This document shows, in pieces, positions 1 to 64,000 of a DNA stretch of 64,000 bases; the first letter of the stretch is position 1, and the number at the start of each line of letters is the position of its first letter. Both the position numbers and the translations under genes were made by a program. Source of the DNA: an uncultured Eggerthellaceae bacterium. Its GTDB lineage: Bacteria; Actinomycetota; Coriobacteriia; Coriobacteriales; Eggerthellaceae. The notes below the pieces were generated by a model, which saw nothing but the letters and a program-made list of their open reading frames with translations, was not told the DNA's origin and searched no databases. The stretch covers positions 1 through 64,000 of the forward strand of contig CALULI010000006.1 of assembly GCA_944321455.1 (NCBI GenBank), in the 5' to 3' direction.

Positions 1-27
1 GGAAAATCCAAAAGTTTAGATTTTCCC
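1..27. repeat. Inverted repeat at left edge
   Basis: GGAAAATC and GATTTTCC form an 8-bp perfect stem with a 10-nt loop, with nothing recognisable on its left inside the window. It may be the terminator hairpin of a gene outside the window, although no clear T-run follows. Confidence 0.35.
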
Positions 28-115
28 ACAATGCTTATCTTTTGGTCTTTGGTTCGGAATAGTGTAGTGCTGGCGGTCTATCTCTTGTTTTCGGTTGCTT
101 GCTTCCTTACCGTAC

Positions 116-214
116 ATGAGCATTTGCGGCGGAGAGTATCTTGCTACGTTCATTACCGAACAGGATGGTCAGACGATGTGCATAGACTGCTGGAGCAGGC
201 GCTACGGCGAGTAG
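116..214 (+). CDS. Possible 32-aa cysteine-containing protein
   Basis: A short open frame begins at ATG 116 and encodes a peptide with MSICGGEY near its start and MCIDCWSRRYGE at its end. A CxxC pair and the balanced composition look protein-like, and it could be a small zinc-binding protein or the surviving 3' end of a larger gene (the frame is open back to about 68). No good ribosome-binding site is visible. The longer overlapping frame from 31 to 597 is Arg-rich and is taken as a shadow. Confidence 0.25.
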   Translation: MSICGGEYLATFITEQDGQTMCIDCWSRRYGE

Positions 215-360
215 GCAGAACTGTGCAGCCGCACGTGAAACACAAGCAACACTGCAGATGCGGGAAAGAGGAAAGAGCGCCTTTAACTACGACGTCCGTT
301 GCCAAAAACAGCATTCGATGGTATAAAGTAGATGGTTCTCCGATAGGAGGGCTTCCAAGT

Positions 361-393
361 GCCGGGGACGTTTTCCCCGGCTTTCTTTGTTTT
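361..393 (+). terminator. Intrinsic terminator just ahead of the DUF3800 gene
   Basis: GCCGGGGA (361-368) pairs with TCCCCGGC (374-381) across a 5-nt loop and is followed by TTTCTTTGTTTT. It ends whatever is transcribed through 1-360. It also argues that the downstream gene starts after it (TTG 404) rather than at GTG 359. Confidence 0.75.
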
Positions 394-403
394 AGGGGGC
401 GAA

Positions 404-1075
404 TTGCGCGAGCTCAGCCTGTTCATAGACGAATCCGGGAGCGACAACCTGAGGGACAGGTACTATCTCCTCACGCTCGTGCTCCACGAGCAGGACGAGG
501 ACGTGTCCGAGAGCATTCGCCTGTACGAGCGTTCGCTCGCCGAGAAGGGCCTGCCCGACATCCCGTTCCATGCCTCCCCGCTGCTGAACGGCCATGACAG
601 CTACGAGAACATGGACCCCGCCGACAGGAAGCGTCTCCTCTCGTCGTTCAGAGTCTTCTTCCGCCACATGCCGGTACGCTACACGTGCATCACGCTCAAG
701 ACGAAGGAGCACGGCGACCTCGACGGAGTCACGGCCGCGATGCGCAAGCGCCTCGTCGACTTCCTGTTCGACAAGCTGGCGTACTTCCAGGATTTCGATG
801 CCGTCAAGATCTATTACGACGACGGGCAGAAGTCGGTCGCGCAGGCGATCCACAAGGCCGTCGACTACGCCCTCTCGAAAGACGCGGTGGTCTACAGGCT
901 GGCCTCCTCCTCGGACTACAGGCTCAGCCAGATCGCGGACTACATCTGCACGATGGAACTGACCGCCCTCAAGTACGCCGACAAAGCGTCCACCGCTACC
1001 GATGAGAAGTTCTTCGGCTCGTGGTCCCAGTTCAGGAAGGGCATCCTCAAGGAAGTGCGGGCGAAGAGAATCTAA
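404..1075 (+). CDS. DUF3800-family protein
   Basis: The N-terminus reads LSLFIDESGS, the hallmark acidic motif of DUF3800, whose fold resembles RNase H-like nucleases. Further acidic positions follow (YYDDGQKS mid-protein; IADYICTMELTALKYADK near the C-terminus), and the length (about 223 aa) is usual. I choose the TTG at 404 because AGGGGG (394-399) precedes it and the family motif then sits at the very N-terminus. A GTG at 359 with AGGAGGG upstream would add 15 unrelated residues and read through a terminator hairpin. The gene is visibly GC-richer than its surroundings, suggesting transfer. The family is common in accessory and defence regions; its biochemical role here is not known. Confidence 0.75.
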   Translation: MRELSLFIDESGSDNLRDRYYLLTLVLHEQDEDVSESIRLYERSLAEKGLPDIPFHASPLLNGHDSYENMDPADRKRLLSSFRVFFRHMPVRYTCITLKTKEHGDLDGVTAAMRKRLVDFLFDKLAYFQDFDAVKIYYDDGQKSVAQAIHKAVDYALSKDAVVYRLASSSDYRLSQIADYICTMELTALKYADKASTATDEKFFGSWSQFRKGILKEVRAKRI

Positions 1076-2017
1076 CGCGCGGCGGCTGATTGGATTTCGG
1101 AGCGTTATCGGCAAACCGCTTGTGACAATTGCCCAGGAACGGCAAGCGGCGATTCGAGGATAGCTATAAACAGCCGATTCGCATGAATCGGTCAGTTTCC
1201 AAGCCGCCTGCGACTATTCCCAAGTGCGAATCGGGGAGTCGTAGCGCGCATAATGTCTAGAATCGGAAAATTATGCAACTATCCCCGCCCTCTCGAATCA
1301 ACCTTTGATTCAGAATTGATTCGGACGATACGACGTGAGATAGCACCTTATGGACGATAAGACACGCAACAACACGCCATGCAAGCGTGCAACGATCGAG
1401 TGGGAATAGGACATAGACCTAGGTCAGAGGCTTGTTTTTCCGTCCGTTGTGTCCTTTTGATGACGCTATGTACGGAAAATGCGCATAGCCACTAGCGCAA
1501 AATGGGAATAAATTCCGTACCACAACCCCCGATTTCACACAAATCGGGGGTTTCTTTTTCCCATACGACCTGCGAATCCTTCCTCCGTTTATTCCCAACT
1601 CCCGTACACCGCGAACAGCGCGACAGCCAGCGGACGCGAAAACGGCGTTTCTTGGGGGAATAAAATGTCCCAGTAGGTTGTCCCACTGCCCAAAATGACC
1701 CCGTGAAACTCAAATGAAACTCAGCAGTTGAAATACGGTGGCTTTTTCACGAAACCCCAGGTCAGAAATAGGGAGTAAAACTTTACTCCCCTCGGGGTGC
1801 TTTCAGGGCTTTTTCTGTGGGATTAGCCCGTTTGAACGCAGCCTGGGAAGCTCGGTTTTATTCCCAAACTGCAATCATGTGGAGCGAGCTTCATCACATC
1901 GATAAAAATCACGACTCATTTAGGCATGATTGGGATTAGTCTCCATCACCACATATTTTCCTACAAGCCGAATATTGCGCTTGATTTGTCCTGGCGAAAC
2001 GAACCCTATAATCTAAA
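1076..2017. other. Long stretch without convincing genes
   Basis: No frame here looks like a conserved protein. The stretch holds a structured element ending in a terminator (1398-1556), a perfect palindrome GGGAGTAAA-ac-TTTACTCCC (about 1769-1789), and five copies of a TGGGAATAAA-like word on both strands (1401, 1503, 1588-1597 reverse, 1653-1663, 1856-1866 reverse). The same word recurs at 5895 and 14296. The 73-aa minus-strand frame at 1492-1713 runs through the terminator and is not credible. Confidence 0.5.
1398..1560 (+). ncRNA. Candidate structured RNA, copy A, ending in a terminator
   Basis: The element opens with GAGTGGGAATA. It then has a stem TTTTCCGT (1436-1443) with ACGGAAAA (1472-1479), a conserved block GCG-AGCCAC-AG just after the stem, and a terminator ACCCCC/GGGGGT followed by TTTCTTTTT (1525-1556). 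Copy B at 14293-14455 has the same order and nearly the same length (about 152 against 150 nt from first word to last G). One stem pair changes from C-G to T-A between copies, which supports a real RNA structure. I recognise no known RNA family; it resembles part of the GCAAAGCCAC strand of c-di-GMP-I riboswitches but lacks the rest. Confidence 0.45.
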
Positions 2018-2055
2018 ACGGCCTGCACATGTTTTCATGTGCAGGCCGTCGTTAT
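2016..2055 (-). terminator. Terminator of the first LPXTG gene
   Basis: ACGGCCTGCACATG and CATGTGCAGGCCGT form a 14-bp perfect stem with a short loop just past the stop at 2069. Read on the minus strand it is followed by TTTTAG, fitting a rho-independent terminator. Confidence 0.7.
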
Positions 2056-2068
2056 CTTGAATTCCTAT

Positions 2069-3625
2069 TTAGCGAAGGAGAGAGCTTCTTCGTCTTCCCA
2101 ATAAGGCAATCACGATGGCGGTTGCCGAAGCAATCAACGCCGCAAGCCAGGGAGCGAAATTGATGCTATCTCCTGTCTTAGGTAAGGCATCATCAGTCTG
2201 ACCTTCTTCGGTAGAATTTTCCTTGCCATCTGTTGTACCTGTTGCAGAAATTTCTACTGCTGCTTTAGCGTAACCGCAGACAGAGCATTGCTCGTGCTTA
2301 GAGCCAGCCTCTGTAGCAGTGGCTTCTTTGTCTATTATCCATTCGAAGGAATGTGCGCTGCGGTCAATCTCGGTATCACAATCAGGGCAGAGCTTCCAGT
2401 GCTCGGTTTGGCTGGTCAGCCATGCGCCGGTATGGTCGTGACCGGTTGGCTCGATGATGCCGTAGGTATCGAGGTCAGCAATTTCTGTCTGGCCGCCTGC
2501 ATCTTCATAGTTGCGGTCACAGACGCTGCAGGTGTAGTAGGCAAGCTTGCCTGCTGTGGTGCACGTGGGGTCAACCTGCTTTGTGGCGGACATCGCGTGC
2601 GTGTGCGGGGCGCTGCGGAAGTATAGATAATAAGTGCCCCCGTGGTAGGTGTACGGAGTGGCGTTTGTGGTTTGTGACAAAGGCGCGTCATCAATGAGGG
2701 TTGCATTATCTCGATCTGAGCCGACAAATACGTCTATAAGGCCACCCGCGGCAGGCTCAATGGTGAATGTTCCGGCTGCGCCAATCGAGGCAGTTGCTCC
2801 TATGGCAGTGACATCAGAATTACCCTTGATAGACAGGTTGCCCGTAGCCCAAACCCCCCAGTCTGCAGAGGACGTGCTAGCAACAGTGCTATCGGTAATA
2901 ACGATATCGCCACTAGCAAGCAGGGGATAGAAGCCGGAAGCACGAACGGTTGAATTGGAGATATTGATTGGTCCAAAACCCCAGATGGGATTACCGTTGT
3001 TGTTTGCGGTTGATGTTGCCGTGAGGGTGCTGCCTTCAGTAACCGAGAGGCTGCCAGGGGCATTATCGTCAGAGCCATACAAAACACCGTAATACGTACC
3101 GGTTGCGGTAAGTGAACCACCGCCCGTGATAAGAAGGTCACCATAGAGCTGCACAGCACCATCATTCGCGCATGTCACTGTGAGCGTGGCTCCATCTATG
3201 GTGATATTGGCTTGTGAGACCAAAGGAGCACCAGACCCCTCAGAAAGGGCAAGGCTACCATCGCCAGAAAACGTTATGTCTGAGTTTGCGGCGGCGTAGA
3301 CTCCATTAGCGGTTGTGATGCTATTCTCGCCAACAAGCTCAATGGTGAGGTCCATGTTGGCGGGAAGCTCTATGCCTCTGCTCTGCAAATTGGCAGTTTT
3401 GATTTGAGCGTTCGTTAATGTAAGCGTATTGGAATCCGGGTCATACGTAGCGGTGCCAGTTCCGCATGTAACCGTATTGTCTTGGGCAGCAATAATGTTT
3501 TCACCATTAACCCATAGCTCACCTTCAGGGATTGCAAACGCCACCTGCGGAAGCGCTAACAACAATGCGGCAGCAGCAACCAAACCAGCTAGCCACTGCA
3601 TGCCTTCTTTTAGTCTTACTTTCAT
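2069..3625 (-). CDS. LPXTG-anchored surface protein with carbohydrate-binding-like domain
   Basis: About 518 aa. A signal peptide (K/R-rich start, LAGLVAAAALLLALP core, cleavage near AFA) leads into a long repetitive region of short beta-rich units such as NITIDGATLTV and DIVITDSTVAS. This pattern is typical of right-handed beta-helix or Cthe_2159-like carbohydrate-binding modules. It is followed by Cys-pair segments (CSVCD, CPDCD, CSVCGY), then a sortase signal LPKTGD, a membrane helix and an RRR tail. I start at ATG 3625, where GAAGGG lies upstream and the signal peptide is cleanly N-terminal; an in-frame start at 3658 would add 11 residues. The protein is likely wall-anchored and exposed to host or plant glycans. 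It is related in plan to the surface proteins at 14500 and 16061. Confidence 0.8.
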   Translation of the reverse strand: MKVRLKEGMQWLAGLVAAAALLLALPQVAFAIPEGELWVNGENIIAAQDNTVTCGTGTATYDPDSNTLTLTNAQIKTANLQSRGIELPANMDLTIELVGENSITTANGVYAAANSDITFSGDGSLALSEGSGAPLVSQANITIDGATLTVTCANDGAVQLYGDLLITGGGSLTATGTYYGVLYGSDDNAPGSLSVTEGSTLTATSTANNNGNPIWGFGPINISNSTVRASGFYPLLASGDIVITDSTVASTSSADWGVWATGNLSIKGNSDVTAIGATASIGAAGTFTIEPAAGGLIDVFVGSDRDNATLIDDAPLSQTTNATPYTYHGGTYYLYFRSAPHTHAMSATKQVDPTCTTAGKLAYYTCSVCDRNYEDAGGQTEIADLDTYGIIEPTGHDHTGAWLTSQTEHWKLCPDCDTEIDRSAHSFEWIIDKEATATEAGSKHEQCSVCGYAKAAVEISATGTTDGKENSTEEGQTDDALPKTGDSINFAPWLAALIASATAIVIALLGRRRSSLLR

Positions 3626-3673
3626 TTTTGGCCCTTCAATTTGCCGATTACAAAACACTTTTGCGTGGTTGCT

Positions 3674-3701
3674 ATTCTACACCATAAGGCAAGGCTGGCA
3701 A
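3674..3701 (-). promoter_or_regulatory. Predicted promoter for the surface protein
   Basis: On the minus strand TTGCCA (3696-3701) and TAGAAT (3674-3679) are separated by 16 bp and lie about 50 bp upstream of the chosen start. Predicted by pattern only. Confidence 0.4.
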
Positions 3702-3719
3702 ATCAATCGCGCTGCTTAA

Positions 3720-3965
3720 TTACTGATTCTCTTCTTCACCGCGGAACACGGCAACTACTTTCAATTCTTCAAAGCTGCGAACCTTAACCGATGTCTCGGT
3801 ATTCACTTTTTCAGACAGATTACCGCCGTACAACGAAAGAACCGAGTCAAACAAATCTCCCTCAAGTTCAATGCCTCGTTCTTGGACGAAATCCATTAGC
3901 GCATCATACGCAGCAAACAGTGGGTTTTCTGGTTCTGTTCCGCCCGAGTTAGCTCCACCCACTTC
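3720..3965 (-). pseudogene. C-terminal remnant of an unknown gene
   Basis: The last ~75 residues of this minus-strand frame (from about PENPLFAAYDALMDFVQERG to the stop) look like a genuine folded, acidic protein tail. The N-terminal part of the open frame (3966-4241) is antisense to the IS3 scrap and the ATPase remnant and is not protein-like. I therefore read it as the 3' end of a gene cut off by the insertion or rearrangement marked by the neighbouring transposase fragment. Family not recognised. Confidence 0.35.
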
Positions 3966-3970
3966 TGTTC

Positions 3971-4027
3971 GTAAACTGTCATGACAATGCCGTGGCTGAA
4001 TCGATTTTTGCCACACTGAAAACGAAT
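3971..4027 (+). mobile_element. IS3-family transposase scrap
   Basis: The frame reads CHDNAVAESIFATLKTN, matching the conserved region around the catalytic Glu of IS3-type OrfB integrases (usual form WDNAVAESFFATLK). A TAG stop precedes it by a few codons and the similarity stops after about 18 residues. It is a relic and marks a rearrangement point between the gene remnants on either side. Confidence 0.7.
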
Positions 4028-5299
4028 ACAGCAAACTCATCGACCCGAGCGACATTGCAAGGGATGCCGCGGATTTCGGAAGAAGCGATTCCGCTGACGA
4101 CCTCGCATTCATATCGTCCTGGTCAGATGCACTGCCCACTCCTCTCATGAAATACGTCTCCTGGTTCTCGACGCAGGGAAATAATACGAAAAAGGACAAC
4201 TTCAAAATATCCGAAAGCCCCACTCTCCCAGTTCCCAGCAAGACGCTGCACGAAGAGGCAAAACGAATAAACGCCCTCGCCGAAAAAAACAGTCTCAGAC
4301 TGGCCTCGCTCCGTCGTCTCTCACTACTTGGACGAAGATGATTCCAAGCAGCTAGTCAGCCTCTTAAGAAAACTGAGCGCAGCCACTTTTGACGACGCCC
4401 TTGCAAAATTCGTTAATAGTGAATCAGCCGTGCGAGCAAACAGCATCCTGGCCAAACTAAAAGCTTCTATCGATAGAAAATCTGGAACCGTTTCAAAACC
4501 TAGCTCAACAGGATTCTTGGAATTCGTAGCAAAACGTATTGAACTAAAAGGTCGCCTCGATAGAATCGCAGCAACTATCGCGCCAGCTGTTTTATCGGAA
4601 AGCACTTACCTCGGAACATTAGAGGACAAAGGGGAACTTCGCCTTGTCTCCCAAAAGAGATTCCTTTGCAAAGACTCTAGAACCGATGAGTTCTTAATAG
4701 GAATTAGCAAGCTTAAAGCTTGGAAGGCCGCCTTTGAAAGAGTCGCTGAATCCATCTGGGCTGACAATCTTCCTCATGAGATAGCAATGCTTTGCACTGA
4801 ATCGCAGCAGTCGAGCGTGTCGTCTGCCAACGATTTTATCGGAACGTCAAGATTTGTGACGTTCTCCGATGGGAAAACAAAATACGAGCCCTCTGACGGG
4901 GAGAAGGGCATCCTGGTGATCGAGAGGAAGTTACGGGAGGATGCCGATGTATATCTGCTAGACGAGCCGGAACTCGGCATGAGCAACCTTTATGTTGACA
5001 AGGTGATACGTACGTGAGTCCAGGAATTGGCTGCAGAGGGTCATACCGTCGTTGTTTCTACCCACAATGCGAACCTCGCCGTCAGGACTTTGCCCTATCT
5101 GTCCCTATATAGAGAACATGTTGATGGGCTTACGTTTAAGACCTACATAGGAAACCCGTTTGTCAACAAGTTAGTCAGTATAGAAGACCCACTCGACGAA
5201 AAGGAGTGGAGTTTCGTCAGCATGACGACTCTTGAAGGCGGACCAGAAGCCTTTTACGATCGAGAGACAATTTACGAGGCAGGCATACATGATAATTAA
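4021..5299 (+). pseudogene. Broken AAA/ABC-class ATPase, C-terminal part
   Basis: Three stretches appear to belong to one protein. They are 4021-4310 in one frame, 4311-5017 in the next frame (…SHYLDEDDSKQLVSLLRK…), and 5018-5299 continuing in that second frame after a TGA at 5015-5017. The end carries a Walker-B/D-loop YLLDEPELGMSN (about 4950-4985) and the switch histidine STHNANLAVRT (about 5058-5090), as in large SMC-like ATPases of defence loci. The N-terminal half with Walker A is missing, replaced by an IS3 scrap. A missing 5' end, one frameshift and one in-frame stop all point to decay. A separate start at TTG 5027 would only give a fragment. Confidence 0.7.
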
Positions 5300-5594
5300 G
5301 ATGACCGTAATCAAACTAGAAGATGGCTCTGATGCATTTCGGCTCAAAAGCGAGAACCCAATCGACCTGGTCGTCACAAATGATTCGGGAACTGAGCAGA
5401 TTCAAAAGATGTTTGTCCTTCTTCTAGGCATGCTGAGAAGCGACAATGTTGAAATCGAGTTCGAAAAGACCGAAGACTACGGAAACGCAATGTATGAGGA
5501 TGTATGCAAGGAGTACGTCAATGCGCTCAATTCCGAACTCAAAGAAGCTCGCGAGGCTCTACTTCAGGAAGGATACACTATCAACAGTCAATAG
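5289..5594 (+). CDS. Small protein co-transcribed with the broken ATPase
   Basis: Encodes 101 acidic, helix-rich residues (MIIKMTVIKLEDGSDAF at the N-terminus; VCKEYVNALNSELKEAREALL near the C-terminus). ATG 5289 overlaps the ATPase stop (5297-5299), so the two were translationally coupled. A second ATG at 5301 is possible. I do not recognise the family. With its ATPase partner broken it is probably without function. Confidence 0.55.
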   Translation: MIIKMTVIKLEDGSDAFRLKSENPIDLVVTNDSGTEQIQKMFVLLLGMLRSDNVEIEFEKTEDYGNAMYEDVCKEYVNALNSELKEAREALLQEGYTINSQ

Positions 5595-5834
5595 AAATGA
5601 AATCGCAACTGGTCGGCTGCCACAACTGGAATCATCTTCTCGCACCTCTCGCTAGAGAGAATGCTATTGTGCGTAATCGAGATGCATACCGATTGACGAC
5701 AGGAGGTCAGAAGCCCCATCAAACAACGCGTGACCCAGCGTGACCCAGGAAAATGACTTGGATGACCCGAAAAACCGTGACCCAGATTTGACCCAGCGAT
5801 TTCTCTCGGATTTTTGATAATGGGTGTCATTTCG

Positions 5835-5864
5835 ACAAACTGGAACAAACTGCAACAAATTGGA
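5835..5864. repeat. Tandem 10-bp repeat
   Basis: Three head-to-tail copies of ACAAACTGGA-like units; a looser fourth word (ACAAACG) follows at 5875. Confidence 0.6.
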
Positions 5865-6017
5865 GAGACTGAGACAAACGATTTAACTATTGAGTGGGAA
5901 TAAAATAGCCTAAAACTGTATTACTTATCATTAGTGCCCTAGAATCTTTCTGGGGCATATTTGTATCAATTAATTACATATAGCCAGCAGCAAACCACCA
6001 GTTCATTTGAATATTTA

Positions 6018-6054
6018 CACATCATATATACGCGAAAATCGTATATATGATGTG
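6018..6054. repeat. 15-bp perfect inverted repeat
   Basis: CACATCATATATACG (6018-6032) and its exact reverse complement (6040-6054) flank a 7-nt A-rich centre. No T-run follows, so a terminator is unlikely. A protein-binding palindrome or recombination-related site fits better. Confidence 0.7.
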
Positions 6055-6113
6055 CTACTTGAGCCAAAGAAGAGACACCGATCAGCATCTTTTTTGATAA
6101 AAAGCCAATGTCA

Positions 6114-6137
6114 ATTGGTACCCATTTGATACCCATT
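6114..6137. repeat. Left copy of island-flanking inverted repeat
   Basis: ATTGGTACCCATTTGATACC plus CATT matches, in inverted orientation and with one inserted base, the segment at 14186-14210 on the far side of the hsd locus. A further GGTACCCA lies at 6148-6155. Confidence 0.6.
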
Positions 6138-6247
6138 GAATCCATCTGGTACCCAACTTAAATCTTTAACTGGGATTTTAATTATTGTTGCATCCATTAA
6201 TCTGAACCGTTTAAAGCATGAATAAAATTTAAGTTTCAAGTCATTCC

Positions 6248-7684
6248 ATGTATTCCGTTTCCGATGGGTCGCACTATGAGAAGAGAATCGATGCCAAAGG
6301 TCGCGTGCTGAGCGACGAGTGCATCGAAGACGAGATACCGTTCGAAGTGCCCGCAGGATGGGAGTGGGTGCGTATGAGGACGGTATTGAGAAAACTTACC
6401 GACGGTTCCCATAATCCACCTCCAAAGCAAGATGCTGGCTATCCGGTAATTAGCGCTATCAACATCAAGAATAGAAGAGTCGATTTAGACTTAACGATTC
6501 GCTATTGCGATGAGGAAGGTTTTGCAAAAGAGAATCCCCGTACTGACATTTGCTCCGGCGACATAATCTTGGGAATCATTGGTGGCTCTATCGGCAACGT
6601 CGGCATTTTCACCTCTGAGAAAAAGGTAATTGCTCAGCGCAGCGTTGCTGTGATCGATTCTTTCAACTGTAATGATTATCTTTCGTATGCCCTTGAGTCG
6701 CCATTGTTCTTTGGTTACTACAAAGATGCATCTGGTACCGCGCAGGGCGGAATATATCTTGGTTTGTTGGGGGAAATGTTTCTTCCTTTCCCACCGCTTG
6801 CCGAACAGCACCGTATTGCTGAGCGGGTTGAAGAACTCATGCCTCTTGTTGACGAGTACGGTGCGCTCGAAAAAGCTCGCAAGGCGCTCGACTCAGAGCT
6901 TCCCGAGCGCCTGTGCAAGTCGGTTCTGCGGCAGGCGGTCCAAGGACAGCTCGTACCGCAGGACCCCTCGGACGAGCCCGCCTCGGTTCTGCTAGAACGC
7001 ATCCGCGAGGAGCGGACAAAGCTCGTCGCCGAGAAGAAGGCAAAATTTCCCAAAGGCGGCGAGTCGGTTATCTACCGTGCTTCCGATGGTGGCTACTATG
7101 AGAAGCGCATTGATGCCAAGGGATGCTTGCTGAGCGAAGAGTGCATCGACGACGAGATACCGTTCGAGATCCCGGAGAGTTGGGAGTGGGCGAGGCTTGG
7201 CAATCTCCTATCTGTCGTTAGCGATGGAACGCACAAGACACCTGATTACAAGGACGAAGGTGTCTTGTTTCTCTCTGTGCAGAATATTTCAAAAGGCTAT
7301 TTTGATTTGGATAAAGTCAAATACATAAGCCAGGAGACGCATGCGGAATTATGCAAACGAGTGAAACCTCAAAATGGAGACATCCTTTTATGCAGAATCG
7401 GCACATTAGGAAAGCCTATCATCGTTAATGTTGACTACGAGTTCAGCATCTTCGTTAGCTTGGGTCTTCTTAGGCCAATTAAGCATGAACTTGCTGAATG
7501 GATTGTTGCTTGCATCGACTCGCCGCTAGGTCTCGATTGGATAGAAGCGATTAAGGTTGGTGGAGGAACTCATACCTTTAAAATCAATCTTGGTGATATT
7601 CCTTTATTCTTGATTCCCGTTGCACCCCTCGCTGAACAACAGCGAATCGTAGATCGTTACAACCAGCTATCTATGCTGTTATAG
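6248..7684 (+). CDS. Silent HsdS specificity cassette (5'-truncated)
   Basis: 478 codons holding two target-recognition domains, each introduced by the same module (SDGxxYEKRIDAKG, then an EIPFE(V/I)P and WEW motif) and closed by PLAEQxRI. The central spacer carries EELMPLVDEYGALEKARKAL and VQGQLVPQDPSDEPAS. Compared with the expressed copy at 8515-10107 it lacks the first ~50 residues (MKAKDLKNSILQMAVQGKLV…) and begins exactly where the inverted repeat begins. ATG 6248 has no ribosome-binding site, so it is probably not expressed in this orientation. It serves as a donor of alternative DNA-recognition domains. It faces the expressed hsdS with the recombinase gene in between. Confidence 0.85.
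   Translation: MYSVSDGSHYEKRIDAKGRVLSDECIEDEIPFEVPAGWEWVRMRTVLRKLTDGSHNPPPKQDAGYPVISAINIKNRRVDLDLTIRYCDEEGFAKENPRTDICSGDIILGIIGGSIGNVGIFTSEKKVIAQRSVAVIDSFNCNDYLSYALESPLFFGYYKDASGTAQGGIYLGLLGEMFLPFPPLAEQHRIAERVEELMPLVDEYGALEKARKALDSELPERLCKSVLRQAVQGQLVPQDPSDEPASVLLERIREERTKLVAEKKAKFPKGGESVIYRASDGGYYEKRIDAKGCLLSEECIDDEIPFEIPESWEWARLGNLLSVVSDGTHKTPDYKDEGVLFLSVQNISKGYFDLDKVKYISQETHAELCKRVKPQNGDILLCRIGTLGKPIIVNVDYEFSIFVSLGLLRPIKHELAEWIVACIDSPLGLDWIEAIKVGGGTHTFKINLGDIPLFLIPVAPLAEQQRIVDRYNQLSMLL
6259..6283 (+). repeat. Inverted repeat IR1, left copy
   Basis: A 25-bp exact match (TTCCGATGGG…ATGAGAAG) to the reverse strand at 9898-9922. It lies at the start of the first recognition domain in both hsdS copies; weaker identity continues for about 90 bp. 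Confidence 0.9.
6961..7107 (+). repeat. Inverted repeat IR2, left copy
   Basis: Two exact blocks, 6961-7026 (66 bp) and 7070-7107 (38 bp), match the reverse strand at 9122-9187 and 9041-9078. The 43 bp between them differ at only a few positions. The repeat covers the spacer between the two recognition domains and the start of the second. Confidence 0.92.
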
Positions 7685-7724
7685 TAAGCAGCATAATCCT
7701 TCATGTTGGACGAAAGGGGTCAAT

Positions 7725-8528
7725 ATGAGAGATTACAAAGCTTACTTGATTAAAAAGGATTTTTCTATTCATACGATAGATGCTTATATCTATGCAATCC
7801 AACAAATGAAAGAAAGAATTGGCGTTACACCATCCAGTGCAGATTTATTAGAACATAAAGAATGGCTGATAGCGCATTTTGCAATCAAGACAGTGAATTT
7901 ACGCATCACTGCTATAAACTCTTATCTTGATTTTCTTAATCACCAAAGCATACGACTAAAGAGCCTTCGAGTGCAGCAAAAGTTCTACCTTGATAATGTA
8001 ATTTCTCAAGAAGAATATGAGCTTTTGCGTGATTCGCTCAAACGCGATGGAGAACTATTTTGGCATTACGTAGTGCGCTTTCTTGCTTGTACCGGTGCGC
8101 GAATAAGCGAGCTTCGTCAGTTTACGGTGCAATCAGTATACATAGGTCATCTTGACATTGTTTCTAAAGGACAGAAGTTAAGACGAATTTACATACCTTC
8201 CAGCTTACAGAAAGACACTTTAATCTGGCTTCAAGCACTTGAACGCGCAGATGGGTTCATCTTTGCTACAAAAAGCAGCTCACCTATGACAGCAAGAGGA
8301 ATATCGTTAGGCTTGAAACGCTTTGCTAAAAAGTACGGGGTCAATCAGGACGTTGTATACCCTCATTCATTTCGACATCGATTTGCTAAAAACTTTATTG
8401 AACGAAATCCCGATATAGCGTTTCTTGCTGACCTTATGGGGCACGAAAGCATAGAGACAACAAGGGTTTATTTGCGTCGTACTGCAATGGAACAACGTGA
8501 GACTGTTGATGCAACTATTGATTGGTGA
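7725..8528 (+). CDS. Tyrosine recombinase (probable hsdS invertase)
   Basis: 267 aa. An N-terminal SAM-like core-binding domain (to about residue 95) precedes a catalytic domain with the expected residues: Arg in TGARISEL, Lys in SKGQKLRR, HxxR in HSFRHRFAK, His in LMGHESIETT and nucleophile Tyr in RVYLRR. GAAAGGGG upstream of ATG 7725 is a good ribosome-binding site. The gene lies between two oppositely oriented hsdS copies and its last 14 bp overlap the 3' end of the expressed hsdS. This is the layout of recombinases that shuffle type I specificity genes in streptococci and Bacteroides, so it most likely inverts the DNA between the IR1 or IR2 repeats. Confidence 0.9.
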   Translation: MRDYKAYLIKKDFSIHTIDAYIYAIQQMKERIGVTPSSADLLEHKEWLIAHFAIKTVNLRITAINSYLDFLNHQSIRLKSLRVQQKFYLDNVISQEEYELLRDSLKRDGELFWHYVVRFLACTGARISELRQFTVQSVYIGHLDIVSKGQKLRRIYIPSSLQKDTLIWLQALERADGFIFATKSSSPMTARGISLGLKRFAKKYGVNQDVVYPHSFRHRFAKNFIERNPDIAFLADLMGHESIETTRVYLRRTAMEQRETVDATIDW

Positions 8529-10107
8529 GATAGGCAAAGACTTCATTAACTCGCCTTGCTATGCGACGCTGCTCGGTGAGGGGCGGGAGTGGTGTCAAAA
8601 CATCCGATATCTTTGAAACTGACAAACCTGGCTGAGCGGTCGCTGTGGCGTATTGGTTGAGGTTTAGTCCCGTGAGAATCAACCCCGCCCATTCGTCTCC
8701 AACGCCACCGAAACATGAGACGACTACAGCATGCTCCGTTGCATAAAACGGACCTTCAGCGTAGTTCACGCAGCCGCACAATGCTCCTTGTCGGCCAATT
8801 ACTTGATGAGATTCAAATCGATTCGCCTCTGCTACAAAACCGCGAACACCGTTGCCACCAAAACAGGGAATGGCCTTTTCAGCGGAAGGAGTATCGTCAA
8901 TCAGAGAAGCTGAGATGTTTTTTCCAGCCTGCATATCAAAAAGACATCCAAGCCTCACCCATTCCCATCCCTCGGGCACCTCGAACGGAATTTCATCATC
9001 TATACATTCATCACTCAATACACGCCCTTTTGCATCAATTCGCTTCTCATAGTAGCCACCATCGGAAGCACGGTAGATGACCGACTCACCGCCCTTGGGG
9101 AACTTGACCTTCTTCTCGGCAACGAGCTTTGTCCGCTCCTCGCGGATGCGTTCTAGCAGAACCGAGGCGGGCTCGTCCGAGGGGTCCCGCGGTACGAGCT
9201 TACCCTGTACAGCTCGTTGCAGCACCGATTTTTGAAGACGTTCGGGCAGCTCAGAGTCGAGAGCCTCACGCGATTCCTCGAGGACGCCGTATTCGTCAAC
9301 GAGGGGCATAAGTTCTTCAACCCGCTCAGCGATGCGACGCTGCTCGGCAAGGGGCGGGAGGGGAATTAATGCAGAGTTCAACGATGTCTTTGAAAGGTTA
9401 TAGAATGCTTGACCGGATTTTTTGACCCTTGCCCTGCAGAACGAAACATGGGGAGGTGACGTCAGGTATCTGAGGAGATATTCAGAATGCCAGTCTATCT
9501 CGAGATATGGCGTTAAGAAAAAGACAAAGCCTCCGCATACAGTGTTGCCATCGGCGGTTCTAACAATGGCTGCCTTTCCGACGTTTTCCAAGCTAGTGAC
9601 CGCAGGTGTAATAATCTGTCCATTTTGGAGAATCAGGTCATCGTCAACGAACTGCGAAGATATCATTACATCATTGTCTTTGATGATTGGAGTATCCGCC
9701 TCTCCGATATTACCGCCGCGAAGGACTCTCATCATGCAATCGTCCTTTACAGCAAGGTTATCCTTCTTATAGCCGAGACCGCTGTTGAGCTCAAGCGCAC
9801 TTCCCAGTCGAGCCCATTCCCATCCATTCGGAATCTCGAACGGTATCTCATCATCGATACACTCGTCGCTTAACACATGCCCTTTGGCGTCAATCCGCTT
9901 CTCATAGTGCGACCCATCGGAAGCGCGATAGATGACAGACTCTCCGCCTTTAGGAAACTTAATTTTCTTTTCAGCAATTAACTCTGAACGCTCTTTACGA
10001 ATCCGTTCAAGTAATACACTTGCGGGTTCATCATTAGAGTCCTGAGGCACAAGTTTGCCTTGTACCGCCATTTGAAGAATTGAGTTCTTAAGATCCTTCG
10101 CCTTCAT
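8515..10107 (-). CDS. hsdS: Type I restriction specificity subunit HsdS (expressed copy)
   Basis: 530 aa, full length. It begins with MKAKDLKNSILQMAVQGKLV, then an EYEKRIDAKG-type lead-in, recognition domain 1 (about residues 95-265), a central helical spacer (PLAEQRRIAERVEELMPLV…SVLQRAVQGKLV), a second lead-in, recognition domain 2 (about 385-510) and the closing PLTEQRRIARRVNEVF. HsdS reads the two halves of the target sequence and places HsdM and HsdR on DNA. ATG 10107 follows the hsdM stop directly, so translation is coupled. Its recognition domains differ from those of the silent cassette at 6248, while lead-ins and spacer are shared as inverted repeats. Confidence 0.92.
   Translation of the reverse strand: MKAKDLKNSILQMAVQGKLVPQDSNDEPASVLLERIRKERSELIAEKKIKFPKGGESVIYRASDGSHYEKRIDAKGHVLSDECIDDEIPFEIPNGWEWARLGSALELNSGLGYKKDNLAVKDDCMMRVLRGGNIGEADTPIIKDNDVMISSQFVDDDLILQNGQIITPAVTSLENVGKAAIVRTADGNTVCGGFVFFLTPYLEIDWHSEYLLRYLTSPPHVSFCRARVKKSGQAFYNLSKTSLNSALIPLPPLAEQRRIAERVEELMPLVDEYGVLEESREALDSELPERLQKSVLQRAVQGKLVPRDPSDEPASVLLERIREERTKLVAEKKVKFPKGGESVIYRASDGGYYEKRIDAKGRVLSDECIDDEIPFEVPEGWEWVRLGCLFDMQAGKNISASLIDDTPSAEKAIPCFGGNGVRGFVAEANRFESHQVIGRQGALCGCVNYAEGPFYATEHAVVVSCFGGVGDEWAGLILTGLNLNQYATATAQPGLSVSKISDVLTPLPPLTEQRRIARRVNEVFAYLTNQ
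9041..9187 (-). repeat. Inverted repeat IR2, right copy
   Basis: Exact inverted partner blocks 9041-9078 (38 bp) and 9122-9187 (66 bp) of the left copy at 6961-7107. Recombination here would flip 7108-9040 and exchange the second recognition domains. Confidence 0.92.
9898..9922 (-). repeat. Inverted repeat IR1, right copy
   Basis: Exact 25-bp inverted partner of 6259-6283. Recombination here would flip about 3.6 kb and exchange both recognition domains behind the fixed hsdS start. Confidence 0.9.
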
Positions 10108-11589
10108 CTAAGCCTCAATCCCTAATATCTCGCAAATCTGCTGCAATTTTGCATCGATTTCTCGATCAAGAGTCTCCCTACGCGCACGATAATCTTTTAT
10201 AAGTTCATCAGGAGGCAATATTTCTTCTTCATCATGAGGAAATCCGCATTGATCAAAATTAAGCTGAAGTCCTTTTAGTTCATCAGCAGTGAAATATTGT
10301 GCTTTAAGGTTTCCATCAACCTCAATTTCCTCTCGGTTTTCCCACCACTCAATAATCGGATCGAAATGCTTAAGTTGGATAGGCTTTGTTTTGCTAAAGT
10401 GCTTATACCCTTCAGGCATATCCATACGGTAAAACCAGGTGCCTTCTGTTTTCTTCCCGTTTTCAAAGAAGAGTATATTTGTCGTAATAGATGTATAAGG
10501 CGCAAAAACACTTCCTGGCATACGAATAATGGTATGCAAATTGAAATCCTCAAGAAGTTTTCTTTTTAGTTCAAGCTTCGCTCCATCGGAACCAAATAAG
10601 AAGCCATCTGGCAAGATAACAGCAGCCCGTCCGTTCGGCTTAAGACGATACATAATGAGCGCCATAAAAAGATCAGCTGTTTCAGAACTACGAAGCGCTA
10701 CAGGAAAATTAGCTTTAATAACATCTTGCTCTTTACCTCCATAAGGTGGGTTCATTAATACCACGTCAAATGTTCCGTCAACCTGCTGATTACGATATTC
10801 GCGAATATCCCTATCGAGTGAATTGACGTGAAACACTCGAGGATTATCAATATCATGCAAAAACATATTCGTTGCACATAGCAAATATGGCAATTGTTTC
10901 TTCTCTAAACCATATACGCTCTTGCCATATTGAATTCGATCTTCGGGAGTTTTTACTTGGTTTTCTAGGATCTTTAACGCTGATGTTAGAAAGCCACCAG
11001 TGCCACAAGCAAAATCAGCAACGGATTCTCCAAGCTGTGGATTAAGCCGTTGTGCCATGAAATCAGTAACGGCACGAGGTGTATAAAACTCACCGGACTG
11101 TCCAGCAGCCTGCAAGTCTTTCAAAATCGTTTCGTACACTTCACCAAAAGCATGAAGCTCTTTATATTCGGTAAAGTCAATTTCTTCGTTGATCGTATTG
11201 ATGACGCGACGCAACAAAATACCATCTTGCATGTAGTTGTGTGCAGATTCAAATGCGTAACGGACAATTGCCTGTCCCTGCGTCGTGGACTTTGTGATAG
11301 TAAGGTTTGCGAGTGTAGGAAATAAATCATTATTGACAAAACTAAGCAGCTGCTCGCCCGTTAGAGCTTTGCCATCACCGTTATCTATGGCCCAATTACG
11401 CCATTTCAGTTCATCAGGAATTATCGACTCATAATTATCTTGAACAAGTTCCCAGTCTTCTTCTTTGGCATCATATATCTTGAGGAAGAACATCCAAACC
11501 ATCTGTTCAATACGCTGCGCATTGCCATTCACACCCGCATCTTCACGCATGATATTTTGAATTTTTTTAACTAAAGCTCCTACTGCCAT
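10108..11589 (-). CDS. hsdM: Type I modification methyltransferase HsdM
   Basis: 493 aa, normal length. An N-terminal HsdM_N helical domain precedes a class I methyltransferase fold with the SAM-binding motif FACGTGGFL (about residue 195) and the catalytic NPPY tetrad (MNPPYGGKEQD) of adenine-N6 methylases. It transfers a methyl group to adenine in the half-sites chosen by HsdS, and it is part of the restriction complex with HsdR. AAGGAG lies 10 bp upstream of ATG 11589. It sits between hsdR (22-bp gap) and hsdS (no gap), evidently one operon. Confidence 0.95.
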   Translation of the reverse strand: MAVGALVKKIQNIMREDAGVNGNAQRIEQMVWMFFLKIYDAKEEDWELVQDNYESIIPDELKWRNWAIDNGDGKALTGEQLLSFVNNDLFPTLANLTITKSTTQGQAIVRYAFESAHNYMQDGILLRRVINTINEEIDFTEYKELHAFGEVYETILKDLQAAGQSGEFYTPRAVTDFMAQRLNPQLGESVADFACGTGGFLTSALKILENQVKTPEDRIQYGKSVYGLEKKQLPYLLCATNMFLHDIDNPRVFHVNSLDRDIREYRNQQVDGTFDVVLMNPPYGGKEQDVIKANFPVALRSSETADLFMALIMYRLKPNGRAAVILPDGFLFGSDGAKLELKRKLLEDFNLHTIIRMPGSVFAPYTSITTNILFFENGKKTEGTWFYRMDMPEGYKHFSKTKPIQLKHFDPIIEWWENREEIEVDGNLKAQYFTADELKGLQLNFDQCGFPHDEEEILPPDELIKDYRARRETLDREIDAKLQQICEILGIEA

Positions 11590-11611
11590 GTTTATGTTAT
11601 CTCCTTAAGGC

Positions 11612-13921
11612 CTACGCTACCATGCGGTATAGCTCATTCTCCAATGCCTGAGCGGCACGAAGGTATTGTTCTTTGCCGCCAAAAATTTTAACAATATTAG
11701 GAACAGAACCTATTGCCTGGAACTCCTTCAACTGCAAGATTCCCATATCATCAAGATCAACAATCTGAGCAGTTGCATATTTGTCCAACAATGCATTTAA
11801 GACAGCCCGAGCAGCATCACTAAACTGATCAAGATAACCGCTTTCGCGTACTGCTTGTGCTCTTTCCCTGCGAGTCATTGCGGGCACATCGTAAGCAAAA
11901 TGACAGATAAGATCAAAGTCATCAAGATCATCACGCCCAGTCTGATCACGAAGCTGTTTAAGGAAAATTCCTTGTTTCTCTAACTCTTCGCAAATAGCTG
12001 CTTTTTTATCCTCACTATTCCAACGGTTGATAAAATCATCAAGAGTATTGAATTGCTTATGCATATTCTTCTTTGTGTAATCAACAAGACTTTCCGTGTG
12101 AAGTGAACCATCCCAATAGTATTGAACCTGCTCTCCAACAACATCCACTTCAAGGGAAGAGACGTAATATTTAATCTTGGATTCAGACGGATCAATAGGC
12201 AAAGAAGGCTTTTCTCGAGTGGGCTTATCCTCGTCTCCAGAAGAAAAAACAACAGGTGGGTCGCCATCAAAATCAGGATCTGCAAACAAGCGTGTCGCAT
12301 CTTTGAAGTCTAGCACTGTAAAGAAAAGCTTCCCCTTATCTTCCTTGATACGAGTACCACGACCTACAATCTGCTTAAACTCTGTCATGCCCTGCTCGCC
12401 AAAGCTGTTGTCCAAGACAATACATTGACAAGTCTTGCAATTTACACCTGTAGTAAGAAGCTTCGATGTGGTAAGTATTGTCGGAAAACGCTCATCCACA
12501 TCCATAAACTTATCTAGAATCGCCGAAACACCATGAACATCGCCAGTACAACGTTGAATGTAATCAGGATGCTCCTGAACAACGTCGGAGTTTTCATTAA
12601 CTAGAGCTTGTCGCATGCGTTCTGCATGATCAATATCCTCACAAAACACAATAGTTTTCTGAAAACGCCCTTCACGTTTCAAGTACTCAGTTATATGTTT
12701 TGCAACAACGACATCACGCTGCGTAAATACTATTGTGCGATTGATGTCTTTTTGTGTATATTCGCGCTGCTCGATTTCCTGACCCTTGTCATCAACTTGG
12801 CCAGCTTCAGGAATAAACCCAAACTTGTCGACATCGATATGAATTCGCTTGACACGATATGGAGCGAGAAAACCGTCCTCAATACCTTGTTTAAGAGAAT
12901 ATGTGTAAAGTGCATCACCAAAATAGTTATGCGTAGAAACCTCTTTGGTTTCTTTTGGAGTCGCAGTCATGCCTAACTGTATTGCTGAGCTGAAATATTC
13001 TAAAACACGACGCCAACTTGAATCTGCCTTTGCACTTCCCCGATGGCATTCGTCAACGATGATGAAATCAAAGAAACTAGGGTCGAGTTGCTCATAAGGT
13101 TGTGGCGCATTAGGATCATCTTTATCCTCATTCACAAGCTGCTGATAAGAAGAAAAAAATACTTCATATGCACTATCGAGATTTTTGCCTTGAACTTTCG
13201 TTGTCACACTATTAAGTGGCTTAAAATCACCAGATATCGTCTGATCTAAGAGAACATTGCGATCTGCCAGATAAAGAACCTTGCTAATAAGTCCGGCTTT
13301 ACGCAAACGCCAAACTATCTGGAATGCTGTGTAAGTTTTACCGGTACCAGTTGCCATAACTAAAAGCATGCGCTTCTGACCTTTAGCAACTGCTTCAATT
13401 ACACGATTGATAGCAATCCGCTGATAGTAACGAGGTGTTATAGACTCATAACTGAAATAGTAGGGCTCCCTAACTTTTTCCGACTGTTCATTAGTGAGAC
13501 CATGCGCGCTACAATGACGACTCCATAGGTCATTTGGAGAAGGAAACTCATCGAGCGGAATCTCCCGTTCCTTTCCGGTAGTCATATCATGCTCCATGAA
13601 AGCATGACCATTAGAACTGTAGGCAAAATCTACATCAAGAATCATGGCATATTCGATTGCTTGCTGCAGCCCATGACCAACAGTTTTCTGATAGTCCTTT
13701 GCTTCTACCACTGCCAAAGGTTGATTAAGATCCGGCCAGCAAAGTTGATAGTCGGTCTTATTGCCTTGATTAACACGAGAACCTTGTCCATTTGCAATAG
13801 CAATCTTCCCGTCAGTAAAGAAAAAATCCTCACAAGAAATATGATCAAGATCCCAACCCGCCTCTTGCAATGCTGGTGTGATATAGCGGAGCTTAGTGTT
13901 TTCCTCATTAATGGCCGTCAT
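11612..13921 (-). CDS. hsdR: Type I restriction endonuclease subunit HsdR
   Basis: About 769 aa from the start at ATG 13921, which has AGGGGAAAA upstream; the open frame extends to 13987 but that N-terminus is unlike the family. An N-terminal nuclease domain shows TDYQLCWPD, VVEAKDYQKT (the D…ExK motif) and a QQAIEYA helix. A helicase core follows with Walker A MATGTGKTYTA, a DECHRGSA box, TATPKE, and a C-terminal helicase half with IVGRGTR. HsdR translocates DNA with ATP and cuts unmethylated foreign DNA. It is the first gene of the operon. Confidence 0.95.
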   Translation of the reverse strand: MTAINEENTKLRYITPALQEAGWDLDHISCEDFFFTDGKIAIANGQGSRVNQGNKTDYQLCWPDLNQPLAVVEAKDYQKTVGHGLQQAIEYAMILDVDFAYSSNGHAFMEHDMTTGKEREIPLDEFPSPNDLWSRHCSAHGLTNEQSEKVREPYYFSYESITPRYYQRIAINRVIEAVAKGQKRMLLVMATGTGKTYTAFQIVWRLRKAGLISKVLYLADRNVLLDQTISGDFKPLNSVTTKVQGKNLDSAYEVFFSSYQQLVNEDKDDPNAPQPYEQLDPSFFDFIIVDECHRGSAKADSSWRRVLEYFSSAIQLGMTATPKETKEVSTHNYFGDALYTYSLKQGIEDGFLAPYRVKRIHIDVDKFGFIPEAGQVDDKGQEIEQREYTQKDINRTIVFTQRDVVVAKHITEYLKREGRFQKTIVFCEDIDHAERMRQALVNENSDVVQEHPDYIQRCTGDVHGVSAILDKFMDVDERFPTILTTSKLLTTGVNCKTCQCIVLDNSFGEQGMTEFKQIVGRGTRIKEDKGKLFFTVLDFKDATRLFADPDFDGDPPVVFSSGDEDKPTREKPSLPIDPSESKIKYYVSSLEVDVVGEQVQYYWDGSLHTESLVDYTKKNMHKQFNTLDDFINRWNSEDKKAAICEELEKQGIFLKQLRDQTGRDDLDDFDLICHFAYDVPAMTRRERAQAVRESGYLDQFSDAARAVLNALLDKYATAQIVDLDDMGILQLKEFQAIGSVPNIVKIFGGKEQYLRAAQALENELYRMVA

Positions 13922-14292
13922 AATTCTATTTTCCCCTGAGAGAAAGCTTGTTAGTAACATCTTCCTAAGTTTACTATATCCACGCAATCTACCTGCGAAT
14001 TCATGAAATTGTATGCCTGTTTATTAAGGTGGAAATGCCACGTAAACTTTCAAATCATATTGTTTTTACAGAAATGATCAGCATAAACAGCTAGCAGGCT
14101 TGCCTACTAGGACAAGAAATGTAGTCTAAACCCTTATCCTGCATCTCAGCAGAGGAAAACATGAGTGACTAAAACAGAAATATCTAATGGGTATCAAATG
14201 GGATACCAATAATAGCAGCATTATTTAGTAGAAGAAACAAACAGTAAGATTCTAAGACACTATATACCACCATGGAGACGTCTAATAATATC
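13922..14292. other. Upstream region of hsdR
   Basis: Holds the promoter region of the hsd operon (not resolved), the right copy of the flanking inverted repeat (14186-14210) and no credible gene. Confidence 0.4.
14186..14210. repeat. Right copy of island-flanking inverted repeat
   Basis: AATGGGTATCAAATGGGATA plus CCAAT is the inverted counterpart of 6114-6137, with one extra base. Together they bracket the complete hsd locus. Confidence 0.6.
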
Positions 14293-14455
14293 GAGTGGGA
14301 ATAAATCTTCTACCCTTCGAATTGCGGTTTTTTCGTCTGTGACGTCCCATATAAAGTGCTGTAATGTACGAAAAAGCGTAAAGCCACCAGTATCTTTCAA
14401 GAATAAAACTTATAAACCCCCTGAAATCACTCGATTCAGGGGGTTTCTTTATGCG
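14293..14455 (+). ncRNA. Candidate structured RNA, copy B, ending in a terminator
   Basis: Same architecture as 1398-1560: GAGTGGGAATA start, stem TTTTTCGT (14329-14336) with ACGAAAAA (14368-14375), the block GCGTAAAGCCACCAG, AATAAA, and a terminator CCCCCTGAA…TTCAGGGGG then TTTCTTT (14416-14450). Like copy A it lies just beyond the 3' end of a minus-strand surface-protein gene, in convergent orientation. Confidence 0.45.
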
Positions 14456-14499
14456 TTCTGAACTGCGTTTGTCAACCCTAATCCTCTGACTGTTTAATA

Positions 14500-15993
14500 C
14501 TAATCAATCAGTTTATGCTTTTTCCTTCTTAGGAAGATCGCTACTAGCAGTCCCAAAACGGATCCAAAGAACAATACGCTCCACAACCCAAGATTGGCTT
14601 TGTCTCCTGTTTGTGGCAACTCGGTATCCTTCTGGCCGGCAGCAGTTTGATCACCAGCTGTGCTCGTTGCTAGAATTTCCTGTTTCTCAACAGAACCACA
14701 AATCGTACAGATGCGCTGCTGCTCTCCTTTTTCCGTTGCGGTTGGCTGCGCAACCACCGTCCAATCGCCAAAGCTGTGTGCAATCTTTTGTATTGTGGTT
14801 CCTGCTTCCACAATCTCGCCGCACACCGTGCAAACCTTATCACCGGTATATCCTTCCTCGGTGCAGGTGGGTTCCTTCATATTTTCCAACCTTGTTTCGC
14901 CATGCCCTGTAGCGGGAAGGTCTGCGATCAATTTTGTCTGCTCGGCTGCCCAGTCGGCCTCAAATGACGCCGTATAGGTGGTTGTACCTTTTTCCGTACA
15001 GGTGGGCTCCTTGGTCTGTACGTGGGTTACCTCTGCATCCGCAGTCTGCACGTGCGTAGAATCATTCATGCAGGTGCGAGTGGCGGTGCAGGTGTGCCCA
15101 TCGTCGCTCCAGATGTAGGCGATTTCGCTCCACCTGTGGCCAGTTGCGGGAAGATCTTCCACGATCATGCTTTGGGGGATTGTCCATTCTGCATCAAAGA
15201 CAGCCGTATAGCGCGTTGCCCCGTCTTCCGTGCAGGTGGGGGGCTTTACCTGCTCACCAGCAGCGGTGACCTCCAGCGTTTCTATCCTGCCTTGCTCGGT
15301 CTTGTGCGTGCGACTTGCGATGCAGGTCTTTCCATCCGCACTCCACCGATATTCGGTCGCATACCAGTCCGATCCTGTAGCGGGAATGTCTGCAATGGTT
15401 GTTGTCTGCGTATCCGCCCAATCGCTTTCAAACGTGGCAGTGTACGTTGTTTCGCCTTGTTGCGTGCAAGTTGGAGCCTTTGTTTGTGCGCTTGTTATGC
15501 TTGCCAGCGCAGACTCCGCATGCGTCGCATTGCCCACGCAGGTGCGAGTGGCAGTGCAACTCTGCTCACCCTCACTCCACTCGTAAACCGCCTCGCCCCA
15601 AACGTGTACCGTTTCACCAAAGGTATAAGCTACGGTAATCGCGCCATTGTCGTTCGTGATAGTCGCCTCATTGCCGTTTACACGTGCCGTAGCATCAGCG
15701 CTAAAAGCACATCCCGCCTGCGGGGTGATGGTTATTTCTGCAGTGTATGCTGTACCGCAGTTCGCATTGACATCGGCTTGTGCTGCGCCTGCTTTCCATG
15801 TGACGGAAGAAACGCTGCCGATATTGGTATCGTCAGCAAGCTGCGCCGTCGTATCCAGCGCTGATCCTGTCACGGGTACATCAAGCGTAATTTCAAAATT
15901 ACCGTCAACCACCCTGATCCATTGGTTGGCCCGATAATACTTCGCCGTGGCATCTTTCTTCTCATATTGCCCTCCCCGTTTGTTTTCCGCCAA
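14500..15993 (-). CDS. LPXTG surface protein, 5'-truncated
   Basis: Up to 497 codons ending in a normal anchor: LPQTGD, a membrane helix and an RRKKHK tail. The middle has four to five repeats of a module with CTATRTC-type Cys motifs and PTCTEKGTTTYTASFEADW-like segments, followed by CTVCGE and CTICGS pairs. The N-terminus is wrong for a wall protein: it starts at a TTG (15993) without a signal peptide or ribosome-binding site. The frame is open further upstream beyond an in-frame TAA (residues ENVRIESGTFDVVVSCYIGAV), overlapping the end of the gene at 16061. I read it as a gene that has lost its 5' end by deletion and is probably not exported. The alternative is that a frameshift joins it to the upstream gene. 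Confidence 0.6.
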   Translation of the reverse strand: MAENKRGGQYEKKDATAKYYRANQWIRVVDGNFEITLDVPVTGSALDTTAQLADDTNIGSVSSVTWKAGAAQADVNANCGTAYTAEITITPQAGCAFSADATARVNGNEATITNDNGAITVAYTFGETVHVWGEAVYEWSEGEQSCTATRTCVGNATHAESALASITSAQTKAPTCTQQGETTYTATFESDWADTQTTTIADIPATGSDWYATEYRWSADGKTCIASRTHKTEQGRIETLEVTAAGEQVKPPTCTEDGATRYTAVFDAEWTIPQSMIVEDLPATGHRWSEIAYIWSDDGHTCTATRTCMNDSTHVQTADAEVTHVQTKEPTCTEKGTTTYTASFEADWAAEQTKLIADLPATGHGETRLENMKEPTCTEEGYTGDKVCTVCGEIVEAGTTIQKIAHSFGDWTVVAQPTATEKGEQQRICTICGSVEKQEILATSTAGDQTAAGQKDTELPQTGDKANLGLWSVLFFGSVLGLLVAIFLRRKKHKLID

Positions 15994-16060
15994 CCGTTAC
16001 ACCGCCCCGATGTAGCAGGAGACGACTACATCAAAGGTGCCACTCTCGATACGCACGTTC

Positions 16061-18259
16061 TCAGCATTCTCTTTTGCGAATCAGTGCCACGACCCCAACT
16101 GCCAAAGCAAAACAAGCAACCAAGATCAGAGGAAGAGCCAGACTGGATTCACCTAGCACAGGGATCTTTGCATCGGTAGATGTATTGGGATCATTGGAGT
16201 CTTTAGACTTGTCAAGCACTTCAGAAATAGTTGGATCATCAGGATCCTCTGGATCGACCACAGACTCATCTGCCACATTGTAGAAATGCAAGTATTGATT
16301 TCCTGACACAAGATTGCCATCGAGGGAAGTCTCTGTCTTGAACGGAGAGTTCTGAATACCCATAGCGGCAGTTGCCATATCGTCCCAAAGAGGATTCGGA
16401 TAACCCAATCGAGCTCCTTCAAGTGCGTCAACGGAATACCACATACCCTCAGCGGGAATCACAGTAAGACTACCGAAAAACTGCACGGAATCCGTAAGAC
16501 CTACAGTCTGGACATTAGCACCTTTAAGAACGATATTTCCCGTTTCAGAATTGGACCTGGCAATTTGCAGGGTACCTGCGTAAATACCTACGGAGGTGCC
16601 ATCATCGGCATCATACAACCTCTGAGCGCTAGCTTTCACGCTCGCATCCGTAATGAGGACATTTCCCGCATGCGCATAGATACCAGCAATGTCTTCGCTT
16701 GCAAAGCCGCTGTCGGCCTCAACCTGGGTGCTTGTACCTGAAATAACTACATCACCCGCGCTGCTATAGATGCCAGCCCCAAATATTGGTTCAACACCGT
16801 CCATATTTGACGTAGCACCAATAGTATGGACTGTTCCACCCGTTATGGAAATACCGTGGTAGCCGAAAATGCCATATGCTGCACCATCTTCGGTCAAGCT
16901 TGCAGCAACCGTCTCAACATTTCCACCCGTAATGCAGACAGAACCTTCGTTGGCATAAATACCGGAGCTGAACGCAGAATATGGATTCTGAAGATTGACT
17001 GCACGGCCACCAGAAGCTTTTGTGCTGCCGTTCAATCGAACATCACCCGTCAGTGAATAAACGCCCGCACTCCAGGTTGCTGCATCACCCATAGCAGTCA
17101 CATCCGCACCGTCAAAAACAATACCCTGGCCAGCAAAAATGCCATAGGAGCACTCGGTGGCACCGTTGTCCGCATGAACGTAAGAGGAGTTTGCCTTAAC
17201 CTTAGCATCTCGGATGTCAACCGTTCCCGTTGCCACAATACCGCAGTTCATAAACGAACCGCTGTCATTCATGTAGCTAATCCCTACATCATTTTTTACC
17301 GTCAAGCTCCCTCGATTATCGCTACCATTTCGCACCGTGAGAGAGCCCCCTTTACAGGCAATGGGCGCGGCAGGTTCGGGAACGACGTAACTGCCAGCAA
17401 TCGAAGTCTGCCAGGTGAGGCCGCTAATCTCTACCGATCCATCAAGCGTCACTGAGTTGTCACCGATAAGTGCAATGGTCAGGTCCTGTTCAGCATAGAT
17501 AGCGAATCGGCTATCGCTTACTGCGAGGTTCACATTGTTAAGCGTAAGCGTCGCAGAATTCTCATCGTAAGTAACTGTCGCACCTTCGTCAGAATCGCCC
17601 AACACGTCATCTGCATTCAGATTAGATACCTGCACACCAGCTACCCATACATTGTAATACACAGCCGAAGGATCGCCGCCTGACCCGTCCTTATCAACCA
17701 CATACCCATTGGTTATAACGCCATCAGGAATGTCAGAGAAATTAGAAACAGTAGCACCATTCTTATCCTGAACAGAAACAATTTTTAGATGTGTTTTCCC
17801 ATCAGCAGAAGTTGCTGCACTTTCTGCAATCTCATAGCGCCATACGTGAAGGGATGCATCTATGTCAGAAAACACATCAGTGCCTAATGTTGTCTGTTCG
17901 GAAATAAGAATGTCTTTCAGATTACCGCAACCACTAAATGCATTGCTCTCAATAAAGGTTACGCTTTCAGGAATCATCACGCTCTCAAGGCTGGCACATC
18001 CATCAAACGCACGTTCTTCTATACCAACCACAGGATAGGATTCTCCATTAAATGATACGGTCTTCGAAATACTTACCGCACCAGAAACAGACGCATCGCA
18101 ATGCGAAACTGTTGCGGTTTTCTCTGTTTCATTTGCACAATAGCTTATGCCGTCTTCTTGGATATAGTCATCTGCAAAACTTGGCGTGACCACACCAAAA
18201 AAAGCCACTGCCACCACAATCACAATTCCAAAGAAAACCCCAGCAAGTTTTCGTTCCAT
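16061..18259 (-). CDS. Secreted leucine-rich-repeat and beta-helix surface protein
   Basis: About 732 aa. A signal peptide (LAGVFFGIVIVVAVAFFGVV, cleavage near SFA) is followed by an LRR_5/BspA-like segment (VGIEERAFDGCASLESVMIP and SNAFSGCGNLKDI). A long series of beta-helix units follows (DVVISGTSTQVEAD, NVLITDASVKAS, ISITGGTVHTIG), of the carbohydrate-binding kind also seen at 2069. It ends with IPVLGES, a membrane helix and RKREC, so the sortase signal is degenerate and membrane retention may replace wall anchoring. I use ATG 18259 (GGTGGGGAT just upstream); GTG 18298 would put 13 residues before the signal peptide. Confidence 0.7.
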   Translation of the reverse strand: MERKLAGVFFGIVIVVAVAFFGVVTPSFADDYIQEDGISYCANETEKTATVSHCDASVSGAVSISKTVSFNGESYPVVGIEERAFDGCASLESVMIPESVTFIESNAFSGCGNLKDILISEQTTLGTDVFSDIDASLHVWRYEIAESAATSADGKTHLKIVSVQDKNGATVSNFSDIPDGVITNGYVVDKDGSGGDPSAVYYNVWVAGVQVSNLNADDVLGDSDEGATVTYDENSATLTLNNVNLAVSDSRFAIYAEQDLTIALIGDNSVTLDGSVEISGLTWQTSIAGSYVVPEPAAPIACKGGSLTVRNGSDNRGSLTVKNDVGISYMNDSGSFMNCGIVATGTVDIRDAKVKANSSYVHADNGATECSYGIFAGQGIVFDGADVTAMGDAATWSAGVYSLTGDVRLNGSTKASGGRAVNLQNPYSAFSSGIYANEGSVCITGGNVETVAASLTEDGAAYGIFGYHGISITGGTVHTIGATSNMDGVEPIFGAGIYSSAGDVVISGTSTQVEADSGFASEDIAGIYAHAGNVLITDASVKASAQRLYDADDGTSVGIYAGTLQIARSNSETGNIVLKGANVQTVGLTDSVQFFGSLTVIPAEGMWYSVDALEGARLGYPNPLWDDMATAAMGIQNSPFKTETSLDGNLVSGNQYLHFYNVADESVVDPEDPDDPTISEVLDKSKDSNDPNTSTDAKIPVLGESSLALPLILVACFALAVGVVALIRKREC

Positions 18260-18374
18260 ATCCCCACCAGTCCTTTTACAAGCAAAACAAATTTCCACCT
18301 GTCAGCAGAAACAGGAATTCCACCCGTCATCAATAGGCCTTTTCTCCATTGTCTCGTAATGGTTTTGCTCACAC

Positions 18375-18405
18375 TATTACCCATTTTGGGCAGCAAAACG
18401 GGTAA
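18375..18405. promoter_or_regulatory. Palindrome upstream of the surface-protein gene
   Basis: ATTACCCATTTT and AAAACGGGTAAT form a 12-bp inverted repeat with one mismatch around a 7-nt centre, about 115 bp upstream of ATG 18259 and about 95 bp past the end of the LuxR-type gene. It could be an operator for that regulator. A terminator is less likely because no T-run follows. Confidence 0.4.
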
Positions 18406-18498
18406 TAGGCGGGCAAAGCCACACTTGCAGGAAGTTCACCTGCTCTTGCCTTGCTTTCGAATGCTGTGACGCGAAAGGCGGGCGTAAGCGGTGCGCGG

Positions 18499-19653
18499 CT
18501 AGCGTAGCATGTAGCGCTGGAGCTCCTTGCGATTCCCTACACCGAGCTTCTTCATGGCGCTGGAGAGATGCCGCTTCGCGGTGTTGATGGAGATGCCAAG
18601 GTGGTCAGCAATTTCTTGGTTGGTCCAGCCGCGGGCGGCCAGCATCGCGAGAGCGAACTCTGTCGTCGTCAAGTTGTCCGCTACCTCCTCGCCCGTCACG
18701 GGGTTGTGGATGCGACGCCACCCAGCCGAAAATCGGTAGGTGATTTCTATGATGCGCTTGAACTCGTCTGGCCACTTCGGCTTGATGACAGACTCGAGCA
18801 TACCCCCGAGCAGCCCGTGATGTTCGCCGAAGCCCTCGATTAGGTCGTCCGGCTGCGCATAGGACCAGGCATTCATGAGATGCCTGTGTGCCTGTTCGAC
18901 GTCCTTCAGGCTCATGTAGTCCATCACCGCGACCAGGTGCAGGTATATGGCGGGAATGGGGAAGCGATTCCCGCCCATCGTCAGGGCGGCCTGCGCAATA
19001 CCCGCGCTGAGTGCGTATGCCCCCTTCAGGTACAGGGAGTGTGCCTGGATGTACAGAGCGAAAGCCCGCAGGCCCTGGGGCAGAAGCGACAGCACCTTCT
19101 CCATGTCGGGCATATTCTGGGGCAGCGGCAGGTGAAGTAGAACCGAGGCGGCTGCCGCGACGAATGCGGTTACCGCCTGCGCCTGCGGCGAGTCGTCGCC
19201 AATATCGTGCAGCGCACGCTCGATTTGGGCAAGATTACTTAGCGCGTTGCCATCTTGGCTGAAATGCAGATGCGCATAGGAACAGATCAAACACGCGGAG
19301 AGGCGTGCGCCGATGTCGTCCGATTCAAGATAGGGCTTTGCATGCTCGATTGCCTTTTCTGGCTGGCCCGAGAAGTAGCAGTACTCGGCCCAGGCGATGT
19401 CGTGCTGAACGCCCTCCTCCATGGCTTCCACGGTCTCCAGGCATTTCCCTGGAGTAAAGGGCGAGTTCATCAGCGACATGAACGCACGTTCCTGAAGAAG
19501 CAGCCGTTCTGGCTGGAGCGAAGGGTCCCGTTGGGAATTGTTCACGTCCTCGGGCACGCTGCACCGCACCTTTCCGCGAGAGGAGCCGTCGGGCTCGCAA
19601 CCGCTCCATGGTATGCCGTCATGTAAGAGTATATTGCATTCTACGCTTTGCAT
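18499..19653 (-). CDS. LuxR-family transcriptional regulator with TPR-like sensor region
   Basis: 384 aa. The C-terminal ~65 residues are a LuxR-type helix-turn-helix (LTTTEFALAMLAARGWTNQE, IADHLGISINTAKRHLSSAM). The N-terminal 300 residues are helix-rich with pairs such as AWAEYCYFSGQPEKAIEHA, resembling the TPR-like region of MalT/LAL-type regulators but without their ATPase domain. GGAG lies 10 bp before ATG 19653. The gene is noticeably GC-richer than the adjacent surface-protein gene. It is transcribed toward the surface genes and may control them; this is inferred only from position. Confidence 0.75.
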   Translation of the reverse strand: MQSVECNILLHDGIPWSGCEPDGSSRGKVRCSVPEDVNNSQRDPSLQPERLLLQERAFMSLMNSPFTPGKCLETVEAMEEGVQHDIAWAEYCYFSGQPEKAIEHAKPYLESDDIGARLSACLICSYAHLHFSQDGNALSNLAQIERALHDIGDDSPQAQAVTAFVAAAASVLLHLPLPQNMPDMEKVLSLLPQGLRAFALYIQAHSLYLKGAYALSAGIAQAALTMGGNRFPIPAIYLHLVAVMDYMSLKDVEQAHRHLMNAWSYAQPDDLIEGFGEHHGLLGGMLESVIKPKWPDEFKRIIEITYRFSAGWRRIHNPVTGEEVADNLTTTEFALAMLAARGWTNQEIADHLGISINTAKRHLSSAMKKLGVGNRKELQRYMLR

Positions 19654-19744
19654 GACTGCTTTTTCTCCCGGCTGCCCTGCAAGTCAAGCTATCCGGAAAG
19701 CTCCTCCTCAGTGGGGTTGAGGATATTGTTTAGGGGATTTTTCA

Positions 19745-20400
19745 TAGAGCGCCTTATGAAGGAAGAAAAAATCGAGGTGAGATACGCCAGGCGGAAACGT
19801 AAATATACAAGCTACATCAGCGAAATCACTCCTGCAGTCCCTGATCTAGTTCAAAGGAATTTTCACGCCGATAAGCCTAACAAGCTTTGGCTAACTGACA
19901 TTACAGAGTTTGCTGCAGCAGACAGTAAGATTTACTTAAGTCCTCTTATCGATTGTTTTGATGGCAAGGTTGTTGCTTATTCAACATCTAAAAACCCCGA
20001 CAATAATTTGGTGGAAGAAATGATTGATAAAGCTCTGTCATCTCTTGGAAAACAACCTAAAGATCTCACCATCCACACTGATAGAGGAGGACACTATAGA
20101 GGCAGCATGTGGATAGAAAAACTGGAAGGACAAGGAATTAAAAGATCTATGTCACGACGGGGTAAAAGTGGAGATAATGCTGCGTGTGAAGGCTTTTCTG
20201 GTCGAATGAAAACCGAAATGTTTTACCACAAAAAATGGAATACCGCCGAAGAGCTGAATCAGGAAATCGGTCGCTATATCAACTTTTATAATAACGAGCG
20301 AATCAAGACCACTCTTGGCGGAATCACCATTAAAGAATATCGTGACAAACTAACAAAATCTCTAAAAAATAGTCCTAAGCCCCCTGAGAAGCAGAATCTT
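19745..20400 (+). pseudogene. IS3-family transposase (OrfB), 5'-truncated
   Basis: The frame enters the family at about ERLMKEEKIEVRYARRKRKY and continues through the integrase core: first Asp in WLTDITEF, second Asp in IHTDRGGHY, Glu in CEGFSGRMKTEMFY, and the closing YNNERIKTTLGG. The helix-turn-helix OrfA and the N-terminal third of OrfB are absent. The start upstream of 19745 is unrelated sequence, and the 3' end runs out of the family after about 20350 into the next gene's leader. No terminal repeats are visible. It is a dead IS remnant left between the LuxR-type gene and 20451. Confidence 0.85.
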
Positions 20401-20450
20401 AGCAAGTTTCCACAGGCAGGCAAACTCTTCAAAACAGAAAGAAGCAGCGC

Positions 20451-20909
20451 ATGGCAGAAAACAGTTTCGAAGATGCTTTCACGGATATCCAAACGGGGCT
20501 TGTTTCGCTTGTGTTTGAAGCGCTTGAGGGTATGCCAAACATTTCGCGTGTATACATTTTTGGAGCAATTGAACAAGGCATGACATCGTTTAACGCTTGC
20601 GTATGTGTTGAGGGGCGTATCGAACGGCTTGATGCTGTTGTGTCTAATCGGAATATCTTGCTTCAGGTAATGGGTCTTGGCTCAAAAGATCTTGCAGACC
20701 TTGAGCAGCTGTGCTCGCAGCATAACCGCGCATGCCCAACACAGCTGCGTGGCTGCTATGTTGTTGGTGGCAGTTATGATGCGCGCTACACCTATGAACC
20801 TATGGCATCGCGAGAAGTGGACCCAATTACGCCAGGCGCTGCCTTTGCAACCTGGGTCGAAGAACTGCGCTCAGGCAGTGATCCATTCCAGACCATCGGC
20901 ACCTGCTAG
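20451..20909 (+). CDS. Unknown protein, 152 aa
   Basis: Begins MAENSFEDAFTDIQ and has an alternating hydrophobic pattern (GMPNISRVYIFGAIEQG, FNACVCVEG) that loosely recalls DUF600/YezG-type immunity proteins, but I cannot assign it. AGAAAGAAG precedes ATG 20451. The gene starts within what was the tail of the IS3 remnant, so its promoter may have been changed by the insertion. It ends convergently, overlapping the last bases of the gene at 20906. Confidence 0.6.
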   Translation: MAENSFEDAFTDIQTGLVSLVFEALEGMPNISRVYIFGAIEQGMTSFNACVCVEGRIERLDAVVSNRNILLQVMGLGSKDLADLEQLCSQHNRACPTQLRGCYVVGGSYDARYTYEPMASREVDPITPGAAFATWVEELRSGSDPFQTIGTC

Positions 20910-21520
20910 TCCTCTACCGCTCCTTCGGTAACACAACGTGCCATCTCTCTTGCCATCGAAAGCGGATGTGCTGGAAACATCGAATCAACCTGCGCATTTT
21001 CCGATACGTTCGACAAAGCTCCCTTTTTATACGTAGGATCATAAGGATCTTGTGCCCATCCCTCTAGGGCAGAATCTCCTTCTCTACCTTGCATGATATA
21101 CATCATGCTCTCACGCACTCCCGTTACTCCTGCCTCATCAAAATAGCCCTGAAGATGAAGAATCTTGCCGCCCGTTTCAATATCAAGGCACAGGATATAC
21201 TGGATTCCCGCTGATACTCCATCTTCTTCTTTGAGGGTTCTTACAATGCTGTAAATAAAGCGACGGTCTTCGTTTACGCCTGATTTCACTTCAACGATCC
21301 CCTGCGATTCATCAAGCATCTGGCGTATGTCTTCAATAACCATTGCCTCATCAAACGGCATTGCTTCATCAGCACGTAACGGATAAAGCAAAGCGAAACA
21401 CAGCGCCATTTCGCTTTGCGTCATAATCGCGATAGAACCTTCAGGGTCATCAGGCGTTGAATCAATCTGCTGGAAATAGTCAGGCACAACGCATGTGATT
21501 TCGCCTACGTTAAGCTTCAT
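20906..21520 (-). CDS. Unknown protein, 204 aa
   Basis: A soluble acidic protein with no signal peptide or membrane segment. It begins MKLNVGEITCVVPDYFQQID and has an FALLYPLRADEAMPFDEAMV segment and a central beta-rich part (RFIYSIVRTLKEEDGVSAGI). Strong ribosome-binding site AAGGGGAGGAATTTGCC before ATG 21520. The pattern resembles bacterial DcrB-like or type VII-secretion-associated small domains, but no family is certain. Confidence 0.6.
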   Translation of the reverse strand: MKLNVGEITCVVPDYFQQIDSTPDDPEGSIAIMTQSEMALCFALLYPLRADEAMPFDEAMVIEDIRQMLDESQGIVEVKSGVNEDRRFIYSIVRTLKEEDGVSAGIQYILCLDIETGGKILHLQGYFDEAGVTGVRESMMYIMQGREGDSALEGWAQDPYDPTYKKGALSNVSENAQVDSMFPAHPLSMAREMARCVTEGAVED

Positions 21521-21834
21521 GGCAAATTCCTCCCCTTGGATGTTTTAGATGGAAAGAGCATAGCAGTATCAAACTTTCAGGATGTACAGCAATAAGGACA
21601 CTTAGATTGATATCAGCGTTTATCATAGTCAAAGTGTTTATCATAGGAAGAGTTCTGCTAGGCACAAGCAACACCCAACAGATACAACAACGCTGCTTAA
21701 TCACCGATAGCTGCAACGACATCAATAAAGCGCCATAACGCCTGCTAAAGGTAACAATATCTAATCGTTGTGCGCCATTTTGAGGCAAGACCTCTATACT
21801 AAACAGGATCACAAAACACTCGGAAAGGATTCCC
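21521..21834. other. Intergenic region, direct repeat only
   Basis: No gene seen. GTTTATCATAG occurs twice, about 17 nt apart (about 21610-21642). The 156-aa minus-strand frame crossing this region is not protein-like. Confidence 0.4.
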
Positions 21835-21924
21835 ATGAACGACAACCACGGATGCTGCTGGTGGATTCTTGTGATTGCCGTAGGTATCGCGGCAGGACTG
21901 TTCCTCTTTGCCACATGCGGGTAA
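21835..21924 (+). CDS. 29-aa single-helix membrane protein
   Basis: ATG 21835 is preceded by GGAAAGGATTCCC, a good ribosome-binding site. The peptide MNDNHGCCWW followed by ILVIAVGIAAGLFLFATCG is one membrane helix with a CCWW entry. Such small proteins often partner a membrane complex. The next gene, 21973, is also a membrane protein and lies 48 bp downstream. Confidence 0.6.
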   Translation: MNDNHGCCWWILVIAVGIAAGLFLFATCG

Positions 21925-21972
21925 ACGTGCGGGCAAACGCGGGCAATCTTGCGAATAAGCATGCGGAAAACC

Positions 21973-22431
21973 ATGGACAACGAATCTTTTCTTCGTGAAT
22001 CAATCAGGTATATCCATGAGAATGTTCAGTCAGTTAAGTTCTACGCTCTCATGGATGCAGTCATCTTGCTGCTGGCCGCAATTCTCTTTTACGCAAACGA
22101 ATGCCTTATTACGCCTGCTATCTCATCTTTTGCGGGCGAAACAATCTGGCATTACCTCATAACAAGTCACGCTAACGATCTTCTTGGTGGCATAGCGTTC
22201 ATGGCTTACACGAACCTGCTGATATCGCTGGTACGGCCTGAAGTCAGGTTAAAAAAGTTAGCTGTAATTGCAGTTTATATATTCTTATGTGGGCTTTTCT
22301 GGGAAGGCGTGGCTCCGCTATTTATTGCGAATAGCGTTGGTGATCCGCTCGATATCCTTTCCTACCTTATTGGCGCTGTACTGTATTGGGCTTGTCTTTC
22401 TGTAGTGAAGACAACGCGGAAAGAGCCCTGA
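21973..22431 (+). CDS. Integral membrane protein, about 152 aa
   Basis: Four hydrophobic segments can be seen (FYALMDAVILLLAAILFYA; LLGGIAFMAYTNLLISLV; LAVIAVYIFLCGLFWEGV; LSYLIGAVLYWACLSVV) after a short polar N-terminus, MDNESFLRES. Starts at TTG 21949, ATG 21961 and ATG 21973 are all in frame; 21973 gives the shortest clean N-terminus but no start has a strong Shine-Dalgarno. Family not recognised. Confidence 0.6.
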   Translation: MDNESFLRESIRYIHENVQSVKFYALMDAVILLLAAILFYANECLITPAISSFAGETIWHYLITSHANDLLGGIAFMAYTNLLISLVRPEVRLKKLAVIAVYIFLCGLFWEGVAPLFIANSVGDPLDILSYLIGAVLYWACLSVVKTTRKEP

Positions 22432-22582
22432 TAGCCAGCGCTCCAGGGCTTGCAATAGGCATAGAGTCAACTCTCTACTCCGACTCTGGATAAAACGGTC
22501 ATTCTTTGATTCGAACGATAAGGACATTATAGTGCGCAAGATTATTCCAGGGTGTCCAATACCCTAGTCACGTAAACAATTA

Positions 22583-23278
22583 TTATGCTGATACAGCCAA
22601 CAAATCGCGGAACTTAGCTAGATCCGCAAAGCGGCTTCCCAAACTTGAAGTAAGAGTTTCGTGCTTTTCAGGTGGCGTAATAAGATCCGACAAAACTTGC
22701 TTCTGGCTCAGATATTCACCCGTAATTGCTTGGCGAAGCAATTCTGCCGTTACGCGTGCATCATAGAGCGCTTCATGCAAAAGATCCTTCGACACGTTGA
22801 CACCACACCATTCAGAGGCAGTTTTCAACGACATGCGACCACGCCGTTTTCCAACATTCAACAAACGCGGATACACCTTCTGCAAATCAAGCCAACGCAT
22901 TTGAGTGATAGCAAGTTGCGCCTGCTTCGTACGAGATTCCTTTACAAGCTGCTCGTAATCAGACGGACTCCAAGCAACAAATCGCGTACGGCCTTCACCA
23001 ACCCAATGCGCAAAATACTCCATCGCATCGCTAAAATGCTCAGCATCCCGTACGTCACTCCAGCAAATTCCTGTTAATTCTTTCACGGTAGTATCAATGT
23101 TGATGGCAAAGTCTGGTTGCACAAATTGACTATACGTATCTAGCACGTCCCCTTCAGGCGAAACGCGAACAGCACCAATCTGAATAATTTCATGAATTAA
23201 CCCTGATGCCGCTGCTTTCTTGGTGGTTTTTGCGAATTCAAAATCTACCACTATATTTTGATCATATATAGAAGCCAT
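22583..23278 (-). CDS. DEDDh 3'-5' exonuclease
   Basis: About 231 aa. The exonuclease motifs are in order: ExoI VVDFEFA (Asp and Glu), HEIIQIGAV, ExoII with the Asp of WSPSDYEQL, and ExoIII HEALYDARVTAELL (His and Asp). This is the fold of DNA polymerase III epsilon and RNase T relatives; it removes nucleotides from nucleic acid 3' ends with two metal ions. No polymerase or BRCT domain is attached. ATG 23278 is favoured over 23323 because the family begins a few residues before motif I. Confidence 0.8.
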   Translation of the reverse strand: MASIYDQNIVVDFEFAKTTKKAAASGLIHEIIQIGAVRVSPEGDVLDTYSQFVQPDFAINIDTTVKELTGICWSDVRDAEHFSDAMEYFAHWVGEGRTRFVAWSPSDYEQLVKESRTKQAQLAITQMRWLDLQKVYPRLLNVGKRRGRMSLKTASEWCGVNVSKDLLHEALYDARVTAELLRQAITGEYLSQKQVLSDLITPPEKHETLTSSLGSRFADLAKFRDLLAVSA

Positions 23279-23484
23279 TTGTCTACCTATCAACGATTCC
23301 CTAATCAACCAATCTCTGATCAAATGATCTTCAATCAGCTACTCATGAGTTATCACGGTTTCTTTGCGCTGTATTCTATCAACACAAAGCACCTTTAAGT
23401 GACCAAGAATCGGGACACATACAGGCAGACCAATCTCATTTTGCGTCTATCGTTATGTGATGCAATTTTAATTTTGTTTTCGTC

Positions 23485-24054
23485 TTATTTGTCGCCTTGT
23501 TTTACCTTGCTTTTGTCCTTTTCTTCCCCTTTTTCATAGGCAGTAAATTCGGCAAGAAAACCCTCTTTGTCTAGCGCCTCTACAATTTCATCAAGCACCT
23601 CTTGCGATTCAGCACTAATGTGATGAAAGTGATAACCATCAGTAATGGCCAACAACGGACTTGAAACACCATCATTAAGATGCTCCACGAATTTTTGGAC
23701 ATCTCTACGGTTTTTAACGTTTAAGGGTGCTTCGATCTTTGCATATGTTCGGTGGTTCACCAGAACATCTTCTACACAACCGCCCAAGTCAACAACAAGA
23801 TTAAGCTCTTCTTCAATACGATCAGAGCCGTGTCGCACCTTTACCAACCTGCGAGGATTAGTGTTTGACTCATTCAAAATATACCCGCGATTGGTGGATA
23901 AAATGTCATAGCCCGAAGTACGAAGCAGCGCAATATCTTGCACAATAATTTGTCTACTTACTCCAAGCGCCTCCCCTAAAGCAGTTCCAGACTGAGGAGT
24001 TTTACTTTCCTGAAGAATCTTAATTATTTCTGAACGACGAGAAGAATTTGTCAT
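23485..24054 (-). CDS. niaR: NiaR, niacin-responsive repressor
   Basis: 189 aa. An N-terminal HTH_11 domain (RRSEIIKILQESKTPQSGTA, LGVSRQIIVQDIALLR) is followed by a 3H domain with the three conserved metal-binding histidines in VLVNHRTY, YHFHHISAE and their surroundings. This is the YrxA/NiaR repressor of NAD-precursor uptake and synthesis, with nicotinate as co-repressor. It lies 84 bp downstream of the niaP-like transporter in the same direction, which fits autoregulated niacin control. The C-terminus is a lysine/glutamate tail. Confidence 0.88.
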   Translation of the reverse strand: MTNSSRRSEIIKILQESKTPQSGTALGEALGVSRQIIVQDIALLRTSGYDILSTNRGYILNESNTNPRRLVKVRHGSDRIEEELNLVVDLGGCVEDVLVNHRTYAKIEAPLNVKNRRDVQKFVEHLNDGVSSPLLAITDGYHFHHISAESQEVLDEIVEALDKEGFLAEFTAYEKGEEKDKSKVKQGDK

Positions 24055-24138
24055 GAAAGACCCTCTCTAAAAACAAACGGCTTCTCTATTGTACAGGCCC
24101 GTTTGCAAATACAGAGGCTATTTAGCAGATAGACAGCA

Positions 24139-25488
24139 CTAACTCTGCATTTCTTCATTGCTGATATCAGTTAGAGGTCGTCCTTTTGTTTCTATACCAA
24201 AAAGCGCAATTACTAATGCCACTATCGCAAATGCCGAAGCTAACATAATGAAGACAACCGTAAAACCAAGTCCTCCACCAAACGAAGCGTAAACCAAAGG
24301 AACAATGAAAGGGGCAACAAACGCGCCGATGCGCCCAAAGCATGCTGCCCAACCCGTTCCTGATCCACGAACATCGGTGGGATACACCTCAGGCGTGTAA
24401 GAATACACACAGCCCCAAGCACCCAGCGCAAAGAAGTACAACAAGCAACCCGAAGCCAAAATTTCTGCTTCCGATGCTGCATGACCAAACAACCATGCGG
24501 CAAGCGCTGTGCCTGCAAAGTAGGCAATGAGGACTTTCTTTCTACCAATTCTTTCGATGAGCCAAGCAGCACTAAAATAACCAGGAAGCTGCGCCAAACA
24601 CATGATTACCGTAAAGCCAAAGCTTGTAACAAGAGAAAACCCTTGAGCTACCAGCAAGCTTGGAGTCCATAAAACAAAGCCGTAGTAGCCAAAGTTAATC
24701 CCAAACCAAATGACCCACAAAACCAACGTAGCGCGAAGATTCTTTCTTGACCACAACTGGGTAAAGGATTTCCATGCAGAAGTTTTAATGGCGCTTAAGT
24801 GTGTTTTTTCTTCATCGGGCACAACAACGCCAGCAGAAGCTTCCATTTTGGTAACTATTTCATCTGCCTCTTGGTGCTTACCTACAAGATCAAGATATCG
24901 TGGCGATTCGGGAACCATAATACGAAGCACGGCAGCGAACAAGGCAGGAAGAGCTCCCACCAAAAAAGCAATACGCCAGCCATACACAGGAATAAGCAAG
25001 TAAGCAACCAGCGCTGCAATAATCCAACCCCATGCCCAGAAGCTTTCCAAAAGAACTACATTTCTACCACGATATTTAATGGGGGAAAATTCGCTTACCA
25101 AAGTTGATGCTGCTGGCAATTCGCCACCAAGACCAAGACCGGTGATAAAGCGACACACAACCAACATAGTGAAATTTACAGAAACGCCGCAAAGAAAACT
25201 TCCTACGCTATACATAAGCAAGGTGAACAAAATCACCTTGCGGCGACCCCACTTATCTGAAGCAGTGCCCGAAAATGCCGCACCAATAATCATGCCAAAA
25301 GTGCCCGCACTTGCCAGCATGCTCTGCTGCAAGGGAGATAAAACCCAATCGCTGCCCACTGCCGCCAAAACGCCTGAGACCATACCTTGATCCATGGCAT
25401 CGAAAAGCCAACCAATGCCAACTATCAAAAGAACCTTATTCATGGTAGGTGTCATAGGAAGACGTTCGAGTCTTTGTGCGATATTCAT
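24139..25488 (-). CDS. niaP: MFS transporter, probable niacin transporter NiaP
   Basis: About 449 aa with 12 membrane segments and the sugar-porter/MFS signatures DKWGRRK (loop 2-3), GLGLGGELPAAS (helix 4) and PESPRYL. It closely follows the NiaP/YceI and MhpT-like group of aromatic-acid transporters. Its assignment to nicotinate uptake rests on the adjacent niaR. ATG 25488 is chosen, with TTGGAGAA upstream; TTG 25506 is the only alternative. Confidence 0.8.
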   Translation of the reverse strand: MNIAQRLERLPMTPTMNKVLLIVGIGWLFDAMDQGMVSGVLAAVGSDWVLSPLQQSMLASAGTFGMIIGAAFSGTASDKWGRRKVILFTLLMYSVGSFLCGVSVNFTMLVVCRFITGLGLGGELPAASTLVSEFSPIKYRGRNVVLLESFWAWGWIIAALVAYLLIPVYGWRIAFLVGALPALFAAVLRIMVPESPRYLDLVGKHQEADEIVTKMEASAGVVVPDEEKTHLSAIKTSAWKSFTQLWSRKNLRATLVLWVIWFGINFGYYGFVLWTPSLLVAQGFSLVTSFGFTVIMCLAQLPGYFSAAWLIERIGRKKVLIAYFAGTALAAWLFGHAASEAEILASGCLLYFFALGAWGCVYSYTPEVYPTDVRGSGTGWAACFGRIGAFVAPFIVPLVYASFGGGLGFTVVFIMLASAFAIVALVIALFGIETKGRPLTDISNEEMQS

Positions 25489-25719
25489 TATTTCTTGCTT
25501 CTCCAATCCATGCTTTGCCTTTTCCTCGAGAAGAAATCAAGCAAACATACTACCGTATATTCAACTGACAAGACACATGAATTGATAAAACATTTTCAAT
25601 CGGTGCAAAACTATCCGTGTAATAATGAAGCACAGATGCATTTCGCTTTTGAACGCGAAAATCGTATTCAACAAAGCAGACGCACGATTTAGAAACTGAG
25701 CGCATAGAAAAAAGAACCC

Positions 25720-26511
25720 ATGGCTGACGAAACACTTGGCATACTAATTGCTCTCATATTGCCTCTTGCAGGAACAACTGCAGGTGCTTGCTTAGTGTTC
25801 TTCCTCAAAGATGCATTAGGATCCCTTGCTCAAAAAATACTTCTCGGCTTTGCCGCAGGTGTTATGGTTGCCGCTTCTATATGGAGTCTTATTCTGCCTT
25901 CCATAGAAATGGCCGAACAACAACAAGTTATTGCCTGGATTCCAGCCGTTGTTGGCTTTTTAGCTGGCATGTTCTTTCTTTTACTATTTGACCATCTGCT
26001 TCCCCATCAGCACCTTGGCGCCAATAAACCCGAAGGCCCCCAATCGGGCCTGCAAAAACAAACGCTCCTTATTTTTGCCGTTGCCCTTCATAACCTGCCG
26101 GAAGGAATGGCGGTAGGAGCAGTGCTTGCAGGTTTTCTGGTTGGAAATGCTGGCCTTTCGCTTGCAGGAGTTATTGCCTTGGCTTTAGGCTTGGCTATCC
26201 AAAATATTCCCGAAGGCGCCATTGTTTCTACCCCGCTTCGCAGTTATGGACTATCACGCGGCCGTTCGTTTTTATACGGTTTTCTTTCGGGAGTAATTGA
26301 ACCAGTGGGAGCTGTGCTCATGCTGGTCTTAGCAGAAACCATGACGCCAGCATTGCCCTATATTCTCTCTTTTGCAGCTGGCGCCATGATTTACGTTGTT
26401 GTTGAAGACCTGATTCCTGCCACACAAACAGGACGTCACACCAATGTTGGAGTAATAGCTTTCGCTTTCGGCTTTGCATTAATGCTGATATTAGATGTGG
26501 CTTTAGGGTAA
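25720..26511 (+). CDS. ZIP-family divalent metal transporter
   Basis: 263 aa with eight hydrophobic segments. Helices 4 and 5 carry the metal-binding motifs HNLPEGMAVG and IQNIPEGAIV, diagnostic of ZIP/ZupT/GufA proteins. The loop after helix 3 is His-rich (DHLLPHQHLG), a likely metal-capture site. It imports zinc, iron or manganese down its gradient; which one cannot be told. The neighbouring alcohol dehydrogenase is zinc-dependent, though the 50-bp spacing only weakly suggests co-transcription. Confidence 0.9.
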   Translation: MADETLGILIALILPLAGTTAGACLVFFLKDALGSLAQKILLGFAAGVMVAASIWSLILPSIEMAEQQQVIAWIPAVVGFLAGMFFLLLFDHLLPHQHLGANKPEGPQSGLQKQTLLIFAVALHNLPEGMAVGAVLAGFLVGNAGLSLAGVIALALGLAIQNIPEGAIVSTPLRSYGLSRGRSFLYGFLSGVIEPVGAVLMLVLAETMTPALPYILSFAAGAMIYVVVEDLIPATQTGRHTNVGVIAFAFGFALMLILDVALG

Positions 26512-26561
26512 TTGCCACACTATTCACCTACTCCCCGCCATCAGAAAGGACCACACCTATC

Positions 26562-27608
26562 ATGAAAGCGCTTGTGCACGACGGACAAGGCAGTATTTCA
26601 CTTCAGGAAAAGCCGCGCCCTCAACTCCAATTGCCTACCGATGCCATCGTTCGCGTAACGCGCTCTACCATCTGCACAAGCGACCTCCACATTATGCGCG
26701 GTGCTGTTCCGCGCGCTCTACCCAACACGGTGCTTGGTCATGAATTTGTTGGGGTGGTTGAGGAAGTGGGATCTGGCGTCACTCATTTCGCACCAGGTGA
26801 TCGCGTAGCCGTTAATTGTGAAACCTTCTGTGGCGAATGCTACTTCTGCAAACGTGGTTGGGTTAACAATTGTGTGGAAGGTGGCTGGGAGCTTGGCTGC
26901 AGAATAGATGGTTGTCAAGCTGAATTCGTGCGCGTCCCCTTCGCCGACAATACCTTCACGCATATCCCCAATACGGTAAGCGATGAATCAGCTTTGTTTT
27001 TAGGAGACATCCTAGCAACGGGTTGGTGGGGTGCGCGCATCGCAGAAATTGAAGAAGGATCCACCGTTGCTGTTATTGGTGCTGGCCCCGTTGGTATAAC
27101 AACTATGATGTGTGCCACACTTGCAAAGCCTAAAACCATCATCGCAATCGAAGCTGATCCCTACCGTGCAAAGCTTGTTCAAGATCTTGCTTTAGCTGAT
27201 CATGTAATCAGCGGTCGGGCTCCGCTAACAGACATTGAACATCGCGTACGAAAGATTACGTGTGGTCGCGGTGCAGACGTTGTTATTGAAGCTGCAGGCG
27301 GCACTAACACCTTCGAAATGGCCTGGCGCATCGCCCGCCCAAACGCCATAGTGGTTGTGTCTGCCATGTATGAACACAACCAAGTGCTTCCGCTTCCTCA
27401 CATGTATGGTAAGAATCTTATTTTCAAAACGGGTGGCGTAGATGCAAGTGGCCTTGATGAAGTAATGGCGCTTATTGAAACAGGTCAATTAAATACCGAC
27501 TGTCTTATTTCCAAGCGCTACCCACTCAATAACATTCTTGAAGCATATCGTGTTTTTGAAAACCACGAAGACAACTGTTTAAAGGTTGTCATAACGCCTT
27601 GGGAATAA
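26562..27608 (+). CDS. Zinc-dependent medium-chain alcohol dehydrogenase
   Basis: 348 aa. Catalytic zinc ligands are Cys in STICTSDLH and His-Glu in GHEFVGVVEEVG. The structural zinc loop is CGECYFCKRGWVNNC, followed by a Rossmann NAD(P) site GAGPVGITT and the acidic EADPYRA turn that favours NAD. AAAGGA precedes ATG 26562. It belongs with the isopropanol/threonine dehydrogenase-like group (Y-T-A pattern CTSDLH, DIL-TGWWG); the substrate is not certain. Confidence 0.88.
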   Translation: MKALVHDGQGSISLQEKPRPQLQLPTDAIVRVTRSTICTSDLHIMRGAVPRALPNTVLGHEFVGVVEEVGSGVTHFAPGDRVAVNCETFCGECYFCKRGWVNNCVEGGWELGCRIDGCQAEFVRVPFADNTFTHIPNTVSDESALFLGDILATGWWGARIAEIEEGSTVAVIGAGPVGITTMMCATLAKPKTIIAIEADPYRAKLVQDLALADHVISGRAPLTDIEHRVRKITCGRGADVVIEAAGGTNTFEMAWRIARPNAIVVVSAMYEHNQVLPLPHMYGKNLIFKTGGVDASGLDEVMALIETGQLNTDCLISKRYPLNNILEAYRVFENHEDNCLKVVITPWE

Positions 27609-27714
27609 ACCCTGAAGAATAAACCAAGGGTGTACTATAGTGAAAAACACCATCGCAACATCATCGTGCGATCTGTTTGTTCGCACTTACGCACAACCAG
27701 GAGGATAGACGCAC

Positions 27715-27765
27715 ATGCGTCCGCCGACCGCGTTATTTTGTTTGCCCGCACTTACGGATAACTAG
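27715..27765 (+). CDS. Possible 16-aa leader peptide
   Basis: ATG 27715 has a strong AGGAGGA at 9-bp spacing and encodes MRPPTALFCLPALTDN. Its stop TAG overlaps the next gene's AGGAGGA, so translation of the leader would reach and influence the downstream start. The leader region appears to be a duplicated copy of the next gene's own ribosome-binding region (GCACTTACG…AGGAGGA occurs twice, about 65 bp apart). Confidence 0.4.
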   Translation: MRPPTALFCLPALTDN

Positions 27766-27773
27766 GAGGAGTC

Positions 27774-28232
27774 ATGAACGCACATCAGGGCACGAACACT
27801 CATGACGAAACCAGCGTCAATCATGACACATCAACTCATAAATTCACCGATATGGACGCTGCAACTCTGCGCAGCTCAATAAATAACTTTGAAGGCGTGT
27901 GCACACTTGCGACTGTTAATCCTGACGGATCACCTAATGCCGCCATCTTTGTTCCTACTATGCCCGACGATAGCCATATCATCGTTATGCTTGCCCAAAA
28001 TCATACGCGCACCAATATTGAACGAACTGGTAACGCCTACATGGTCTACGACGTAGCACATCCAACCGCCGAAGAAAAAGCAGATCGTCATGCAGGTGCA
28101 AGAGCACGCCTTAGTCTGGTACGACCCGAAGGAAAAACCGCCGAAGAATACCAAGCTGTTGCAGAAAAATTTCCCCGCATGAATCCCGCTGTCATAATTT
28201 TGCGTATTGAACAGCTTTTGCCTATAGGTTAG
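27774..28232 (+). CDS. Pyridoxamine-phosphate-oxidase-like FMN-binding protein
   Basis: 152 aa. After a polar His/Thr-rich N-terminus, the split-barrel core reads LRSSINNFEGVCTLATVNPD, GSPNAAIFVPTM, TRTNIERTGNAYMVYD and ARARLSLVRPEG, typical of PNPOx-like flavin proteins. Such proteins bind FMN or F420 and act as flavin reductases or redox carriers. AGGAGGA sits 7 bp from ATG 27774. The 5' peptide at 27715 may regulate it. Confidence 0.75.
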   Translation: MNAHQGTNTHDETSVNHDTSTHKFTDMDAATLRSSINNFEGVCTLATVNPDGSPNAAIFVPTMPDDSHIIVMLAQNHTRTNIERTGNAYMVYDVAHPTAEEKADRHAGARARLSLVRPEGKTAEEYQAVAEKFPRMNPAVIILRIEQLLPIG

Positions 28233-28355
28233 CGCCGCACAAACGAAGATCCAAAATAGGCTGACTTCAGGCTAACCTTTAATTGCTGTCTGCAACGTCA
28301 GTTTCTACATCAATCACATCTGGAACTTTTACTTCTCCAGCAACAACTTTTGCAG

Positions 28356-28865
28356 CTACGGCTTCGCAACAGCCGCTTCTGCAACTACCTGATACGCTTC
28401 CACCAAGCGCTCGAAGCTCCACGCTGCATTCGCCCCACTTGTTGAAGGTAGTTTTATCGCAGGTATTCCTGTCGAATGCGCCTGGTAACGACCATAGAGC
28501 TGATAAGCCTTCGCTCCCGTACAAAAAATGACTTGAATTGGCGCAGCGTCTAAAATACGCGACAAGTTGTTGGGCACTACATCCTTGATACTGGCATCAG
28601 ATGCGCCCTCAATAAAACAACTTTCAATAACATCCCACATGGCAAGGTGATTGCGAAGCAGAAATACTGTTCGCTCTTCCGCGGTAAGCGGAACTGCATC
28701 TTCGCCCATAACCGTAGCCAGCACGCGCCACATGCGATTTTGAGGATGCCCGTAGAAAAATCCTACCTCGCGCGATTTAGGAGATGGAAACGATCCCAGC
28801 AAAAGCACGCGCGTTTCGGCATTAAACACAGGATCAATCGTATGTAAAACACGCTCTGATTTCAT
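28356..28865 (-). CDS. DNA-deoxyinosine / uracil-DNA glycosylase-like
   Basis: About 169 aa. The first motif LLLGSFPSPKSREVGFFYGH, HPQNRMWRVL and the late VIFCTGAKAYQLY with LPSTSGANAAWSF match the family 6 (HDG) branch of the uracil-DNA glycosylase superfamily. These remove deaminated bases such as hypoxanthine. The chosen ATG 28865 places the family start (HTIDPVFN) at the N-terminus; ATG 28937 would add 24 residues. Beyond the stop, another frame continues with a protein-like tail (see findings). Confidence 0.8.
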   Translation of the reverse strand: MKSERVLHTIDPVFNAETRVLLLGSFPSPKSREVGFFYGHPQNRMWRVLATVMGEDAVPLTAEERTVFLLRNHLAMWDVIESCFIEGASDASIKDVVPNNLSRILDAAPIQVIFCTGAKAYQLYGRYQAHSTGIPAIKLPSTSGANAAWSFERLVEAYQVVAEAAVAKP

Positions 28866-28984
28866 GTGAAGAAGCCTAACATAATGTACCTGCAAGAATT
28901 GAGCGAGCCTCGCATCAAACGTTGTGCAAGCACACATTCAAAAAGCGAATCATTTAACTGTTCAAAATGTATTGACTTTCCAAA

Positions 28985-28999
28985 TTAGATTTGATCTAA
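28985..28999. promoter_or_regulatory. PerR/Fur-type box 1
   Basis: TTAGATTTGATCTAA is a near-perfect 7-1-7 inverted repeat, the shape of Fur-family operators, overlapping a TTGACT (28972-28977) promoter. Confidence 0.65.
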
Positions 29000-29004
29000 T
29001 ATAT

Positions 29005-29019
29005 TTAGACTTAATCTAA
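29005..29019. promoter_or_regulatory. PerR/Fur-type box 2
   Basis: TTAGACTTAATCTAA is a second 7-1-7 repeat exactly 20 bp after the first, so both sit on about the same helix face. They lie 130 bp upstream of the perR-like gene. Confidence 0.65.
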
Positions 29020-29151
29020 AATTGAAAAACACAGCAGTTAGGCAGACAACCAGACAAACAATCAAACGCCCACTAAGCAAGAAACCAAGCTTACAACTAA
29101 CCAGCAAGCCAGACCACCAAGCCGCTAGAAAATGAGACGGGAGGCAAACTA

Positions 29152-29514
29152 ATGACTCGCTACGAGCAACTTATATTCAACCTTGTTAACGAATCATCAA
29201 GCCACCTCACCGCTGATCAGGTGCTTGAGCAGCTACGTGTGTTATGCCCCACCGTTTCGCGCGCAACCGTCTACAACAACCTCAACAAGTTGTGCGACGC
29301 CCGCCTTATTCGCAAGCTGTCAACTGAAGGATCTCCCGACCGCTTTGATCGCATAGAAAAGCACGATCATCTAGTGTGCCAACGCTGCGGAAAGCTGGCC
29401 GATGCCCACTTTGCCGACCTTACCCAGTCGCTCCATGATCAAGTGGGCGATGCCTTTTTGGCGTACGACCTTAAGGTCTTTTATATATGCCCCGAATGTA
29501 AACAAAACCAGTAA
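29152..29514 (+). CDS. perR: PerR/Fur-family repressor
   Basis: 120 aa. A winged-helix domain ([38 protein letters not shown]) is followed by the metal-sensing region with [14 protein letters not shown]. There are two structural zinc pairs, CQRCG and CPEC. The RFD…HDH pattern is that of the peroxide sensor PerR. It is adjacent to and co-directional with rubrerythrin (35-bp gap), with two operator-like boxes upstream, so it probably represses itself and rubrerythrin until peroxide oxidises the metal site. Confidence 0.88.
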
Positions 29515-29549
29515 CAACCTTGAACACCTCTACAGAACAGGAGACCATC

Positions 29550-30221
29550 ATGAAAACGTATCGTTGCAAACTCTGTGGCAAAGTCTTTAGCGTAGCTGAC
29601 GGCGAAGAGCCCGTATGTCCTCTCTGCGGTGCAACAGGCGATCAGCTTGAGCTGATTGAAGAAGAGCCCGCTGCTGAAGCTCCTGCCAACAAGTATGCAG
29701 GCACCCAGACAGAAAAGAACTTGCAAGAAGCTTTCGCAGGCGAATCCCAGGCACGCAATAAGTACACCTACTTTGCAGCTATCGCCCAAGACGAAGGCTA
29801 CGAACAAATTGCAGCACTTTTCCAGAAGACCGCCGACAACGAAAAAGAACACGCAAAGATGTGGTTTGCCGAACTCAACGGTATTGGCAACACGGCAGCA
29901 AACCTTGAAGCGGCAGCTGAAGGCGAAAACTACGAATGGACCGACATGTACGACGGTTTCGCAAAGACCGCCGAAGAAGAAGGTTTCCCTGAGCTTGCTG
30001 CTAAGTTCCGCGCGGTAGCCGCTATCGAAAAACATCACGAAGAGCGATATCGCGCCCTGCTCCACAACGTGGAAACCGCTCAGGTTTTCGAGCGCAGTGA
30101 AGTCAAGATTTGGGAATGCCGCAACTGTGGTCACATCATCGTAGGCACCAAGGCTCCTGAAATTTGCCCAGTGTGCGCCTATCCAAAGAGCTTCTTCGAA
30201 ATCAACTGCGAAAACTACTAG
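29550..30221 (+). CDS. rbr: Rubrerythrin with rubredoxin-like domains at both ends
   Basis: 223 aa. The N-terminal ~35 residues hold CKLCG and CPLCG, a rubredoxin-type iron site. The middle (about 48-180) is the diiron four-helix domain with [24 protein letters not shown] and IEKHHEERY. The C-terminal domain has CRNCG and CPVC, a second rubredoxin site. Classical rubrerythrins have the C-terminal site and reverse rubrerythrins the N-terminal one; this protein has both. It reduces hydrogen peroxide to water. ACAGGAG precedes ATG 29550, and a strong terminator follows. Confidence 0.92.
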
Positions 30222-30329
30222 CGCAAAGTAAAACCAGTAGCTAAAGTAAAACTAGTTCTTCGGAGTAATTACCCCACCACAATTGAAGCCACCAGCAACA
30301 TGGAATTGCTTCAACAAAACGTATAACGG

Positions 30330-30368
30330 TCAACCTCTCTCAAGCAGAGAGGTTGACTTTTTTCTTTT
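30330..30368 (+). terminator. Terminator of perR-rubrerythrin
   Basis: TCAACCTCTC (30330-30339) pairs with GAGAGGTTGA (30347-30356) and is followed by CTTTTTTTCTTTT. Confidence 0.85.
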
Positions 30369-30405
30369 CACGCTCCATTGTTTTCCATAAGAGATTGGAG
30401 CACCC

Positions 30406-32184
30406 ATGCAAACTCAGCCCACCCCTTACCAACAAGATCCTGCCACCCAGCAAGATTCCACCGCCTACCAACAAGGCTTTGAATCACGCCAGGGAGAACC
30501 CACGCCCTATCAGCAAGGTCCTTCCCCAGCAGGTCCTAAAAAATCACGCAAACGCCTCTTTATCATCCTTGGTATTGTGGCTGCCCTTGTGTGTGCTCTT
30601 GCTATCTACCTAGTGGTAACCGCAGTCATTCCTGCTGCAGAAGAAAACCAACAAAAAGAAGAAATAACCGCTGTTGACCAGAGCATTGATAACGTCATAG
30701 CCTCCTACACCAATGCTGAGGGCTATGTTGATAAAAGTAATGTTAAGGCGGCCGTTTCAGCTGTTGAGCAATACGCGCAAGCAAACCCCGATGGCCTTGT
30801 TGAAAGTTACGTCAACGAAGGCGATCGCATTACCCTTGCTCTTACCAATGGCATTCACTACGTTTACATGCCTACCGTCCCTGGCGTTTTAAACGCGGGC
30901 GATAACATTGAAACCACCATCACCATTGAGCCCTACCAATCAGCATTTGAAGGAGCCAATCATAACGGTGAACCATTCGATCCCGCAATTGATCAAGACG
31001 GCAAAGAACTTGCCGAAGCCTGGGGATGCGAATCTGAAGATGGAAGCACCTACGACAATGTCACTGCCCAAGAAATGAAAACACTCTTTGGTTCTTCTCA
31101 GATGGTGCTGTTGTACGGACATGGCTTCTACACTTCTGTTGATGGATCAATGATTGGCACCGGCACTGAAGTTATCGATTTAGGGGCTTTTGAGATTGGT
31201 TCAGCCATCGTTGGCATCTTTTACCCTATTGCTGGCATGATTACAGGAGATGCAATTGATGCTGCCGCCGAAGTAAGCGAAAGAACTTATGGTGAAGACT
31301 TAAAAGAACACCGTTTAGTAGTTCAAAAAGCCTCGGTGGGCGATAGCCGTTTATGCGTAACTTCAAAATTCTTCGACTACTACTATGACGAAGGATCCCT
31401 TGAAAACAGCGTTATCTACTTTGGCACCTGCGATGCCATGAAAGATGTTGTAAACCCTGTTCCAAACTGTCAGGCGCTTTCAGGCGTCCTGCTGAGTTGC
31501 GGGGCTTCGTATGTTGGCGGATACACTGCCACTAACCCTATTGATTACGAGCTTGACGTTCGAGCAAAACTGATAGAAGAACTGTCAAAAGACAAAACCA
31601 CGCTTGATACGGCCTTTTTCAACACCAAGCGCTACGCTGACGAACAAGGCGGCGACGCGCTTGAAGAAGACTACCACAACACCTACTTCACCTATATACC
31701 TTTAGCTGAGGGGTTGGAGCACCAACCAACCAGCAAGGATGCACCAACCGAAGTGGTTGTTCCCGAACCTGAAATCGTAGAAAACGAAGATGGCTCTACT
31801 GAAGAGGTGGCACCCGTCTTGACGTGGTATTCGGGAGCTTGGACCAATGACCCTGAAGGAAGTAATATTCCCAACTACATTACCTCGGTCACCTTTGATG
31901 GCGATACGCTTGTTATTAAGGGAGCTATGATGCACGCCGCATCAGAAGAAGCCTTGAAAGCGCTTAACCCTTACAGCGACCCAAGTGTAGTTGACAAACC
32001 GCAAACGTATCGCTTCAAACTCACTGATGACACGGTCATCACTCAAGTCACCAGTTCAGCCGAAGGCACAACCAAAAACATGACAAAAGATCAATTTAAG
32101 GACTTAACCATGCCCTATGCCCCCGGTAATACCTATTGCGTAGATGAAGACGGTAATTTGATCAGTATTTGGCTGGGAGCTTAA
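30406..32184 (+). CDS. Membrane-anchored protein with caspase-like His/Cys dyad
   Basis: 592 aa. A Gln/Pro-rich cytoplasmic N-terminus with repeated PYQQ words (1-44) and a KKSRKR stop-transfer precede one membrane helix (51-73), with the rest outside. The external part has LLYGHGFYTS (His239) and VIYFGTCDAM (Cys342). A typical following helix and strand come next: CQALSGVLLSCGASYVGGYT. This order (beta strand-GHG, beta strand-xTC, then an 'alpha GA-xx-VGGYT' element) matches clan CD peptidases of the gingipain/caspase/CHAT type. A beta-rich C-terminal domain (about 450-592, TWYSGAWTNDPEG…) follows. No family name is claimed; the protease call is an inference from the motif order. Confidence 0.55.
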   Translation: MQTQPTPYQQDPATQQDSTAYQQGFESRQGEPTPYQQGPSPAGPKKSRKRLFIILGIVAALVCALAIYLVVTAVIPAAEENQQKEEITAVDQSIDNVIASYTNAEGYVDKSNVKAAVSAVEQYAQANPDGLVESYVNEGDRITLALTNGIHYVYMPTVPGVLNAGDNIETTITIEPYQSAFEGANHNGEPFDPAIDQDGKELAEAWGCESEDGSTYDNVTAQEMKTLFGSSQMVLLYGHGFYTSVDGSMIGTGTEVIDLGAFEIGSAIVGIFYPIAGMITGDAIDAAAEVSERTYGEDLKEHRLVVQKASVGDSRLCVTSKFFDYYYDEGSLENSVIYFGTCDAMKDVVNPVPNCQALSGVLLSCGASYVGGYTATNPIDYELDVRAKLIEELSKDKTTLDTAFFNTKRYADEQGGDALEEDYHNTYFTYIPLAEGLEHQPTSKDAPTEVVVPEPEIVENEDGSTEEVAPVLTWYSGAWTNDPEGSNIPNYITSVTFDGDTLVIKGAMMHAASEEALKALNPYSDPSVVDKPQTYRFKLTDDTVITQVTSSAEGTTKNMTKDQFKDLTMPYAPGNTYCVDEDGNLISIWLGA

Positions 32185-32224
32185 CTACAGAGCTCAACTA
32201 GTGGCACTCATGGTATAGCTGGCT

Positions 32225-32245
32225 AGCGTGCCTCATAGGCACGCT
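32225..32245. repeat. 9-bp hairpin after the caspase-like gene
   Basis: AGCGTGCCT-CAT-AGGCACGCT is a perfect stem but has no T-run, so it is only a weak terminator candidate. Confidence 0.4.
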
Positions 32246-32457
32246 CGACCAAACACCAGCAGTGATGGTAAACGCCTTAATACAGGCACTTTGCGGAAAA
32301 ATAACTAGAGCCGCTCACAAAATATGAGAGAATGAACAGCGGTCTAGTTGATTGTTTAAGAAGGCACTAAAATTAAACAGTCATTAGTTTGTTGTTGGAT
32401 TAGCGCAGGGTTTTCTTCACGAACATTGCTCTGTGTAAAAAACATGAGGAGGATCCC

Positions 32458-33306
32458 ATGAAGTGGGGTATCGTAACGGATTCTAGCTGTGATTTGTTCG
32501 CATCAGTAGACGAAAAGAATCAAATCAGCATTTCCAGCGTCCCCTTCGTCATTAATGTAGGTGAAAAGGATTTCGTTGATAGTGAATCTCTTGATATCCC
32601 CGAAATGCTTGACGCCATGGAACAGGAAACCCAAGCAAGCCGCACCTCCTGCCCATCACCTGACGCATGGCTTACTCAATTTGAAAAAGCCGACAACATT
32701 ATTGCGCTTACCATTTCTTCTAATCTTTCCGGTAGCTACAACAGCGCCCAGCTTGCAAAAGACATGATCAAAGAAAAGCATCCTGAAAAACAGATTGCTG
32801 TTATTGATTCGTTTTCTACGGGTCCTGAAATGACCATGTGTGTTGAAGAAATCCTCAACCAGATCAAGGCAGGCACCGCATTCAAGGATATTGTTAATTT
32901 TGCTAAGGAATTTTTCGAGCGTGCACGCATTGCGTTTGCCCTGTGTTCATTTGATAACTTGGTTAAAAACGGACGTTTGGGCCGCATGAGTGGTTTTCTT
33001 GCAAAGCACCTGCGTATGTGGGGCATTGGCATTGGCTCCGACGAAGGCACTATCGAAGTCATTGGCAAAGCTCATGGACCTGCTAAGGCAATCAAGAAGC
33101 TTCTTTCAGACATGGAAGAGCGTGGTTTTGTAGGCGGAAAAGCTTCCATTAGCCACTGCCAGAACCTCAAACAAGCCGAATCGCTCAAAGAACGCATTTT
33201 AAGCAAATGGCCAACGGCAGATATTTCCATCATGCCTACTCGTGGCCTTTGCAGCTATTATGCTGAACGTGGCGGACTTATCGTAAGCTTTGTGACAGGC
33301 CGCTAA
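32458..33306 (+). CDS. DegV-family fatty-acid-binding protein
   Basis: 282 aa. The DegV signature positions are visible: GIVTDSSCDL at the N-terminus, TSCPSPDAWL, ALTISSNLSGSYNSAQ, VIDSFSTGPEM, and GRMSGFLAKHL. DegV/FakB proteins bind a fatty acid and deliver it to a FakA-type kinase. AGGAGGATCCC sits before ATG 32458. The following gene begins one base after its stop, implying one transcript. Confidence 0.88.
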   Translation: MKWGIVTDSSCDLFASVDEKNQISISSVPFVINVGEKDFVDSESLDIPEMLDAMEQETQASRTSCPSPDAWLTQFEKADNIIALTISSNLSGSYNSAQLAKDMIKEKHPEKQIAVIDSFSTGPEMTMCVEEILNQIKAGTAFKDIVNFAKEFFERARIAFALCSFDNLVKNGRLGRMSGFLAKHLRMWGIGIGSDEGTIEVIGKAHGPAKAIKKLLSDMEERGFVGGKASISHCQNLKQAESLKERILSKWPTADISIMPTRGLCSYYAERGGLIVSFVTGR

Positions 33307-33307
33307 A

Positions 33308-34387
33308 GTGCGCACCCCGCGATCACGCCTCTCAAAAAGTTTTTCGCTCAAAAAAAGCCTAGCTGGCTGCGCGCAAGCTGTTGAATTCGCTCCAGAATCA
33401 TGGCGTGGCAACTGGCATGCGTGGACCCCCGCAAACCCTGACAACTTGGATGTCATCATTGATGCGGCCATAGAGTCCTATCAAGCAGCGCATACCCCTG
33501 ATGCAACCCGCTCAAACAAGCAGGTATTCGCCACCGCAGCGCAGCCTGCCGTAGTGCCGTCTACCACTACCAATGCATCGGAGGGGTCTCCTGCCAACGC
33601 CTGCACAACAGGCGTGCCTTCTGTCACTACGGACGCGCCCCCTACTGCTACAGGAGCAACGAAAGCTTCTCGTAACGAAAAAGTCTACGAAAAGGCTGTT
33701 CTTGACCTGGGCAGCGGCAAAGGCGAATACACCATAGCGTGCGCAAAGCTTCACCCTGAAACGCTCTACATTGGTATAGATATCGAAGAAATCTGCATGA
33801 TTCGCAGCGCTGAACGGGCTCTGGCTGCCAACGTTTCCAATGCAGTATTTATCACCGCCAACGACCCTGACTTGCAAACGCTTTTTGCACCAGGCGAACT
33901 TGACGGTATTCTCATGAACTTCCCCACGCCGTATCCCAACAAGAAACGAGCGCCTTTGCGCCTAACGTATCTTGATCGCCTGCTTACGTACCGCACCATT
34001 TTGGCACCAGGCGCCACCATTCGCTTGCGCACTGACAGCCTTCCTTTGCGTGATTTTTCGCTCACGCAACTGGAGCTGGCAGGATATGAAATCAAGTGGA
34101 ACTCCGATGATGTACGCGCGCTTTTCCCTGACGAACCAACAAGCGGATACGAAGAAAAACTGACTGCACAAGGCGCCGTTGTTTGTGGGTTTGAAGCAGT
34201 CCCAGGACCAGAACCCGAACACATTGAGCAAACAGCACCGCTGAGTCTGGTTAGCTATCTGCCTGAAAACATTGAAGACATGAACTATATCCCCTATGGG
34301 ATGCAAGGCTGCGTTGAAAACATGCGCGGACGCCGCGCCAACTGCCGCAAAAAAGGTAAACCCGTGTGGACGCATCCGATAGTGTAG
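33308..34387 (+). CDS. trmB: TrmB-like tRNA (guanine46-N7)-methyltransferase with linker insertion
   Basis: 359 aa. The SAM site LDLGSGKGEYTIACAKLHP and GIDIEE, and the family motif MNFPTPYPNKKRAPLRLTYL, match TrmB, which makes m7G at tRNA position 46. An alanine/threonine/proline-rich stretch (about residues 55-110) lies before the methyltransferase core and is absent from typical TrmB. The N-terminal segment resembles the usual SKSFSL…AGCAQAVEF start. GTG 33308 lies next to the DegV stop and has no clear ribosome-binding site, suggesting coupled translation. The C-terminal 70 residues are also longer than usual. Confidence 0.75.
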   Translation: MRTPRSRLSKSFSLKKSLAGCAQAVEFAPESWRGNWHAWTPANPDNLDVIIDAAIESYQAAHTPDATRSNKQVFATAAQPAVVPSTTTNASEGSPANACTTGVPSVTTDAPPTATGATKASRNEKVYEKAVLDLGSGKGEYTIACAKLHPETLYIGIDIEEICMIRSAERALAANVSNAVFITANDPDLQTLFAPGELDGILMNFPTPYPNKKRAPLRLTYLDRLLTYRTILAPGATIRLRTDSLPLRDFSLTQLELAGYEIKWNSDDVRALFPDEPTSGYEEKLTAQGAVVCGFEAVPGPEPEHIEQTAPLSLVSYLPENIEDMNYIPYGMQGCVENMRGRRANCRKKGKPVWTHPIV

Positions 34388-34484
34388 AGCTTCCGCACCT
34401 CAAACCTCTCATCTAGCTGCTAATATAAATCATAATGCAAGCATGCGTGTACCTAATCATACACACCTAAGGGAAGGAATGACC

Positions 34485-35414
34485 ATGCTCCACGAACTCA
34501 CATTCCCCTCATCCAACGGACGCGACCAGGTAACGGGCTGGATTTACGTCCCCGCCACCGAACCAGAAGGCATTGTGCAGCTGGTCCACGGTTTTGGCGA
34601 ACATTCTCGCCGTTATTTCCACATGATTGTTGCCCTGATGGACGCAGGCTACATTGTTGCCGCAGATGACCACGTGGGCCACGGCGCAACTGCAATTGCA
34701 AATGACACCTGGGGTGACTGGGGCGATGCAGGCCCTCACACCATGATGGAAGACGAAAAGCTGTTCAAGGATCAGGTGTGTGAAAAGTATCCCAACCTTC
34801 CCTATTTCATGTTCGGCCACTCCATGGGATCCATGATTGCGCGTGATTTTTCCGCCAAGTACGGCGACGAGCTCACAGGCGCAATTTATTGCGGCACACC
34901 TAGCATTTTCAAGAACACCCACGAAGTACGTGCGAAGCTCGACCAGGTTGTTGACGCGGGCGACGCTCACGATTCTGACCCTGCCTTCGTTAACGAACTG
35001 ATGGGCTGGATGTTTGCTCGCTGCCCTGAAGGTGCAACCCTGGGCAACGAATGGATCTGTCACGACCCTTACGTACAGAAGGACCATGCGGAAGATCCCT
35101 TTGATGCGTTCACTCACCCAACGCACAACATCAGCCTTCGTGACTTTATTGACATGATGCTGTGTATTGAAAACGAAGAGTGGGCCACCAAGGTTCCTCA
35201 GGATCTGCCTATTCTGCTTATTGCGGGCGATCAAGACCCTGTTGGCAATTTTGGTGAAGGCGTTTACCAGGTTGCCAATTGGCTGATTGATACGGGCCAC
35301 GAAGACGTTATTACGAAGTTGTATTCAGGCTATCGCCACGAAATCCACAACTACGACGACATCAAGTTTGATGCGGAAGAAACCATTATCAACTGGCTTG
35401 ATCTGCAGAATTAA
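34485..35414 (+). CDS. Alpha/beta hydrolase, monoacylglycerol-lipase-like
   Basis: 309 aa. The hydrolase-4 pattern is clear: oxyanion QLVHGFGEHSRRY, DDHVGHGATA, nucleophile elbow FGHSMGSMIARDF (Ser), acid in AGDQDPVGN (Asp) and His in YSGYRHEIHN. No signal peptide. GGGAAGGA lies 6 bp before ATG 34485; ATG 34479 is in frame but touches the ribosome-binding site. It likely hydrolyses lipid or glycerol esters in the cytoplasm. Confidence 0.85.
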   Translation: MLHELTFPSSNGRDQVTGWIYVPATEPEGIVQLVHGFGEHSRRYFHMIVALMDAGYIVAADDHVGHGATAIANDTWGDWGDAGPHTMMEDEKLFKDQVCEKYPNLPYFMFGHSMGSMIARDFSAKYGDELTGAIYCGTPSIFKNTHEVRAKLDQVVDAGDAHDSDPAFVNELMGWMFARCPEGATLGNEWICHDPYVQKDHAEDPFDAFTHPTHNISLRDFIDMMLCIENEEWATKVPQDLPILLIAGDQDPVGNFGEGVYQVANWLIDTGHEDVITKLYSGYRHEIHNYDDIKFDAEETIINWLDLQN

Positions 35415-35544
35415 CAGAGTCAATCAAAATTGCAAAGAGTTACATTCAAAACCCGCTAAACTAATTAACACGACATACGAATCTCATAAAAGACGCAATT
35501 AGAGACTCTTTTATAATCAGATAAAAACAGTGTAGGGAGGCACC

Positions 35545-36282
35545 ATGGGCGGAATAAGCGTACTTGTTCTTTTGTCTGCAATGGGCTTTTTCGCTCTGGC
35601 CTTCCTTTCTGCAATAGCACTGTTTGTAGCCGCCATTGTTGTCGCGATAGTTTTTGCAGTACGTACGCCATTACGACGCCAACAAGGCAAAAAACTTGGT
35701 GGCTTAATCGCTATCCCTATAGTTTTATTTGTCTTAAGTCTGTTGGTAATAGTTCCCATAACCGCAACAGTGGTTATCCCCGCCTACCAATCAAGCACAA
35801 CCACTACCTATAGCGATTGCTCAAATGCGGTTGTAACGCATGACGCCGATCGCCTAGATCAAGCGCTAGACGCACCCGATTTAAATCTTGAAATAGAAGG
35901 ACAGGAGTCGTATCGAAATCTTCTGCGACTGACAATTATTTACGGGGACGCTGAATGCGCTGAAACAATCCTGGTTGATGCTGAAGAAAAAGGATTGACG
36001 ATTGATCTAAACCAGCCACTTATCGACTACGACATAGACGGAAATGCGACCGATTCCGAATATGCGCTCATTATGGCAACCTCCACGCATTATTCTTCAC
36101 TTGAAATGGTGAATGTACTTATCGAATATGGCGCAGATCCCTCAATTCAAGACGAAACAGGACTCACCCCATGGGATCACTACTGCAAAACTTTAGATGA
36201 GTTGGTACGTGACAACGAAATAACTGCAAAGGAAAAAGAAAACGCGCTTGCCGAAATGGCTCAAGTGCTTGCCCAAACATAA
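35545..36282 (+). CDS. Membrane protein with a short ankyrin-like domain
   Basis: 245 aa. Two membrane segments (residues ~4-37 and ~52-78) lead to a soluble part of about 160 residues. There, LNLEIEGQESYRNLLRLTII and SLEMVNVLIEYGADPSIQDE with GLTPWDHY are ankyrin-repeat phrases. GGGAGGCACC precedes ATG 35545. Ankyrin repeats mediate protein contacts; no enzyme domain is present. Confidence 0.6.
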   Translation: MGGISVLVLLSAMGFFALAFLSAIALFVAAIVVAIVFAVRTPLRRQQGKKLGGLIAIPIVLFVLSLLVIVPITATVVIPAYQSSTTTTYSDCSNAVVTHDADRLDQALDAPDLNLEIEGQESYRNLLRLTIIYGDAECAETILVDAEEKGLTIDLNQPLIDYDIDGNATDSEYALIMATSTHYSSLEMVNVLIEYGADPSIQDETGLTPWDHYCKTLDELVRDNEITAKEKENALAEMAQVLAQT

Positions 36283-36438
36283 CATTTCTCCATACTCAAA
36301 AGTGCTTTACTCAGATGCAAGGCTCCTCAATAAAACAATGCCTCGCTCCGAAAAGCACCAATGGTTTAGAATGGTGACCTGCAGCTATACTGCATCAAAC
36401 AACTGCAATTTATAAAAAATAACGCGAAAGAGAATCCA

Positions 36439-37051
36439 ATGAAAGAAATTACTATCGATGTATGAGCTATTGTTTCCGAGCTAATTAAAAGAGCTCCAGG
36501 GCTGCTGATAGATAGGAATTCTTTCTTAAAGAATGTATTTTCAGACAAACTGAGCAAAGAGCAGTTAGAATCGCTAATCATAGAAGGTAATTATCAAGAC
36601 CTACCTATCGAAATTCTCGATTCTGTTGCTGATACATGCATAAGCAAAACAAGGCTACAGACATCAAGCGCGTCTTTTCTTGCTGGACTCCCCAGTTCAT
36701 TGCCGGCGCTTCCCGCAACCGTCACTGCTGATGTGACTCAATCTTTTGCATTCTATATTGGGATCTTTTGCTGCTTACCTGTTCGGAAGTCTTCTTAATT
36801 CTCTTGTCATGACACGCCTGAAGAGGCGCTTTGACAATCAGCTTTTCTTCCGTTGCGTTACCTCAACCGCATTAGGAGAAGCCGTTGATTCAATATGCTT
36901 TATCACGATTGCGTTTGCGGGAACATATAGCATAGGTATCATCATTACAATGATTGTTTCTCAGGTGCTTCTAAAAATGCTCTATGAAATTATTCTCTAC
37001 CCCGCAACCAAGGTAGTTATCAAAAAGATCCGCGCACAAATCACACCTTAA
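36439..37051 (+). pseudogene. Fusion of two broken genes (EcsC-like 5' part, YhhQ-like 3' part)
   Basis: From ATG 36439 the frame reads MKEITIDV, hits TGA at 36463-36465, and continues AIVSELIKRAPGLLIDRNSF … LAGLPSSLPALPATVTADVT, resembling the N-terminal half of EcsC-family proteins. Near 36745-36755 a different frame takes over (36746-37051). It reads GSFAAYLFGSLLNSLVMTRL, RCVTSTALGEAVDSICFITI, the C-terminal half of YhhQ/VUT queuosine-precursor transporters. Loss of both gene middles, a frame change and an early stop make this a deletion scar. The 3' part has no proper start of its own. Confidence 0.65.
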
Positions 37052-37158
37052 GGAACTTAATTGCAAGTTGAAAGGAAACTGAAAAGGCGCGCATAATAAG
37101 CGCTCTGTAGAATTATTCTCGTGGATTGAAGATACCAAAACACACTGACGGGAGAGCC

Positions 37159-37854
37159 ATGAATACCATCGAACGAGACTTACGGAATCTGGCAGATCTT
37201 GACTATCAAGCGTTTCAGTCTAAGCTGGTTCCCAACATTGATGCGAATCTTGTTTTAGGAGTGCGCGCGCCCAAACTACGAAAATACGCAAAGGATTTTG
37301 CTAAAGCACATCCCCACGAAGCACGCACGTTTATGCAGCAACTTCCCCACACCTACTACGAAGAAAATAACCTCCATGGCGAACTAATTGGCCTTCTAGC
37401 AAAAACACCTGAAGACGCCTTTGAGATGCTTGATGTGTTTTTGCCCTATGTAGACAACTGGGCCACCTGCGATCTGATACGCGTTAAAGCCTTTAAAAAA
37501 GATCTACCTGCAACGCTTAACAAAATACAAGGATGGATTGCTTCAGACCATGAATACATGGTGCGCTTTAGCGTGGTTCAGCTGATGACGTTGTTTTTAG
37601 ATGAGGCATTTGAACCTGAACATCTTCAAATGGTTGCCTCCATTAAGCGCGAAGAATACTACATCAATATGGCGCGTGCTTGGTATTATTCCTTCGCGTT
37701 AATTAAACAACCCGAAGCCACCGTACCTTTCTTTGAGAAGCGTCCTGCCGTACTGGACACATGGACCTATAACAAGGCTCTCCAAAAAGCACGTGAAAGC
37801 AGGCGCATTTCTGATGAGCAAAAGGCTTATTTTCAATCACTCAAGATTAAATAA
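37159..37854 (+). CDS. AlkD-like DNA alkylation repair protein
   Basis: 231 aa of HEAT-like helical repeats. Characteristic phrases are NLVLGVRAPKLRKYAKDFAK, YYEENNLHGELIGLLA, VDNWATCDLIR, and YINMARAWYYSFA. AlkD-type glycosylases remove bulky or cationic alkyl bases without base flipping; the tryptophan and aspartate in DNWATCD are the usual active-site positions. GGGAGAGCC lies before ATG 37159; the frame is open to 37126 without a better start. Confidence 0.85.
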   Translation: MNTIERDLRNLADLDYQAFQSKLVPNIDANLVLGVRAPKLRKYAKDFAKAHPHEARTFMQQLPHTYYEENNLHGELIGLLAKTPEDAFEMLDVFLPYVDNWATCDLIRVKAFKKDLPATLNKIQGWIASDHEYMVRFSVVQLMTLFLDEAFEPEHLQMVASIKREEYYINMARAWYYSFALIKQPEATVPFFEKRPAVLDTWTYNKALQKARESRRISDEQKAYFQSLKIK

Positions 37855-37879
37855 CGTAAAGATTTAATACCGCAACATA

Positions 37880-37910
37880 AAACAGGCAGCCTGTTTGACT
37901 GCCTGTTTTG
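37880..37910 (+). terminator. Terminator after the AlkD-like gene
   Basis: AAACAGGCAG (37880-37889) and CTGCCTGTTT (37899-37908), followed by a short T-run. It could serve both convergent genes. Confidence 0.65.
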
Positions 37911-37998
37911 AAATACTGTATTGAAATAAGATCTAACGACCAAACTCGAACCAGATCATTACTGCGCCACGCGCAATACTAAATTCGCCATGCGCTTC

Positions 37999-38319
37999 TT
38001 AGTGCGCCTCGTACAATTCGATAATGGCGTCATCCTTAATCACAAACGCCAAGCGATCATCGTCCACTGCTTCGGGACCAAAAATGACCTGATCGGCATT
38101 TTCAATATAGGGCTCCAATTTATCTACCGCATAGGCAACATGGGGCTGCTTAGACAAAATTTCAGGAAAGCGCGTGCCTTCTTCAAACTTCAGATATTCA
38201 ATCTTGTAGTCATATTCATCAACGCTTTCGTTAACCCAAAAACCGCCCCATTCGTTGTAGACCATGTTGGGCTTTTTGTTGAGCACAGGAATTCCAATGT
38301 GCATATATTCAGCAGACAT
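37999..38319 (-). CDS. VOC/glyoxalase-fold-like small protein
   Basis: 106 aa. The strands MHIGIPV at the N-terminus, HVAYAVDKLEPYIEN in the middle and RLAFVIKDDAIIELYEAH at the end fit the two-module VOC fold, with His and Glu at metal-ligand-like positions. AGTAGGTATGGT precedes ATG 38319. It lies downstream of dhaK in the same direction, separated by 170 bp containing two hairpins. Confidence 0.6.
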   Translation of the reverse strand: MSAEYMHIGIPVLNKKPNMVYNEWGGFWVNESVDEYDYKIEYLKFEEGTRFPEILSKQPHVAYAVDKLEPYIENADQVIFGPEAVDDDRLAFVIKDDAIIELYEAH

Positions 38320-38342
38320 ACCATACCTACTTTCAAAGGCTT

Positions 38343-38373
38343 ACACATCGCCCGCAACAAATCAGACGATGTG
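38343..38373. repeat. Paired hairpin 1 downstream of dhaK
   Basis: ACACATCG and CGATGTGT stem with a 15-nt loop containing CCCGCAACAAATCAG; paired with hairpin 2. Confidence 0.55.
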
Positions 38374-38388
38374 TCATTATCCAAGACT

Positions 38389-38423
38389 TTTCACACCGCC
38401 CGCACTAAACCAGGCGGTGTGAA
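38389..38423. repeat. Paired hairpin 2 downstream of dhaK
   Basis: TTCACACCGCC and GGCGGTGTGAA stem with loop CGCACTAAACCA. The stem differs from hairpin 1 by a compensated pair (T-A to C-G), while the loop is nearly the same. Confidence 0.6.
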
Positions 38424-38440
38424 CTGATTACTTATGAACT

Positions 38441-38494
38441 ACGTAATACGCTTGTACTGTTTCTATTACGTAATGCGCAAGCGCCGTTTCTATT
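38441..38494. repeat. 27-bp tandem repeat at the dhaK 3' end
   Basis: Two copies (38441-38467, 38468-38494) of an ACGTAATACG…TTTCTATT unit; the second runs into the dhaK stop codon. Confidence 0.65.
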
Positions 38495-39485
38495 CCTTGA
38501 AGAACACAGGCGTATGAGCAGGCGTGTTCCACAAGCGTTCAATTTCGTCGTCCCACTTAGCAATGTTCATCTGGAAGCCGCCCGATTCCTGAACGGTCAA
38601 AATTTCACCAACCATATTGGCAACAACCTGAACGCCCAAGCCTTCCAGATACTCAACCGTATCCTTATACAGAATGAGCATTTCCATCATCGTGGTAGCA
38701 CCGCAGCCGTTAATCATGACGAAAGCCTTGTCGCCTGACTGCAGGCCAATATGCTCAACCAAACGAGGCGCAATCAAGCCAACCGTTTCTTTAGAGCTTG
38801 CCATTGGCACACGAACGCCGCCGCCTTCGCCATGCTGACCTGCACCAATTTCCATCTGGTCAGTCTCACCCAGATCACCGAACGACATACCGTTTTGAGG
38901 ATGCGTTGCATCGGTACTCTTAACCGTGATAGAAGCCATGTTGTCTGCATAACGCTGCGCAATTTCAGCAACTTCATCAAGGCTCTTGCCTTCAGCCGCC
39001 GCAGCTGCAGCGACGTGATACAGAGGAACCGCGCCCGCAAGACCGCGCTGGTTGTCTTCGCATTCGTCGTTGTACTGAATTTCTTCACCCGTTACTACCT
39101 GGCGAACATTCATGCCAGCTTTCTTAGCCAGCTTCATTGCCTGCTTGCCAGCAAGCTGGTCGCCCGCATAGTTCAGCGTCAGCAATAATACGCCGTGACC
39201 TTTGTCAGCGCGCTGCATTGCCTCAAACACTGCCATGCCATTAGGAGCAGCAAAAATGTCGCCGTCAACCTGGATGTCCAACATACCCTTGCCAACAAAA
39301 CCTTTCTGAGCTGGCTCATGACCAGAACCGCCGTAGGTAACCACCGTAACGCGGTCAGCATCTTCAAGCGCGTTGCTTACCACCGTGTGACCATCAACGG
39401 CCAAAATGTCGCCATACGCAAGACCAAGACCAACAAGCTCTTCGTCGGTGATGGTCTCCTGGCTGTTAATAAATTTCTTCATCAT
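38490..39485 (-). CDS. dhaK: Dihydroxyacetone kinase subunit DhaK
   Basis: 331 aa. Conserved GGSGHEPAQKGFVGKGMLD, NYAGD and GAGQHGEGG, where the histidine forms a covalent hemiaminal with dihydroxyacetone. DhaK binds the substrate and DhaL phosphorylates it. AAGGAGGAG precedes ATG 39485 (a second ATG follows directly). dhaL lies 45 bp upstream in the same direction. No dhaM phosphotransferase subunit is in the window, so the phosphate donor cannot be settled. Confidence 0.93.
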   Translation of the reverse strand: MMKKFINSQETITDEELVGLGLAYGDILAVDGHTVVSNALEDADRVTVVTYGGSGHEPAQKGFVGKGMLDIQVDGDIFAAPNGMAVFEAMQRADKGHGVLLLTLNYAGDQLAGKQAMKLAKKAGMNVRQVVTGEEIQYNDECEDNQRGLAGAVPLYHVAAAAAAEGKSLDEVAEIAQRYADNMASITVKSTDATHPQNGMSFGDLGETDQMEIGAGQHGEGGGVRVPMASSKETVGLIAPRLVEHIGLQSGDKAFVMINGCGATTMMEMLILYKDTVEYLEGLGVQVVANMVGEILTVQESGGFQMNIAKWDDEIERLWNTPAHTPVFFKE

Positions 39486-39530
39486 GCATCTCCTCCTTGT
39501 TGTTAGATTCCCCTAATCCTTTGCAAGTTC

Positions 39531-40139
39531 TTAAGCTTTTGCGAGTCCTTTAAAGAAACGAGCCATTGAAACAGCACCTGCATCAGGGGTTCCAATGGTT
39601 TTTTCGCCATAGCTTTTAGCGCGCCCGAATTTTGACACGAAGTTCTTGGAGTTTTCGGCACCTTCTTGGGCTGCCTGAGCAGCGGCTGCAAACAGACCAG
39701 GCTCATCACCCGAATAAGCCGCAATGGCATCACTTGCAGGAATTACGACATCCATCATGGTCTTGTCGCCCACTTCAGCACCACTCATATCAGCAAGCTC
39801 TGAAAGCGCGTTAGCGAACATGGCTTTAAGCTGGTCCGTGTTAGCTTCGTTGCCTTCAGGTGCAACTTCCTGCAAACCATCAAGCCACGTATTCCACAGC
39901 GGAACCGCGCTGCCACCGTTAAGCACCATGACAGCCATAGCCACATCGTCAAGCATTTCCTGAATGCCACCGTCAGCTTCTTCGGTAGCGCCCTTGATGG
40001 CAGATGCAATCTTGACCATGGTCAGTCCGTGGTCAGCATCGCCAAACTTGGAATCAATTTCGGTCAGTTCATCTTCAGAGGCAATTACTTCATCACATGC
40101 ATTGATAAGGCGGGTTGCCAGTTCATCTTTCGTAATCAA
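39531..40139 (-). CDS. dhaL: Dihydroxyacetone kinase subunit DhaL
   Basis: 202 aa, all-helical. The ADP/Mg site is EIDSKFGDADHGLTM with three aspartates, followed by GGSAVPLWNTWL and GDKTMMDVVIPA. It starts at TTG 40139 with a strong AAAGGAGGG 7 bp upstream. It works with DhaK to make dihydroxyacetone phosphate, which the class II aldolase encoded just upstream could consume or produce. Confidence 0.92.
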   Translation of the reverse strand: MITKDELATRLINACDEVIASEDELTEIDSKFGDADHGLTMVKIASAIKGATEEADGGIQEMLDDVAMAVMVLNGGSAVPLWNTWLDGLQEVAPEGNEANTDQLKAMFANALSELADMSGAEVGDKTMMDVVIPASDAIAAYSGDEPGLFAAAAQAAQEGAENSKNFVSKFGRAKSYGEKTIGTPDAGAVSMARFFKGLAKA

Positions 40140-40259
40140 GAGAAGCCCTCCTTTATGTTTCGCGGAATGTGTACTGCAGATAGCGCACGTGTCGATAACC
40201 TGTTTTGCGCAGCAGCGTCAATCTTGTAGAAACACACCCTTACCCTCACACACTGCGCA

Positions 40260-41090
40260 CTATTTCACGCAGCGAAGCACCTTGTAATAGCGGCGCAAAA
40301 CCGCACGCATAGCTTCATCGCCCGTATTGAGCAGATCAACCCAGTTGTTAGGATACTGGTCATAGACCGCATCACGCGCCGCCACAATAAAGTCCGTGTA
40401 CAGATTGACCTTCGCAATGCCGCCCTGTGCGCACTTGGCAAGGTTTTCATCTCCCGATCCTGATCCGCCATGCAATACCAGCGGAATCTGAAGCGCGGCG
40501 TTTAGTTCAGCTAAACGCTCGAAACTGATATGAGGCTCACCCTTGTACGTACCGTGCACGGTGCCAATAGAAACCGCCAGCGAATCAACCCCTGTTTCAT
40601 CCACCAATTGTTTTGCAGAAGCTACTTCGGTATAGACGCTTTCAGATATGGCATGTGGATTGTTGTCTTCTTCGGTACCTACGTGGCCAATTTCAGCTTC
40701 AACGGTTACCTCATGAGCATGCGCCAGTTGGCATACCTCTTTTGTCAGACGAATGTTTTCGCTCAAATCTTTACTGGATGCATCAATCATGACCGACGTA
40801 AACCCACAACGAATAGATTCCTCTACCGTCTCAAGCTTGGTGCCATGATCTAAGTGAAGCGCTACAGGAGCATCGGCCTTTTCAGCATAGTACTTGCCCA
40901 GCATTGCTGCTTCTTCGATACTCAATTGTTCCAGATGGACTTCGGCAAAACTTAGAATAAGCGGAGCGTGAAATTCATGTGCAACCTGCGCATAAGCGCG
41001 AACTGAATTAGAATCGACAAAATCTGGCGATGGAATAGCGTAGCCTTCCTGCCACGCTTTTTGCAGCATGTCGTTAGAGTTTACAAGCAT
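40260..41090 (-). CDS. Class II fructose/tagatose-bisphosphate aldolase family
   Basis: 276 aa. Zinc-binding and catalytic motifs: LHLDHGTKLET (Asp, His), VEAEIGHVGTEED (Glu), SIGTVHGTYKGEP (His) and LHGGSGSGDE (His). These place it in the FbaA/KbaY/GatY family that joins or splits dihydroxyacetone phosphate and an aldehyde. AAAGGAGGGAAAGCTT precedes ATG 41090. Its position upstream of dhaL-dhaK suggests one triose-phosphate operon; the exact sugar substrate is not clear. Confidence 0.88.
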   Translation of the reverse strand: MLVNSNDMLQKAWQEGYAIPSPDFVDSNSVRAYAQVAHEFHAPLILSFAEVHLEQLSIEEAAMLGKYYAEKADAPVALHLDHGTKLETVEESIRCGFTSVMIDASSKDLSENIRLTKEVCQLAHAHEVTVEAEIGHVGTEEDNNPHAISESVYTEVASAKQLVDETGVDSLAVSIGTVHGTYKGEPHISFERLAELNAALQIPLVLHGGSGSGDENLAKCAQGGIAKVNLYTDFIVAARDAVYDQYPNNWVDLLNTGDEAMRAVLRRYYKVLRCVK

Positions 41091-41120
41091 AAGCTTTCCC
41101 TCCTTTGGCGCAATCCCCAA

Positions 41121-41451
41121 AACCGCGCCCTGCGGTTTTGGACGATCCCCTCGACCAAATCGCAGTTAACATACTTTGAATTATACCGTGCAGCACGCGC
41201 CAAGCTATACGACACCATGCTTGATTCTATTTTGTTATGAGGATTGACGATTGTTATGAAGATTGACGAAAGGATTGGTATGAGGACGCATCTCCCAAAT
41301 GCTAAATAAGTGTTAAACCAACCCGCCCCTTGTACGCAAAATTGTAAAGGATTCTATACTCAAATCAAGAGTTTCAATACCTTGCAAGGGACTCTGACCG
41401 TATCCACGCGCGATGTGATAATTCCCTTCGAACTGTGAATGGGAGACTGTC
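41121..41451. other. Divergent promoter region between aldolase and radical-SAM operon
   Basis: Holds an imperfect tandem repeat at 41231-41290 (TTGTTATGAGGATTGACGA, TTGTTATGAAGATTGACGA, TTGGTATGAGGACG) and no credible gene. Confidence 0.5.
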
Positions 41452-43320
41452 ATGAGCAACCAGAGCGGAACATCTTCTTCAACACCAAGCGCCCCTGCTT
41501 CTTCAGCAGCTGCCAAGCCGCGCTTTATTCATCTGCTCTACGTTCCCACCAACATGTGCTCGCTTCGCTGTAGCTATTGCTATCTGGATCACGATGCCCT
41601 TTTGCAATCACAAACCGATCCCGCCAATCCCGCAGGTCCTGATCCGCTTAAAACGCTTGATTTTGCCGTCAAAAAATTTCAGGCGGCAAACTTTACACCC
41701 TTTACGCTATCTCTACACGGTGGTGAAGTAACCTGTCTTTCGCATGAGCGCTTTGAGGCGCTGATTGCCTACATTGATGCGTACTACCGCGAACACGGTG
41801 ATGTGCTTCGCCAGCAAGGCTTTAAGGTAGGCAAACCCCATATAAAGACGAACCTCTACAACATTGACAAGCATCTTGATACCATCGCTGCCTACGAAGT
41901 GTCTGTAAGCGGTAGTCTGGATGTGCCCTTTTCGCTTCACAAAAAGTATCGTCGCACCGCTGATGGACGCGAGACATTGACGAAAATTCTTAAAAACATA
42001 GAGAGCTTGCGCAATCTGCCTGGTCGCAAGAAAGTTTCCGCCACCATCTTTCGTGAACACCTGGACCACCTTGACGAAATGATTGAGGATTTGTGGTATC
42101 TCCACCGCAACACCTGCCTTGACATGAACGATTTCAACTTCATGTTTGGCTTCAGTGATGACATCCTAGTACCAACGAGCTCGCACTACACCAGGCTTAC
42201 TCCGCTGACTGAAAATGAGCAGATTGTCTTCTATGAACGCATGCATGAAGCATTTGATGGCACCGAATTGGATGCAGGTGTCAACGGTGCATGGTTTGCC
42301 GAATTCACTCCCAACTATTGCACCGGCAGCATTAACTGTGGCGAAAAATTCTTCCTGCTTGATTATCAAGGCGATATCTATTCCTGCGTACGTGGGCAGG
42401 GCCATCAAGATTTTTACTACGGCAACATTTTCCGGGATTCTATCGAAACCATCCTAAACACTGCGCGAACCAAGATTTTCAATGCCCACAACAGGTCTTT
42501 GCTTTCTGACGATTGCATTAGTTGTAAGTACTTGCGCCTGTGCATGACGGGATGTCCTTTTGTAAAAACTCTCTATGGCCAGCCCAAATCCTATACCTGC
42601 AAGTTACAACAAAAAATGTATCAGGATAAACCTGACCTCTATAAACCAACGCGTACACCCGCAGCAGATGCCTACCACTACGCGCTAGCCATGAGGCCTT
42701 TGCAAGCAGAGCACTTGCGCCCCAAGCCTGACTTTGTGCTGCCCAACAATATCCCGTCGCTCACCAGCATTATTGAAGCTGACCGCGATATAGCAGGTGT
42801 GTTTGATGATGATGCCTTCGTGGTAGAAATTGATGGCATTCGCTATCCTTTGCAGTCGCAAATCTTGCGCGGCACGCGTGATTTCGTGTCACTCACACCC
42901 GTGAGCACCGTCAAAATGTATGCCCGCAAATCTGTGTTTGAAAAGGCATGCAAGTGGCCTGTCAACAATTCCCTCTACCTTATGTTGCTCTCAGGCGAAT
43001 TAGTAACCTATGGTGACGAAAATCGCACGAAGCAAGAACACGTTATGACCCATCAGGTGTTTTACCGAACTCTTGCTTCGTATGATTCGGATATGGAAGA
43101 CTTCTTCTGCTTTGACGCAACCACGTTGATGGCAAGCTACTTCGCAAGCCTGTCCACCACCAAGCCAAACAACTTGTTTGTAACCACATCTGCCCTGCGC
43201 GATGCGCACTACACAAAGCACAAGAACAACGGGTACTACCACATTCAAACCATCAATCTGCCCTTCCCTAATATCGAATTGGTCTGCGAAGAAGCAGATT
43301 TAGACGAACAGGAGGATTAG
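41452..43320 (+). CDS. Radical-SAM/SPASM peptide-modifying enzyme
   Basis: 622 aa. After a low-complexity Ser/Ala-rich start, the SAM [4Fe-4S] motif is CSLRCSYC (Cys36, Cys40, Cys43), with LSLHGGEVTCLS as the GGE motif. A SPASM-type region follows (NYCTGSINCGEKFF, DYQGDIYSCVRG, CISCKYLRLCMTGCPF) with enough cysteines for two auxiliary clusters. About 200 further residues form a C-terminal extension without Cys clusters. SPASM enzymes carry out radical chemistry on peptides (cross-links, sulfatase maturation). The gene stops 2 bp before 43323, so the next product is the likely substrate or partner. GGGAGA precedes ATG 41452. Confidence 0.88.
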   Translation: MSNQSGTSSSTPSAPASSAAAKPRFIHLLYVPTNMCSLRCSYCYLDHDALLQSQTDPANPAGPDPLKTLDFAVKKFQAANFTPFTLSLHGGEVTCLSHERFEALIAYIDAYYREHGDVLRQQGFKVGKPHIKTNLYNIDKHLDTIAAYEVSVSGSLDVPFSLHKKYRRTADGRETLTKILKNIESLRNLPGRKKVSATIFREHLDHLDEMIEDLWYLHRNTCLDMNDFNFMFGFSDDILVPTSSHYTRLTPLTENEQIVFYERMHEAFDGTELDAGVNGAWFAEFTPNYCTGSINCGEKFFLLDYQGDIYSCVRGQGHQDFYYGNIFRDSIETILNTARTKIFNAHNRSLLSDDCISCKYLRLCMTGCPFVKTLYGQPKSYTCKLQQKMYQDKPDLYKPTRTPAADAYHYALAMRPLQAEHLRPKPDFVLPNNIPSLTSIIEADRDIAGVFDDDAFVVEIDGIRYPLQSQILRGTRDFVSLTPVSTVKMYARKSVFEKACKWPVNNSLYLMLLSGELVTYGDENRTKQEHVMTHQVFYRTLASYDSDMEDFFCFDATTLMASYFASLSTTKPNNLFVTTSALRDAHYTKHKNNGYYHIQTINLPFPNIELVCEEADLDEQED

Positions 43321-43322
43321 CC

Positions 43323-43799
43323 ATGTTCTTTAACAAAAAGAAAAAGATTATCCGCCGCTGTCAAACACTGGGATCCTACGTCAGTGGCATCGACAGCGCC
43401 ATGATTTCCTATATGAGCGATTTCTTAATGCGTGATAAAGGCAATACCATTCAGGCTACGAAGAATTATTTAATGTTTGTTGGAGCAACGGGTGCAATTT
43501 TAAGTACGGTACCCATTACTCCTTTACGCGATGACTTCAACGCCATTGCTATTTCAAGTCAATGGGCAAAAATTCAACACCCTTATAGTCCCGCAAGTGA
43601 CATTTACATGGGAAATGACACCAGCACAACCGACCATGGTTTTAGGGATTTAGACGAAAATGACCAAGACGGCGTTAATAGCGATGAGTCCAATAATGGA
43701 AACAACGACGATGGGTGGTCAAGCTTTTCTGATTCCGACGGATCAAGCTTCACCAACAACAATAATAATAACAACAATAACAATAACAATAACGGCTAA
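43323..43799 (+). CDS. Candidate precursor with aromatic/Asn-rich tail
   Basis: 158 aa. A basic start (MFFNKKKKIIRRC) and a helical or hydrophobic first ~65 residues are followed by a disordered acidic C-terminal half. The tail has isolated aromatics, each followed by small or polar residues: F107-R-D, W132-S-S, F135-S-D, F143-T-N. Asn145-157 is an unbroken run of 13 before a final Gly. AGGAGGA overlaps the end of the radical-SAM gene, giving tight coupling. The layout of a helical leader and polar aromatic-punctuated tail next to a SPASM enzyme fits a modified-peptide precursor, but length and sequence are unlike families I know. Confidence 0.6.
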   Translation: MFFNKKKKIIRRCQTLGSYVSGIDSAMISYMSDFLMRDKGNTIQATKNYLMFVGATGAILSTVPITPLRDDFNAIAISSQWAKIQHPYSPASDIYMGNDTSTTDHGFRDLDENDQDGVNSDESNNGNNDDGWSSFSDSDGSSFTNNNNNNNNNNNNNG

Positions 43800-43814
43800 G
43801 GCTGAAGAAGTGTC

Positions 43815-44351
43815 ATGATTAATTTCTACCGCCCGCCCACAAGGGACGAAATGCAATATGCTGGCGATGTTATTCGTGGAAAAAGAAAACTCGACGCCGG
43901 CATAATTATTGGAACGGCGTTTCTTGGTGCCCTAATGGGGATAGCAATAGGTTTCGCAGGAGCAGATGCAAGCAACGAGCCTCCGAATGCAAGCCACATC
44001 GCCATAAGTGCGGGCGTTTGCGCACTTACCTTAGGCGTCATAGCAGCGCTAATTCTTGGATCAATTCGCTCAATAATGGCGGTATGCAAAGCCTGGTTGC
44101 CAGCACGTATTATTGCCATTGTTGCTTGTGTCTTACTTGGCGTACAGATCCTGCGCAAAATTGCTTTTTGGATAATTCTACCTTCGCAAGCATTGGCGGA
44201 TTTGGTCCTAAGCTGTTTGATCTTAGTTTTTGCCATTCTGTTCTTTAACTTAGGATTGCGCCTTGTCTTCATTGTCTACTGCATGATTACAGGTCAAGAC
44301 GAAGGCGAAATAATGGTGCGCAACATTTCTGCCAATAATAAAAAACAGTAA
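43815..44351 (+). CDS. Membrane protein of the radical-SAM operon
   Basis: 178 aa with four hydrophobic segments (about 28-50, 62-84, 92-112, 120-160) and a short polar C-terminus. GAAGAAG lies 7 bp upstream of ATG 43815, and 15 bp separate it from the putative precursor. It is not an ABC or peptidase-like exporter and I cannot name the family; it could anchor, export or confer resistance to the modified product. Confidence 0.65.
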   Translation: MINFYRPPTRDEMQYAGDVIRGKRKLDAGIIIGTAFLGALMGIAIGFAGADASNEPPNASHIAISAGVCALTLGVIAALILGSIRSIMAVCKAWLPARIIAIVACVLLGVQILRKIAFWIILPSQALADLVLSCLILVFAILFFNLGLRLVFIVYCMITGQDEGEIMVRNISANNKKQ

Positions 44352-44395
44352 AGAAAAATCTTGTCCTGCCCTTAGAATGATTCTTGCTCTTTTTG

Positions 44396-44421
44396 TGCCT
44401 GAAATCGAATTTCAGGCACCA
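44396..44421. repeat. Palindrome after the radical-SAM operon
   Basis: GTGCCTGAAAT and ATTTCAGGCAC form an 11-bp perfect stem. The T-run precedes rather than follows it on the plus strand, so it is not a classical terminator. Confidence 0.55.
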
Positions 44422-44533
44422 ACGACTCAGCTTCTTCTAAGAGTGATTTGCTTGCACGCGTCACATGAGACCTTGTTTTATTCAAACGCTATCTAATTGA
44501 TTTATCAGATCATTAGTTAACTACAGAGAAACG

Positions 44534-44977
44534 CTAACGTCGCTTCATGATGAGGATTGGATAAGGATTACCCTGTTCGTCCAATTCGGAGCGATCAACT
44601 GTTTCAAAGCCCAAATGCTCATAAAATCCTACTGCCTGAGGATTCTGCTCATTTACTGCAACTTCATTTATCCCATGCTCCACAAAGCCAAAGGATAAAA
44701 GCTGCTTACCTATGCCCTCCCCGCGACAATCAGCTTCAATAAACAACATTTCCAACTTTTGATTATTTATTCCCATAAAGCCAACAGGAACATGCTCATC
44801 ATTTTCCGCAACAAACAACAGAGGCACTTCACTCAGCGCTTGTGGAACGTATTCTTTAATTGCAAGAATCTCAGCATCTGAGAGGAAAAGGTGCGTTGCA
44901 CGCACGGAACCCTCCCAAACAACAACCAGCCGATCAATAAGTTCAGGATTCCTATCTTCAACCTTATATATATTCAC
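44534..44977 (-). CDS. GNAT acetyltransferase
   Basis: 147 aa. The acetyl-CoA loop is CRGEGIGKQLL, with NEQNPQAVGFYEHLGFE closing the fold. The N-terminus IDRLVVVWEGSVRATHLFLS is typical of the YjaB-like subgroup. I use GTG 44977, since GAAGGATGG lies 6-8 bp before it; ATG 44986 overlaps the ribosome-binding site. Substrate unknown. Confidence 0.85.
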   Translation of the reverse strand: MNIYKVEDRNPELIDRLVVVWEGSVRATHLFLSDAEILAIKEYVPQALSEVPLLFVAENDEHVPVGFMGINNQKLEMLFIEADCRGEGIGKQLLSFGFVEHGINEVAVNEQNPQAVGFYEHLGFETVDRSELDEQGNPYPILIMKRR

Positions 44978-45172
44978 GGTAACCATCCTTCACTTCTTTG
45001 CGCTATTCAAATCGCATTATAACGAAGACAGCGCTAGAAGAGACTTCTTGCTAGCTTACCCTGTGCTTTCGTTACTCCATCGCGCTACAATGAAGGACGC
45101 TTATCATACGCCCTGCGCGACTGATCAGTTTCTGCTTGCACCTATAAACAGCCTTCGTAAAGGACCGCATTA

Positions 45173-46348
45173 ATGAATACCACCAGCAATGATTCCCTTA
45201 TGCATTCTTTTAAAATGTCACTTGCACGTCCTTTCGCACCCCTCGCACAAGCCTTGCATAAACTCTTCGAAAACAGAAAGCGCGGCTACTTTATTAAAGC
45301 GCTCCTTTTGCTTTGCTTCTTGTTTCTCCTGGAACAAACACTTCCTTTTATGTCCACGCCTGTTGTGGTGGTGTTTTGGCTCATTCTGACAACGCTTTCC
45401 GCCATCACGTTTATCTATGCCGTTACGGTAAGAAAAACCGAACACCAACTTGCAAAATATCAGCTTGATGGACAATTAGCTCGCTTCAACAATGGGCGTG
45501 CCTTTACTATCTTTATTGGATTTGTACTTTCGGGCGTTTTTTCAATGGGATTGCTACTAAGCCTGCCTAAGTGGGAGATAACTCAATGGGCTTTCGTCAT
45601 TGTTTCGATTGCAGTCTATTTTGGATTCGCCCTAGCCTTTCAAAACAAAGCAAAAACAGAGTACAAACCAGCCTTTCAACAAAAGGCTATTATCCAATGG
45701 TCTTCGTGTTGTTCTCTTGTTGTCTTGTGCGTTGCGGTGTATGCCACGGAAGCAACAACGTCTCTTTCCGCTTCAGACAACGTACTTGATGCTATCTACG
45801 AATTGAGCACTCCCTTTCTTGCATCACCTTCGGCTATCATGCATGTCTTGGGAGACTTTTCAATTGTCTCAGATATTGGCTTATTATATGGAATACCACA
45901 AGCTACCTCAGGAGCATTAGGAGAAACGTCATACCTTATAGTTATTGCGATAAGTCTTGTGATTTACGCCTCAATTTTGCTGAGCTTTATTAACTTGTTG
46001 GGTTGCTGCTATCTGAGCTCTTACGAAATTCGCAGAGCTTTTTCTCCCTTGCCTACCGAATGGAATACCTCACAAAAGCCAGCCCTCAAGTGCGGGTTGA
46101 TTGTTGCAGCTCTTGTCACGGTGCTTTTATTGGCAGGAATCATCCTTGTATATGACCACCATTTGGAAGCCGTAAAACAAACAGGGCAGCAAACAAAAAT
46201 TGAGGCATTTACATATGCTCAGCTTGACATTATGGCCTATGCAATTGACAAGAAGAACCTAGGCGAGCAAGCAGCTGAACGCATTGCTGATGAAACAACC
46301 GAAACATCCACATCGTTTATTAATGGGTTTCTATCGCACAACAATTAG
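45173..46348 (+). CDS. Polytopic membrane protein, unknown
   Basis: 391 aa. About seven hydrophobic segments (near 43-60, 63-85, 112-132, 137-155, 176-195, 260-285, 310-330) and a soluble C-terminus of 60 residues. AAAGGACC precedes ATG 45173. No conserved motif recognised. Confidence 0.6.
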   Translation: MNTTSNDSLMHSFKMSLARPFAPLAQALHKLFENRKRGYFIKALLLLCFLFLLEQTLPFMSTPVVVVFWLILTTLSAITFIYAVTVRKTEHQLAKYQLDGQLARFNNGRAFTIFIGFVLSGVFSMGLLLSLPKWEITQWAFVIVSIAVYFGFALAFQNKAKTEYKPAFQQKAIIQWSSCCSLVVLCVAVYATEATTSLSASDNVLDAIYELSTPFLASPSAIMHVLGDFSIVSDIGLLYGIPQATSGALGETSYLIVIAISLVIYASILLSFINLLGCCYLSSYEIRRAFSPLPTEWNTSQKPALKCGLIVAALVTVLLLAGIILVYDHHLEAVKQTGQQTKIEAFTYAQLDIMAYAIDKKNLGEQAAERIADETTETSTSFINGFLSHNN

Positions 46349-46453
46349 CTAGGGCACATAAAAGTTTTTAACTCTTACTAAACAACCCCTCCATTCGCCC
46401 TGCCAATCTGTCATGATGAAAGCAGCTCAAAGAAACAGAAAGGATTGCACGCG

Positions 46454-46957
46454 ATGGCACAAAACAATCCAACAACCACCCCGTCTTCAACAGCCAATAG
46501 CACTAATTCCTTTATGGCCGCTGCTTTAGACGAAGCCTATGCAGGCATTTCCGCACAGGAAGGCGGACCCTTTGGATCGGTAGTTGTCAAAGATGGCATT
46601 ATTGTTGGACGCGGTCATAATCAGGTTCTTCACAACCAGGACCCCACCTGCCACGGCGAGATGCAAGCAATTCGTGATGCCTGCAATAATCTTGGCACGC
46701 ATGATTTGTCGGGCTGTGAATTGTACACCACTGCAGAACCTTGCCCTATGTGTTTAGGTGCCATCATGTGGGCAAACATTAAAGCGGTCTATTATGGATG
46801 CACGCGCTTTGATTCAGCTGATATTGGTTTTCGCGATGATGCGTTCTATCAGCAGCTTGAAGGTGAAACCACCGTTGTAAATCTATCAGAGTTTGATCGC
46901 GAAGCCTGCCTTGAACTGTTCCATGTATATGAACAAAGCAATGCCAGCAGGTATTAA
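46454..46957 (+). CDS. Nucleoside/guanine deaminase (CMP/dCMP deaminase fold)
   Basis: 167 aa. The zinc-deaminase motifs are HGEMQAIRDAC (His ligand and catalytic Glu) and TTAEPCPMCLGAIMWA (two Cys ligands). The GGPFGSVVVKDG start and YYGCTRFDSADIGFRDDAFY match guanine deaminase (GuaD) and related nucleoside deaminases rather than tRNA-specific TadA. AAAGGA precedes ATG 46454. Its last bases overlap convergently with the next gene. Confidence 0.88.
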   Translation: MAQNNPTTTPSSTANSTNSFMAAALDEAYAGISAQEGGPFGSVVVKDGIIVGRGHNQVLHNQDPTCHGEMQAIRDACNNLGTHDLSGCELYTTAEPCPMCLGAIMWANIKAVYYGCTRFDSADIGFRDDAFYQQLEGETTVVNLSEFDREACLELFHVYEQSNASRY

Positions 46958-47328
46958 TGCTGGCAGGCCTGATCAGAGGTCATGTTAGGAAGCTTCCCTT
47001 TGGCAACTAACTGAGCTACTTCCCCAACCGTTGGGTGATCCGCATCGTAGTACACCGCGATGCCTGCATTCGCAAATCCCTGCATAGGACGCATGCCCAT
47101 GCCTGCTGCAGCAATAGCCTGAACGCCTACGCCCTGCAGTAAACCGACAATAGCAATGCAGCCACCTTCTTCATGAGGAGGATTATCCAATTCGGTTACA
47201 TTAGTCAATTCTCCATCGACAATATCAATGATGGTAAAGCAATCACAATGACCAAAGTGTCCGCTACGCTGAGCATCAAGCCCTGCTTTACCCATAGTAG
47301 GAACGGCAAGTTTTACTGTTTCTGCCAT
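46954..47328 (-). CDS. NifX/NifB-like iron-molybdenum cofactor-binding protein
   Basis: 124 aa. The fold is visible in KLAVPTMGKAGLDAQRSGHF, GHCDCFTIIDI, and the glycine-rich MGMRPMQGFANAGIAVYY. PF02579-type proteins bind FeMo-cofactor-like clusters; outside nitrogen fixers they are of uncertain function. A Cys/His-bearing segment (GHCDC) and a C-terminal CQH could bind metal. No nif genes are nearby. Confidence 0.8.
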   Translation of the reverse strand: MAETVKLAVPTMGKAGLDAQRSGHFGHCDCFTIIDIVDGELTNVTELDNPPHEEGGCIAIVGLLQGVGVQAIAAAGMGMRPMQGFANAGIAVYYDADHPTVGEVAQLVAKGKLPNMTSDQACQH

Positions 47329-47717
47329 CGTACGCCTCTTTCTTATGCCCTGTGTTCGTGAGAAACACCCTATTTACTTCATATATAAGCGGTTTGTCCG
47401 TACAAAAGTAGGCTCACTTTTACATAAGCGCGTGGCATCTAGCAAAAGACGCGTGCGTGCGCTTGTGCCTTGCCCTCAATATACGACTAATTTGGTAACA
47501 ATAGTCTCATTCTCGTGCAAAGGCGCCGTTTAACCGCAAACGGCAAATCCCCCGTTTGTGCATTCACTAAAAAAGCAACAGGATTCAGTACATGTCTTCA
47601 TAAAAGCGTGAGTCAACAATCAAAAGCATCCTCTAAAACGTGGTCTATAAAAAACTGGCGGATAGCATACGTGCCAATCCGCCAGATTCTCAGATAAAGT
47701 AATGCGCTTGTGCTCTT
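47329..47717. other. Intergenic region
   Basis: No gene. A small hairpin GCCGTTT-aaccgc-AAACGGC lies near 47527-47546 and the carB terminator at 47650-47686. Confidence 0.4.
47650..47686 (-). terminator. carB terminator
   Basis: On the minus strand CTGGCGGAT pairs with ATCCGCCAG across a 14-nt loop and is followed by TTTTTTAT. Confidence 0.75.
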
Positions 47718-50954
<3,237 letters not shown>

Positions 50955-51135
50955 GTGACGTCCTTCCTGATCGAAGCACGAACAATACACTGGGAATTAT
51001 TGTACTCGTTTCGCGGCGTTCCGTCGGGATCGCCGCGCAATTTGTTCTATTGTTAATATCAAGGCACAACAATTATGTAACGCGCAAGACGCTTTTGTAT
51101 TTCGCCAGGCGCTTCGTCTATGTCTGCGGTTGCCG

Positions 51136-51687
51136 CTACGCTTGCTTTTCGCATTCACGAATATAAGCAATCAGAGGATCCAGGTATTCACGCTTGGAGC
51201 CATCAAATCCTTTGCGCATTTGAGAGACGGCATCCAGGTCGCGCTGCGCAGTATCTTTGCCTTTTTCAAGCATATGGAAATAAATGCGCATTGCCACTTT
51301 GTCAAAGGATCCTAATTTGCCATATTCAAAACCACCCTGCGCGTAAAAATGAACAAGGTCCTTGTACTGATCTTCAGGAAATTTATTGCGAAAAGCCTGC
51401 TCATGGTCTGATTCGGGCCATTCATCACAAGGCATAGGTGTTGCGCCAACGCCCAGCACAACAAACTTATCCATAGGATACTGTTCAAGCTGCTTTTGCA
51501 GCCATGCTGCCTTGGTTAGGCCCGCTGCGTGATACCAACTACAGAAAATTACTTTGTCCATAGCCGCTATATCAACGGTATGCGCCTGCGCAAAAGGAGT
51601 TGCCTCGATGCCGAATTCTTCGGCCAGCCATTCTGCGTAGCGTTTCGTATGACCTGTTTGAGAACAATAGATAATTGCGATGTTCAT
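51136..51687 (-). CDS. Flavodoxin-like protein
   Basis: 183 aa. The FMN phosphate loop IYCSQTGHTKRYAEWLAEEF, the second loop FCSWYHAAGL, and VVLGVGATPMP are those of a flavodoxin_4-type short protein. It probably shuttles electrons or senses redox state. AAAGGGG sits 8 bp before ATG 51687. Confidence 0.8.
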   Translation of the reverse strand: MNIAIIYCSQTGHTKRYAEWLAEEFGIEATPFAQAHTVDIAAMDKVIFCSWYHAAGLTKAAWLQKQLEQYPMDKFVVLGVGATPMPCDEWPESDHEQAFRNKFPEDQYKDLVHFYAQGGFEYGKLGSFDKVAMRIYFHMLEKGKDTAQRDLDAVSQMRKGFDGSKREYLDPLIAYIRECEKQA

Positions 51688-51701
51688 GGCTACCCCTTTG
51701 C

Positions 51702-51734
51702 GACCACAACGAAACCACAACGAAACCACAACGA
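51702..51734. repeat. Three tandem 11-bp repeats
   Basis: ACCACAACGAA occurs three times in a row just upstream of the flavodoxin start. Confidence 0.75.
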
Positions 51735-51819
51735 AGCTTCACAGCAATCGAAGCCCTTTGACAAAAGAGTAGATTATTTGACACGAATTGCCGTGTCGTA
51801 ATAGTTAAATCTTTGTAAC

Positions 51820-51843
51820 GTTGTACAATAGTTGTTGTACAAC
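51820..51843. promoter_or_regulatory. Palindromic operator/promoter of the toxin-antitoxin pair
   Basis: GTTGTACAA (51820-51828) and TTGTACAAC (51835-51843) form a perfect 9-bp inverted repeat. The left arm overlaps a TACAAT -10 box (51824-51829), as expected for an antitoxin-repressed promoter. Confidence 0.7.
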
Positions 51844-51872
51844 TGAGAGAACAAAACCTTTTGGAGGGCACT

Positions 51873-52169
51873 ATGAATGACGCAATGGTTACGGGCAGAA
51901 TGTCTTCCGATAAAAAAACTCAAGGCGCAAGGGTTTTGCAAAACAATAATCTCACCGCTTCAGAAGCTATCAATCTTCTCTACGACAAGCTCATCCAAGA
52001 AGGCAGTGCTGATTTTCTCACGAAAGACAGCACTCCTAAAGACGTTGCATGGCAAAACGCCGCTCGCTTCGTTGACTCCCTATCAAGCCCCCAACAATCG
52101 CGGTTTGACACTATGACTAAAAACGAAATCAAAGCGGAACGCTTACGCAAGCGTGGCCTCTTAGAGTAA
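51873..52169 (+). CDS. RelB/DinJ-type antitoxin
   Basis: 98 aa. The N-terminal ribbon-helix-helix region reads MVTGRMSSDKKTQGARVLQN and TASEAINLLYDKLIQEGS. The C-terminal part (AERLRKRGLLE) would wrap the toxin. TTGGAGGGC precedes ATG 51873 (the frame starts at 51861). It is followed 16 bp later by a PIN-domain gene and lies behind a palindromic operator. Confidence 0.8.
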   Translation: MNDAMVTGRMSSDKKTQGARVLQNNNLTASEAINLLYDKLIQEGSADFLTKDSTPKDVAWQNAARFVDSLSSPQQSRFDTMTKNEIKAERLRKRGLLE

Positions 52170-52185
52170 TGCAAGGAAATCTGTC

Positions 52186-52650
52186 ATGTCACAAGCAAAA
52201 CTCTTGTTAGATAGCAACGTCATTATTGATTATCTCAACGAAAGAGAGCCTTTTTATCACAAGGCAAGGCTCATCATGATTGCAGGACGAATAGGAGACT
52301 TAGATCTCTTTGTTTCTTCTTCTCAGATTACCGACCTTTTGTATGTGCTTTCGGAAGGTGGCAAAAAATCACTGGTGCCAAAAGCCCAAGAAAAACTAAG
52401 AGGACTCTGCACCTTCGTGAATGTCGTAAACGTAGGGAGAAACGAAGTAGATGCAATGCTCCTTTCTTCTTGGGCAGATCCCGAAGATGCCTTGCTCTAC
52501 GAAGTTGCCCTGAACACAAAGGTGGATTTTGTTCTATCCAGAAACCAGCAAGATTTTGAAAGTTCTCTTATTCCTGTTTTAGATTGCGACGAATTCTTAA
52601 CGTTGCTTAAAGCCACTAAAGGAATTGATTATGAACTGGTAGCAACCTAG
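52186..52650 (+). CDS. PIN-domain ribonuclease toxin
   Basis: 154 aa. PIN acidic residues appear in LLLDSNVIIDYLNE, SSSQITDLLY, and ADPEDALLYEVAL with VDFVLSRNQQDF. Pairing a PIN (VapC-like) toxin with a RelB/DinJ-type antitoxin is an uncommon mix of classes. PIN toxins cleave RNA, often tRNA or rRNA. AAGGAAA precedes ATG 52186. Confidence 0.82.
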   Translation: MSQAKLLLDSNVIIDYLNEREPFYHKARLIMIAGRIGDLDLFVSSSQITDLLYVLSEGGKKSLVPKAQEKLRGLCTFVNVVNVGRNEVDAMLLSSWADPEDALLYEVALNTKVDFVLSRNQQDFESSLIPVLDCDEFLTLLKATKGIDYELVAT

Positions 52651-52686
52651 CTCAGGGAAGACGTGCTTCCCTGAGCATTTGCTAAA

Positions 52687-54465
52687 CTACACCACCCACT
52701 GAGCGCTTTCGTTTTGCAGCGTAACCATCTTTTTGAACAAACCATTTTCCTGCTGCATTAATTCTTGAGGAGCGCCCTGTTCAACAACACTGCCCTCTTT
52801 AAGAACAACAATCTTGTCAGCATTCATAACGGTGCGCATACGGTGAGCAATTACCATAACAGTTTTGCCGACCAACAAACGACTCAGCGCCTGCTGCACC
52901 TGTGTTTCGTTTTCAACATCAAGACTAGCTGTTGCCTCATCCAGCAAAACAATAGGAGCATTTTTCAACAGCGCACGAGCAATAGAGATGCGTTGACGTT
53001 CGCCGCCAGAGAGTTTGGTGCCATTTTCGCCAATGGACGTCTCGTAACCCTGAGGTAAACGAAGCGCAAATTCATCGCAATTTGCTGCCTTTGCCGCTGC
53101 AAGCACTTCTTCATCAGTTGCATCACGCCTGCCCAAGCGAATGTTATTCATCACCGTGTCGTCAAAGAGCAACACATCCTGGAATACCACGGCGTAGTCA
53201 CGCAACAGCACTTCTGGATCCACGTCGGCAACATTTACGCCACCTACCAAAACAGAACCTGAGGTGGGATCCCAGAAACGAGCAGCCAACTTCGAACAGG
53301 TAGACTTTCCTGAACCAGAAGGACCTACCAAAGCAGTTATTTCGCCTTCGCGCGCCGTAAAGCTAACGTTGCTCAAAACAGGCACGTCATCTGATTCGTT
53401 GTAGGCAAAAGAAACATCCCTAAACTCAACCGAATGACCCTGAGGATTGAAGGTTTCGCTACCCGTTGCCAGCGGCTCTTCGTAGAAGGACTTCATACGA
53501 GCAGCTGCCGTCCTTGCATGGAACAGCTCCGCAATAAGCATGAGCGCCTGATCGAAGGGCGCATAAATACGAGACACCACCAGCAAGAAGCAAAAGAGCA
53601 CCATAAACGAACAGCTACCCTCAAGAATAAACAGAGCACCTGCAATGATGGTGCTTGCTATACCGAGGCGAAGCACAATCTGAGCGCCATTAACGAAAAT
53701 CCCCGTTAAGAGTTCCCCTTTGATGGTTTGCTTTTCAGAGGCATCAATATCGTTGTTGATATCTTCAAGGTAGCGTTCAACTTGATTCGTGGCGCGCACT
53801 TCACGGACACACTCAAGGGCCTCTTGAATATCATCAGAAACCTGCAAGTTCTTTTCGCGCGTCGCACGGGAAAGGGGCGCTAACAGCTTTCGACTTGCAA
53901 ACAGCAGCACAAACGCCATCGGCACACTCCATAATGCAGCCAATGCCAAACGCCAGTCGAAAATAAACAAACCAACCGCCGCAATGCCAAGCGTTACGTA
54001 AGCACCGTAGAGTTCAGGGAGAACATGACTGTAGGCATGCTCGGTAATTTTGACATCACCCATAATAGTTTCCGTTAAATCCGCTAAGTCGCGCTTGCCA
54101 AAGAACGACAAGGGCAACTTGCGCAAACGCTCCGCCAGGCCAATACGCTGCCTGCCGCTTTCGTTATAAATAACGCCATATTGGTAGTAGTAGGCAAAGT
54201 ATTCTGCAACGCAAAGCAGCACGAAAAACGCAACTAACAGAACAACAAACGGAACAGTAAAACCAACTGAAGCCAGCTGAGGAAGCCCGCCAAAAAGAGA
54301 CGGCATGGGAGATCCCTGGGTATACCCCGCCACCAAAGCATCCATGAGCAAATAGAGCAAGCCAATGCCCATGAAAATAATGAGATTTGCCAAAGCGGTC
54401 CATACCGTGCCAAGTTTTACGTTACGCACACCTTCATCAGTGAGCGCATATTTTTCTTTCAGCAT
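52687..54465 (-). CDS. ABC exporter half-transporter 2 (permease plus ATPase)
   Basis: 592 aa. Six membrane segments in the N-terminal ~320 residues (MsbA/YbtQ-like) precede an ATPase with Walker A GPSGSGKST, signature LSGGERQRIS, Walker B IVLLDEATA and H-loop IAHRM. The ATG (54465) is directly after the stop of 54466, so the two half-transporters are made together and should form a heterodimer. Confidence 0.92.
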   Translation of the reverse strand: MLKEKYALTDEGVRNVKLGTVWTALANLIIFMGIGLLYLLMDALVAGYTQGSPMPSLFGGLPQLASVGFTVPFVVLLVAFFVLLCVAEYFAYYYQYGVIYNESGRQRIGLAERLRKLPLSFFGKRDLADLTETIMGDVKITEHAYSHVLPELYGAYVTLGIAAVGLFIFDWRLALAALWSVPMAFVLLFASRKLLAPLSRATREKNLQVSDDIQEALECVREVRATNQVERYLEDINNDIDASEKQTIKGELLTGIFVNGAQIVLRLGIASTIIAGALFILEGSCSFMVLFCFLLVVSRIYAPFDQALMLIAELFHARTAAARMKSFYEEPLATGSETFNPQGHSVEFRDVSFAYNESDDVPVLSNVSFTAREGEITALVGPSGSGKSTCSKLAARFWDPTSGSVLVGGVNVADVDPEVLLRDYAVVFQDVLLFDDTVMNNIRLGRRDATDEEVLAAAKAANCDEFALRLPQGYETSIGENGTKLSGGERQRISIARALLKNAPIVLLDEATASLDVENETQVQQALSRLLVGKTVMVIAHRMRTVMNADKIVVLKEGSVVEQGAPQELMQQENGLFKKMVTLQNESAQWVV

Positions 54466-56280
54466 TTAGTTCACCGCCTTTTCTGTAGCAACCTCGCTGC
54501 GCGCAATCTTCCAGGATGCAGCCTGCTCGTAGTCTGCCCACATTCTTGCGTAGAGCCCCTCACGTGCAAGAAGTTCATCGTGGTTGCCCTGTTCCACAAT
54601 TGATCCTTCCGAAAGAACAACGATCTTGTCGGCGCTGCGGACGGTAGATAGGCGATGTGCAATCATAAGAACGGTACGACCTTGCGTCAGTTCACCAAAC
54701 GCTTTTTGAATAAGCGCTTCATTTTCAGGATCAGCAAACGCGGTAGCCTCATCCAAAACAACAATATCTGCTTGCTTCAAAATGGCGCGCGCAAGCATCA
54801 AGCGCTGAATTTCGCCCCCTGAGAAATAAACACCCTTAGTGCCGTAGACCGTGTCAATTCCATCAGGGCACTTCGCCAAAATGTCATCGCATTGCGCAGC
54901 ATGCAAGGCATCCACAACTTCTTCGCGCGTTGCATCGGGTCTTGCAGCACGGACGTTTTCCAAAATGCTTTGCTTGAACAAGCGATTTGCCTGGAAAACA
55001 AACGCAACCTTTTCCATCAAAACACGAGGGTCAATAGTGCGCACGTCCACACCACCAACGCGCACGGTGCCCGAACTAACATCCCAAAAACGCGGCACTA
55101 ACGCTGCGGCAGTAGATTTACCACCGCCCGAAGGCCCCACCAACGCCACCGTAGAACCTGCAGGAACCGTGAAGCTTACCTTTTCTAGTGCGTTGCGTTC
55201 TGCTCCTTCGTAGGCAAACGTAACATCTTCAAACGCAATAGAAGCATCTGCAGGATATTCGCACGTATCCGCCGTTTTGATTTCGGGAGCCGCAAGAATA
55301 CCTTTAACGCGCTGGAGCGAATCCGCTGCAACCTGAAATGCCTCCGACATAAACATGACGCGCGTCATCGCGGTAGGAATAATGGCCATAAAGATGGAAT
55401 AGAATGCAACGTTTGCAATAAATGTAGCTATGTTCGTTTCACCTGGCAGCAACAACAGCATGACAGGAATAACGAAGACAACCGCGCCATTAATAACAGC
55501 AAGCGAAAGCGACTGCGGAACCTGACACCATTTCACGGCGTAATCTTGCGCCATGGCGCTGAAATCCTGGATGGCATCATAAAATGCCTTGAATGAATAC
55601 ACGGTTTGCTGAAAAACCTTTACAACAGGAATTCCGCGAACGTATTCTGTGCCTGTTTCGTTCATGCGGACCAGGGCATCTTGGTACTTCATCATAAATT
55701 CCATACCGCGGCCGCTCATCATATATGCCATGCACAAAATTGAAATGACAACGGGAATAAGACACGCAAGACCAAGGCGCCAGTCAAACACAAAGAAAAT
55801 GACCAGCATGCCTATGATCATAGCGATCGATCCTGCGGTATCAGGCAACTTGTGAGCAAGCAGCCCCTCCGTTTCCGAAGCGCACCCATCCACCACACGA
55901 CGAAGCGCACCTGATGCGTGGTTATCGAAATAACCCAACGATGTATTCATCAAATGCTCCGTTGTTTGCTTGCGCATGTTGGCAGCACAACGGAAAGCCG
56001 CCACATGGGTACACATAAGCGCAACAAAATAAATCAGAATTGAAAGGATCGCAAAAATCAAAGCTGCCCACCCATACTGAGCAATGGACGTTGCGGCACT
56101 CCAATTTGGTGCGACCGCTAATAAGTCGCGCGCTACTAAGAAAATGCAGATATACGGAACAAAGCTGATCAGCATTGAAACTGCAGAAAGCACACAGCCA
56201 AGATAGGTAAGGCTTTTCCTGCTGCCTGCAAAATCAAGTAACTGGGAAATGGCGCCTCGTTCCTTTTTCTTTTCCGCCAT
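54466..56280 (-). CDS. ABC exporter half-transporter 1 (permease plus ATPase)
   Basis: 604 aa. Six membrane segments, then Walker A GPSGGGKST, signature FSGGEIQRLM, Walker B IVVLDEATA and IAHRLST. GAAGGAGGTGG precedes ATG 56280. The heterodimeric pair plus a divergent AraC regulator resembles YbtPQ/YbtA siderophore systems and similar peptide or drug exporters; the direction of transport is not decided by sequence. Confidence 0.92.
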   Translation of the reverse strand: MAEKKKERGAISQLLDFAGSRKSLTYLGCVLSAVSMLISFVPYICIFLVARDLLAVAPNWSAATSIAQYGWAALIFAILSILIYFVALMCTHVAAFRCAANMRKQTTEHLMNTSLGYFDNHASGALRRVVDGCASETEGLLAHKLPDTAGSIAMIIGMLVIFFVFDWRLGLACLIPVVISILCMAYMMSGRGMEFMMKYQDALVRMNETGTEYVRGIPVVKVFQQTVYSFKAFYDAIQDFSAMAQDYAVKWCQVPQSLSLAVINGAVVFVIPVMLLLLPGETNIATFIANVAFYSIFMAIIPTAMTRVMFMSEAFQVAADSLQRVKGILAAPEIKTADTCEYPADASIAFEDVTFAYEGAERNALEKVSFTVPAGSTVALVGPSGGGKSTAAALVPRFWDVSSGTVRVGGVDVRTIDPRVLMEKVAFVFQANRLFKQSILENVRAARPDATREEVVDALHAAQCDDILAKCPDGIDTVYGTKGVYFSGGEIQRLMLARAILKQADIVVLDEATAFADPENEALIQKAFGELTQGRTVLMIAHRLSTVRSADKIVVLSEGSIVEQGNHDELLAREGLYARMWADYEQAASWKIARSEVATEKAVN

Positions 56281-56337
56281 TTCTTAGACCACCTCCTTCG
56301 TTTTACCCGTGCAAATACCTTCGGCTTCTTTTGATTG

Positions 56338-56376
56338 GATTCACTTAGCGAAATCCCTAGCGAATTCGCCTGGGTG
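56338..56376. promoter_or_regulatory. Imperfect inverted repeat in the ABC/AraC divergent region
   Basis: TTCACTTAGCGAA and TTCGCCTGGGTGAA are imperfect inverted copies about 10 bp apart, midway between the divergent genes; a likely AraC-type operator. GCGAAATCCC/GTGAAATCCC also occurs as a direct pair. Confidence 0.4.
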
Positions 56377-56438
56377 AAATCCCTCAATTGAAGCTTGATT
56401 GTTAGACGTGGTTAACTTACCATGCAAAGAAAAGAAAG

Positions 56439-57626
56439 ATGTCTGCCACACACCAAGCATGGACGATTTCAAAACGATCCCAATACGCAAACGAAATTCG
56501 CCAAGCAGAAAACGGGCAGGCTTATGTGTCAGCGAAGATACAAATAACAAGACAGAAGCAGCAAGCAATGAGCGTTCTTAAGCAAAACATAGCGGCTCCC
56601 CTTCTTACGTTTATTGAGCCTCAAATTGAACAGCTTCACATAGATTTGAAACCGCTTCGATACGGCACATACGGAACCATTGATAACGCTTTGGGGTCAG
56701 GATTTCTGTGGGCGGCTTCTCTCGATGATGATTGCCTTATTGCACATCATCGTATTGTGCTTAACAAGCCCACCGTTCTTGATGAACGTCCCGATCAGTA
56801 TTGCTGCATCACGTCTTCATCCGAAGCCACCATCAATTCCTCTGAAGAACTGCTGAAAATAACGAATCCTCAGAAGTCTGAAAATCTGTGCACGTTTTCA
56901 TCGAATGGCGGCGACATCTCCTGCTTGCTAAAAGCGCACGTTCCTTACGATTCCGTAAGCATAAGCTACACCCCGCACTTTTTCCAAAAGTTGAAAAATC
57001 AATACCCAGGACAGTTTGACCACATCGAAGAAGGAATGGACACGCTAGCACCAAGCATCTTGCCTGACAGCCTTCGCGTGCTCTTGAGAACTTTCAAACC
57101 TGAACGAGCCGCGCTACCAGGCGCAGAGCTGTTTTTTCGCGCGAAAACGCTCGAAGCGCTCAGCCTGTTAATGCCTGCAATTTCTCAGCTGGAATCTACG
57201 CATTCCCTGGCCGAACTTGCCGACACGCGTCTGCCCTACGACGTGAGCGAAAATGAGCTTGAAGGAGCCCTTCAAGCAAGAATAAACGGAGCAAACGCCG
57301 AATACCTTCAGCTGGTCAACGAAGCAAAAAACTTTATCGACGACAATCTTTCGCATCATATAACCCTTGATGATGTTGCCAAACATCTCTACGTAAGCAG
57401 ATCAAAGCTGTGCGCCGTCTTTCAGGAAGAAACAGGCACAACGCTTGGCATCTACCTGCGCAAACAGCGCATTGCGCAGGCTTGCGATCTCTTAGCTCAC
57501 ACCAGCCTGAGCATTTCAGATATTGGCCATGTTGTGGGATATCCTCGTGCATCAAGCTTTACCGAAGCCTTCGTGCGTGAAACAGGTCACACCCCTAGCA
57601 GCTATCGCGCGCACTTCACACGCTAA
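56439..57626 (+). CDS. AraC-family transcriptional regulator
   Basis: 395 aa. The C-terminal 100 residues hold the two helix-turn-helices (LDDVAKHLYVSRSKLCAVF, ISDIGHVVGYPRASSFTEAF) and HTPSSYRAHF. The N-terminal ~280 residues are an unclassified sensor domain. AGAAAG precedes ATG 56439. It is divergent from the ABC exporter pair and likely activates it in response to the exported or imported ligand. Confidence 0.85.
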   Translation: MSATHQAWTISKRSQYANEIRQAENGQAYVSAKIQITRQKQQAMSVLKQNIAAPLLTFIEPQIEQLHIDLKPLRYGTYGTIDNALGSGFLWAASLDDDCLIAHHRIVLNKPTVLDERPDQYCCITSSSEATINSSEELLKITNPQKSENLCTFSSNGGDISCLLKAHVPYDSVSISYTPHFFQKLKNQYPGQFDHIEEGMDTLAPSILPDSLRVLLRTFKPERAALPGAELFFRAKTLEALSLLMPAISQLESTHSLAELADTRLPYDVSENELEGALQARINGANAEYLQLVNEAKNFIDDNLSHHITLDDVAKHLYVSRSKLCAVFQEETGTTLGIYLRKQRIAQACDLLAHTSLSISDIGHVVGYPRASSFTEAFVRETGHTPSSYRAHFTR

Positions 57627-57763
57627 AACCAGGGCCTGTAGGGTAAAACCAAGGCATGCAGGACAAAAACCACCGCAAACAAAGAGGCAGGAGGGCTTTC
57701 TCAAGCCTTCCTGCCCTATATACCACTCTCATGCAACTTTTGGCCAATGTGCTTTTTTGTGTT

Positions 57764-59896
57764 CTATGCTGGCGTTTGAGCGCTCGTATTCGCCGATAAA
57801 TAACGACGCGCGTTGACCGCCGAAATTCCAACCGTTGCCGTGTTGTGTAGTACCGAAGATAATTGGGGCGTAACGGTGCCTGATATGCCTAACACAAGAA
57901 GCAACGAATTAAACGCCACCGTAAAGAAATAACCTTGTTTCATTCGCTTTTCCAAGCCAATGCTTAAGGCGCGTAAGTCAACCAATGAAGCTAAATCGTC
58001 CGTGATAAGTGCAATGTCTGCCGCTTCACGTGCAATAGCACTTCCCGCACCCATGGCAACGCTGACGTAAGCGCGCGATAAAGCAGGCGAATCATTAACG
58101 CCATCTCCCACCATTACCACTTTGTTGCCAGCAGCTTGCAAATCATCAATGATGCGACATTTATCTTCAGGCAGCAGGTCTGCCTGGTACTCATCAACAC
58201 CAGCAATGCGAGCAATACGTGCGGCACTTCGTTCGTTATCGCCCGTCAGCATAATGATGCGCTTAAAGCCTAGATCACGAAGCTTGCCAAACACTTCTTG
58301 GATGTTGTCTTTTAAGGGATCGTCCACATAGATGACGCCTCTCAGTTCGCCATCAACCGCAAGAAACAGGGGCGAAGATCCTTCAGCTTGCTGGTGAATT
58401 TCATCAAGTTCCTCTTCCGTAATAGGAATATGTTCATCCTCAATGACAAAGTGCTCGCTACCAATGAGAACGCGCGCTCCATCAAGGGTGGACACAATGC
58501 CATGAGCAACAACATATTCTACGGCTGCGTGGCGCTCTCGATGCTCTAAGCCTTCTTCTTGCGCCTTGTTAACAACCGCGCGCGCTACCGGATGAGGGAA
58601 ATGCTCTTCCAAACACGCAGCCAAACGAAGCACTTCGTCACGCTGCCATCCGTCGTACGCAACAACCTTGCGAACCGAAGGGACAGCCTGAGTAAGAGTT
58701 CCCGTTTTGTCAAAGACAATCGTGTCTGCCTGAGCCATGTGGTTGAAGTACTTGGATCCTTTAACCATAAAACCCGCCTGGGCGCCTTCACGCTGAGCTG
58801 CCATAACCGCGATAGAGCCTGACAGGCGCAGCGCACACGAATAGTCCACCATTAACGCAGCTGATGTTTTCTGCAGATTGCGCGTCGTTGCGGCAACAAG
58901 AGCCGCCAGCAAGAAATTCCACGGAACCAGCTTATCGGCCATGCGCTCAATATGGCGCTGGTCGCTGGATTTGAGCTGTTCTGACTGCTCAACCATGATC
59001 ACAATGGAACGGAGTTTGCTTTCTTCGGGTGATCCCGATACCTCAACAATCAGCTCGCCTTCTTCAACGACCGTGCCTGCGTATACTGTATCGCCTTCGT
59101 TGCGCACAACAGCAAGCGGCTCGCCCGTTAACGACGCTTGATTAACTGCCGCTTCTCCCGAACGAACCGTACCATCAACAGGAATTTGATGGCCCGTGCG
59201 AATGACAACACAATCTCCTTGCTGTAAAGACGACAGCTCCATTTCGCATTCAATATCATCACGAACAACACGAACTGTTTCAGGCAACGCTAAAAATGAT
59301 CTGATAAGACCGCTTTCAGCTCTTTGCTGCGTATAGTCTTCCAAGGCTTCGCCAACATGAAGCAAAAACATCGTGCTTCCTGATGCGGAAGGCTTGCCTT
59401 GTGCCAGCCCCATCACAATTGCTGCCGCATCCAAAACAGGAACGTCAAGTCGGCGGTCCTTCAAACTAGCCAGAGCGTTTCGCACAAAAGGAACCGCGCG
59501 CCAGATGGTCCATATAAACCTGAGCGGCAAAGGCAACATCATACGGCGCCCGTAATGAGCAACCGCCATATTGGCTAAGTGCGCGAAAAGATGACGGAAA
59601 CGGGGCGCACGAACTAAGGCTTGCTGCGAGGTCGTGCTTGTCTCTTGCACGGCAACAACGGGGTTGAACTCTTCTAATTCACGAAGAAGCACTGCACGCT
59701 GTTCTTCAAGCGTTTCTTGGGAAGAGCGAACAAAGGTAATAGCCAAAGAACCCGCTTTGGGATAGGCCACGCATTTTTCTACCGCTGATATAGAGGCAAA
59801 ATGCTCTTCCAGTGCGCATGCATGAGATTCAGGAAGCTTTCCACCAAGAGAGACGCGAATGCGACCTGGCACCTCATGCACTATTTCGAACTTCAC
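57764..59896 (-). CDS. P1B-type heavy-metal ATPase
   Basis: 710 aa. An HMA-like N-terminal region without CxxC precedes the actuator loop TGEP and phosphorylation motif DKTGTLT. The nucleotide-binding HP motif is EEHFPHPVARAV, and the hinge is GDGVNDSPA. In the sixth membrane helix the usual CPC is replaced by YSCALRLS, as in CtpC-type manganese/zinc pumps. It starts at GTG 59896 (GTAGGAG upstream) 5 bp after the accessory gene 59902, so both form one operon. Confidence 0.88.
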   Translation of the reverse strand: MKFEIVHEVPGRIRVSLGGKLPESHACALEEHFASISAVEKCVAYPKAGSLAITFVRSSQETLEEQRAVLLRELEEFNPVVAVQETSTTSQQALVRAPRFRHLFAHLANMAVAHYGRRMMLPLPLRFIWTIWRAVPFVRNALASLKDRRLDVPVLDAAAIVMGLAQGKPSASGSTMFLLHVGEALEDYTQQRAESGLIRSFLALPETVRVVRDDIECEMELSSLQQGDCVVIRTGHQIPVDGTVRSGEAAVNQASLTGEPLAVVRNEGDTVYAGTVVEEGELIVEVSGSPEESKLRSIVIMVEQSEQLKSSDQRHIERMADKLVPWNFLLAALVAATTRNLQKTSAALMVDYSCALRLSGSIAVMAAQREGAQAGFMVKGSKYFNHMAQADTIVFDKTGTLTQAVPSVRKVVAYDGWQRDEVLRLAACLEEHFPHPVARAVVNKAQEEGLEHRERHAAVEYVVAHGIVSTLDGARVLIGSEHFVIEDEHIPITEEELDEIHQQAEGSSPLFLAVDGELRGVIYVDDPLKDNIQEVFGKLRDLGFKRIIMLTGDNERSAARIARIAGVDEYQADLLPEDKCRIIDDLQAAGNKVVMVGDGVNDSPALSRAYVSVAMGAGSAIAREAADIALITDDLASLVDLRALSIGLEKRMKQGYFFTVAFNSLLLVLGISGTVTPQLSSVLHNTATVGISAVNARRYLSANTSAQTPA

Positions 59897-59901
59897 CGCT
59901 C

Positions 59902-60330
59902 CTACTTTCCACCGCGGCCGTGTCCGTGGCCATGTCCGCCTTTGCCAGCACCCTTGCCGGTTGCGGTTTTAGCTGCAGCGCTTACTGCTTTTGCAACTTG
60001 CTTAACAGCGTCATCTGCAGCTGCTTTCTTGACCTTTGCCTTCTTTTCAGATTGAGAAGCGGAATCTGCCTCTTCAGCATCGCTGCCTTCAGCGTCCTCT
60101 GCTGATGCTGCTTCTTCGCCTTCTTCTAATTCTTTTACGTATCCTGCTTCAGCCAAAAGATCGTCAAATTCAGCACGAGCTTCATCGATCACGGTTTCGA
60201 CTTCTTCTTTGGCGCGCATGCCCTGAACAATGCCTTTTACATAGAGCTGCTTTGCTTTGTCGCTTGTTGCTACCTTAAGGCCAACGCTACCCAACAGAAA
60301 ACCAGCGCCGATCAAAAATCCCGGATTCAT
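59902..60330 (-). CDS. Small accessory protein with His-rich tail (DUF6110-like)
   Basis: 142 aa. The conserved start GFLIGAGFLLGSVGLKVATS has one membrane-like helix, followed by AKQLYVKGIVQGMRAKEEVE and an acidic linker. It ends in GKGGHGHGHGRGGK, a clear metal-binding tail. Proteins of this plan occur next to P1B ATPases and may deliver metal to them. Strong AAGGAGGAAAC before ATG 60330. Confidence 0.7.
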   Translation of the reverse strand: MNPGFLIGAGFLLGSVGLKVATSDKAKQLYVKGIVQGMRAKEEVETVIDEARAEFDDLLAEAGYVKELEEGEEAASAEDAEGSDAEEADSASQSEKKAKVKKAAADDAVKQVAKAVSAAAKTATGKGAGKGGHGHGHGRGGK

Positions 60331-60436
60331 GTTTCCTCCTTAGAGCAAATTTCCACCTTGAGTGCCGTGATTTCTTTTCGTACGGAAGCCACTTAAGAAG
60401 CCACTTAAAGCCTCAGCAGTGTCGTGTACTTAAAAT

Positions 60437-60450
60437 TAACCATGGCTAAC
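60437..60450. promoter_or_regulatory. Palindrome ahead of the metal-ATPase operon
   Basis: TTAACCATGGCTAA is a 14-bp near-perfect palindrome about 110 bp upstream of ATG 60330, with a related half-site GTTAGCC near 60471. The shape recalls DtxR/MntR operators; the regulator is not in the window. Confidence 0.35.
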
Positions 60451-60522
60451 TATTAGATATACCGCAAAAGTTAGCCAAAGGAAATATATAAATTAGATTT
60501 GGTAAACTTTTTTTGATGTTGT

Positions 60523-60975
60523 CTAGCGATTAAACAATCCGCCCAGAATGTCGCCAATTCCTCCAGGAATTGCATCCGTCAGATCGCTCACGTTGCCTTG
60601 CAGGCCATCAATGATGCCGTTTAAGCCTTCTTGCGCCTGATCAGCTGATCCCTGCGCTACATCTTCTAGTCCTGTGGCAGCATCCTGCACACCCGCAACG
60701 GCATCTTCGGCGCCCGCCACAACATCCTCAGCACCTGCGGCAAGATCTCCAACGCCCGCCATTGCTTCTTCGGCAGTAGTGGTCATATCACCAAGCCCTG
60801 CTGTAATATCTTCTGGATTCACGCCAAAACCCGACAAAACATCCCCTGCTTGAGCGGTTACGTCATGAGGATCAATTCCTAAATTGGAAAAGACGTCACC
60901 TGCGTTAGAAAGAGCATCATTTAATGCTCCGCCCGTCAGGTCTTCCAAAGAACCAAACAAATCCTGCAAAGGCAT
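60523..60975 (-). CDS. Repetitive Ala/Gly/Asp-rich protein, unknown
   Basis: 150 aa. A central run of eight or so units like AGxxDxxAG (VGDLAAGAEDVVAGAEDAVA) is followed by a helical C-terminus ending LGGLFNR. AAGGAGGCGGCT precedes ATG 60975. It is probably a coiled-coil or helical-repeat protein; family not recognised. Confidence 0.55.
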   Translation of the reverse strand: MPLQDLFGSLEDLTGGALNDALSNAGDVFSNLGIDPHDVTAQAGDVLSGFGVNPEDITAGLGDMTTTAEEAMAGVGDLAAGAEDVVAGAEDAVAGVQDAATGLEDVAQGSADQAQEGLNGIIDGLQGNVSDLTDAIPGGIGDILGGLFNR

Positions 60976-61153
60976 AGCCGCCTCCTTGCCTCTATAATCC
61001 AGCAGTGTTTTGTGGTTACTTTATCAGTAAGCACGCCAGTGTGTGGGCACAAAAGAGAAATGTTAAAAGTTCCGATACCAAGCTGCTACTTTTCATCACT
61101 TCCAAACTTAGGTAGCATGGCACCAATCGCACTCGCAAAAGAAAGACCACCGA

Positions 61154-62464
61154 ATGCAAAGCGCAACAGGACGAGAATTACCGAAACACTGGCTTGCTAT
61201 TGTCAGTGTTATTTGGTCGGGGCAAGCCGCCTCTATGTTTACCAGCTATGCGGCTAGCTTTGCCGCTATTTGGTACGTTACCGAAAGCACTGGCAGTGCG
61301 CTTGCTCTTTCGTTTTTGAGCATCTGTGCCTATCTTCCCCAAGGGCTCCTATCTCCGTTTGGCGGTGTACTTGCGGACCGCGTTAACAGGAAATACCTCA
61401 TAATCCTTGCCGATTTTGTGTGCGGCCTAGCCTCACTAGCGCTTGGGTTGATTATCTTGTTTGGCCACGTTTCGTTTGCAGCTATTGTTGTCATGGTTAT
61501 TATTCGCAGCGCAGCGCAAGCGTTCCACTACCCTGCCCTGATGGCACTCATGCCTATGCTGGTACCTGACAAACACCTGCTTCGCATCAACACGCTTGAC
61601 CAATTATTGCTGAGCGTTTCAGGCATGGCTGCACCTGTTTTGGGCATCTTCTTATACACAGTACTCGGATTCCATTCGGTTATGTTTTTGGATTTTGCAG
61701 GCGCCCTTATTGCCTGCGCGGGTATGCTGTTAGCGAAGGTGCCTTCTGCTGCGCACGCCTCAGCACCATCAAGCACGCAGTCCGCAGGCAACGCCACCAA
61801 CACTTCGGCTCCCGACAACATCACCGATGATGTGACTCCCGAAAAACGTCATGCCCTTGCCGATATTAAACAAGGATGGGTTACCTTAAGACAGGTGCGT
61901 GGCTTGTTTGTGCTGATTGTTCTTATCATCTTAGGAATGGTGTGCTTTAGCCCTATGAGCTCGCTGTATCCATTGATGACCTACGACTATTTCCAGGGCG
62001 ATGGCTATATGGCATCCATCGCGGAAGCAACCTTTGCAGCAGGCCTCTTGGTAGGATCAACAGTTTTAATGACCTTGGGTATTGGCAAAAAACTTACTCG
62101 GTTGATTGCCATTGCCTGTATTTCATTTGGTATTTTGTGCGCGGTATCGGGCTTGATTTCACCAAGCTTGTTCTGGCTGTTCGCCGTTCTCTGTGCAGGC
62201 ATGGGCCTTGTTTCCGCTTGGTTCAGCGGACCAATGATGACCCTGATCCAGCGCAACACATCCGAAGAAACCATGGGGCGCGTCATAGGATTAGTTAATA
62301 CGGGTACCGCACTTGCAGGCCCGCTTGGCATTGCCGCAGGTGGCATTTTTGCCGAATTCATGGGCGTCGCGCCTTTTTTTGTTATCGATGGCATCCTGTG
62401 TGCCTTCATTGGCATACTCATGGCAAGCTTCAAAAGCGTACGCAAGCTTGATTCGACAGACTAG
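61154..62464 (+). CDS. MFS exporter
   Basis: 436 aa with about 12 membrane segments. The loop 2-3 motif GGVLADRVNRKYL and the MFS_3-type pattern (SFLSICAYLPQGLLSPFGGV) match macrolide-efflux and EntS-like exporters. A polar Ala/Ser/Thr-rich loop (about residues 198-240) separates the two halves. ATG 61154 has only AAAGA upstream. Substrate unknown; likely drug or siderophore-like compound export. Confidence 0.8.
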   Translation: MQSATGRELPKHWLAIVSVIWSGQAASMFTSYAASFAAIWYVTESTGSALALSFLSICAYLPQGLLSPFGGVLADRVNRKYLIILADFVCGLASLALGLIILFGHVSFAAIVVMVIIRSAAQAFHYPALMALMPMLVPDKHLLRINTLDQLLLSVSGMAAPVLGIFLYTVLGFHSVMFLDFAGALIACAGMLLAKVPSAAHASAPSSTQSAGNATNTSAPDNITDDVTPEKRHALADIKQGWVTLRQVRGLFVLIVLIILGMVCFSPMSSLYPLMTYDYFQGDGYMASIAEATFAAGLLVGSTVLMTLGIGKKLTRLIAIACISFGILCAVSGLISPSLFWLFAVLCAGMGLVSAWFSGPMMTLIQRNTSEETMGRVIGLVNTGTALAGPLGIAAGGIFAEFMGVAPFFVIDGILCAFIGILMASFKSVRKLDSTD

Positions 62465-62496
62465 CCAGAGCAAACCAACCAGGCTAATCAGACTAA

Positions 62497-64000
62497 CTAG
62501 AGCACTTCCTTGAGGAATTTACCGGTGATGCTTTGCTTACACGCGCAAACTTCCTCTGGCGTTCCCGCGCACACAACCGTACCGCCCGACTCTCCGCCAC
62601 CAGGACCCATATCAATAAGGTAGTCAGCATTAGCAATAACATCTAAATCATGCTCAATCACAACCACCGTGGCTCCGTTGTCAATCAAGCGCTGAAGAAC
62701 GCCCAACAGGACTTCAACGTCAAGCGGATGCAAGCCAATAGTGGGTTCATCAAACACAAAAAGTGATGTGCTCTGAGAACGGTTAAGTTCGCTTGCCAAC
62801 TTCAGGCGCTGGGCTTCCCCTCCTGACAGCGCAGGTGTTGCTTCGCCAAGCGTCAAATATCCCAGACCTAAATCATGCAGCACCTGCAACTTGGAAACCA
62901 CGCGCTTCAAACCGCGTGTTGCCCTAAGCGCTTCATCAACCGTAAGCGAAAGAATCTCTGGAAGTGAATAGGCATTGAGGCTTTCAGCTTGATCATCCCC
63001 TTCAACAAAGCGCCTGATTGCATACGCATCCTGACCGTAGCGCGAACCCTGACAGTCAGGGCACGGAATATCAACATCGGGCAGAAATTGCACATCAAGA
63101 GAAATCTGTCCTGTTCCATCACAGGTTGGACAGCGAAGAGACCCTGTGTTGTATGAAAACGCGCCCGCCTTCAAACCCTTCGCCTTAGCTTCATCAAGCG
63201 CCGCAAAGGCTTTGCGCAGATCGTCCAGCACTCCTGAATATGTCGCGACCGTAGAGCGAACATTGGTACCAATAGGATTAGCATCAATCAGATTTGCGCG
63301 CTCAATACCATTGGCATGAATTTCGCGCACGTGATCGGGGAACGGCCGCGCTACAGAAGGGACTTTGGCAGCCAGAGCGCCTTTCTTGCCAGCAGCACTG
63401 CTAGCAGTTTTTTCTGCCGTGTGATTGCTGGCAGTTTTGCCTGCCGTGTGGGCTGCGTTTTCTGCAAGCACCTTAAGAGCAGGAATTAAGCTTTCCAGCA
63501 CCAGCGTGGTCTTGCCTGATCCAGAAACACCGGTAACCACCGTCAGCTTACCTTTCGGGATATGCACCTCCAGCGGCTTTACGGTGTGAATAGCATCCGT
63601 GTGAAGATATATCTCGCCTTCACCAAACAGATGATCCTTTGTAGCTCTATCACGTACGCGAATCTGTGCCTTGCCAGAAATGAAGGGCGCCGTACATGAA
63701 CGTGGATTTTCCAGCACCTCATCAAGCGATCCCTGCGCCACCACTTCGCCACCCTGCGCACCAGAGCGCGGACCCATTTCTATCAGGTGATCCACATGGC
63801 GAAGCACCTGTACGTCATGATCCACCACCACAACTGAATTGCCGTCGCTGAGCAGATCATCCATCACGCCCAGCAAGCCAACCACGTTGGATGGATGCAA
63901 GCCAATGGAAGGTTCATCCAGCACGTACAACACGCCCGTCGTACGATTGCGCACCGCGCGCGCAAGCTGAACGCGCTGACGCTCACCTGTGGACAGCGTT
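62497..64000 (-). CDS. uvrA: UvrA-type excinuclease subunit (3' part, runs off window)
   Basis: At least 500 codons are present. In order they hold an ABC signature LSTGERQRVQLARAV at the right edge, Walker B VLYVLDEPSIGLHP, a second Walker A VTGVSGSGKTTLVLES, the zinc-finger CPTCDGTGQ and CPDCQGS, signature LSGGEAQRLKLASEL and FVFDEPTIGLHP. The first signature has STGE where SGGE is usual. An Ala/Thr/Lys-rich insertion with an internal near-repeat (AHTAGKTASNHTAEKTA) follows the second Walker A. It could be housekeeping UvrA or a UvrA2-like drug-resistance paralog; the missing N-terminus prevents a decision. Confidence 0.82.
   Translation of the reverse strand, partial: TLSTGERQRVQLARAVRNRTTGVLYVLDEPSIGLHPSNVVGLLGVMDDLLSDGNSVVVVDHDVQVLRHVDHLIEMGPRSGAQGGEVVAQGSLDEVLENPRSCTAPFISGKAQIRVRDRATKDHLFGEGEIYLHTDAIHTVKPLEVHIPKGKLTVVTGVSGSGKTTLVLESLIPALKVLAENAAHTAGKTASNHTAEKTASSAAGKKGALAAKVPSVARPFPDHVREIHANGIERANLIDANPIGTNVRSTVATYSGVLDDLRKAFAALDEAKAKGLKAGAFSYNTGSLRCPTCDGTGQISLDVQFLPDVDIPCPDCQGSRYGQDAYAIRRFVEGDDQAESLNAYSLPEILSLTVDEALRATRGLKRVVSKLQVLHDLGLGYLTLGEATPALSGGEAQRLKLASELNRSQSTSLFVFDEPTIGLHPLDVEVLLGVLQRLIDNGATVVVIEHDLDVIANADYLIDMGPGGGESGGTVVCAGTPEEVCACKQSITGKFLKEVL

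What the first reader, a model, noticed from the sequence alone, without database searches (positions are those of the whole stretch)
6248..13921. Invertible type I restriction system with two hsdS cassettes and its own recombinase
The sequence shows a complete hsdR-hsdM-hsdS operon. It also shows a second, start-less hsdS in inverted orientation and a tyrosine recombinase between them. Exact inverted repeats lie at the start of recognition domain 1 (6259-6283 / 9898-9922) and across the domain 1-2 spacer (6961-7107 / 9041-9187). Inversion at IR2 would swap the second recognition domains, and inversion at IR1 both, so four HsdS specificities are possible from one locus. The lead-in of domain 1 also resembles that of domain 2, so further exchanges might occur. 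Phase-variable hsdS loci are known in streptococci and Bacteroides; a fully equipped one here would make this strain switch its methylome and phage resistance.
Basis: partly seen in the sequence, partly recalled or inferred. Interest (0 to 1): 0.85.

Follow-up and report, generated by a model that had tools for sequence, protein, structure and literature searches.

The report
Self-inverting type I restriction specificity locus
A gut actinobacterium carries a DNA-cutting defence system whose target-recognition gene can be reshuffled by a built-in recombinase, and comparison with relatives suggests that six variable bases inside each recombination site decide which parts may be swapped with which.

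Summary
An intact type I R-M operon (hsdR-hsdM-hsdS, EcoAI/type IB-like) faces a promoterless, N-terminally truncated second hsdS, with an intact Xer-like tyrosine recombinase between them. One correction: IR2 is not exact (139/147; exact runs of 66 and 38 bp). The real elements are four copies of one 25-bp site, TTCCGATGG-N6-CTATGAGAAG, unique in the genome, at the start of each recognition domain. The two TRD1 sites share spacer GTCGCA and the two TRD2 sites share TGGCTA. The arms are frozen at nucleotide level in recombinase-bearing loci of three Coriobacteriia families and mostly decayed in hsdS genes without the recombinase. In 17 loci, including many Bacillota, outer pairs with outer and inner with inner, never across. 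I infer that the recombinase binds common arms and needs matching spacers, so TRD1 swaps only with TRD1 and TRD2 only with TRD2. All four predicted HsdS forms are open and in frame; cross-register events would damage hsdS. Related loci carry the recombinase in both orientations. Inversion in this strain is not shown (no reads). The kind is known (pneumococcal cod/SpnIII, S. suis four-way switch); the spacer register rule I did not find described.

The parts
11612..13921 (-). hsdR, type I restriction subunit (EcoAI-like), 769 aa from the ATG at 13921 (longer ORF to a TTG at 13987)
   Evidence: NCBIfam restrict_EcoAI 1025 bits vs cut-off 550; Walker A, DECH and VEAK motifs present, no internal stop
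10108..11589 (-). hsdM, N6-adenine methyltransferase subunit, 493 aa
   Evidence: Pfam N6_Mtase 7e-64, HsdM_N; FACGTGGF and NPPY motifs
8515..10107 (-). expressed hsdS, 530 aa, two TRDs
   Evidence: Methylase_S, two stretches; EcoKI HsdS structure match 4.1e-15
6248..7684 (+). silent hsdS', open but without the N-terminal segment; donor of two alternative TRDs
   Evidence: Methylase_S, two stretches; alignment to active copy
7725..8528 (+). Xer-like tyrosine recombinase, inside the invertible segment; 3' end overlaps the active hsdS 3' end by 14 bp
   Evidence: Phage_integrase 4.7e-22; catalytic residues; XerA/XerD structures
6259..6283 (+). recombination site 1 (silent copy), spacer GTCGCA
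9898..9922 (-). recombination site 1 (active copy), spacer GTCGCA
7081..7105 (+). recombination site 2 (silent copy), spacer TGGCTA
9043..9067 (-). recombination site 2 (active copy), spacer TGGCTA
6271..9910 (.). 3,640-bp segment predicted to invert at site 1 (swaps TRD1 and TRD2)
   Evidence: in-silico inversion keeps frame
7093..9055 (.). 1,963-bp segment predicted to invert at site 2 (swaps TRD2 only)
   Evidence: in-silico inversion keeps frame
5892..5904 (+). 13-bp direct repeat GAGTGGGAATAAA at the left border of the module
   Evidence: only two copies in the genome; a similar end in a same-genus genome
14293..14305 (+). 13-bp direct repeat GAGTGGGAATAAA at the right border of the module

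Best explanation
[quoted passage not shown] The recombinase encoded between the two hsdS genes binds the common arms (TTCCGATGG ... CTATGAGAAG) at all four sites. Strand exchange in the 6-bp spacer needs sequence identity, so only site 1 x site 1 and site 2 x site 2 recombine. Site 2 inversion replaces TRD2 of the expressed hsdS, site 1 inversion replaces TRD1 and TRD2 together, and both in sequence replace TRD1 only, giving four DNA specificities and so four methylomes and restriction patterns. Different spacers keep the two registers apart and prevent deletions or fusions that would damage hsdS. Shown from sequence: gene content, sites, spacer rule in relatives, codon freeze, open frames of all four products, both orientations among related loci. 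Inferred: recombinase activity, cutting position, spacer-matching requirement, expression, switching in this strain.
For: Four exact sites, unique genome-wide. The same arms with paired spacers occur in orthologous loci of Adlercreutzia, Enorma, Collinsella and Coriobacteriaceae/Atopobiaceae MAGs: GTCGCA/CGGCTA, GTCGCC/CCGCCG, CTCCCC/CCGCCG (names). The outer-outer and inner-inner rule holds in 17 loci including Bacillota, with no outer/inner match (that script keeps spacers found on both sides, but the protein-anchored list, made without that condition, shows no counter-example). Site codons are frozen: TCC 36/39 and GAT 38/39, TAT 39/39, GAG 38/39 in recombinase-bearing loci found by protein similarity, most of them GC-rich, against TCC 1/6, GAT 1/6, TAT 1/6 in related hsdS without the recombinase; flanking Arg uses five codons. 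Pattern found in 13 of 398 class genomes, reversed-pattern control in none. Four in-frame HsdS products; cross-register products of 245, 262 and 821 aa. Both orientations of the recombinase relative to hsdM, 15 to 5. TRD families silent in one species are active in another (e.g. L058 TRD2 active, 89% to L059 TRD2 silent). In the A. dolichus draft each flank is joined to both ends of the same 4,296-bp segment.
Against: No reads, methylation data or second strain of this species, so inversion here is not observed. IR2 could also recombine through RecA, so the recombinase may not be the only agent. Spacers are coding bases (SH versus GY), so part of the site 1/site 2 difference could reflect protein constraint. 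One hsdS without a recombinase nearby (G013) keeps one exact site, and another (G026) at a contig end does too.
Confidence: 0.85

Rival explanations
1. The inverted repeats recombine by RecA-dependent homologous recombination; the recombinase is incidental or acts elsewhere.
For: 418-nt arms at 82% with a 66-bp exact run. In pneumococcus, less frequent PsrA-independent inversions at the long repeats are reported (PMC7096588).
Against: IR1 offers only 25 exact bp; the frozen 25-bp motif with paired spacers, its association with this recombinase family and its decay without it point to a site-specific enzyme.
Confidence: 0.1
2. A locked relic: once invertible, now fixed, with the silent copy kept only by chance.
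For: One arrangement in the single assembly held; silent copy without visible ribosome-binding site.
Against: All four sites exact, both silent TRDs open and in frame after inversion, recombinase intact; a relic would be expected to decay.
Confidence: 0.08
3. The 25-bp conservation reflects protein constraint on the SDGxxYEKR lead-in, not a recombination site.
For: The motif lies in a conserved peptide of HsdS.
Against: Synonymous codons are fixed against local codon usage (GAT and TAT are often 7-30% of Asp/Tyr codons in the GC-rich loci), and protein-similar lead-ins without recombinase use GAC/TAC.
Confidence: 0.03

Closest known systems
Pneumococcal cod / SpnIII (Spn556II) locus with tyrosine recombinase PsrA (PMC4948785, PMC7096588)
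   Same: Type I operon, silent hsdS genes in inverted orientation, a local tyrosine recombinase, inversion at repeats bordering TRDs; PsrA is reported to need IR1-like sequences inside the other IRs.
   Different: Pneumococcus has three hsdS genes and three IR pairs; here two hsdS and two site classes. A two-class spacer scheme was not found in the papers I could search; the pneumococcal sites themselves could not be compared here.
Streptococcus suis four-way inverting type I system (described in PMC7394358)
   Same: Two hsdS genes, IR before the 5' TRD and between the TRDs, four HsdS products.
   Different: Other phylum; site not dissected to arms and spacer in the text read.
Xer recombinases and dif-like sites
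   Same: Closest solved structures are XerC-like/XerA/XerD; near-palindromic 11-6-11 layout with 8 of 11 matching arm positions.
   Different: Recombinase is encoded in the segment it is predicted to flip; four sites inside coding DNA, two spacer classes.
Mycoplasma pulmonis hsd inversion with HvsR (cited in PMC4948785)
   Same: Tyrosine-recombinase inversion of hsdS genes.
   Different: Different site and locus layout (not compared by sequence here).

Membership tests
Type I restriction-modification system, EcoAI (IB)-like | hsdR, hsdM, hsdS adjacent and intact with catalytic motifs | tested here: met
Inverting (phase-variable) type I R-M locus | Second, distinct hsdS in inverted orientation sharing inverted repeats that border TRDs | tested here: met
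Inverting (phase-variable) type I R-M locus | Local site-specific recombinase with intact catalytic residues | tested here: met
Inverting (phase-variable) type I R-M locus | Alternative arrangements in a clonal population | not testable with these tools
   No reads for this strain. Indirect: both orientations in related loci; doubled flanks in the A. dolichus draft
PsrA-type recombinase | Catalyses hsdS inversion at a core shared by all IRs | tested here: inconclusive
   Shared core found in all four repeats; activity not testable; pneumococcal sequence not at hand
Xer/tyrosine recombinase superfamily | R-K-H-R-H-Y active site | tested here: met
   R126, K148, H214, R217, H240, Y249

The most novel reading that the evidence does not exclude
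A natural spacer code: one recombinase runs two orthogonal site classes within one gene pair, sharing arms and differing in the 6-bp spacer, so the domains of a two-domain recognition protein are shuffled only within register. The rule would be general for this recombinase family across phyla and would predict from sequence alone which hsdS segments are exchangeable.
Probability: 0.65. Interest if true: 0.65.

Novelty: new member of a known kind. Interest (0 to 1): 0.5.

Why it matters
It adds Coriobacteriia, including Collinsella, Adlercreutzia and Enorma, to the bacteria expected to rewrite their own methylome and phage restriction pattern, relevant to strain-level variation, transformation barriers and phage sensitivity in gut communities. 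The site definition gives a genome-scan signature for exchangeable hsdS cassettes, and the spacer rule makes testable how a shuffling system avoids deleting its own domains. It also suggests a natural counterpart of engineered orthogonal lox sites.

Tried and rejected
The viral contig collection has no copy of the exact site. Same-genus genomes lack the module, so no strain comparison was possible. Literature searches for hsdS inversion in Eggerthella or Collinsella and for a spacer rule in hsdS inversion found nothing specific; the NAR 2020 survey of epigenetic invertons, known to me from memory, is not held (DOI guessed), so prior description of such loci in Coriobacteriia is not excluded. 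First-pass codon statistics selected sites by the motif itself and were partly circular; they were replaced by a protein-anchored search. Structure prediction was judged unnecessary.

Full report
Observation. The window holds hsdR 11612-13921(-), hsdM 10108-11589(-), hsdS 8515-10107(-), a tyrosine recombinase 7725-8528(+) and a second hsdS 6248-7684(+). HsdR matches the EcoAI family model at 1025 bits against a cut-off of 550, and the HsdR, HsdM and recombinase motifs are intact. The second hsdS aligns with the first from about 12 nt upstream of the first repeat and lacks the N-terminal segment; no ribosome-binding site is visible before its ATG. IR1 is exact over 25 bp. IR2 as given is 139/147, with exact runs of 66 and 38 bp inside 418-nt arms of 82% complementarity. 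The 66-bp run is unlikely if mismatches were spread at random, while the IR1 run alone is not significant by that test.

What the repeats contain. All four repeats hold the same 25-bp string TTCCGATGG-N6-CTATGAGAAG at the first codons of each recognition-domain lead-in. It occurs exactly four times in the window, none expected by shuffling, and nowhere else in the 1.55-Mb assembly with up to three mismatches. Extended by neighbouring bases it is a near-palindrome of Xer/dif geometry, 11-6-11, with 8 of 11 arm positions matching. The two site-1 copies share spacer GTCGCA, the two site-2 copies TGGCTA; they differ in 5 of 6 bases.

Relatives. A class-wide search for the recombinase found homologues of 42-73% identity. 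Most of those above 50% lie between hsdS genes of a type I operon with HsdM about 70% identical to the window's; two lie beside a distant type I subfamily, HsdM 27-28%. A named-genome scan gave 80 loci, among them Adlercreutzia, Enorma, Collinsella, Gordonibacter, Lachnospiraceae, Erysipelotrichaceae, Prevotella and Treponema. In the Coriobacteriia orthologues the site arms are almost letter-perfect and the spacers pair by register: GTCGCA/CGGCTA, GTCGCC/CCGCCG, CTCCCC/CCGCCG. A degenerate silent site in L059, with 3 arm mismatches, still keeps its spacer. In Bacillota the same layout reads GATAAT-6-TATGARAAG, with site-1 spacers such as TTGCCT or ACTCCT and site-2 TCTCAT or TCTTAT. Over 17 loci with both classes paired, outer matches outer and inner matches inner, never across. 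That script only keeps spacers present on both sides, so identity within a class is partly a selection; the protein-anchored list, made without that condition, shows no counter-example. In the named Bacillota genomes nearly all pattern hits lie in the hsdS locus.

Nucleotide-level constraint. Anchoring on protein similarity rather than on the motif, lead-ins of recombinase-bearing loci use TCC 36/39, GAT 38/39, TAT 39/39 and GAG 38/39. Six comparable lead-ins without a recombinase nearby use TCC once, GAT once and TAT once, for example GCG GAC ... TAC TAC GAG AGG in G325. GAT and TAT are minority codons in most of these GC-rich loci. The exact pattern occurs in 13 of 398 class genomes and its reversed control in none. 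In three genomes without a strong recombinase hit (G206, G241, G294) several sites lie close to contig ends (27-98 bp in four cases), as expected for an unresolved repeat or mixed orientation.

Mechanism. Simulated crossing-over inside the spacers gives four arrangements, each with a complete HsdS from the hsdM-linked start: 530, 547, 536 and 519 aa. Cross-register events give a 245-aa deletion product, a 262-aa product or an 821-aa fusion. The spacer difference is therefore well placed to keep the domains in register. That the enzyme requires spacer identity is inferred from general tyrosine-recombinase biochemistry (established knowledge; orthogonal lox sites rest on it, PMC10850332 in the search), not shown here.

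Evidence that such loci do switch. Among loci with hsdS on both sides, the recombinase, which lies inside the invertible segment, points one way relative to hsdM in 15 and the other way in 5. TRD families silent in one species are active in another: TRD2 of L058 (active) is 89% identical to the silent TRD2 of L059, and the TRD1 pairs of L059 and L061 are reciprocally active and silent at about 63%. In the draft of Amedibacillus dolichus DSM 3991 a 4,296-bp hsdS-recombinase-hsdS segment is present on two contigs at 100%; the hsdR-hsdM flank is attached to both ends on one, the distal flank to both ends on the other. This is what a culture with both orientations would give, although a repeat-driven misassembly is not excluded.

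Register crossing over evolution. The silent TRD2 of the window is 79% identical to the active TRD1 of L058 and 73% to the silent TRD1 of L065, each of which has its own register's spacer. Domains have thus moved between registers between species, probably by homologous recombination downstream of the site.

Known or new. The kind is known: pneumococcal cod/SpnIII with PsrA, S. suis, and many loci in REBASE (PMC4948785, PMC7096588, PMC7394358), and homologues in many phyla were noted in PMC4948785. IR1-like sequences inside the longer pneumococcal repeats were reported as needed by PsrA (PMC7096588). I found no description of the two-class spacer rule or of these Coriobacteriia loci in the papers available; an important survey is not held, so absence is not proof.

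Module borders. A 13-bp direct repeat GAGTGGGAATAAA, only twice in the genome, flanks the module at 5892 and 14293. A same-genus genome carries the sequence left of it ending in the same 18 bp ACTATTGAGTGGGAATAA, and different DNA follows. The module looks like an 8.4-kb acquired unit at an attachment-like end; it is absent from the three same-genus genomes held, which are 63-81% complete.

Noticed in passing
window 5892-5904 and 14293-14305: 13-bp direct repeat, only two copies in the genome, bordering the R-M module; a same-genus genome (L189 about 1648-1665) has the left end followed by other DNA, suggesting an integration hotspot or attachment site.
   Followed up: partly
L191 (G402 C16) and L192 (G402 C17), Amedibacillus dolichus DSM 3991: The same 4,296-bp invertible segment sits on two contigs, with each chromosomal flank joined to both ends; probably both orientations in one culture, or a misassembly.
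   Followed up: partly
L091, L092, L104, L109, L112, L145, L088: Bacillota loci carry a third, recombinase-proximal site-2 copy preceded by a stop codon (L*SSHYEK), apparently an extra silent TRD2 cassette, so more than four specificities.
   Followed up: no
L080 6911-11657 and L146 5911-12512: Relatives of this recombinase in Lachnospiraceae sit beside a flagellin gene and choline-binding surface proteins instead of hsdS, so the family may also flip surface genes.
   Followed up: partly
L058, L065 and window 7081-7684: The same TRD family occurs in register 1 in some species and register 2 in others (73-79% identity) while the site spacer stays with the register.
   Followed up: yes
window 4328-5299: Split reading frames of an AAA/ABC-type ATPase-like protein (DEPELGMSNLY ... 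VVVSTHNANLAVRTL), apparently a broken gene beside the R-M module.
   Followed up: no
window 6018-6054: Perfect 15-bp inverted repeat with a 7-bp loop (CACATCATATATACG) upstream of the silent hsdS; possibly a terminator or operator.
   Followed up: no
window 6121-6148 and 14175-14202: 28-nt inverted repeat (82%, 17 bp exact) flanking the whole R-M module just inside the direct repeats.
   Followed up: no
window 1870-1972: About 100-bp sequence repeated (75-83%) near the starts of contigs 4, 5 and 9 of the same assembly.
   Followed up: no
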